A stretch of 30,479 nt of DNA from IMG/VR virus record IMGVR_UViG_3300008110_008601, positions 1 to 30,479 of that record. One strand, 5' to 3'. Of this stretch, positions 1 through 30,479 are shown one piece after another. The translations under genes were made by a program, and so were the position numbers. The notes under the pieces were generated by a model. The model was not told where the DNA came from and searched no databases. It saw only the letters and a list, made by a program, of their open reading frames with translations. Within the stretch, counting starts at the first letter, position 1, and each line of letters begins with the position of its first letter. This DNA comes from a virus.

Positions 1-705
1 AACTGCTGTTGCAGTAGCAGTTACGCCTTGAAGAGTAGCATCACCAGCTGTGATGTTGTTACCACTTGCAGGTGTAAAGTTAATATTAGCACCATTAATT
101 GTTGTTGAAAGTTTCCAACCAGTGGTATTAGCAAAGCTAATGAAATATGTTCCGTTGTCAGTTAAACCAACAGGTGTGGATGTTGCATTACCAGCAAATG
201 TAACTTGGTCTCCAGCAAGGAAGATATCATTTGCAGATGCATATGCAATAAATGCACCAATTGTGCTATTTGATGTAATTGCAGTGTTACCATTAAATGT
301 ACGAAGAGGTGGTGCTTGTACAGTTAAAGTAGGATTAGTTTCATATGAAGAACCTGCATTGACAATAGTGTAATCAGTGATTCTACCATCCACTTGTGAA
401 AATGTAACGTTTGCACTAGAACCACCACCACCAGAAATGGTAGATAATACAGTTCCGTTATAACCAGTACCAGCTTTAGTAATAGTTACTTGCGCTACAA
501 CACCTGATCCAACACCAATTTCTGTAGTGTCAACACCAAATTGACCCGCAGTCATTTTCATCGCAACACCATTATTATCATAATATTCTGGTGTTATATT
601 ATTATAGAAATTATTTCTATTGGTTGATGTAGGTGCCTTATTAAAACCAGTAACACCCCATAATACAGAGTTACTGTTTACGTCATTTTTGCCCCATTGT
701 GCCAT
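1..705 (-). CDS. Virion structural protein, glycine-rich (C-terminus beyond window)
   Basis: The frame is open from the ATG at 705 to the window edge, so only the first 235 residues are seen. It starts MAQWGKNDVNSNS, close to the MAQYRRDTNK start of the structural protein at 4653-6005. Around residues 70-125 it carries glycine-rich repeats of the type AGTGYNGTVLSTISGGGG and NAGSSYETNPTLTV, common in extended beta-structured fibre or appendage proteins of marine T4-like phages. A strong Shine-Dalgarno (AAAGGAG) lies just upstream and a late-promoter variant at 747-754. I read it as a virion fibre or decoration protein. The exact role is not visible. Confidence 0.6.
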   Translation of the reverse strand, partial: MAQWGKNDVNSNSVLWGVTGFNKAPTSTNRNNFYNNITPEYYDNNGVAMKMTAGQFGVDTTEIGVGSGVVAQVTITKAGTGYNGTVLSTISGGGGSSANVTFSQVDGRITDYTIVNAGSSYETNPTLTVQAPPLRTFNGNTAITSNSTIGAFIAYASANDIFLAGDQVTFAGNATSTPVGLTDNGTYFISFANTTGWKLSTTINGANINFTPASGNNITAGDATLQGVTATATAV

Positions 706-746
706 TTTTTTTCTCCTTTAAGTAGAATTACAGACTTCTACGAAGG

Positions 747-754
747 TATTTATG
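747..754 (-). promoter_or_regulatory. T4-type late promoter variant CATAAATA
   Basis: The minus strand reads CATAAATA, one base from the T4 late consensus TATAAATA, 42 bases before the structural gene start at 705. The transcript would begin near 741, at a 6-bp stem-loop (GTAGAA/TTCTAC, 722-741). Confidence 0.45.
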
Positions 755-759
755 AAACC

Positions 760-1194
760 TTATTGGAGAGTTGATCTTAACATCCAGGCATGTTTTTTAT
801 GAATATCAATACGATCTTGCAAGAAATTGGCTAAACCATGCTCAGAATTTTGCTCTGCTGCAAGAAATGCTTGAGTCAAAGCATCTATTACTTTATCATT
901 ATCTTGAATAGCAATTGATATCATTTGTTGGGCTGGTACTACATCAGTTTGATCTTTAATTAATGTCAAATCAATAAAACGTGATAAAGATCCTGGTGCA
1001 AATCCTTTTGCTGCTCTAATATGTTCGGCAATAGAATCATTAGCAGCAAATACTTCCTCATAAAGATCACCAAAAAATTCATGATATTGAGGAAAGTTTG
1101 GACCTGTTACATTCCAATGAAAAAAATGTAATTTAAGGTAAAAAGAAAAATTAGTGGCTAGTAACACTTTAAGTTTTTCTAATAGTTGTTCCAT
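760..1194 (-). CDS. dps: Dps-family ferritin-like protein
   Basis: This is a 144-residue protein of the Dps family, which forms 12-subunit shells that oxidise and store iron with peroxide and may bind DNA. The family signature FFHWNVTGPNFPQYHEFFGD is at residues 24-43. Ferroxidase ligands are present at H26, H38, D53 and E57, with the spacing of E. coli H51, H63, D78 and E82. The position matching E. coli D67 is G42, next to D43. There is no long lysine-rich N-terminal tail, so DNA binding is uncertain. The ATG overlaps the upstream stop (TAATG) after a GGAG Shine-Dalgarno, so translation is probably coupled. It sits among virion genes, which suggests late expression. Confidence 0.88.
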   Translation of the reverse strand: MEQLLEKLKVLLATNFSFYLKLHFFHWNVTGPNFPQYHEFFGDLYEEVFAANDSIAEHIRAAKGFAPGSLSRFIDLTLIKDQTDVVPAQQMISIAIQDNDKVIDALTQAFLAAEQNSEHGLANFLQDRIDIHKKHAWMLRSTLQ

Positions 1195-1376
1195 TATTCG
1201 TCTCCGCTTCCAGATGCGCCACCACCACTGCCGCCACCTGAGCTAGCACTTTTTCCGGGGTAAGCTATGTGTATTTTCATATCAGCTCCTCTATAAGGAA
1301 GCTTTTTTAATTTAATTAATTTACCGTCAGGACCCCTAACAGCAAGTTCTTCAATATGTTGTTTAAAGGTTTTCAT
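1194..1376 (-). CDS. Small protein with capsid-targeting-like N-terminus and Gly/Ser tail
   Basis: A 60-residue protein of no recognised family. It begins MKTFKQHIEE followed by L, matching the pattern of the T4 capsid-targeting sequence MKTYQEFIAE, in which the prohead protease cuts after an (I/L)-x-E triplet. The last 20 residues are almost only Gly, Ser and Ala ending in an acidic GDE. It overlaps the preceding gene by ATGA and the dps gene by TAATG, so it is embedded in a coupled operon. It may be a small head-internal protein. Apart from the targeting-like peptide there is no functional evidence. Confidence 0.6.
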   Translation of the reverse strand: MKTFKQHIEELAVRGPDGKLIKLKKLPYRGADMKIHIAYPGKSASSGGGSGGGASGSGDE

Positions 1377-1684
1377 ATTTCTTCAACTTTTATTTTTAAA
1401 TGACCTTGACCTTTGATCACTCTATGAAATTCTTCTGCGGGAATATCAATTCTTGTTCCTGTTTTAATATTAAAAGGTAGTTCGTTATCAAATTGAAATT
1501 GCCAATCATCTCCACACTCAATAACTTCAACTACTCTGTATTTCTTATCTCTATGCCAGATCAGATCACCTGATTCAACATCTTCTTCAAATACTCTACT
1601 GAATTTATTATCAGATAATTTTGTATCTGAATATGGATTACCAATAGAAGCTGCCACCACCAGAAAGTCCCAAAGCTTTTGCAT
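1373..1684 (-). CDS. Hypothetical protein, start uncertain
   Basis: About 104 residues if the ATG at 1684 is used. That start overlaps the upstream gene by 47 bases and has no Shine-Dalgarno. A GTG pair lies nearer the upstream stop (TAA, 1638-1640). The conserved-looking part is the C-terminal 75 residues, with FEEDVESGDLIWHRDKKYRV and a beta-rich tail ending KIKVEEI. It looks like a small single-domain phage protein. No family is recognised. The stop overlaps the next ATG (ATGA at 1373-1376). Translation may depend on re-initiation from the upstream gene. Confidence 0.5.
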   Translation of the reverse strand: MQKLWDFLVVAASIGNPYSDTKLSDNKFSRVFEEDVESGDLIWHRDKKYRVVEVIECGDDWQFQFDNELPFNIKTGTRIDIPAEEFHRVIKGQGHLKIKVEEI

Positions 1685-2201
1685 AACGAGGAAGATTACA
1701 TGACCAATAAGCAGCAAATGTTCTATCTTTTTGAAGATGACATTTATGACGAGCAGCAAATGATTTACGTGCTTCTGGATCATTCATTTTTACTGAAAGA
1801 GTTGCACCAGAAGCCGCACCATGAACATCGCCAAATGTTACCTTCTTAATTCCACCGTCTGGTTTACGAACATAGACGTAGAACTTCTTTGGACCACCTC
1901 TTCTTGGTTTACCAATTGGTGGATTTTTTTCATCTTCTTCATTTAAGGGAAGATCAAGAGGAACTTCCTGCCCCTCATATAATCCAAAAGAACCAATATC
2001 TGTTTTGATCAATTCAATATCTGAATATGAAAGATCAATCTTTTCTTCATTATATAATTTACGAGCTTCGTTGATGGTTTCAAAAAATTGTTCTGAACCG
2101 TAACGAAATACAGATTCATTCAAAGGGATATTATTTTCTAAATGATATAGAAGACCTTTGTGCGCAGATTCGTCAAGAAAGTATTCTTTAAAAGATTTCA
2201 T
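1638..2201 (-). CDS. Phage head-associated protein with capsid-targeting-like start
   Basis: 187 residues. The ATG at 2201 is chosen because it follows the upstream stop (2209) with an AGAAGG-like site, and because the resulting N-terminus MKSFKEYFLDE|S matches the T4 capsid-targeting pattern. Longer starts would run into the upstream gene. The C-terminal 80 residues (KKFYVYVRKPDGGIKKVTFG, then ARKSFAARHKC and DRTFAAYWSC) resemble a domain I recall from proteins in T4-like cyanophage structural regions. The two Cys and the His near RHKCH could form a metal site, but this is inference. Molecular function is unknown. Confidence 0.65.
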   Translation of the reverse strand: MKSFKEYFLDESAHKGLLYHLENNIPLNESVFRYGSEQFFETINEARKLYNEEKIDLSYSDIELIKTDIGSFGLYEGQEVPLDLPLNEEDEKNPPIGKPRRGGPKKFYVYVRKPDGGIKKVTFGDVHGAASGATLSVKMNDPEARKSFAARHKCHLQKDRTFAAYWSCNLPRYAKALGLSGGGSFYW

Positions 2202-2208
2202 TTTATTA

Positions 2209-4617
2209 TTAACCTTCTGATTTCCAACCACCACCTTTTGATTTATACCATTTAGCAGCCCAACCATTGGCATAAGCAGATGGATATACATCAAATTTAC
2301 TTTTTGCTAAAGCTTTAGCTCTGGACCAAAGAGCAGGATTAGTAGGTATATTCTTTTCTTCTAGATGTTCCACTTCTTCATTCTTTGGTCTCTTTTTTGC
2401 TTTTTGCATAGCAATAGCAATAGCAGCCTGTTGTGCCCAATTTTTAGCTTCTGGAATTTCTTCAGTCTCTTCTTTCATTTTCTGCATTATTGAACCAGCA
2501 ATCTTTTTGCCACGTTCTAATGAAATATTTAATTTTTTAGAGTATTGTTTAGCTGTTCTTTCAAACCAACCCTTATCTTCCGAAATCTTACCTTTTCCGA
2601 AGTTAGAAACATTGATTGGTTCACCCTTTCGTTCAGGATTTGGATCATGTTTGCGCTTTGCTCGTACAGCAGCTGCTCTTTCACTTTTAGAGAGTTTAGC
2701 TCTCTTTTCATTTGACATACATTTTGGTTTAGCCTCACCAGGTTCCCTTGCACAAGGTCCAATCACTTCACCTTTTGAGTTCAACCTTTTCCAACCACCC
2801 TCAGGATCTGTTTTACTAAACCATTTACGAAGATCTTCTTTTACTTCCTGATCCGTTAATGATTCTTCTTTAACTGGAACTGAACCAACTTTTGAACCAA
2901 ATCTTATTTTATCAACGGCTCTTTGAAGAGTATCAGAGGCTGTTCTAGTCTTAGAGGGTTTTGGTTTAACACCTCCAATAATATCAGGGCCAAGTGATCT
3001 AAGTTTGTTTACCTTACCAACCAATTCAGGAGAAATCTCTTGTAGATTTTCTTTGTTAAAATTATTATAAAAAGCTAAATCAAGATCTTCTTTTTTATCT
3101 TTCTTTTTATTCATGATCTGATCTTCAGTATCTGAATCCTCAGTATCCACCACTGATGCATTGTTGGTATGTATACCATGATGTGCTTTTACCATCGCAT
3201 TGATGATATTATTTCTAGTATCTGCATCATCTGCATTTTTATCAACATAACCTTCACTGTCCCCATCGGGATTACCTGATACATTACCAAAACCTCTTAT
3301 TCCACCTGATCCAGCAGAATTAACAGATTCGTTTTTTTCTTTATCAAGAATGGCTTGATAATCTTTACCAGCTTGCTGTAATCTAGCTTTGGCAGCCTGT
3401 GCTCTTTCTTCGCTATCCTTTAGTTTAGGTAAAGCTCTAACCATCTTTTCCCAAGGTGATAATTTCTTACCTTCATCAACAATTTTTTTTTGAATAGATT
3501 GTTGACGATATGGCTTATCAGATTCTTTTCTATCAGCATCATCTCTTGGAACAAGATCAATTTCTTTTCTATCTTGACCAGAACGAGGAACAGCTTCTCT
3601 ATACTTACCAAATCTCTTATTAAATTCAGAATCGGTTGCTTCTTTTACAGATGTATTTGGCTTAGTAATTTTAGCAGGTGCAGGAGCAGTATTATTACCA
3701 ACTACCTTGGATGATTTGGGCTCACCAGGTGTAACATGTTTAGATAGTGTCACAACTGAATCTGATCCATCTTCTCTAAATTTAGTTTCATCATAATTAA
3801 TATTTTCTTCTGCAATCACCTGATCATAAATTGATCCAATTTCCTCAACTAATGATTCTACAATAAATGAACCAAATTCATTGTCAATATCTTCTTTGAT
3901 TGATTTGATATGATTAGCAATTTCTTCTGCATGAGGGTGCAATGCTTTAGGAAGACCTTTTTTCAAACCCTTTATATCTCCAGCTCGAGCCAATGATCTA
4001 GCTTTTGTACCTGACATACCTTCAGCACCTTCAGCATCAGGATCTCTATGACCAGCAGAAACTACTTTAATGGATTTAAAATTAAAATAACTGTGTGGGC
4101 CTTCTTTACCATTATACTTGTTAATTAAAGAATGAAATTCTTTTACCCTATCATCACCTGCAACCATAGTAATATGCTGAACACCGCTCTTATGAAGACG
4201 GGAAAGATGATGAAGAAGAGTAGGATGCTCAGAAGAAGAACTAGAAACATTAGTGCCTTCTCCGGCAATCTTTTTAAGATACTCAACTTTCTTTTCCTTT
4301 GGAAGTGGATTTTTTGCATTGCCTTCAGTATGAGAAGCAATGATATGGGCTTCAGCACCTTGTGATTTGGCAGTATCCTCAACTTTATGAATTAATTTTT
4401 CATGACCAATTGTAGGAGGATTAAAACGGCCAAATGCAAATACAGCTTTTCTTTCTTTAGCTTCCAATACAGGATTTAAAATGATTTCATCTGGTTTATT
4501 GCCAGTAGCAGTTCTGCCTTTAGAGATGACATCCTTGACTATCTCTGTCTTACCCTTTTTTGCAGGTTTATTATCGGGTTTCAAAATATTTTGCTGAGGA
4601 TCATTATATTCTGGCAT
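2209..4617 (-). CDS. Nucleotidylyltransferase-domain fusion protein, virion region
   Basis: 802 residues. Residues 55-235 form a HIGH-type nucleotidylyltransferase domain: AFGRFNPPTIGHEKLI at 61-76 (HIGH equivalent TIGH), VAGDDR at 152-157 and SGTKAR at 202-207 (ISxTxxR-like). Such enzymes join a nucleotide to a phosphorylated small molecule. The substrate is not predictable here. Residues about 240-590 are low-complexity and charged, probably disordered. The C-terminus has small basic domains: FSKTDPEGGWKRL with a Cys pair near residues 610-630, KHDPNPERKG, and a final YPSAYANGWAAKWYKSKGGG block. The location among virion genes suggests a structural or head-packaged role. It lacks the targeting-like start of its neighbours. 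Confidence 0.7.
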   Translation of the reverse strand: MPEYNDPQQNILKPDNKPAKKGKTEIVKDVISKGRTATGNKPDEIILNPVLEAKERKAVFAFGRFNPPTIGHEKLIHKVEDTAKSQGAEAHIIASHTEGNAKNPLPKEKKVEYLKKIAGEGTNVSSSSSEHPTLLHHLSRLHKSGVQHITMVAGDDRVKEFHSLINKYNGKEGPHSYFNFKSIKVVSAGHRDPDAEGAEGMSGTKARSLARAGDIKGLKKGLPKALHPHAEEIANHIKSIKEDIDNEFGSFIVESLVEEIGSIYDQVIAEENINYDETKFREDGSDSVVTLSKHVTPGEPKSSKVVGNNTAPAPAKITKPNTSVKEATDSEFNKRFGKYREAVPRSGQDRKEIDLVPRDDADRKESDKPYRQQSIQKKIVDEGKKLSPWEKMVRALPKLKDSEERAQAAKARLQQAGKDYQAILDKEKNESVNSAGSGGIRGFGNVSGNPDGDSEGYVDKNADDADTRNNIINAMVKAHHGIHTNNASVVDTEDSDTEDQIMNKKKDKKEDLDLAFYNNFNKENLQEISPELVGKVNKLRSLGPDIIGGVKPKPSKTRTASDTLQRAVDKIRFGSKVGSVPVKEESLTDQEVKEDLRKWFSKTDPEGGWKRLNSKGEVIGPCAREPGEAKPKCMSNEKRAKLSKSERAAAVRAKRKHDPNPERKGEPINVSNFGKGKISEDKGWFERTAKQYSKKLNISLERGKKIAGSIMQKMKEETEEIPEAKNWAQQAAIAIAMQKAKKRPKNEEVEHLEEKNIPTNPALWSRAKALAKSKFDVYPSAYANGWAAKWYKSKGGGWKSEG

Positions 4618-4640
4618 CTGCTTTCCTAATGTTTATTTTA

Positions 4641-4648
4641 TATTTATT
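4641..4648 (-). promoter_or_regulatory. Probable late promoter variant AATAAATA
   Basis: The minus strand reads AATAAATA followed by TAAAATAAACATTAGG, 24 bases before the ATG at 4617. The downstream bases closely match those after the TATAAATA at 7886-7893. Confidence 0.4.
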
Positions 4649-4652
4649 GTTC

Positions 4653-6005
4653 TTAATAAACTTCTCGCCATTGCATAGTAGTTGCAACATATGTAGTATT
4701 AACAGTTGAAAGATTGGTAGCAGTTACTACAAATACCTGTGAATCATTGCTATAAAAATTTTGTGCAATATAGTTCTTTTTTGCTGTGCTTGGCATATTA
4801 GGGCTTGTTGCACCAGCAGATGGTGATGCAGAAGCAGCTCTTGGATTATTAGCTGTAGCAAACCCGCCATCCATTACTTCTCCATCATCATAGTTAGTAG
4901 CAGTAATATTGTACTGTACACCACTAGAAGAATGAACGTTTACCCAAGCACCCCCGGTAATTACTGAAGTGTTTGCAAGTTTAATAACATCATATCTAAC
5001 ATTCTCATCTGTAGATATGATAGAAATATTACCTAATCTTGCAATCATTCTATTTGAATAACCATTGAAAGAGTCTTTCAATTTAATAGCCATAATTGGT
5101 GTAGTATTACCGCCTGCGAGTAATCTCAAACCACTATGCCAAGAAAAATCTTGCCCTGATTCTAAATAACCACCTTCAGATATTACTGTAGAACATATCT
5201 GATCCATAAAAGCATTCGCTGCTCTTGTACCTGTATTAAATATCTCACATCTTACAGGAAGATTAGGACTGCTCATATAGACTTTATCTAGATTATTGCT
5301 ATTATAGTATTCGTGTGCGGGAACAAATCTCCCATCATGAACAAATCCTGTACGAACTCTACCAACTCCCAGCCATTGAAAGTCAATAAACACAATTTGT
5401 GTTTTAGTAATATCTAAATTAAAACCTGAAGGACCTTTTCCATCACAAGTATCTACATTCCAATTAGCTTGTGTTACTTTTCTGCTATCGTCAGGTGATC
5501 CACTAGTATAAGTTCTAATACAGAAACTTAATGTTCCATCACCAGCTTGTTCAAAGTAAATACCGTTATTATCATCATAATACCCTGTACGTTTGGTAAC
5601 GTTTGTATTTGCACCATAGAAATTAAATGTTGATTTAATAAGTTGACTCTTTCCAGGCATATAATGATGATAGAATTTAGTCTGATGAATAACACTACTG
5701 GTTGAATTGTTTGCAGTAGTAAGACGGCAGCAGGCTTGATTAGGTAAAAATGTTACCGAACCGTTTGCCGTAGTAATATCTTCAAACGCAGGATCAATAC
5801 CGTAAAGATGTTTGTAGTCACCTAATGTAAAAGCATCAGATGTTCTTAATCTACCAAATGCATCGGACTGCCCTGCTTCTAATGCTACTGGAAATCTATT
5901 ATAATCATCATAAAATTGACCGTTGCTATCGGCAGTCATTACTACTTCAAATATAGTATTTCCATCAGCTAAGAATTTATTTGTGTCACGTCTATATTGT
6001 GCCAT
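4653..6005 (-). CDS. Virion structural protein (fibre/decoration-like)
   Basis: 450 residues without signal peptide or membrane segment. The N-terminal third includes VALEAGQSDAFGRLRTSDAF, and the (S/D)AFGRLR motif recurs near the N-terminus of many marine phage structural proteins. The remainder is Gly/Asn/Ser/Thr-rich and predicted to be beta-structured, with VGRVRTGFVHDGRFVPAHEY mid-protein, and it ends in TTMQWREVY. It is likely a head fibre, decoration or tail-fibre-like protein. The start ATG at 6005 follows a GAGGATAA site, and the stop lies 35 bases before the next gene. Homology search is needed to assign which virion part it builds. Confidence 0.6.
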   Translation of the reverse strand: MAQYRRDTNKFLADGNTIFEVVMTADSNGQFYDDYNRFPVALEAGQSDAFGRLRTSDAFTLGDYKHLYGIDPAFEDITTANGSVTFLPNQACCRLTTANNSTSSVIHQTKFYHHYMPGKSQLIKSTFNFYGANTNVTKRTGYYDDNNGIYFEQAGDGTLSFCIRTYTSGSPDDSRKVTQANWNVDTCDGKGPSGFNLDITKTQIVFIDFQWLGVGRVRTGFVHDGRFVPAHEYYNSNNLDKVYMSSPNLPVRCEIFNTGTRAANAFMDQICSTVISEGGYLESGQDFSWHSGLRLLAGGNTTPIMAIKLKDSFNGYSNRMIARLGNISIISTDENVRYDVIKLANTSVITGGAWVNVHSSSGVQYNITATNYDDGEVMDGGFATANNPRAASASPSAGATSPNMPSTAKKNYIAQNFYSNDSQVFVVTATNLSTVNTTYVATTMQWREVY

Positions 6006-6013
6006 TACAAAAT

Positions 6014-7147
6014 TTATCCTCTACCAAATCTTGGATTATTCAATATTGCTGTTGATATTTTTCTTGGAACTAGTTTTGCAACAGGTCTTCCACCTTTTTG
6101 AAGAACAACACCCTCACCTGCTGATTTCTTTCCATCAATAGATGTTTCCATATCAGGGTGATGAACACCCTTAAGAACATGCTCTGTTGCTTGTTCTAAA
6201 TGATGATGTATATCTAAAGACTTTTGAAAATGTTCTGCATGCTTATCAACATGAGCAATCATAGCAGCATGCTGATCTCTTACTCTTTGTTGAGCAGCAG
6301 ATGTCTTTAATTTAGATGCTTTCTTTTCAGCAACTGCCTTAAGATGATTCTTATATCCTTCAACAGTAGGTAAAGAGTTGCCTCGTGTTGTGCTATTCAT
6401 ATAAGTTGTAAAATGAGTAACATGTTCAGGAGTCAAATGCTTTGTTGTATGACCCTTGAGAAGCTTCTCAGCGGCAGCAAGATGATGTTCTGTTGCTTTT
6501 CTGTCTTCTGCTGAATAATGTTGTGGATCTGGTTTATGCTCATGTTCAGGTACAAATACATGTTCACTATGTCTCAAAGCACCCTTTGATAAAGCAGAAG
6601 CGGTTTTACCATGAACTTCAGTGTGAATAGCCACACCAAGTGGTGCCTTTGTTTTTGCTTTATATGTGATTCTGTTTGGTGTTGTTGAGATAGAACTACC
6701 AGACTTCTTTGTATGTGTATCAGAAGGGGTATGTAATAGATCACCTTGTACATGATGACCTTTGTTTACAATCTCGTGACCATGTGCAAGAAGATGTTTT
6801 AAAGATTTTGCATATTCAGGTGCATGACCAAAATGTTTGTCTACTTCTTCTGGAGTTCTGGCAACTACACCTCTTGCCCATCTATGCTTATCAGATACAC
6901 CAATTCCTTTTTCATCGTGAATGATATGAACAGAAGCACCACCATCAGTCTTCAAAGAAGCCTTAATTGTACTAGGCTTGCCTTGTCTATGATTATGAAA
7001 TTGTTTAATCAGATCCAAACCAGTCTTTACATGTTTAGGATCAGCATAATGTAATTCTTTAGCATGAGTAAGATGGGTTAACCCTTCTTCCTCAACAGAT
7101 GAGGCAGGACGAGCAGCTTCTGTAATATAATTTAAAAATGTTTTCAT
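6014..7147 (-). CDS. Polynucleotide-ligase-like nucleotidyltransferase-fold protein, putative head-packaged
   Basis: 377 residues. The order of motifs resembles the covalent nucleotidyltransferase (ligase/capping) fold: K66-T-D-G (motif I KxDG), VQGDLL at 133-138 (motif III, usual E replaced by D136), EGVVLQ at 345-350 (motif IV) and AKLVP with K358 (motif V). Related T4-like phage proteins carry KWDG at the same place. The middle (200-330) is His/Lys-rich and helical. The N-terminus MKTFLNYITE|A is nearly the T4 capsid-targeting sequence, suggesting packaging and cleavage after residue 10. The stop of the upstream gene overlaps this ATG (TGATG). Activity as a ligase is inference. It could be a structural derivative of the fold. 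Confidence 0.6.
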   Translation of the reverse strand: MKTFLNYITEAARPASSVEEEGLTHLTHAKELHYADPKHVKTGLDLIKQFHNHRQGKPSTIKASLKTDGGASVHIIHDEKGIGVSDKHRWARGVVARTPEEVDKHFGHAPEYAKSLKHLLAHGHEIVNKGHHVQGDLLHTPSDTHTKKSGSSISTTPNRITYKAKTKAPLGVAIHTEVHGKTASALSKGALRHSEHVFVPEHEHKPDPQHYSAEDRKATEHHLAAAEKLLKGHTTKHLTPEHVTHFTTYMNSTTRGNSLPTVEGYKNHLKAVAEKKASKLKTSAAQQRVRDQHAAMIAHVDKHAEHFQKSLDIHHHLEQATEHVLKGVHHPDMETSIDGKKSAGEGVVLQKGGRPVAKLVPRKISTAILNNPRFGRG

Positions 7148-7860
7148 CAGTAAAACTTACTAACTTTTCTTGATGCCTCGGGGCCAACCAATACTCTGGT
7201 TTTGTTTACACCAAGGTCAGATCTCTTTTTATCAGCTCTTGCAAAAACCATCATATGCATATCTTTAGGAACTTCACCACTCTTATAAACATGATTTGAT
7301 TGTAAAATGTAATGACCTTTTTTACCATTAGGATGAGGAACCAACTTCATTGGACCTTGATGAATCTCATGTACATTATTTTCATGATGTGATTCATCAC
7401 CGTGTCCATGACCATACATTGCCTTTTGAATAAAGCTCTTATGTTCTGGATTAGAACTATCAAGCTTCATAGCAACTGTCTCACCAGATACACCCTCTGG
7501 ATGCTTATTCTTTAATACTGAGGCAAACTTTTTAACAATTAGATGATCCTTAAATTTAGACACACCACCAAATTGTTGAAAGTCTTTTACAGAGTTACCA
7601 TCTTTATGGCTAATAAATCTTTGTGATTGGCCTGCTTTATTTTTAAGAACAAAGTCTGCTTTAGGAGTTCCAGGAACCTTTTCAACACTACTTACTTTAG
7701 TAGGACCATGCTGTGTGTGAATTGTAATTTCTTCAGAACCTGATTCTTTTTTAGCTTTTTCAATTTGACCATGAAGATCAGCTAAATGACCTTCTTCCTT
7801 TTCATAAGGATTAGAACCGGGCATTCTTCTTTCTGTAAGAAAATTTAAAAATGTAAGCAT
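7147..7860 (-). CDS. Putative PD-(D/E)XK-like protein with capsid-targeting-like start
   Basis: 237 residues. The N-terminus MLTFLNFLTE|R fits the head-targeting and prohead-protease pattern. Around residues 63-100 it reads GTPKADFVLKN, then RFISHKDGNSVKDFQQFGGV. An Asp (D69) followed after about 15 residues by S-H-K86 in a beta strand resembles the D...(E/S)xK core of PD-(D/E)XK nucleases. The rest is basic and His-rich (GHGHGDESHHENNVHE near 150-165) and ends in a conserved-looking VLVGPEASRKV. A consensus late promoter lies just upstream. Nuclease activity is a hypothesis from one weak motif. It may instead be a purely structural internal protein. Confidence 0.5.
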   Translation of the reverse strand: MLTFLNFLTERRMPGSNPYEKEEGHLADLHGQIEKAKKESGSEEITIHTQHGPTKVSSVEKVPGTPKADFVLKNKAGQSQRFISHKDGNSVKDFQQFGGVSKFKDHLIVKKFASVLKNKHPEGVSGETVAMKLDSSNPEHKSFIQKAMYGHGHGDESHHENNVHEIHQGPMKLVPHPNGKKGHYILQSNHVYKSGEVPKDMHMMVFARADKKRSDLGVNKTRVLVGPEASRKVSKFY

Positions 7861-7885
7861 AGTGGACCCCTAGATGTTTATTTCA

Positions 7886-7893
7886 TATTTATA
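7886..7893 (-). promoter_or_regulatory. T4-type late promoter TATAAATA
   Basis: Exact TATAAATA on the minus strand, 26 bases before the ATG at 7860 and just downstream of a terminator (7901-7926). It starts the virion transcription unit that runs left from here. Confidence 0.75.
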
Positions 7894-7900
7894 GAAATAA

Positions 7901-7926
7901 AAAAGAGGGCCTTTCAGCCCTCTTTT
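7901..7926 (-). terminator. Rho-independent terminator after the 7938-8153 gene
   Basis: Perfect stem AGAGGGC/GCCCTCT (7904-7910 with 7917-7923), extended by A-T pairs to 7901-7926, with a 6-base loop. On the minus strand it is followed by a run of T. It separates the accessory region from the late virion operon. Confidence 0.85.
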
Positions 7927-7937
7927 GTTTGGGTCTA

Positions 7938-8153
7938 TTAAAGTCCTATCATCTTAGAACTATAGGAGAATGAACCTTTAAAGTCTTTTCGTAGCCATTC
8001 CTCAAGCAATTCAAATCGAAGAGCTGAATCTTCCTCACCAGCATTTTCAAGATCTATTTTGGCTTTCTTACAAAATTCTACAAGAGATTTGTATGAGATT
8101 TTATCAGAATCTACCAATGCTGCCTTGTGTGACTTACCTTGGCGTTGAAACAT
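7938..8153 (-). CDS. Small hypothetical protein
   Basis: 71 residues starting MFQRQGKSHKAAL. I chose the ATG at 8153, not the one at 8168, because a perfect GGAGG (8162-8166) sits 8 bases before it, while the upstream ATG has no Shine-Dalgarno. The protein is soluble, acidic and mostly helical (SYKSLVEFCKKAKIDLENAG, then LRFELLEEWLRKDFKG). No family is recognised. It is a single-gene unit: promoter at 8182-8210, hairpin over its ribosome-binding site at 8156-8197, terminator at 7901-7926. Confidence 0.65.
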   Translation of the reverse strand: MFQRQGKSHKAALVDSDKISYKSLVEFCKKAKIDLENAGEEDSALRFELLEEWLRKDFKGSFSYSSKMIGL

Positions 8154-8155
8154 AA

Positions 8156-8197
8156 AAATAGCCTCCATTACTTATATTATTATAATAGAGGCTATTT
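8156..8197 (-). promoter_or_regulatory. Inverted repeat covering the ribosome-binding site of the 7938-8153 gene
   Basis: Perfect 10-bp arms AAATAGCCTC (8156-8165) and GAGGCTATTT (8188-8197), with a 22-base loop. The downstream arm holds most of the GGAGG site and runs into TTTTT on the minus strand. Read-through RNA from pstS would form the hairpin. RNA from the promoter at 8182-8210 would lack the upstream arm. Confidence 0.6.
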
Positions 8198-8210
8198 GAT
8201 ATTAAAGCAA
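8182..8210 (-). promoter_or_regulatory. Sigma70-type early promoter TTGCTT-17-TATTAT
   Basis: -35 TTGCTT (8205-8210), 17-base spacer, -10 TATTAT (8182-8187). It shares the 12-base string TTTAATATCAAA with the promoter at 10440-10468. Confidence 0.6.
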
Positions 8211-8218
8211 GTGACAAA

Positions 8219-9142
8219 TTAGTTAATTTGTGACAAAATCTTCTTTACTTCACCTTTTTGAGCGTCATTTAGAGGAATATAGTCCAAATCCTCAGCATCT
8301 TTGTCTCTTGTAAAGGTAAATTCAAAAAACTTAATGGCTTGTTTTGTCACTTCTTTATCTTCATTATTCTTATACATTACCACATAGGTTGTCGCTACCA
8401 TTGGCCATGTGGTCTGAAAAGCCTTAATACCAGGAGATACTCTCTTACCATCAGTGCCAATCATATCAGCAACTTTAAGATTGTTCTGCTTGGCAAATGC
8501 ATACTCAACATAACCGATAGAACCGTTAGTCTGCATTACGTTAGATGCAACACCATCATTTCCTTTACCCCCAATAGTTGTACCAGCCCATTCAATAGAT
8601 GAACCTTGGCCAAAGTCTTTCTTCCAATCTGCATTTGCTTCTGAAAGATACTTCGTAAAGTTCCAGGTAGTACCTGAACCATCTGAACGACGAATCTTAA
8701 TAATAGGAAGATCAGGAAGCTTTACATCTGGATTGATATCTGCAATCTCTTTATCATTCCACTTCTTAATCTTATCCATATAGATCTTTGCAATAAGATC
8801 ATTATTGAGAACTAGATTATCTACTTCTTTGAGATTAACTACAGCAACAATACCTCCAACAATAATTGGAAATTGAACCTGACCTTTCTTCTCAAGGTCT
8901 TCTGGTTTTACTGGTGCATCAGTTGCACCAAATGTTACTGTCTTTGCATCAATCTGTTTAATACCTGCACTTGAACCAATTGATTGATAGTTTACTTTAA
9001 TACCTGATGATTTGTCATATTCTGTTGCCCATTTAGAGGCAATGGGAAAAAAGAAAGATGAACCTGCACCTGTGACTTCACCTGCAAAGGCTGAAGCTGC
9101 AATAAACATAGATCCGACAACGGCAAGAATGTTCTTTAACAT
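8219..9142 (-). CDS. pstS: Periplasmic phosphate-binding protein PstS
   Basis: 307 residues, normal length for PstS, the periplasmic receptor that delivers phosphate to the PstCAB importer (presumably the host's). The Sec signal peptide is residues 1-20, with cleavage after ASAFA. Phosphate-binding segments are visible: GAGSSFFFPI (26-35), GSSAGIKQ, FGATDAPV and the Arg/Ser loop RRSDGSGTTWNF. No pstC, pstA or pstB gene lies nearby. AGGAG precedes the ATG. The upstream gap holds a terminator (9161-9186) and a Pho-box-like promoter (9188-9221), suggesting induction through host PhoB during phosphate starvation, as described for cyanophage pstS genes. Confidence 0.97.
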   Translation of the reverse strand: MLKNILAVVGSMFIAASAFAGEVTGAGSSFFFPIASKWATEYDKSSGIKVNYQSIGSSAGIKQIDAKTVTFGATDAPVKPEDLEKKGQVQFPIIVGGIVAVVNLKEVDNLVLNNDLIAKIYMDKIKKWNDKEIADINPDVKLPDLPIIKIRRSDGSGTTWNFTKYLSEANADWKKDFGQGSSIEWAGTTIGGKGNDGVASNVMQTNGSIGYVEYAFAKQNNLKVADMIGTDGKRVSPGIKAFQTTWPMVATTYVVMYKNNEDKEVTKQAIKFFEFTFTRDKDAEDLDYIPLNDAQKGEVKKILSQIN

Positions 9143-9160
9143 GTTAACTCCTAGGTTAAT

Positions 9161-9186
9161 AAAAAAGGACGGGATTTCTCCCGTCC
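9161..9186 (-). terminator. Rho-independent terminator after the outer-membrane protein gene
   Basis: Perfect 8-bp stem GGACGGGA/TCCCGTCC (9167-9174 with 9179-9186), 4-base loop, six T on the minus strand. The predicted pstS transcription start (about 9181) falls inside the first arm, so that transcript should escape termination. Confidence 0.9.
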
Positions 9187-9187
9187 T

Positions 9188-9221
9188 TATATAGATTTCT
9201 TATATGACAGTTTGATGAAAA
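9188..9221 (-). promoter_or_regulatory. Pho-box-like promoter for pstS
   Basis: Two 7-base direct repeats on the minus strand, TTTTCAT (9215-9221) and CTGTCAT (9204-9210), are separated by CAAA. This is the 11-base period of a PhoB box. The second repeat is a perfect half site. A -10 TATATA (9188-9193) follows 10 bases later, the usual spacing. Confidence 0.6.
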
Positions 9222-9268
9222 ACAAGCAATTCTGCCACATAATTTAAAAAATATTTAAAATATTTTTA

Positions 9269-9907
9269 TTAGAAACTCAATGCATAATTGAGCATTACAC
9301 CATCACCTGAATTGTTCCAATTCTTATCATATGAACGTGAAACTGAAACACCAACAGCTTGATCCTTAGCGAACTTATAAGTTACACCAGTACCAACGTT
9401 ATGTGATTCATAATTCCATTGTGCATCAAAAGAATTACGGTAACGGTAGTTAGCAGCATTGATAACAATGTTATCAGTAAGGCTGTAGTCAGTACCTGCA
9501 CGAAGTGCATAGTATCCATAATTAGCACCATCGGTAAAACGTTGACCGATGCCTGCACCAGCCTTAGCAGTGAAACCAGCAAAAACTGGAAGCTTATAGC
9601 CAGCCTGTGCTTCAATAGTCTGCTTCAATGCACCAGCATCAGCTGCTTGGTTTGTACCAGCCGCAACTCCAGCTGAAAAACCACCACCAATGTTACGTGA
9701 ATATGCTACAGAATAGTTAGTAGCAGTTGACTTGCTATATTCACCTGATGTGAAGTCGAGACCCCAACCAGCTGAAATCGTATTGTCTGCAGATGCTGCA
9801 GGTGCTGCTGCAGTTGCTGCAGGAGCGTTCTTCTTATTAGGAAGATCTGTAGCATATGCGCCAGTTGCAAAAGCAATAGCGGCTGCAGTAATAAGTAGCT
9901 TCTTCAT
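9269..9907 (-). CDS. Outer-membrane beta-barrel protein
   Basis: 212 residues. The signal peptide is residues 1-19 (MKKLLITAAAIAFATGAYA). A short Ala/Pro-rich linker (about 25-40) and alternating polar/aromatic beta strands follow, ending in a terminal Phe (MLNYALSF), the signature for outer-membrane insertion. The start TDLPNKK after the cleavage site resembles alphaproteobacterial surface proteins. Base use is visibly richer in G and C than in the neighbours, suggesting recent acquisition from a cell. AAGGAG precedes the ATG. It lies upstream of pstS and ends at the terminator at 9161-9186. Possible roles are a pore for phosphate, surface remodelling or exclusion of other phages. None is proven. 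Confidence 0.8.
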   Translation of the reverse strand: MKKLLITAAAIAFATGAYATDLPNKKNAPAATAAAPAASADNTISAGWGLDFTSGEYSKSTATNYSVAYSRNIGGGFSAGVAAGTNQAADAGALKQTIEAQAGYKLPVFAGFTAKAGAGIGQRFTDGANYGYYALRAGTDYSLTDNIVINAANYRYRNSFDAQWNYESHNVGTGVTYKFAKDQAVGVSVSRSYDKNWNNSGDGVMLNYALSF

Positions 9908-9934
9908 TAATTACTCCTTGGTTAAAGTTATGGG

Positions 9935-10420
9935 TTAGCCCTCAACAACTAAATTCTGCCCAGTGAGTTTTTCTTTTCTTGCCCACTGAACTACTAACCC
10001 GATTGCACGTCCGTGGGCTTCAATTTCCCATGGCGTATCCCAATAATCGACCTTTGCAGTATCTACATATTTACCATTAAATTTGTAGACTTTTGGTTTA
10101 CTGTAAAGTTCGTAATACTCACCTTTAGCCCATTGTTTGACATGAACCAATTCATGGGCTAAACTATTTAGCAAAAGAGATATCTTCTGATTAGGATCTA
10201 ATTGAATAGTAAATTCTCGGGGATTGCGATGAGTATCTTCCCAAACGCAATTTCCATATGAATTACTGTCCTTAAAAAGATTCTTTTTAAAAACAACATC
10301 AATTTTTAGCTTATTTCTCATATTTTCTGTAAAAAACTTTTTAAGAACAAAAGTTGATAAACTTTTTAATTTTTTACAATCACTATTAGAAATTAACTTA
10401 CTGTTTTTGAACTTAACCAT
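9935..10420 (-). CDS. SprT-like zinc metallopeptidase-fold protein
   Basis: 161 residues. The zinc motif HELVHVKQ is at 89-96 (H89, E90, H93), with a downstream WEIEAHG (131-137) that can supply the third ligand. This arrangement fits the SprT-like/SPRTN family, some of which cut DNA-protein crosslinks. The same family occurs in T4-like marine phages. The basic N-terminus (residues 1-50) may contact DNA. GGAGG (10427-10431) lies 6 bases before the ATG, and a sigma70-type promoter overlaps the end of thyX just upstream, so this gene probably starts a transcript with the OMP gene (27-base gap). Confidence 0.75.
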   Translation of the reverse strand: MVKFKNSKLISNSDCKKLKSLSTFVLKKFFTENMRNKLKIDVVFKKNLFKDSNSYGNCVWEDTHRNPREFTIQLDPNQKISLLLNSLAHELVHVKQWAKGEYYELYSKPKVYKFNGKYVDTAKVDYWDTPWEIEAHGRAIGLVVQWARKEKLTGQNLVVEG

Positions 10421-10439
10421 AAAGTACCTCCATTAATCT

Positions 10440-10468
10440 AATATAGTATACTTTTGATATTAAATCAA
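10440..10468 (-). promoter_or_regulatory. Sigma70-type promoter TTGATT-17-TATATT
   Basis: -35 TTGATT (10463-10468, inside the end of thyX), 17-base spacer, -10 TATATT (10440-10445). The TTGAT...ATCAA half sites form a short palindrome across the -35. It shares TTTAATATCAAA with the promoter at 8182-8210. Confidence 0.6.
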
Positions 10469-11121
10469 GGTTCAATTAGGTTAAGTTCTTTTAGTGACGG
10501 AAAATAATCAATCAATTTGTACCAACAATCAAGGGCAATCTCACGATGTTCCTTTTGTGTTCCATTAGAACATCTCAATTGACAGTAATGAATCCAGGAA
10601 CGTAATGAACCTGACATATACATTCGTGACACTGTCAATCCTTCCGGAAGAACTACACGAGCCTGTTCTTTGGCAATACCATTATCAATTGCCCATTGAT
10701 AGACACTTTGTGAGGCAATTATGTGATTTTTTTGATAGGTTTCCCAAGTTTTTTTTGTGAAATCGTTTTCAAATTCAATTGAGTTTTGTCTATTTTTTGT
10801 ATCTTGGAGACGGGCCTCACGAGTGGTGAAACCGAGATCTTTGGTCGGATCTGCATAACGTTGACTGAACTCCTGAAAAGCAAAAGACCGATGTCTAAGA
10901 ATTTGTCTTGCAATATCTCTTGTTGTATTAATTTCCATAACAACATGAACCATTTCAAGAGGTGACCAATGTTTATTCTTTACAAGATACTTTACAAGTC
11001 TACTTGCAGTTTCATTATTATTTTGATTGGATGGATTAGAGACTCTTGCAACATAAGCAATAAAATCATTTACGTCCAATCCACTTACTGGACGTGTGAT
11101 TGCAACAATATCAACACTCAT
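10465..11121 (-). CDS. thyX: FAD-dependent thymidylate synthase ThyX
   Basis: 218 residues, typical length. The enzyme makes dTMP from dUMP with methylene-tetrahydrofolate, NADPH and FAD. The diagnostic RHR-x7-S motif is R76-H77-R78...S86 in RHRSFAFQEFSQRY. LPEGLTVSRMYMSGSLRSW carries the dUMP/flavin-binding Arg and Ser residues. GAGGG precedes the ATG. It lies directly downstream of two small phage genes in the same direction. It should supply thymidylate for an AT-rich phage genome and does not depend on a host ThyA. Confidence 0.96.
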   Translation of the reverse strand: MSVDIVAITRPVSGLDVNDFIAYVARVSNPSNQNNNETASRLVKYLVKNKHWSPLEMVHVVMEINTTRDIARQILRHRSFAFQEFSQRYADPTKDLGFTTREARLQDTKNRQNSIEFENDFTKKTWETYQKNHIIASQSVYQWAIDNGIAKEQARVVLPEGLTVSRMYMSGSLRSWIHYCQLRCSNGTQKEHREIALDCWYKLIDYFPSLKELNLIEP

Positions 11122-11122
11122 A

Positions 11123-11401
11123 TCAATCCCTCAAAAAATCATAAGACATATCCATAATAGATTGTTTTACGGGATAGTAATCATCACCAGTTACACCTTG
11201 AATTATCCAATCCCCATAATGTGCTTTCATTGTACCTTCTAATGATACAATCAATACACAGGGTTCATCATCTCTATCCAATTGAGTAATAAAAGCTCTA
11301 TTATCTGTCCAAAGCCTAATATCTTCGTCAGTTAAATCTTTTGTAAATTGAATTGCTTTTAGAGTAAAAGGTTTTTTTCTAACTAAACATTCATGAATCA
11401 T
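11123..11401 (-). CDS. Small conserved phage protein (GDWI motif)
   Basis: 92 residues. It starts MIHECLVRKKPFTLKAIQFT and carries HYGDWIIQGVTGDDYYPVKQ near residues 61-80. This pattern (basic RKKP near the start, GDWI-x-G-x(3)-(E/D)-x-YP near the end) is common in small proteins of many tailed phages. Their function is unknown to me. GAGGATG precedes the ATG. It overlaps the upstream gene by 11 bases and ends one base before thyX starts. Confidence 0.65.
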   Translation of the reverse strand: MIHECLVRKKPFTLKAIQFTKDLTDEDIRLWTDNRAFITQLDRDDEPCVLIVSLEGTMKAHYGDWIIQGVTGDDYYPVKQSIMDMSYDFLRD

Positions 11402-11609
11402 TTTTTACATCCTCAATCATTGAAATAATTTTTTTTGGAGATTCTTCTGTTTCCCAAGTAACACCTTGGAAACCCCCATAAACAAATGTCTTAAATCCAC
11501 CACCCTCTATTACAGCATCGTATATAACGGTGATATGGTCAACATTAATATATATCGGATTGCCTTTATGATGTTGTGCATCATTAGTTAATTTAATAAA
11601 CTTTGGCAT
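11391..11609 (-). CDS. Small hypothetical protein, FlbD-like pattern
   Basis: 72 residues. It reads FIKLTND...GNPIYINVDHITVIYD in the first half and ESPKKIISMIED near the end. This resembles the short beta-sheet FlbD-like/phage family (ligand loop, N-x-D-x-I, then a final helix after E-S/T-P). AAGGA precedes the ATG by 6 bases. It is the first gene after the tRNA pair. Function is unknown, and the resemblance is only at pattern level. Confidence 0.55.
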   Translation of the reverse strand: MPKFIKLTNDAQHHKGNPIYINVDHITVIYDAVIEGGGFKTFVYGGFQGVTWETEESPKKIISMIEDVKNDS

Positions 11610-11626
11610 ACTATATCCTTAATAAA

Positions 11627-11703
11627 TGGTACCCTCGACCGGATTCGAACCGGTAACACAGAGATTTTAAGTCTCTTGACTCTACCTGTTGGTCTACGAG
11701 GGC
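11627..11703 (-). tRNA. tRNA-Leu(UAA) with short variable loop, CCA encoded
   Basis: Acceptor GCCCTCG pairs with CGAGGGT (G1-U72 wobble, as in E. coli tRNA-Leu(UAA)). The anticodon loop CTTAAAA gives UAA. The T-arm is ACCGG-TTCGAAT-CCGGT, the discriminator is A, and CCA is encoded at 11627-11629. Most of it aligns with bacterial tRNA-Leu(UAA), but the long class II variable arm is missing and only 5 bases (GTGTT) remain. It decodes UUA, frequent in this AT-rich genome. Confidence 0.85.
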
Positions 11704-11705
11704 AT

Positions 11706-11782
11706 TGGCGATCTCAGGAGGATTCGAACCTCCGACCTGCGGATTAGAAATCCGTTGCTCTGTCCAGCTGAGCTATGAGACC
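11706..11782 (-). tRNA. tRNA-Arg(UCU), CCA encoded
   Basis: Acceptor GGTCTCA pairs with TGAGATC. The D-arm is AGCTCAGCTGGACAGAGC, the anticodon loop TTTCTAA gives UCU, and the T-arm is GGAGG-TTCGAAT-CCTCC. The discriminator is G, with CCA at 11706-11708. It reads AGA, rare in many hosts but favoured in AT-rich phage genes. It ends two bases before tRNA-Leu begins, so both are probably processed from one transcript. Confidence 0.93.
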
Positions 11783-11785
11783 ATC

Positions 11786-12079
11786 TCAATAAAGATTAAT
11801 GTTTAATTTTTCACGAAAATATTTTTTAAGTTCTTTTTCAAAAAACTCAGGTGAGGTAGTCATATAAGTTGCATACAGTTTTGTAATGTCATCATCTTTA
11901 TGGTGAAGTTTACCATAAACAGTATATCCACGTTCTTGAACAGCATGGACAAGGTCACGATCATCACCCCCAGGTTCATATACTGTGAACCCTCGGCTTC
12001 TTACTTCTTCAACTAGATCATAGTCGTCAATATCGTCTAAGTCAAAATCAACATCAACTGTTTGTGTAATAGTTGGCAT
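11786..12079 (-). CDS. Small acidic hypothetical protein with internal repeat
   Basis: 97 residues, strongly acidic at the N-terminus (DVDFDLDDIDDYD). It contains two copies of one unit: DLVEEVRSRGFTVYE (about 21-35) and DLVHAVQERGYTVYG (about 42-56). The DLV...(R/E)RG(F/Y)xV unit recurs in small phage proteins of unknown role. The C-terminal helix is basic (FFEKELKKYFREKL). It ends 3 bases before tRNA-Arg and follows the upstream gene by one base. Confidence 0.6.
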   Translation of the reverse strand: MPTITQTVDVDFDLDDIDDYDLVEEVRSRGFTVYEPGGDDRDLVHAVQERGYTVYGKLHHKDDDITKLYATYMTTSPEFFEKELKKYFREKLNINLY

Positions 12080-12080
12080 G

Positions 12081-12305
12081 TCACTTGTACCTTTTAGTTA
12101 TATAATCAACTCTATCTTTAAGATAACATAAAATGGTATTTCGATCAACAGAATTTTCAATTATTTCAGGATGAGATTGAATAAGTTGAATCTCATCAAA
12201 AAAGGCTGCTTTTTTCATATAATCTACTGAATAATTATATGCTTCAATCCCAGAGGGCTTCGAAGTACTTACCAAAGAGTCTGAACCCGTTTCTTTTGCG
12301 CTCAT
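12081..12305 (-). CDS. Small hypothetical protein, start uncertain
   Basis: 74 residues from the ATG at 12305 (MSAKETGSD), which has a GGGAG seven to eight bases upstream but overlaps the preceding gene by 62 bases. An alternative ATG at 12218 (MKKAAFFDEIQ) avoids the overlap but has no Shine-Dalgarno. The C-terminal 40 residues are helical (FFDEIQLIQSHPEIIENSVD, then CYLKDRVDYITKRYK) and are the safest part. No family is recognised. Confidence 0.45.
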   Translation of the reverse strand: MSAKETGSDSLVSTSKPSGIEAYNYSVDYMKKAAFFDEIQLIQSHPEIIENSVDRNTILCYLKDRVDYITKRYK

Positions 12306-12813
12306 TCCATTTCTCCCAGCCTTCTTGATCAAACTTGTGTGTATGATTTGGACCTTCTACCATTTCCCAATAATGTTTTTTATTAGGTTTAGACTCTGGT
12401 GTTTCACCCATCTTATATAAGGTTTCGTCTAACACTTCACCTTCAATATTTACTTTTCTCCAGAGTATATCTGTTTCACCTGTATGAAACTGATCATCAG
12501 CTTTGTCATCAACCTTTTGTGCAAATGCCCAGATCATCTCATCAAGAACCCAATCCCAACGTTTGTGAAAATTATCATCGGTATCATATTCATGTTTCTT
12601 TGGAGGTGCTGATGTAGATTTTAGTTCTTCTGGAACATCATCATCATCTACTAACGGGGCACCATGTTTTGTCTTTTGTAATTGAACAAGCAAAGGGTGA
12701 ATAATAAGTGCAAGAGTGTGATCTGTGGACCACGTATCATAAGGATCAATTTTTATTGAAATTTTACGTTCACCGTTTATCTTTTTGGGAAATTTACCGA
12801 GGTTTACTTTCAT
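12244..12813 (-). CDS. Conserved phage protein (WDTWSxDHTLA family)
   Basis: 189 residues. The ATG at 12813 is used because it overlaps the upstream stop as TAATG. A longer start would extend into that gene. Motifs are KIDPYDTWSTDHTLALIIHP (26-45), KTKHGAPLVDDDDVPEEL and RWDWVLDEMIWAF, with a C-terminal NGFRLFGKYFEALWD. I recognise the combination as a family found across many tailed phages and annotated only as hypothetical. The acidic and aromatic motifs are strikingly conserved-looking, suggesting an enzyme or a nucleic-acid partner, but no function is established. Confidence 0.75.
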   Translation of the reverse strand: MKVNLGKFPKKINGERKISIKIDPYDTWSTDHTLALIIHPLLVQLQKTKHGAPLVDDDDVPEELKSTSAPPKKHEYDTDDNFHKRWDWVLDEMIWAFAQKVDDKADDQFHTGETDILWRKVNIEGEVLDETLYKMGETPESKPNKKHYWEMVEGPNHTHKFDQEGWEKWNERKRNGFRLFGKYFEALWD

Positions 12814-13586
12814 TAAAATACTATCCAACCGTTTTTTTCATCAATCATATACTTATCAGTGTGTTTAAGACCTTTAAGAAATCCTTCAGGAGGAATCATG
12901 TTATAACGAGCGGTTTTCTGATCAGGTTGAGTGTGTGATTTTTTTTCTTCAATAGGAACTATGACTGGAGCTGGATCTACAACATACATAGGCATTCTAA
13001 ATCCATTTGTAACACCCATCATATGATCTATTGAAGTTCCTAAAGGAAGATATCTATTTTGACTAACATAATTATCTAACAAATCCAAACAGCGTTTAGC
13101 TGTGTTGGGTGTCAATGCATATGCATGTGTACCTTCAAATTTATTCAATTGAACTTTTGTGAAAGGATCGTCAACACATTCATAATCATCACGATGATCA
13201 ACTCTATAACCTAAAAAGGTCCATTCATTATCATTAATATCAACATCAAGAAAATTTCTTTTCACAATAGCATCATGTTCAAATATTGCAACAGCACCTT
13301 TATGTTCACTTGCAACCTTTTTCCAAATTGAAAGATGACCTGTTAAACACAATTGTTCTTTGAACCAAATATTAAGAACATCATTGGTTGCTTCATGACC
13401 ATTTACACGAGGGTCTACTTTAAATCCCCATTTTTCATAGATAGCATCAGTTGTAGTTGGCAACTTCATGCCTAGGTGAGGGGTGACTGGTATACCATGT
13501 TGTTCACAGGATGCTTTACACTCCTCCATATACTTAATAGCATCAGGAGTATCAATGTATAAAATATAAGCATGTTCAATCTTCAT
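12813..13586 (-). CDS. GT25-like glycosyltransferase
   Basis: 257 residues. CLTGHLSIWKK (80-90) followed by AIFEHDAIV (100-108) and GTHAYALTPNTAKRCLDLL matches glycosyltransferase family 25 (LPS-type beta-glycosyltransferases), where EDDA carries the metal-binding acids. Here it is E103-H-D105-A. It has no signal peptide and is therefore cytoplasmic. It lies immediately downstream of a homing endonuclease gene (3-base gap), and the endonuclease stop overlaps its ribosome-binding region. It is separate from the main sugar cluster at 16572-25917. The acceptor could be envelope glycan, virion protein or DNA. Confidence 0.75.
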   Translation of the reverse strand: MKIEHAYILYIDTPDAIKYMEECKASCEQHGIPVTPHLGMKLPTTTDAIYEKWGFKVDPRVNGHEATNDVLNIWFKEQLCLTGHLSIWKKVASEHKGAVAIFEHDAIVKRNFLDVDINDNEWTFLGYRVDHRDDYECVDDPFTKVQLNKFEGTHAYALTPNTAKRCLDLLDNYVSQNRYLPLGTSIDHMMGVTNGFRMPMYVVDPAPVIVPIEEKKSHTQPDQKTARYNMIPPEGFLKGLKHTDKYMIDEKNGWIVF

Positions 13587-13589
13587 AGG

Positions 13590-14216
13590 TCACCTATTAA
13601 TAATAACTCTACCTTTGTACCACCCAGTAGGTATAGTATCTTCTTTTTTTATCTGTTTATTATTTTCACCATCTGTTATCCAGAAGGTTCCGTATCTATG
13701 ATTTTTATCTCCCATCATATTAACAGAAGCTTTTTCACTCATAAGTTTCTTTGTATGATCAGAATGTTTTCTTCCAGTAAAGGTTCCAGGTCTAGATGCA
13801 GCGGATTCTTTTACTTTATTATACCATTTATCATAAAAACTAGGATCAGCTCTATTTTTTGCTGATAATTTTCTTAAAGTGTTTGCACCATTCTGACGTC
13901 TAACTTCAATAGCTTTTTCAGTATTTTGAAGTAGATTGGAATTAATATACCCAAAACCACCTTTACCACCTTCACATATATTATATGAATTTTCTGATAA
14001 AATTACAAGTTCTTTTTCTTTTAAATTCATATCATGTTCATTATCAAACACATATAGAATTTCTTTTGTAAAGTTATCCATACCATATTTTTTAATTGCA
14101 GCTTTAATTAACTTACCAGACCCCATATATGCATCATTTAAATTTTCTGTCTGATGTTTACCAATATAAAATTTGTTGTTTATTTTATTAGTAATTTTAT
14201 AAACTGTATAGAACAT
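13590..14216 (-). CDS. GIY-YIG homing endonuclease (Seg-like, free-standing)
   Basis: 208 residues. The N-terminal GIY-YIG nuclease domain (1-95) shows YTVYKI (3-8), FYIGKH (16-21) and the catalytic Glu region LKEKEL (65-70). A NUMOD3-type DNA-binding motif GRKHSDHTKKLMSEKA is at 148-163. The C-terminal FWITDGENNKQI...IPTGWYKGR is the usual tail of phage GIY-YIG proteins. The gene is free-standing, lodged between an initiator-like tRNA and the GT25 gene, and is expected to spread itself by cutting related phage DNA. Its 5' leader has a 16-bp hairpin with an internal late promoter (14221-14271). Confidence 0.92.
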   Translation of the reverse strand: MFYTVYKITNKINNKFYIGKHQTENLNDAYMGSGKLIKAAIKKYGMDNFTKEILYVFDNEHDMNLKEKELVILSENSYNICEGGKGGFGYINSNLLQNTEKAIEVRRQNGANTLRKLSAKNRADPSFYDKWYNKVKESAASRPGTFTGRKHSDHTKKLMSEKASVNMMGDKNHRYGTFWITDGENNKQIKKEDTIPTGWYKGRVIINR

Positions 14217-14220
14217 AATC

Positions 14221-14271
14221 GACCCTATTATTATAATAGTCTTACATATAGCTATTTATAATAATAGGGTC
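14221..14271 (-). promoter_or_regulatory. Hairpin with internal late promoter controlling the homing endonuclease
   Basis: Perfect 16-bp inverted repeat, arms 14221-14236 and 14256-14271, loop 19 bases. The downstream arm contains the AGGG Shine-Dalgarno (14223-14226), 6 bases before the ATG at 14216. An exact late promoter TATAAATA lies at 14253-14260, so late RNA (start near 14247) lacks the upstream arm and leaves the site open. This is the layout known for T4 I-TevI. Confidence 0.8.
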
Positions 14272-14277
14272 TTCATG

Positions 14278-14349
14278 TTGCGGGGGATGGATTCGCACCA
14301 CCGACCTTCGGATTATGAGTCCGACGCTCTTCTTCTGCGCTACCCCGCG
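14278..14349 (-). tRNA. tRNA-Met(CAU), initiator-like and degenerate
   Basis: Acceptor CGCGGGG pairs with CCCCGCA, leaving the C1xA72 mismatch typical of initiator tRNA. The whole sequence aligns well with bacterial tRNA-fMet, including TCGGxCTCATAAxCCGA. The anticodon loop CTCATAA gives CAU. Odd points: the D-loop lacks the G18-G19 doublet, the D-stem has a mismatch or shift, the T-loop is TGCGAAT instead of TTCGAAT, the third anticodon-stem pair is A-U rather than G-C, and only CA, not CCA, follows the discriminator. It may be functional or decaying. Confidence 0.7.
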
Positions 14350-14359
14350 TCAACTATTA

Positions 14360-14722
14360 TTATGCATCACGTGAAATATAATGCATACGAACTTTTTCTG
14401 GTTTAAAATACTTATCCACAGTTTCAATTACTATATCATTATTAAATGGCTTACATGAAAAAACATCAATATAAAAATTACCATCTGCATCAACGAAGTG
14501 ACCAGTAATATTTGATGTTTCAATCATCTGACAGAATGAAATACCAGACTTGGAAAGATCATGAGTGGCAAAACGTTCAATCCAAGGTTCACCAAAAGCA
14601 ACCATATCTATAGCAACAACAAGTTCTTTAATAAACTTATAAACATTTTCTTTTGATGCAATGAGTTCTCTATCACCATTTGTACAATCAAGCAATAGAT
14701 GATAACCCCAAGTCTTGTTCAT
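14360..14722 (-). CDS. SpeD-like pyruvoyl-dependent decarboxylase (AdoMetDC family)
   Basis: 120 residues, the length of the short prokaryotic S-adenosylmethionine decarboxylase proenzyme, which cleaves itself to create a pyruvoyl group and supplies aminopropyl donor for spermidine. It starts WGYHLLLDC, as in SpeD. The catalytic set S70, H75 and C90 has exactly the spacing of Thermotoga S63, H68 and C83 (IETSNITGHF, then YIDVFSC). The residue before the serine is T69, not the usual Glu, with E68 one earlier, so self-cleavage or substrate may differ. Some SpeD relatives decarboxylate arginine or ornithine instead. AGGAG precedes the ATG. A late-promoter variant lies at 14748-14755. Confidence 0.78.
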   Translation of the reverse strand: MNKTWGYHLLLDCTNGDRELIASKENVYKFIKELVVAIDMVAFGEPWIERFATHDLSKSGISFCQMIETSNITGHFVDADGNFYIDVFSCKPFNNDIVIETVDKYFKPEKVRMHYISRDA

Positions 14723-14747
14723 TCTTATCTCCTAAAATGTAAAGATC

Positions 14748-14755
14748 TATTTATT
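14748..14755 (-). promoter_or_regulatory. Possible late promoter AATAAATA before the SpeD-like gene
   Basis: The minus strand reads AATAAATA, overlapping the stop of the upstream hydrolase gene and 26 bases before the ATG at 14722. One base from consensus. An A/T-rich chance match cannot be excluded. Confidence 0.35.
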
Positions 14756-15266
14756 AACTTATTTTCTTAATAGGTCTACGAATATCAACTATCTGGCTTG
14801 CAGGGTAAGAAGATATCTTTACAGAATCATCTTGATTACCCCCTAGTAGTTGAACATATTTCTCACCATTCTCCATATGATAACCATAGAAGAATGCAAC
14901 ATGCCTACCACTACCACCGGTTCTTCTTAACAAAACAATATCACCAGGTTGTGGTTCCTTTACCTTTTCACCGTAATTATGATAACTGGAAGCAAGTAAA
15001 CTATTAGTAGAATAATAACCAGTTTGTTGTAAAACAAAATTAATAAACCCAGCACACCAAGGTGTTTGTACTGGGTCTATCTCTAAAATTTCTTTTAGTT
15101 CTTTTCTATTCTTTCTAGCTTCATAACCATTATAATTCATGGCTACTTTCATTATATCTGGCTGCTTAGCAAACATACCATTGAAATCAACAGAAAATGT
15201 TAATTCAAAAGCTAACACCTTGGCAGGTAACAGACATATGAGTAAAGTTGCTAGAAATTTTTTCAT
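14754..15266 (-). CDS. Exported CHAP/NlpC-like cell-wall hydrolase (TIGR02594-like)
   Basis: 170 residues. The signal peptide is residues 1-19 (ending AKVLA). The catalytic domain shows TPWCAGFINFVLQQTG (C71), SGRHVAFFYG (H122) and LLGGNQDDSVKISSYP (N144), the Cys-His-Asn order of cysteine peptidases or amidases that cut peptidoglycan stem peptides, as in TIGR02594 phage proteins. Overlap with the transglycosylase gene by ATGA indicates one lysis unit. Export by Sec means it could reach the wall without a holin, and no holin gene is seen here. It may also serve late-stage lysis together with a holin elsewhere. Confidence 0.82.
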   Translation of the reverse strand: MKKFLATLLICLLPAKVLAFELTFSVDFNGMFAKQPDIMKVAMNYNGYEARKNRKELKEILEIDPVQTPWCAGFINFVLQQTGYYSTNSLLASSYHNYGEKVKEPQPGDIVLLRRTGGSGRHVAFFYGYHMENGEKYVQLLGGNQDDSVKISSYPASQIVDIRRPIKKIS

Positions 15267-15712
15267 TGTAGATGGGTAAGCATTTTTCTGCAGTATGCGG
15301 TCTTATTGGATCTAGGAACCTGACCACTGCTATAAAACGATGCTGCTTTGCAGATATCGTTGTTAGTTCTATCTAAAGCATAACGAAGATATGCCATGCT
15401 ATACTCTAAGTTTACTTCAGGTTTGTAAAGTTCAGTACACTTACCCTTGAATCCCTCTGTTTTAGCAGTCTTACAGCGAATCTGACCTAAGCCGATTTCA
15501 CCAAGCTTACCTGTAACAGTGGGATCATAATTAGATTCCAAACTGACAATAGCGTGAGCCAAGTCTTTTGGAACATTATGTCTTTCTGCGATTATATCTA
15601 CTAGTAATTTTATATCCGATATATTGTACGATGTATTTTTCGATGTATTAGCGCCGTATGATGCAGAAGACATACTAACCCCTATTACGAGGGCTAATAG
15701 TACTTTCTTCAT
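15263..15712 (-). CDS. Exported lytic transglycosylase (SLT domain)
   Basis: 149 residues. The signal peptide is about residues 1-20 (MKKVLLALVIGVSMSSASYG). The SLT fold has catalytic E59 in AIVSLESNYDP, followed by GEIGLGQIRC and LEYSMAYLRYAL, the standard Glu-Ser, GxxGLxQ and A-Y-L blocks. It cleaves the glycan strand between MurNAc and GlcNAc with anhydro-bond formation. It overlaps the next gene by 4 bases, so both enzymes are made together and attack glycan and peptide of the same wall. AGGA precedes the ATG. A late-promoter variant is at 15778-15785. Confidence 0.9.
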   Translation of the reverse strand: MKKVLLALVIGVSMSSASYGANTSKNTSYNISDIKLLVDIIAERHNVPKDLAHAIVSLESNYDPTVTGKLGEIGLGQIRCKTAKTEGFKGKCTELYKPEVNLEYSMAYLRYALDRTNNDICKAASFYSSGQVPRSNKTAYCRKMLTHLQ

Positions 15713-15777
15713 TTCTCTTCCTTTGGTTGACGAATAGGTTACTCACCTAATCGCTTCTCGTGATTTCCACGATTGAA

Positions 15778-15785
15778 TATTTATT
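15778..15785 (-). promoter_or_regulatory. Possible late promoter AATAAATA before the lysis pair
   Basis: AATAAATA on the minus strand, 66 bases before the transglycosylase ATG at 15712, just after the nuclease gene ends. Late timing fits a lysis unit. Confidence 0.4.
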
Positions 15786-15793
15786 ATATTAGA

Positions 15794-16561
15794 TTAGTTT
15801 AAAGAAGGCCACTGTTTTTTATCAGGGTCACTGTGTTCCAAGATCTTAAGATTGCCAGGGATCATTGGACTAAAGTCAATATGCGTCTCTTGTTCCACTT
15901 TTTGCACAGAAACTACATATTTTGGCATATCTTTTACTTCTAATTTTTCATTTGGAAAGATAAAAGCAATCATTTTATTGTTTACTGGGTCAATTATTAC
16001 TTTAAAAAGACGAGTTGGTACTGCAACATTGTTCCCAATTGTTTTGTAACCTGGGTCATAAATGGCCCCCTGGATGACATAAAGATCAGCGCCATTAGTG
16101 ACCCAATCACGAACAAATACCTCCAATTGTTTCCAAATACCCCTGTTATTACCTGGATTTTGTGGAACCATATTTGAGAGTAGGAATGATTCAGACATTG
16201 CTTGTTTATTCTTACCATTATTAGCAGCAGGACTCATATGACCACGATCATAACCTGCACCTGCATAATCTTGTAATGTAGCTTGATTCTCGGGTTTAAT
16301 ATCAGGATCAGATCTAAAGTCATCTGTACGAGGTTCTTCACCCAGTCTATCTTTTGAAACATGTTCGGCAACATACAAAGGGTTCTTGTAGTCGTTACTA
16401 TAGACAACAGCATAACCAGTACGACAAAGATAAACTACATTTTCTACTTTGATTGAAAATTGAGGTGCACCCCATTTTACATGTTGTGGACATTTATCAT
16501 CAATAGGATTAGCAAATGCTAAAGTTGGAAAAAATAGTAATGCTAGCAATAACCTTTTCAT
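15794..16561 (-). CDS. Exported DNA/RNA non-specific endonuclease
   Basis: 255 residues from the ATG at 16561. A longer start would run into the preceding gene and hide the signal peptide. The signal peptide is residues 1-17 (MKRLLLALLFFPTLAFA). The Serratia-type nuclease core is clear: YDRGHMSPAAN (D105-R106-G107-H108, H108 being the general base), FLLSNMVPQNPGNNRGIWKQ (N138/N139) and E147. It degrades DNA and RNA with Mg. Export places it in the periplasm or medium, away from the phage's own replicating genome. AAGGA precedes the ATG. Possible roles are feeding on external nucleic acid for phosphate and bases, or destroying incoming DNA of competitors. Confidence 0.92.
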   Translation of the reverse strand: MKRLLLALLFFPTLAFANPIDDKCPQHVKWGAPQFSIKVENVVYLCRTGYAVVYSNDYKNPLYVAEHVSKDRLGEEPRTDDFRSDPDIKPENQATLQDYAGAGYDRGHMSPAANNGKNKQAMSESFLLSNMVPQNPGNNRGIWKQLEVFVRDWVTNGADLYVIQGAIYDPGYKTIGNNVAVPTRLFKVIIDPVNNKMIAFIFPNEKLEVKDMPKYVVSVQKVEQETHIDFSPMIPGNLKILEHSDPDKKQWPSLN

Positions 16562-16571
16562 TTTGTATTCC

Positions 16572-17597
16572 TTATGTAATGAGCCAATCAGGTCGACCCA
16601 ACGTCCAATCAACAACTTGTTTAATTCGTTCAGTCAATTCAATCTTAGGTTCCCAACCCATCACTTTCATTCTCTCACCACTAAGTGCATATCTAAGATC
16701 ATGTCCTGGTCGAGATGAATGAAAATCTACCATCTCATATTTTAATTCTTTACCTTGACAATCAGCAATGATTTGGGCTAATTGTAAATTATTTATTTCT
16801 TGTTTTCCAACTATATTATACTTAGGACATTTAATACCACTCTTTGATCCGTAAACAGCAGAGGAACTATTTTTAAGAAGAAATAGTATTGCATCAGCAA
16901 CATCATTAGCATGAATATAGTGTCTGCTTCCTGGAATAGTTTTTGATGCATCAGAATGAACTGTAATTGTTTGTCCATCACGTATTTTCTTAATACACAT
17001 TGGAATATATTTTTCAGGGTGTTGTCTTTCACCAAACACATTCATTGTATGTGTAATGATGATAGGAAGGCCATATGTATTATGATAAGCAACTGCTAAT
17101 TCTTCACCACCTGCTTTTGATGCTGAGTAGGGATTTGTAGAGTTATAACGATCATACTCATCATAGTTAACACCTGGAGGGGCTGGACCAAATACTTCAT
17201 CTGTTGAAAAGTAAATAAACTTCTCTAATGTACCATTACAGCTACGAGCGAAATCAAGTATATTACAAGTTCCAACAACATTATCAAGAACAAACTCCAT
17301 AGGGTAATCAATAGAACGATCAACATGACTACCAGCGGCCAGATGTAGAATAATATCAACGGAACCAATACGAGTAGCAGTAAGAGGTGTAATAGCTGCT
17401 TTGAGGTCATGGTATACTACCTTTACTCTATGCTTGTTCGGATTATCTTTAATCAAATCATGTAGACGATTTAGATTACCGGAAAAATCTAATCGATCAA
17501 GACTTGTAATATCCCAGTCAGTGTGTTTTAAAAGATAATCAATCATATGGTGAGCAATGAATCCTGCACCACCAGTAATTAAAACATTTTTGGTCAT
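16572..17597 (-). CDS. dTDP-glucose 4,6-dehydratase-like SDR
   Basis: 341 residues, normal length for RmlB. It is an extended short-chain dehydrogenase: GGAGFIAHH (9-17) binds NAD, LAAGSHVDRSI is the RmlB-type block, FSTDEVFG carries the Thr-Asp-Glu triad of dehydratases, and NPYSASKAGGEE gives the catalytic Tyr and Lys. RPGHDLRYALS near the C-terminus is the sugar-nucleotide binding block. It should convert dTDP- or related NDP-glucose to the 4-keto-6-deoxy form. It is the last gene of the sugar operon, and its ATG overlaps the previous stop (TAATG). Confidence 0.88.
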   Translation of the reverse strand: MTKNVLITGGAGFIAHHMIDYLLKHTDWDITSLDRLDFSGNLNRLHDLIKDNPNKHRVKVVYHDLKAAITPLTATRIGSVDIILHLAAGSHVDRSIDYPMEFVLDNVVGTCNILDFARSCNGTLEKFIYFSTDEVFGPAPPGVNYDEYDRYNSTNPYSASKAGGEELAVAYHNTYGLPIIITHTMNVFGERQHPEKYIPMCIKKIRDGQTITVHSDASKTIPGSRHYIHANDVADAILFLLKNSSSAVYGSKSGIKCPKYNIVGKQEINNLQLAQIIADCQGKELKYEMVDFHSSRPGHDLRYALSGERMKVMGWEPKIELTERIKQVVDWTLGRPDWLIT

Positions 17598-18463
17598 TAA
17601 ATAATTCCGTTCAAAGCCATTGAGATGCCTTCTTCCAAAGATATTTTAGGTTTATAAAATGAAAGCATCTTTTCATTATTACTACATCTAAACATGACTC
17701 CGACAGGAGCAGTTTTGATGTGATTGATATTTGGTTTATAATTTGCTTGTTTGCAAACCATATCAGCAAGTTCGTTAAATGATGTTGGTACACTAGATCC
17801 AAGATTAACTGGTCCTGAAATATCTTGTTTGATTGCCTCATCAACAGCGTCAACAATATCTCTCATGTGAATAAAATCTCTAACCTGTGTTCCATCACCC
17901 CAAATATCAAAAGGATCTAATCTTTTCTTAGCTCTATCAATATAAGAAGGGAATGGATAATCTAGGTCTTGATCTGTTCCATAACCACTAAAAGGTCTGA
18001 ACACATTGACTTTGATACCAGCTTGTTCAACAAATTGTAAACAAAATTCACCTGTTAGTTTAGACCAACCATAGGTCAAATCTGGAGTACTGACATCTGC
18101 CAAATTAATATCTGATTCTTTAAGTTTATATTGATCTTTGATCAATTGCAACTTGACCGGGTAGGCTGCTGAGGAAGAAAAATAAATGATTCTTCCAGGT
18201 TTTGTTTTCAAAGCCCATTGACACATTTCTGAATCTATAGCCAAGTCAATTGCAACTGACAAAGGTTCATTCTCAATTGTCTGCCTACCACCAACAATAG
18301 CTGCAAGATGAATTACTAAATCAAATCTATCAGAATTTGTTTTAAAGAAATCTCTACAATCATTTCCTTCTTTAATATCAATACCAACAATATCATGCTC
18401 AGCGTATTTACGCATAAAGTATTTGCCAACAAATCCCATATGACCTGTGATTAGAATTTTCAC
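17597..18463 (-). CDS. NAD-dependent nucleotide-sugar epimerase/dehydratase
   Basis: 288 residues using the GTG at 18463, which gives the protein start VKILITGHMGFVGK, a 4-base GTGA overlap with the upstream stop and a GGGAG site 8 bases away. An ATG 15 bases earlier is possible but lacks a good site. The NAD motif GHMGFVGK is near the start, followed by LAAIVGGRQT, YFSSSAAYP, YGWSKLTGE (Tyr and Lys) and QVRDFIHMRDIVDAV. It is an extended SDR resembling GDP-mannose or UDP-sugar epimerases. The precise sugar is not determinable. Confidence 0.85.
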   Translation of the reverse strand: MKILITGHMGFVGKYFMRKYAEHDIVGIDIKEGNDCRDFFKTNSDRFDLVIHLAAIVGGRQTIENEPLSVAIDLAIDSEMCQWALKTKPGRIIYFSSSAAYPVKLQLIKDQYKLKESDINLADVSTPDLTYGWSKLTGEFCLQFVEQAGIKVNVFRPFSGYGTDQDLDYPFPSYIDRAKKRLDPFDIWGDGTQVRDFIHMRDIVDAVDEAIKQDISGPVNLGSSVPTSFNELADMVCKQANYKPNINHIKTAPVGVMFRCSNNEKMLSFYKPKISLEEGISMALNGII

Positions 18464-19467
18464 TGACACATCTCCCAAACTTTAAGCATATCCATAACAC
18501 GGCTAACATAGGTATGATTATCTCTGACGTTGATCATTTGTCTCAACATAATATCTTTAATATCAGATCTTGCTTCCATTTGTTCAGCAACACTAAACAC
18601 TTCATAGGGATCTGATGAATAAGCAATATCACCATCAAAATATTCATATACAGCTTTAGAGTTAGTAACACCTAATTTTCCGTAACTAATGTTTTTAATC
18701 GTTCTACATGGAATATAACCGTTAGCTAAATGGTTTTTTGGTCTACCATCATAGGCAATGTAGGAACCTAAAATATATTTACGAAGAGCTTCAATAGAAA
18801 GACCACCATTTCTCCAAGGACAGTGATGAATAAATTTTACACCATTATCTTGGCAAGCTCTCACGAATGGTTCAAACTCCTCAATGTTCCAATCACCAAT
18901 TGTACCGCCGAAGAAAGAATACTTAGGTTCTTCATAGGGTGTAAATCTTGCTTCAAGGTCAATTTCATGAGGAAGAATATCTGTACCCCAAATTGAATAA
19001 TAATAATCGTAATCTTTGCCCTTATCAAAATAAGACGCTTTGCTTATTTGAGTATATTTTTCTGGTTCAAATTTATATGCTTGATTCTTATCTTCAACAC
19101 CACCTATACCCCAATCACAAGCAAATCTAAAATCAACTACCCTCTTTACATTACCTTCCCACATTGAGAATCCAGGATTAAATTGATTCTTTTCTTCTGG
19201 TGGTTTTGTCCCAAGATAATTGATAATATAGGTAGAAGATTTTCTCATCGGGATTTTATTACTTTGAGGTGTTTCAAAGCATAACCATTGTTCAGAAATA
19301 ATCAATGAGTCATCTAAGAAAGATGGATCAACGTTATCCCTATTGTCCAACCAATACACATCAAGACCCAATGCTTGTGCTGCTCTGTAAATAGCGTAAT
19401 GAACGAACGCATGAGTATGACCAGTATCTAATTTTGCACCCCAAACAATAAATTTATTATTAGACAT
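18460..19467 (-). CDS. Putative GT-B glycosyltransferase
   Basis: 335 residues. The first half has an opening like a GT-B donor domain (MSNNKFIVWGAKLDTGHTHA). The second half contains FHHCPWRNGGLSIEAL-like and GYIPCRTIKNISYGKLGVTN segments, where IPCR-x-x-K-x-x-SYG resembles the nucleotide-sugar binding loop of phage and O-antigen glycosyltransferases, then VRDNHTYVSRVMDML. AAGGA precedes the ATG. It lies between four sugar epimerases, supporting the call. No standard family signature is complete, so the family is unassigned. Confidence 0.6.
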   Translation of the reverse strand: MSNNKFIVWGAKLDTGHTHAFVHYAIYRAAQALGLDVYWLDNRDNVDPSFLDDSLIISEQWLCFETPQSNKIPMRKSSTYIINYLGTKPPEEKNQFNPGFSMWEGNVKRVVDFRFACDWGIGGVEDKNQAYKFEPEKYTQISKASYFDKGKDYDYYYSIWGTDILPHEIDLEARFTPYEEPKYSFFGGTIGDWNIEEFEPFVRACQDNGVKFIHHCPWRNGGLSIEALRKYILGSYIAYDGRPKNHLANGYIPCRTIKNISYGKLGVTNSKAVYEYFDGDIAYSSDPYEVFSVAEQMEARSDIKDIMLRQMINVRDNHTYVSRVMDMLKVWEMCQ

Positions 19468-19481
19468 ATTTTATTCCTTCA

Positions 19482-20429
19482 TTACCAAATAAAATGATTA
19501 TTATAATGGTCAACTATAGACGGAAGTTCTTCATCAAATATTTTTTTATTATTCCATCCCAATGATTTCAATTTAGAATCATCAATGCTGTATCGTAAAT
19601 CTTGACCTAATCTATTAACATTGAAATCAACAAACTTTTTATAATCATTTGGATCTATGTTAATTAAACTTAATATTTTTTTAAATATCTCTAAATTGGA
19701 TGTTTCGAAATTTCCACTTATATTAAAGATATCATTTTTAATTTTATTATCCATCAAAAATATAATTGCATCTGCTGTATCTTGTGCATGTAACCACACT
19801 CGACGAGGTGTACCATTTAAATGTAGAGGTGCTGGTTTTCCTAAGGAAAGATATTTACAGGTCTTGGGAATAAATTTTTCTACATATTGACCAATACCAT
19901 AATTGTTAGTAGGTCTAACAATAAGGAAAGGTACACCATATGTTCTATGCCAGGCTAATACTAACATATCAGCACTTGCTTTTGTTGCACTATATGGATT
20001 ACTAGGATGCATCAGATCTTTTTCTGTAAAAGATCCTTGATCAATATCCCCATAGACTTCATCTGTACTAATTTGAATTAACACAGGCATATTATAATTC
20101 TTTTTGGTCTGAATAAGTCTTAGAAGATTATGAACACCATCAATATTACTTCTAACAAATATATCATTATTAACAATGCTGTTATCAACATGGGTTTCAG
20201 CTGCAGTGTTAATTATATAATCACAATCATATAACATATCTAGGTCGTTAATATTTTTCTTTAGATATGTAAAATTACTGTAGGAATTGAATTCTGTTAG
20301 CAAACCAACATCAGATGCATATGTTTCACAGTCAACACCCATAACATGCCAACCTTTTTGAAGGCATGTTCTTGTTATATAACTACCAATAAAACCTAAA
20401 CAGCCTGTAACATATACAGAATAGATCAC
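19482..20429 (-). CDS. rmlB: dTDP-glucose 4,6-dehydratase (RmlB-like)
   Basis: 315 residues with a GTG start in a GTGA overlap with the upstream transketolase part. NAD motif GCLGFIGSY (9-17), AAETHVDNSI, QISTDEVYGD (dehydratase triad), HPSNPYSATKASADML (Tyr-x3-Lys), RPTNNYGIGQYVEKFIPK and VNRLGQDLRYSID follow the RmlB template from end to end. It makes dTDP-4-keto-6-deoxyglucose, the branch point to many deoxysugars. A second RmlB-like gene is at 16572-17597, so the two may act on different nucleotide sugars. Confidence 0.9.
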   Translation of the reverse strand: MIYSVYVTGCLGFIGSYITRTCLQKGWHVMGVDCETYASDVGLLTEFNSYSNFTYLKKNINDLDMLYDCDYIINTAAETHVDNSIVNNDIFVRSNIDGVHNLLRLIQTKKNYNMPVLIQISTDEVYGDIDQGSFTEKDLMHPSNPYSATKASADMLVLAWHRTYGVPFLIVRPTNNYGIGQYVEKFIPKTCKYLSLGKPAPLHLNGTPRRVWLHAQDTADAIIFLMDNKIKNDIFNISGNFETSNLEIFKKILSLINIDPNDYKKFVDFNVNRLGQDLRYSIDDSKLKSLGWNNKKIFDEELPSIVDHYNNHFIW

Positions 20430-20905
20430 AATGTTCTCCGAATATTTACATAGCTGGGTTTATTGTTGAAAATAAAATCATTCCAACAAGATGTCAAGTC
20501 ATCAAGTGTGTTAGGTATATATTGCACTATATTTGATAATAAATCAAGGGCTTCTGTATCACCTGTTGCGTCATGACTATATCCTTGACCATAGTCATCA
20601 CCTCTTCCTATACCAATTAATTTTACTGGAATATTTTCATTATCCAAATATAAACGGTGCCATTCAAAGGGTCTAAAAATTAAAAATGGAGTGATGCTGT
20701 AACACAAAGGAATTTTACCACTTTGTGCCAAACCAATAGCAGCGCCAACCATCAACTGTTCACTGGCACCTACATTAATAACTCTTTCGGGAAATTCATT
20801 TCTTATTTTATCCAAGACACCAAAACCTAAGTCTGCTGTAATTACCCATACATCATCATTTTCTTTTAATGTTTTATATAAAAGTTCACTCAATAACTTT
20901 CGCAT
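20426..20905 (-). CDS. Split transketolase, pyrimidine-binding (central) domain
   Basis: 159 residues. It covers only the transketolase Pyr domain: VITADLGFG near the start, RVINVGASEQLMVGAAIGLA (41-60) with the invariant glutamate E49 that activates thiamine diphosphate, and GIGRGDDYGQGYSHDATGD (the family GxxxGxxH-T loop). The usual third C-terminal domain is absent. It overlaps the upstream N-terminal half by 16 bases and so should form a two-subunit enzyme with it. Such split transketolases are found in sugar clusters where they move two-carbon units onto nucleotide-linked or free sugars. The substrate here is unknown. Confidence 0.85.
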   Translation of the reverse strand: MRKLLSELLYKTLKENDDVWVITADLGFGVLDKIRNEFPERVINVGASEQLMVGAAIGLAQSGKIPLCYSITPFLIFRPFEWHRLYLDNENIPVKLIGIGRGDDYGQGYSHDATGDTEALDLLSNIVQYIPNTLDDLTSCWNDFIFNNKPSYVNIRRTL

Positions 20906-21510
20906 ATTTCTTTATAGTCCTCAGGTTTCAAAACATAATAATGTGTAAGCAATCCCTTTGCAAAACTCCAATTAGGTGTTTCACTAACTCTGATATTAAT
21001 ATTAGGTAAGAAAGCTTTAAGTCTATTAATTAGATAATCATTGTCAAGATAGTCATAGGCACTCTGACCATTAATATTAACATAAACATGCAGATTGTTT
21101 AATTTATTAACATGAATAAATCTAAGACTTTCCCATATACTACCTTCTGCGGCCTCACCATCAGTGATCAAACAATAAACATTCTTTCTACGATCTGCAA
21201 GAGCATGACCAACTGCAATAGGTAGTCCACACCCTAGACTACCTGTACTACACCATATATCATTTTCAATATCACGTTTAGGATGTATGCTATGTTTTTT
21301 TAAAAGCATTACAGCATCAATACCTTTACGTTCTTCTATCTCACAATATAATGCTAGACCAGCATGACCACTGCTTAAAATGAAAACCTCATCAGGTTGT
21401 TTCTTATCATAAATTTCATGAATGATAGGCCATGCACTGAGACTACTGCTTAGATGGCTGATTTTTTGTTCATAGGTAATATCAATTATTCTTTTTTCAG
21501 TCTTATGCAT
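20890..21510 (-). CDS. Split transketolase, thiamine-diphosphate-binding N-terminal domain
   Basis: 206 residues, equal to the transketolase PP domain. SSGHAGLALYCEIEE (46-60) is the family SxGHAxxxLY block, GSLGCGLPIAVGHALAD the substrate/diphosphate loop, and ITDGEAAEGSIWE (115-127) with N147 thirty residues after D117 forms the ThDP-Mg motif. The usual GDGE is TDGE and the usual DNNG is NING. It pairs with the downstream Pyr-domain protein. Placement inside an epimerase, methyltransferase and glycosyltransferase operon points to branched or extended sugar synthesis rather than the pentose phosphate pathway. Confidence 0.88.
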   Translation of the reverse strand: MHKTEKRIIDITYEQKISHLSSSLSAWPIIHEIYDKKQPDEVFILSSGHAGLALYCEIEERKGIDAVMLLKKHSIHPKRDIENDIWCSTGSLGCGLPIAVGHALADRRKNVYCLITDGEAAEGSIWESLRFIHVNKLNNLHVYVNINGQSAYDYLDNDYLINRLKAFLPNINIRVSETPNWSFAKGLLTHYYVLKPEDYKEICESY

Positions 21511-22054
21511 TTTTAAAAATAACCATTAATCCACGTTGACATCTTTCACCAGGCAAACTATTTTTATTGAACAATTTATAGCTATAACCTTTATTTTTTG
21601 ATGTATAGTAAATTTGACGTAAATTAGGATAATCATTATCAAATAAGTTTACATCATGATAAATTAATATTCCATTTGTATCTAATAAATTATCATAGAC
21701 ATATTCAAACCATTGTTCTGTGTGTCCGTGATCTGCATCACTAATAATAAAATCATATTTTTTATTACAACTAAAGACAAAAGCTTTTTCGTCACTTGTA
21801 ATTATTTCAATCAAACCATTATATTTTTCAGAAACACCTTCTGGCATTCTGTATCCCCAGTCACTCCAATTATCAACTAGAGTGTAATTATAAGGCAATT
21901 GATTGTATTGCAATCCCTTGAGAACAGCGTCAACACTTCTTCCCCCACCTAAACCTAATTCAAGAATTTCTACAGGCTTAGATGATAGCACAAGCCCTGT
22001 AATTAATTCGGCGTGTGCAACATCAATTTTAACATTTTCATTACCATCCCACAT
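21503..22054 (-). CDS. Class I SAM-dependent methyltransferase
   Basis: 183 residues from the ATG at 22054, seven bases after AAAAGGAAT. An in-frame TTG two codons earlier is less likely. VEILELGLGGGRSVDAVL is motif I (SAM glycine loop), YTLVDNWSDW motif II and DFIISDADHGHTEQWFEYVY a DxDH block like that of Methyltransf_24 family enzymes, several of which act on sugars or small hydroxylated substrates. It overlaps the next gene by 8 bases. In this cluster it may O-methylate a nucleotide sugar or glycan. Substrate unproven. Confidence 0.8.
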   Translation of the reverse strand: MWDGNENVKIDVAHAELITGLVLSSKPVEILELGLGGGRSVDAVLKGLQYNQLPYNYTLVDNWSDWGYRMPEGVSEKYNGLIEIITSDEKAFVFSCNKKYDFIISDADHGHTEQWFEYVYDNLLDTNGILIYHDVNLFDNDYPNLRQIYYTSKNKGYSYKLFNKNSLPGERCQRGLMVIFKNA

Positions 22055-22074
22055 GATCAATTCCTTTTAATAAC

Positions 22075-22638
22075 TTAATTAATATAATATACTATAGCAT
22101 TATCAATGATATATTTTTTACCTGTAATAATGTCTTTAGCTAATTCAGCAAATTCATTTTGTGCTTTTTTTACATCTTCAATATTCATATCATCAAATAT
22201 AATAATACCTTTATTATTACCAATCAACCTTAGTGCAAGTTTATAATCAAGGGTTGCTGATTCATATGAATGATCGCCATCAATGAACACTATTCTAATA
22301 CCAAATTTTTCTATTTGTTCATCACTAAGCTGATTAAAAAATTCTTCACTTGTCATCTGATAGAAAATAATATTTTTATATTCCTCATTGCCAGAAAGTG
22401 TGTTATTCTTTTGATTTTCTAATTCACCGCCTTTGGGTGTATTAGTGAGCCAGGTTGTCCATCCATCTTCAATAAATGGATCAATGCCAACCATTGTTTT
22501 ATTAGGATGATTTTTAGCTAGGCTTTGTATAAGCTTTCCATCAAATACACCAATTTCCAAATAATTACCTTCAAAATGATTTAATTCTTCATTTAAAAAA
22601 TCAAATACATAAAAAGCTAATCCATTTTCATAAGACAT
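22075..22638 (-). CDS. Class I SAM-dependent methyltransferase (Methyltransf_24-like)
   Basis: 187 residues from the ATG at 22638 (MSYENGLAFYVF). Earlier in-frame starts would extend into the upstream epimerase gene and give an unrelated leader. GNYLEIGVFDGKLIQSLA is motif I, MVGIDPF motif II and IRIVFIDGDHSYESATLDY the D-G-D-H-S-Y block typical of Methyltransf_24 and macrocin or TylF-like sugar O-methyltransferases, with FDDMN after it. It is the second methyltransferase in the operon and may act at another position of the same glycan. The Shine-Dalgarno is weak (GAAGAAAC). Confidence 0.82.
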   Translation of the reverse strand: MSYENGLAFYVFDFLNEELNHFEGNYLEIGVFDGKLIQSLAKNHPNKTMVGIDPFIEDGWTTWLTNTPKGGELENQKNNTLSGNEEYKNIIFYQMTSEEFFNQLSDEQIEKFGIRIVFIDGDHSYESATLDYKLALRLIGNNKGIIIFDDMNIEDVKKAQNEFAELAKDIITGKKYIIDNAIVYYIN

Positions 22639-22654
22639 TTTAGTTTCTTCTTTA

Positions 22655-23470
22655 TTAGATTGATAGATCGATGAAATCTTTAATACCGGCATAAATGTCA
22701 TACTGTGTTTTAAATTTATATTTTTGCCAGGCATATGTGGTATCACACACCCAGAAATTAGATTCAAATGGTTTTAAAAGATTTAATTTTTTTTCTACAG
22801 GTGCAGATACATTAGTAATTTTTTGAAATATATCATTTATTTCAAAGTTGCTATACTGCACTCCGCTACCAAAGTTGACAATATCACCCTTTGGTGCATT
22901 CTCATACTTACATAATATATCAATACCTCTCACAAAATCATCAATGTAAATAAAATCATGAAATCCTTGGTAGAGAACCATTGGCTCTTGTTTTATATAT
23001 GCATTGTATAGACGAGGAAATAATCTATGAGGTTTTTCACCCGGCCCATAAACACTATAGGGTCTAGCAATAACAATATCTAAATTATAATGTCTGGCAT
23101 AACCCTGTGCTAATAACGTGCACATACCTTTGGTAGCTTGATACATATCAACTGGATTGATTAAATCTTTTTCTGAACTAGCTCTAGGCATTGGTCCGTA
23201 TTCACTACTGCTGCCAATTTGAACCATTTTAGTTGTAGGATTATTCTTCACATAATCTAAACATTTTTTTGTTAAAACAACATTACTTTCCCACATTACA
23301 CTATCATCATAAATCTCAGCTGCTGAGTTAATGATAACATCTGGTTTAAAATTTTCTAATTCAAATGATAAATCATTTTCACGATAGTAGGGTTTAACCT
23401 CTTCGTGAGAATAATATTTGATTAGATTTTTTCCAACAAAGCCTGTTGAACCCGTGATAAAAATTTTCAC
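22655..23470 (-). CDS. NAD-dependent epimerase/reductase (short SDR-e)
   Basis: 271 residues with a GTG start in a GTGA overlap with the upstream gene. The NAD motif GSTGFVGK (7-14) is followed by INSAAEIYDD, VQIGSSSEYGP, VDMYQATKGMC (Tyr and Lys), RPYSVYGPGE and DFIYIDDFVRGIDI. It is shorter than GalE or RmlB and resembles RmlD- or RfbJ-type 4-ketoreductases and epimerases that finish deoxysugar pathways. It is a candidate partner of the two RmlB-like enzymes. Exact reaction not assignable. Confidence 0.83.
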   Translation of the reverse strand: MKIFITGSTGFVGKNLIKYYSHEEVKPYYRENDLSFELENFKPDVIINSAAEIYDDSVMWESNVVLTKKCLDYVKNNPTTKMVQIGSSSEYGPMPRASSEKDLINPVDMYQATKGMCTLLAQGYARHYNLDIVIARPYSVYGPGEKPHRLFPRLYNAYIKQEPMVLYQGFHDFIYIDDFVRGIDILCKYENAPKGDIVNFGSGVQYSNFEINDIFQKITNVSAPVEKKLNLLKPFESNFWVCDTTYAWQKYKFKTQYDIYAGIKDFIDLSI

Positions 23471-24150
23471 TTAATCACCAGATCTTTAATTCTATTGAAC
23501 AATTCAAATCTAACTTCCATCGGTTGACCTGGACAATGAATTAGAAAATCACCAATTTGCCAATTACCACTATAACCCATTGCATCCATATTACTTGTAG
23601 CATTAGCTCGAGTTCTATAGATGTGATAGTGATAAGCATTCAAATAACGTTGAGGAACAATTTTAACAATATTCTTAAATTGCTCTTGGATATCTCTCAT
23701 AGCATCTTGTTCAACACCGGGAAAATTGCAATAAACACTTTCCATATCTAAAAGAGTTTGTAACCATTTTTTAGCATCGGGTGTATTAAATACAATGAAA
23801 CTATCTGCATTGATACCATTAAAATCAGTAGCAAGAATAACAGAATAACCTGGATAATAAAATTCAGGTAGTTCAATTGTGAAATTGGTTATCATAGTAT
23901 CAGCACCACTCCACAGAAGAATATCATGTTTATTCTCATTGAGTGTTTGCAATAGCAATTCAATTTTTTCATAACCTAAAAGGGTATGACCATTTGCATT
24001 TAAATGGGTTCTTTTAAAATTATCTGTTTTTGCAATTGCATCGTAGCCATGTTTCTTGGCATAGAGCTCACGATTATTTGTCCAAGTAAGTTCTGCTAAA
24101 GGCAGATGTCTTCCTGTGTGAATAGTTACTAAACCACATCTAGCTGACAT
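23467..24150 (-). CDS. GT34-like glycosyltransferase (GMA12/MNN10 type)
   Basis: 227 residues. NRELYAKKHGYDAIAKTDNF (26-45), GYEKIELLLQTLNE and HDILLWSGADTMITN follow the pattern of galactosyl or mannosyl transferases of family GT34 (W-x-x-Y-A-x-x-H-G-Y, then K...L, then a W-x-D-x-D/A-D metal site). GVEQDAMRDI and the late GDFLIHCPG block match the acceptor side. It is cytoplasmic, with no signal or transmembrane segment, whereas eukaryotic relatives sit in the Golgi. AAGGA precedes the ATG. Confident as a GT-A enzyme, less so for the sugar. Confidence 0.75.
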   Translation of the reverse strand: MSARCGLVTIHTGRHLPLAELTWTNNRELYAKKHGYDAIAKTDNFKRTHLNANGHTLLGYEKIELLLQTLNENKHDILLWSGADTMITNFTIELPEFYYPGYSVILATDFNGINADSFIVFNTPDAKKWLQTLLDMESVYCNFPGVEQDAMRDIQEQFKNIVKIVPQRYLNAYHYHIYRTRANATSNMDAMGYSGNWQIGDFLIHCPGQPMEVRFELFNRIKDLVIK

Positions 24151-24151
24151 A

Positions 24152-25117
24152 TCAATTTCCTTCTATTACACTAATAATATCATCAACCGTATTTTTAATC
24201 AAATGATTATTATTGATTTCATTATAAGCCTTGTTAATTTGTTCTTCTTTATCATTTGTAAAATTTTTCATATAATCTAATATTTGGTCGTCAGAGATGT
24301 ATGTGAAACCAAAGTCTTTCATCAATCTGGCTCCTGCATTATAACGTGCAGCCCAGGGTGTTTTGTTTAACATTGCTTCCAATAAAACTAAACCAAAACC
24401 TTCTTTAAATGAATGCATGACATAAAGATCTGCATCTACAATTGCTGACATTACGTCTTGTCTGTCATCTAACAATAAAGGTTTAACAAACTCGGACTCT
24501 TCTGGCATCAATCCATATCTGTTATCATAGCCTGTCAACACTAATGTGGTATCTGTTCTGCCCGTTGAATTAAATAAATCTGCTAATTCCTTCATTGCCT
24601 TGTTAGGCCAGTACCCACCACAAGACAAAAACATATAAGGTGTATTAATACCAAATTTAGATTTAAATCCACTTACACCAATTGATATGTTCGGATCAAT
24701 GCCATGAATTATTTTTTTAGATTTGTGTTCAACATTATTTCTTTGAACCCATTCCCAATCTTCAATTGTTGAACATCCAATATACTTTACATTTTCTTTT
24801 GCTCTTTTATATGTTTCACTGTCTGAGGGAAGAATCAACATAAAGAGAATCGGTGAAGGTATGCGTTGTGCATTATTAAGAACAAAGTCTTGTACACCAA
24901 CATCTCCACCATGAACAATAATAAGATCAAAAGGTGTACCTAATATATTAGCATCAGATGTTACATTTACACCGTTTAGATTGCCTCTATGTTCACCAGT
25001 AAGAACCCATACTTCATGACCTCTTTTGACTGACTCTTCAGCCATATCGCGAACATAATTTTCTGAACCTCCTGGAAAGGGAGCATACCTGTGAACTACA
25101 TAAAGAAGTCTCTTCAT
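24152..25117 (-). CDS. GT4-family glycosyltransferase
   Basis: 321 residues. It has a GT-B fold: PFPGGSENYVRDMAEESVKR (13-32) is the GT4 N-terminal glycine loop, and HSFKEGFGLVLLEAM (235-249) is the E-x7-E motif (E239, E247) that holds the nucleotide sugar. The mid-protein FLSCGGYWPNKAMKELADLF matches the donor-domain entry strand. It transfers a sugar with retention of the anomer. It overlaps the upstream gene by ATGA and ends one base before the GT34-like gene begins, so three transferases are made in a row. Confidence 0.9.
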   Translation of the reverse strand: MKRLLYVVHRYAPFPGGSENYVRDMAEESVKRGHEVWVLTGEHRGNLNGVNVTSDANILGTPFDLIIVHGGDVGVQDFVLNNAQRIPSPILFMLILPSDSETYKRAKENVKYIGCSTIEDWEWVQRNNVEHKSKKIIHGIDPNISIGVSGFKSKFGINTPYMFLSCGGYWPNKAMKELADLFNSTGRTDTTLVLTGYDNRYGLMPEESEFVKPLLLDDRQDVMSAIVDADLYVMHSFKEGFGLVLLEAMLNKTPWAARYNAGARLMKDFGFTYISDDQILDYMKNFTNDKEEQINKAYNEINNNHLIKNTVDDIISVIEGN

Positions 25118-25917
25118 GAGTATAATTCCTCAAGCTTTTCTTTCCATATTGTTCTATCATATTGATGGATAAAACACACTTCTGTATTTTCAGCTGAGAC
25201 AATATTATTTTTAAATTCAGGTTCTGGTTCAAGTAGGTTGGGTCTAAAATAATCCATCTTACGAGGATCTGCAACTGTTCCAAGATGGGTAGCCCATCCT
25301 TGAGACATTGGCATTAATACAGTATTAGATTTATAAAATTGGCTGTGCATCATAAAATTAAATACAGCTTGATCACAAATTTTAATTGGTCTATTCATTG
25401 AGTGAATAGCAATATCAAGACAAAGATCTCTAATGAAATTACCTCTTCCCCCTAATACACCCACATTATAGATTATATTATTATTATATTTTTCGTAAAT
25501 ATAGGGTCCGAAGGTTTCCATAAGATTTTGGTTACCCCAAGGTTCATCTTTATATCTTAAGCACTCAGACGAAGCAACAAGATTTCTTGTTTGAAGATGT
25601 AATTCTAAAAAGGGTATAGGGTTCTTTTGAAAGATAACGTCACGAACATCTGTTGTAACTACGAATCTGTAATCATGTTCGGAAAGATAATCACTAATAG
25701 CAGCAAACCTCATAACGTGTGGTGATACGTTAGAGGGCATTTCTACTTCTACTACTTTGAAATCTTGTTCTTTGACTTTTTGAACTAATTCTTCTGAGGC
25801 ATCAAATAATACTAAGACCTTGTCACCCACAAAGCCTGATCTATTAATAGAGTTGATCCAAATTTTTATTTGATCATAGTTGTATCCATAACAACCACCA
25901 ATAACACAGTCTTTCAT
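25114..25917 (-). CDS. Putative GT-A glycosyltransferase
   Basis: 267 residues from the ATG at 25917, which follows GAGG. Earlier in-frame codons overlap the terminator loop. VTTDVRDVIFQKNPIPFLEL (about 87-106) looks like a D-x-R-D metal site after a beta strand, followed by SSECLRYKDEPWGNQNL and YNVGVLGGRGNFI (nucleotide-diphospho-sugar transferase pattern), with ICDQAVFNFMM and a C-terminal CFIHQYDR. It is the first gene of the sugar operon, just after the terminator at 25932-25957. The family is not firmly assigned. Confidence 0.65.
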   Translation of the reverse strand: MKDCVIGGCYGYNYDQIKIWINSINRSGFVGDKVLVLFDASEELVQKVKEQDFKVVEVEMPSNVSPHVMRFAAISDYLSEHDYRFVVTTDVRDVIFQKNPIPFLELHLQTRNLVASSECLRYKDEPWGNQNLMETFGPYIYEKYNNNIIYNVGVLGGRGNFIRDLCLDIAIHSMNRPIKICDQAVFNFMMHSQFYKSNTVLMPMSQGWATHLGTVADPRKMDYFRPNLLEPEPEFKNNIVSAENTEVCFIHQYDRTIWKEKLEELYS

Positions 25918-25931
25918 AACAACCTCATAAT

Positions 25932-25957
25932 AAAAAAGGGGATGCACAGGCATCCCC
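25932..25957 (-). terminator. Rho-independent terminator after the transporter gene
   Basis: Perfect 8-bp stem GGGGATGC/GCATCCCC (25938-25945 with 25950-25957), 4-base loop, six T on the minus strand. It ends the guaC-yhhQ unit before the sugar operon. Confidence 0.9.
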
Positions 25958-25973
25958 CTGATAGTATTATTTA

Positions 25974-26552
25974 TTAGTCTTGTTTAGCTTTGTTAAGGAG
26001 GTAGTTGAGCAAGACACCATAAATCGGAAGGATAATAATCAAGCTGATAATAGTCTTGAAAACAACATCGGTATTTGCAATTGCAAGCCAATTAGCTGCC
26101 ATATATTCATTAGTGCTATTATAGAATGCTGCACCAAAGAATGCATATGTGTCTACAACGTTAGCAAAGATACCAGAAGCAAATGGTGCTACCCACCATG
26201 CTTTAAATTTTTCACGGACCTGTTGAAATACAGTTACGTCAAACAATTGGCCTATGAGATAAGCAACAGCTGAAGCTACACCAATACGCCAATCAGAGAG
26301 AGCAGCACTAATAATTGCTGCTGGAATAAAAGCCATACCAACAACAACTCTTGATTGATGTTTGTTAGTAAGACGTGTAGTTAAGTCGGTTGCTACAAGA
26401 ACTAATGGAAATAGAAACATAGCCCATGATGCTTTGAATCCAAATACTTCAAGAGGAAATTGAACAATATAATTTGCAAGTCCAATGATGAATACATGAA
26501 CTAGCATAAGCTTTAATGCAAGACTTTTATTTACTTCTGAGAAATTAATCAT
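25974..26552 (-). CDS. yhhQ: Queuosine precursor transporter (YhhQ/VUT family)
   Basis: 192 residues with about six hydrophobic membrane segments. The family signature is clear: [20 protein letters not shown] (53-72), [20 protein letters not shown] and [20 protein letters not shown]. Members import preQ0 or preQ1, the deazaguanine precursors of queuosine, across the inner membrane. It overlaps guaC by ATGA and ends at a terminator, making a compact nucleobase unit. It could raise tRNA queuosine or feed 7-deazaguanine modification of phage DNA, which is known for several phages. No DNA-inserting DpdA gene is visible in this window. Confidence 0.93.
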
Positions 26553-27667
26553 ATAGTGTTCCTTTCGAAAACATTGTTATATTGTTGAGTAACACGAACA
26601 AATGTTGTACACTTACTAAGATACTTTAACTTAGAAGCTCCCACGTACGTACATGCCGATCTCAATCCACCTAGTATATCTTGTACTGTATCAGATATTT
26701 TACCTTTATACGGTACAAGAACCTCTCTTCCTTCTGAAGAGCGGTATTCCTTAAGACCACCAAAATGTTTATCATTGGCAGCTTTAGAGCTCATTCCATA
26801 AAATTTAATGTATTTCTTTTCCTCAGTAATTGGTTTATAGGTATCCCAATCACGATCATATTTCCATTCACCTGTATGGAGATATTTAGTAAACAGTTCT
26901 CCACCACCTTCATCGTGGCCAGCAAGCATACCACCAAGCATTACAAAGTCAGCACCAGCTGCAAATGCTTTAGCAACATCGCCAGGAGAAGTACAACCAC
27001 CATCAGCAATGATATGCCCACCAAGTCCATGAGCAGCGTCTGCACACTCGATAACCGCTGAGAGTTGCGGATAGCCAACACCAGTCTTAATACGGGTAGT
27101 GCAAACAGAACCAGGACCAATGCCCACTTTAACGATATCAGCTCCAGCAAGAATTAACTCCTCTGTAATATCACCAGTAACAACATTACCTGCAATAATT
27201 GTAAGTAAAGGATAATTGTTTCTTGCATGTTTGACTACATCAATAAAACGTTCTGTATAACCGTTTGCAACATCAATACAAACATATTTTAATTTGCTTG
27301 AATGGCTGTAAACATGATGAAGCTTGTTTAGATCTTCTTCGCCAATACCGATACTCATAGCGGTATGATCTTGTACACGAAGATCTAATATATTTGAATC
27401 GCGTAGATATTCAACTATTTCTTCTTGTGTGTAATGTTTAACTAAACAAGTAAATAAACCTGTATTAGCCAATGAAGATGCTATTCTACGTGTACCCACA
27501 CCATCCATATTAGCGGCCATGATAGGAATACCAGAATATTCCATCTGACTATTACGAAAAGTATATTGACGGAAAAGATCTACTTCTTTTCTGGAAGTAA
27601 GTGTACTGCGTTTAGGTCTTAGGAGTACATCTTTAAAATCAAGTTTGAGTTCATTATCAATACGCAT
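26549..27667 (-). CDS. guaC: GMP reductase GuaC
   Basis: 372 residues, a little longer than E. coli GuaC. It reduces GMP to IMP and ammonia with [25 protein letters not shown] surrounds the catalytic C189, and the following [20 protein letters not shown] and [13 protein letters not shown] match GMP reductase rather than IMP dehydrogenase. No CBS insert is present. The ATG overlaps the stop of a 29-residue ORF (TAATG) and has no Shine-Dalgarno of its own, suggesting coupled translation. In an AT-rich phage it could shift guanine nucleotides from host RNA towards adenine nucleotides. Confidence 0.95.
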
Positions 27668-27756
27668 TATTCTACTGTACCAATAATTTTAAAGGTACGA
27701 CCAATCCAGAACCCAACATACCACTTTTTAGTAAAGACATCATATCGTTTTACCAT
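27667..27756 (-). CDS. 29-residue coupled ORF upstream of guaC
   Basis: The tiny frame starts [16 protein letters not shown] and ends with IIGTVE. An excellent Shine-Dalgarno (AAGGAG) lies 6 bases before its ATG, whereas guaC has none, and its TAA shares a base with the guaC ATG. It is rich in Lys, Arg and aromatic residues and has no membrane segment. It is probably a real micro-protein and also the translational leader of guaC. No family recognised. Confidence 0.65.
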
Positions 27757-27766
27757 TTTATTCTCC

Positions 27767-28057
27767 TTAGAGTGACCAACGGGTTTTGTTTGTAATTTTA
27801 TCACGCTTGATAGGTCTGTCATAGCATTCTATAAATCCTCTCAAGATACGAATTTGATTTTCAATAGCCTCAGACCAGTCACCCCAGTCATAGACAGAAT
27901 CTTCCTCTTTAGTACATTTGCGAAGGTATTCTAGAAAATTGTTGGTGCAGGCGTCTGCATATTCTTGCTCGTCTGAACCGTTACGTACAGATACACTGTG
28001 GTAGGCACGATATGCCAACCAAAGACGTTTTATGTGGTAGTCAAGTTTGTTTTCCAT
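27767..28057 (-). CDS. Small hypothetical phage protein
   Basis: 96 residues, soluble and helical with many aromatic residues: YHIKRLWLAYRAYHSVSV near the start, EQEYADACTNNFLEYLRKC in the middle and YDWGDWSEAIENQIRILRGF near the end. No family is recognised. The ATG at 28057 has no Shine-Dalgarno. TATAAT sits directly upstream (28056-28061 region), so the start could be leaderless, or translation could depend on the AT-rich leader. The next gene follows after 10 bases. Confidence 0.55.
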   Translation of the reverse strand: MENKLDYHIKRLWLAYRAYHSVSVRNGSDEQEYADACTNNFLEYLRKCTKEEDSVYDWGDWSEAIENQIRILRGFIECYDRPIKRDKITNKTRWSL

Positions 28058-28079
28058 ATTATAATAATACTATATTTTA

Positions 28080-28787
28080 TTAATTAAAGCCAGTGAAGTG
28101 TTTATTTTGGTCACGGATATCTTTTAATAAATTTGGCATGACACTATTATATAGTTGGTGCTCTCTATTTAAAATATCATTGGTGTTGGTCAATGTGGAT
28201 GTAGTGGCTGCATAAGGTGTGTAATAAAAAGTATTAATAATATGATAATTTCTATTTAATTTATAATAAAGGGTATCATAGATAAAGTTGTCACCCCAAT
28301 ATAAATCAAGCCCATCAATGATTGGAATATATTCAATTTTGGGATAAAACATTAATGTTCCCAATCCAAAATGAGTCCTATAGTTGTAGGGAGTGTCACA
28401 GTGAACCAAATCAATCTCACCATTAGTGACAGGAGTTTGCCCAAATTCTTCTTTAAGACCAGGGCAAATACCGCATAATCCAATTCCAGGTCTTAAAAAT
28501 TGATCCATTCTATGAAATAATTTTAAGTCAACAATCACATCGTCATTGAGTAGACAAATGTTTTCATATTTGGCTATTTTAGTTCCGTAGTTCCAAGCTG
28601 GGTTAACGTAAATGTTTTTACCAAAAGTAAAAATATTAAATTTAGGGTTATTAATAATATTAGGTGTTGCATCTGGATTATTATCAATAATAATGATTTC
28701 GCCGATTGAGGGAACCTCAGCAAGATCATATAAAAATTTTAAGAAGGGTGGATATTTCCACATTGTAGGAACTACAACTGATATCAT
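28080..28787 (-). CDS. GT2-like (GT-A) glycosyltransferase
   Basis: 235 residues from the ATG at 28787, which follows TTGAGG. An earlier in-frame ATG lies inside tRNA-Ser and is rejected. The start MISVVVPTMWKYPPFLKFL with EIIIIDNNPD is the family GT2 entry, and ENICLLNDDVIVD (about 75-87) carries the Asp-Asp metal site. The rest (GLDLYWGDNFIYDTL) fits a small inverting transferase. It is separated from the main sugar cluster by the guaC unit but adds to the glycan theme. Confidence 0.78.
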   Translation of the reverse strand: MISVVVPTMWKYPPFLKFLYDLAEVPSIGEIIIIDNNPDATPNIINNPKFNIFTFGKNIYVNPAWNYGTKIAKYENICLLNDDVIVDLKLFHRMDQFLRPGIGLCGICPGLKEEFGQTPVTNGEIDLVHCDTPYNYRTHFGLGTLMFYPKIEYIPIIDGLDLYWGDNFIYDTLYYKLNRNYHIINTFYYTPYAATTSTLTNTNDILNREHQLYNSVMPNLLKDIRDQNKHFTGFN

Positions 28788-28804
28788 AATAACCTCAAAA
28801 TGAA

Positions 28805-28895
28805 TGGCGGAGAGTGTGGGATTCGAACCCACGGAACCGGATTAGGGTTCGCTCATTTAGCAAACGAGTGCTTTAGGCCACTCAGCCAACTCTCC
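28805..28895 (-). tRNA. tRNA-Ser(GCU), CCA encoded
   Basis: Acceptor GGAGAGT pairs with ACTCTCC, discriminator G, CCA at 28805-28807. The anticodon loop TTGCTAA gives GCU, reading AGC and AGU. The long class II variable arm (GAACC-loop-GGTTC) is present. The T-arm is GTGGG-TTCGAAT-CCCAC. The first 14 bases overlap the 3' end of the GalE-like gene. Confidence 0.95.
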
Positions 28896-29760
28896 TAAGT
28901 TCTGATTTATATGCACTGAGACACATATCTTCTAATGTTCTTTCACAATTAATATATTCTGATAACATTCCGTTTGGTATTGTAATGGATGATACATCAC
29001 CGGCTCGTCTTGAACCTTCCACAACACTAAAGTCAACACCCGAAATTTTCTTCATGGTATTTATTACCTGTCTAACAGAATAATTCTTACCTGTACCTAT
29101 ACATTCATATTCTCTATTGCTTGGAATTTCTACTGCCCTGACAATACCTTCAACTAGATCACTCACGTGAATATAATCGCGAATACAGGTTCCATCTTCT
29201 GTATCCCAGTCTGTTCCGTTGATAGAAATGTAAGGTCTAACACCAGCTGCTGTCTCTGCTGCTATTTTTATGAGATGAGTTGGTTTACCTATTTGTTCAA
29301 ATTCACCATTGTTACCAGCAACATTAAAAAATCTAAAGATTGTAAAGTTACTTGCCATAGCTTTAACAAGACTCTCAGCCATTAACTTGGATTGAGCATA
29401 TGGTGATACAGGATTGAAAGCAGCTGCGGTAGAAGCAAAAATAAAATTATTACAACCATTGGTACAATTAAAATGCAATTGCCAATGGGTTCCTAATGTA
29501 TTATTATTAAAATACATAAAGGGTTGTTCTACCGATTCTTCTACAGAGATATATCCAGCTAAATGAACAACAGCATCATATCTATATGCTTTAGTAAAAT
29601 CATTTGCATCACCATGCATATACAAGTCTAGATATCTCTGAACTTTATTCATTGAATAGGTTCTATCAATACCATGAACCTGATATCCAGCTTGTTTCAA
29701 AGCCTTTACTGTGTGTGATCCAATATAACCATTACATCCTGTAACTAAAATTTTTTTCAC
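28882..29760 (-). CDS. UDP-glucose 4-epimerase-like (GalE-like), compact
   Basis: 292 residues with a GTG start in a GTGA overlap with the upstream gene. GCNGYIGSHTVKAL (8-21) is the GalE NAD motif, followed by HLAGYISVEESVEQPFMYFN, catalytic Y121 and K125 in SPYAQSKLMAE, FRFFNVAG and DGTCIRDYIHVSDLVEG. All follow GalE. It is about 45 residues shorter than typical, chiefly because the segment between the Ser/Thr (ASTAAAF) and the Tyr is reduced to a few residues. It probably interconverts UDP-hexoses. Its last codons lie within the tRNA-Ser sequence. Confidence 0.88.
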   Translation of the reverse strand: MKKILVTGCNGYIGSHTVKALKQAGYQVHGIDRTYSMNKVQRYLDLYMHGDANDFTKAYRYDAVVHLAGYISVEESVEQPFMYFNNNTLGTHWQLHFNCTNGCNNFIFASTAAAFNPVSPYAQSKLMAESLVKAMASNFTIFRFFNVAGNNGEFEQIGKPTHLIKIAAETAAGVRPYISINGTDWDTEDGTCIRDYIHVSDLVEGIVRAVEIPSNREYECIGTGKNYSVRQVINTMKKISGVDFSVVEGSRRAGDVSSITIPNGMLSEYINCERTLEDMCLSAYKSELRRVG

Positions 29761-30167
29761 TTAATTGCTGCTCTTTTACGAAGTTCGGTTGTAGAAAATC
29801 TATGTTTGCGTGAATTATAATAAAGTTCTATTCCATTATCAATACAATACTGTTTGCCAGAAAAATCTTTATCTTTATATTCTTCACCCAAAAATCTAAT
29901 CTTAACAGGAACAATTGTAAGAATATCTAATAAGTCTTGTTCAGTTTCATATATGATAATTTCATCAACATAACGAACTGCACTAAGTTGAATCTTGCGT
30001 TCAATAATAGATTGTGCTGGTTTGTTTTTAGAATCAGGTCTGTCTATTGTAGGATCAGTTTGAAGACAAGCAATAAGATAATCGCAGTTTTCTTTTGCTT
30101 CCTTTAACATAAGAATGTGACCTGCATGCAGAAGATCAAATGTTGAAAATGTAATGCCGGTTTTCAT
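29757..30167 (-). CDS. Glycerol-3-phosphate cytidylyltransferase-like (TagD/RfaE-C family)
   Basis: 136 residues. TFDLLHAGHILML carries HxGH (H14, H17), and RKHRFSTTELRKR near the end is the RxxxxSTxxL motif. This is the template of TagD (CDP-glycerol) and of the ADP-heptose adenylyltransferase domain. It activates a sugar or polyol phosphate with CTP or ATP. ATGA overlap upstream and GTGA overlap downstream put it in one unit with the GalE-like epimerase. Which product it makes cannot be told from sequence alone. Confidence 0.88.
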   Translation of the reverse strand: MKTGITFSTFDLLHAGHILMLKEAKENCDYLIACLQTDPTIDRPDSKNKPAQSIIERKIQLSAVRYVDEIIIYETEQDLLDILTIVPVKIRFLGEEYKDKDFSGKQYCIDNGIELYYNSRKHRFSTTELRKRAAIK

Positions 30168-30364
30168 GATGTAGTATTTGAATGTTCAGTAATTTCTTTT
30201 TCAAGCCACTCTATTTCTTTTTTGACTTGTAATTTTTTAATTTTTAATTCTTTGATTTTTTCATCTGGATCATAATGAGCATAAGCTTCTTTTATTTGAT
30301 GATCTAGATCTTCATGTTTATTCTTAAGATTATCAACATGCTGTTTGATTTTAGCTTTGTTCAT
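30164..30364 (-). CDS. YdcH-like (DUF465) small coiled-coil protein
   Basis: 66 residues, nearly all coiled coil. HEDLDHQIKEAYAHYDPDEK followed by IKELKIKKLQVKKEIEWLEK matches the YdcH/DUF465 pattern (H-x-x-L-D-x-x-I, then L-K-x-x-K-L-x-x-K-x-E-I). These are common small proteins of proteobacteria with unknown role. It is the first gene after the promoter at 30396-30424 and overlaps the next gene by ATGA. Confidence 0.72.
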   Translation of the reverse strand: MNKAKIKQHVDNLKNKHEDLDHQIKEAYAHYDPDEKIKELKIKKLQVKKEIEWLEKEITEHSNTTS

Positions 30365-30395
30365 GAATATTCACCATTCTTACATACTAACTATA

Positions 30396-30424
30396 AATAT
30401 ATATGAGTTGGCTATAAATGTCAA
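30396..30424 (-). promoter_or_regulatory. Sigma70-type promoter TTGACA-17-TATATT
   Basis: Consensus -35 TTGACA (30419-30424), 17-base spacer, -10 TATATT (30396-30401), 32 bases before the ATG at 30364. It is the strongest host-type promoter in the window and drives the cytidylyltransferase, GalE-like and tRNA-Ser unit. Confidence 0.75.
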
Positions 30425-30479
30425 CCGTTAAATTATAGTGCCATTTTATTATTTTTTATCTACTTTTTGGCACATTTTA

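Follow-up and report, generated by a model that had tools for sequence, protein, structure and literature searches.

In phage T4, the internal head proteins IPI, IPII, IPIII and Alt carry a capsid-targeting N-terminus (CTS) that is cut by gp21. Residues 4 and 7 of this leader act in targeting and residues 8 and 10 in processing, and a review, the only open-access paper found to mention capsid targeting together with cyanophages, already proposes that T4-like phages can use the CTS to bring diverse proteins into the head. Polyvalent proteins and MuF/portal fusions (Iyer 2017, PMC5512222; PMC9503650) are likewise head-packaged, predicted-injected enzymes, including ART and GNAT domains, whose delivery relies on their being fused to head proteins or to large proteins of many domains. 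In phiKZ and SPN3US, ejection-protein propeptides are cut after Glu by a gp21 relative, and a mass of proteins is ejected; the cleavage motif in SPN3US is A-x-E (PMC10052503), and the accessible part of that literature describes no short leader shared between the ejected proteins of these phages. Finally, NMNAT/cytidylyltransferase, SAM hydrolase and APH-like kinase were found associated with cyanophage virions (PMC10665884, PMC9602691), whereby the accessible parts of both papers report no targeting signal and leave contamination open.

Here we analysed an IMG/VR record of 30.5 kb from an aquatic (freshwater) phage infecting bacteria (30,479 nucleotides, hereafter the window). The locus described below resembles the T4 system in its leaders of about ten residues with aromatic positions 4 and 7 and (I/L)-x-E at positions 8-10, in a gp21-type protease within the clade, in the diversity of the mature parts and in ADP-ribosyltransferases among the cargo of relatives. 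It differs from T4 in that the cargo, as predicted from sequence, is ligase-like, NMNAT-like and of other kinds, with dozens of cargo families over the relatives, and in that cargo moves between the tag and insertion into a polyprotein. In contrast to the polyvalent and MuF/portal systems, the cargo consists mostly of single proteins behind a short tag that can be removed, with fusion as the alternative. The virion-associated cyanophage enzymes, in turn, are the same or homologous proteins, and all those named above bear a CTS.

Results

An earlier note on this DNA had claimed four T4-like N-termini between positions 1194 and 7860, and all four are indeed present, on the minus strand. A 237-aa protein (7147-7860) starts with MLTFLNFLTE (7831-7860), followed by a phrog_13937 domain with a D...SxK motif. 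The adjacent 377-aa protein (6014-7147) combines the leader MKTFLNYITE (7118-7147) with DUF6267, a ligase/nucleotidyltransferase-like domain. Further downstream, a 187-aa protein (1638-2201) carries MKSFKEYFLDE in front of a phrog_7595 part, its start codon at 2201 lying inside the longest open reading frame (1638-2294), and a 60-aa protein (1194-1376) carries MKTFKQHIEE (1347-1376) in front of a short, basic and Gly-rich part. Two proteins of the cluster, both encoded on the same strand, lack a CTS: a 450-aa virion structural protein (4653-6005; phrog_1645, E=1.7e-115) and an 802-aa polyprotein (2209-4617).

Aromatic residues at positions 4 and 7, I/L at 8 and E at 10 are found in the 377-aa and 237-aa proteins, and with one extra residue also in the 187-aa leader. 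The 60-aa leader shows this arrangement in part, with His at position 7, which is a targeting position in T4. The corresponding residue is Phe in the L005 and L007 orthologues (MVKTFREFLDE), and the L011 orthologue starts with MKTFKQFMED. The predicted cut after the final Glu is followed by Ala in the 377-aa and Ser in the 187-aa protein, versus Leu in the 60-aa and Arg in the 237-aa protein. Among 602 open ATGs of the window, the CTS-like pattern occurs six times, four of which are the four leaders; given the background rate that remains at the open ATGs, four or more such starts would occur among 42 genes with a probability of about 1e-5. In the longer relatives G003 (118 kb) and G004 (110 kb), pattern matches at likely gene starts cluster in the same locus, and most matches elsewhere are at internal or unlikely ATGs.

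A T4-type late promoter, TATAAATA (7886-7893, minus strand), is located some 26 nt ahead of the first CTS gene, and a terminator-like hairpin with a T run, as read from the sequence (7899-7922, minus strand), separates the cluster from the upstream gene. A second late-promoter element (4641-4648, minus strand; ATAAATA core at 4641-4647) precedes the 802-aa gene by 24 nt. The frequency of the ATAAATA core in the window is not above chance, so the late-promoter reading rests on placement, that is, on the coding strand and near gene starts. G003, which encodes a DUF6267 protein 97% identical to that of the window, has portal, terminase, sheath and tube genes of the T4 type. An identical portal is found in L171, together with gp21 (GELGHP, GVSTRG), gp22 and gp23; the span of the window stops short of these genes. 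Using tblastn with HTVC008M gp21 and our own alignment, we detected gp21 in 6 of 16 contigs with the strict pattern (0 of 2 control contigs), while the PF03420 (Peptidase_S77) profile matched no control, nor the window or nine relatives, and was therefore uninformative. T4-type terminase matches, some of them partial, were obtained for 9 of the 16 contigs, including all five above 100 kb, and for neither of the two controls.

We then asked how widely the tag occurs. A DNA pattern for MKTFxxFIxE was found in at least 120 IMG/VR stretches, almost always at the start of an open reading frame, versus 5 for the scrambled pattern MTKFxxIFxE of like composition. BLAST of the part past residue 10 sorted 129 tagged proteins (at least 40 aa) into 66 families, an approximate count since remote homology can escape BLAST. 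Positions left free in the pattern are constrained as well, namely 5 and 6 (mostly Q/E), 9 and 11 (A/S), and across the 66 families conservation drops to background level from about residue 12 onward, with a sharp boundary after E10. A constraint that ends at the predicted cut across unrelated cargo is what one expects of a cleaved, portable leader. The leader is independent of the mature part, as judged from the 66 families, the boundary at residue ~11 and the cargo swaps described below. Cargo with a family match comprised cytidylyltransferase-like proteins, adenylate kinase, zeta-toxin-like P-loop proteins, GNAT, HD hydrolase, ART-PolyVal ADP-ribosyltransferase (behind a CTS in L101), HNH, Cpn10, glucosaminidase and deoxyribonucleotidase; most other tagged cargo had no family match. 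Counting against this reading, the HTVC008M orthologues have degenerate leaders.

Published virion proteomes of other phages allowed a comparison, with the restriction that they do not stem from the phage of the window and that detection favours large, abundant proteins. In S-CREM2, 6 of 219 coding sequences match the CTS pattern, and five of these six are listed in the virion proteome (Fisher p=0.003; Table 3 of PMC10665884), the regular expression having been chosen with the motif variants already known. The five are the SAM hydrolase gp6, gp13, the APH-like kinase gp14, gp136 and the cytidylyltransferase gp154. According to the accessible text, the authors were unable to exclude co-purified contaminants (PMC10665884). 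The Cas9-like annotated gp12, also in the virion, was not counted: LRFASFMAEA stands near its annotated start, yet RF is preceded by a CTG codon instead of ATG, GTG or TTG. For S-SCSM1, the virion proteins include a tagged NMNAT (MKSFLQFLKE; PMC9602691). As a second test S-SCSM1 is weak, since one of four loose pattern matches was detected, and gp30 (MKTFKQFMSE) and two looser ones are not labelled as virion proteins in the accessible part of that paper.

The earlier list of tagged proteins lacked a fifth cargo, a cytidylyltransferase (NMNAT-like) domain inserted into the 802-aa protein at about residues 53-250 (3868-4461, minus strand) that bears its own CTS in relatives. Its NMNAT-like assignment is suggested by the cytidylyltransferase families and by the annotation of relatives. 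The polyprotein proper corresponds to residues 1-56 and 253-800, which match a separate 709-aa open reading frame of L006, and another separate protein of L006, starting with MKTFSQYITE, matches residues 50-247. A tagged, seemingly cytidylyltransferase-like open reading frame is also present in L011, L014 and L018. Directly before the inserted domain stands a gp21-type site, V50-L51-E52 (codons 4462-4470, minus strand), and the start of the insert, VLE52|A, aligns with the cut site ITE10| of the tagged stand-alone form in L006. A site at residue 52 also occurs in L003, L005 and L007, L008 has VQE|A, and the insert-free L006 polyprotein has IKE| at the aligned place; the conserved form of the site is (V/I)xE. 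LxE sites showed no significant enrichment in the 802-aa polyprotein. The reverse switch was also found: the tagged 187-aa protein of the window corresponds to an untagged polyprotein C-terminus in L011 and L012. Since cargo is exchanged between tag and polyprotein in both directions, the two look like alternative routes into the head. The 802-aa polyprotein would then be a core protein; a homologue of its tail, gp160, is among the virion proteins listed for S-CREM2.

The 377-aa protein, which had been called ligase-like, matches Pfam DUF6267 (E=5.5e-28). An alignment of 17 DUF6267 proteins, with identities as low as 22%, has F4 and E10 in the set of residues conserved to at least 90%, while the stretch past the leader varies. 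K66-x-D68-G69, Q134, D136, E345-G346-x-V348 and K358-L359 are invariant in the 17 sequences, and G135 is nearly so. In the ligase superfamily, KxDG, a motif III-like element (QGD), EGxV and the motif V lysine (KL) are the named motifs. The aligned proteins thus have the motif set of the ATP-dependent ligase/covalent nucleotidyltransferase superfamily. A fold search with a model of the 377-aa protein gave, among the matches displayed, DNA/RNA ligases or ligase complexes, each a weak match (best E=0.0097, low TM-scores). The ligase-like description is supported by the motifs, and the individually weak fold matches are in line with it. A sequence search of solved structures with DUF6267 or the cytidylyltransferase domain gave no credible relative.

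The gene beside DUF6267 is exchanged between relatives: 237 aa in the window versus 316-341 aa, with an own CTS, in L005, L007, L011 and L014. The 237-aa domain is homologous to residues ~98-253 of the 316-325 aa relatives (phrog_13937); the protein keeps the CTS but lacks the ~80 residues that follow it in the L011 and L014 forms. D69 and S84-H85-K86 are invariant in six sequences, with Ser where PD-(D/E)xK has Asp/Glu, and the order of elements is compatible with the PD-(D/E)xK alpha-beta-beta-beta-alpha-beta fold. As to its suggested nuclease-like character, the D...SxK motif speaks for it and the fold search gave no significant match, for which reason we make no claim to nuclease identity and call the protein possibly nuclease-like.

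Discussion

We consider it highly probable that the cluster encodes late-expressed internal head proteins of the T4 type with a removable CTS, including the NMNAT-like segment by way of the polyprotein. Aromatic residues at about positions 4 and 7 of the leader would dock each protein to the prohead core, so that the tag carries it into the prohead, where a gp21-type protease would cut after E10 or E11 at (I/L)-x-E. The mature proteins (ligase-like, possibly nuclease-like and two small ones) would remain in the DNA-filled head and enter the host along with the DNA. The NMNAT-like domain would be packaged by the other route, within a core-like polyprotein in which it has gp21-type sites on both sides.

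The earlier note had gone further and proposed a set of packaged enzymes that are injected as first-minute effectors. Its packaging and cleavage part is well supported by comparison: the identity, boundary and portability of the tag, the protease in the clade, the cargo exchange with the polyprotein, the late promoter and the location of tagged proteins in virions of S-CREM2 and of the tagged NMNAT in those of S-SCSM1 all point to it. For the phage of the window itself, we infer packaging and cleavage from these relatives. Injection, and with it action in the first minutes, would follow by analogy to T4, and the enzymes would presumably have their roles in the host.

It is unlikely that the tagged proteins dock to the prohead core but serve head assembly or DNA packaging, be it as scaffold, in condensation or in end repair, without being injected. 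Such a function would fit the structural virion protein and the core-like polyprotein in the same cluster, the influence of T4 IPIII on head morphogenesis (PMC9026906) and cargo that is small and basic, for instance the 60-aa protein, yet the cargo is extremely variable among close relatives, it includes catalytic domains without an assembly role (ART, GNAT, HD hydrolase), and T4 Alt and IP proteins, likewise tagged, are ejected into the host. We give still less credence to leaders that target but stay uncut, so that the tagged proteins would stay bound to the core or disappear together with it. All four leaders of the window end in x-E, and the preference for A/S at position 11 over 66 families is expected of a cut site in use. 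In favour of uncut leaders, Asp at position 10 blocks processing and permits targeting in T4, and the L011 orthologue of the 60-aa protein reads MKTFKQFMED.

A shared N-terminus unrelated to the head, due to the ancestry of one family or to a translation-start preference of ordinary cytoplasmic enzymes, appears very improbable. Genomes of this kind often have K-rich, A/T-rich starts, and some mature parts may share undetected ancestry, but against this reading stand the 66 families unrelated by BLAST in which conservation stops at the cut site, the rarity of the scrambled pattern, the tagged proteins among the listed virion proteins of S-CREM2 and S-SCSM1, and the late promoter ahead of the cluster.

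Building on the internal head protein reading, one may speculate further, although we would rather doubt than favour this extension, that T4-superfamily phages use the CTS as a general, portable address tag, from which the proteins they package and inject could be read off their genomes. In the phage of the window, the ligase-, nuclease- and NMNAT-like proteins would then make up a ready-made kit for nucleic-acid repair and NAD restoration that is active before phage gene expression and reaches the head by two interchangeable routes, the tag or insertion into the core polyprotein.

The principle of the T4 CTS is already known. In the open-access literature, which was the scope of our search (subscription papers lie outside it), we did not find the scale, the range of enzyme cargo or the exchange between tag and polyprotein described, nor did the T4 peptide string appear in open-access papers. 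From the ten-residue pattern one may predict which proteins of abundant aquatic phages are packaged and probably injected, and this prediction extends to many proteins without any other functional clue. Exchange between tag and polyprotein amounts to a natural experiment in which the two halves of the signal, targeting and cleavage, come apart. A cytidylyltransferase has also been detected in virions of S-SM1 (PMC3037559). Moreover, the CTS offers a testable explanation of why purified cyanophage virions contain enzymes such as NMNAT, SAM hydrolase and an APH-like kinase, which for the authors were indistinguishable from contamination.

A further protein with a T4-like capsid-targeting sequence (CTS) is encoded on contig G002 (L033:1003-1620); it comprises 205 aa, starts with the leader MKTFNQFIIE and had no match in PHROG. 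The ligase-like DUF6267 protein of G002 is identical to the window copy, and the gene for the 205-aa CTS protein apparently lies about 10 kb past the right end of the window. Within another stretch (L095:7000-9422), four consecutive genes are CTS-tagged, and the mature parts of their products are mutually unrelated according to BLAST.

CTS-like strings were also observed in virion proteins of cyanophages. In S-SCSM1 gp93 (L254:31626-31835) the string KRTFKEFLEYIE is located at the C-terminal end, not the N-terminus, and perhaps represents a second docking position. S-CREM2 gp12 (L170:7704-10313), a virion protein annotated as Cas9-like, comprises the CTS-resembling LRFASFMAEA close to its annotated start, but no usual start codon precedes this string.

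Directly behind the 60-aa CTS gene of the window, a Ferritin/Dps-like protein is encoded (760-1194; Pfam Ferritin, E=7.8e-23), which itself lacks a CTS. A DNA-binding Dps-like protein is encoded beside proteins predicted to be packaged. On L171, a contig encoding gp21, gp22 and gp23, the interval between portal and gp21 (8760-11403) contains large ORFs whose products are charged, carry KEEVE.. stretches several times over and resemble the tail of the 802-aa window polyprotein. These ORFs possibly encode core polyproteins.

Among its other genes, the phage encodes a PstS-like phosphate-binding protein of periplasmic type (window 8219-9142) and an outer-membrane beta-barrel protein (9269-9907). 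Two adjoining ORFs, each encoding one half of a transketolase-type enzyme (20426-21510), sit inside a cluster of sugar-nucleotide and glycosyltransferase genes. A Vut_1-type transporter gene, whose product perhaps takes a queuosine precursor as substrate, adjoins an IMPDH/GMP-reductase-like gene (25974-27667).
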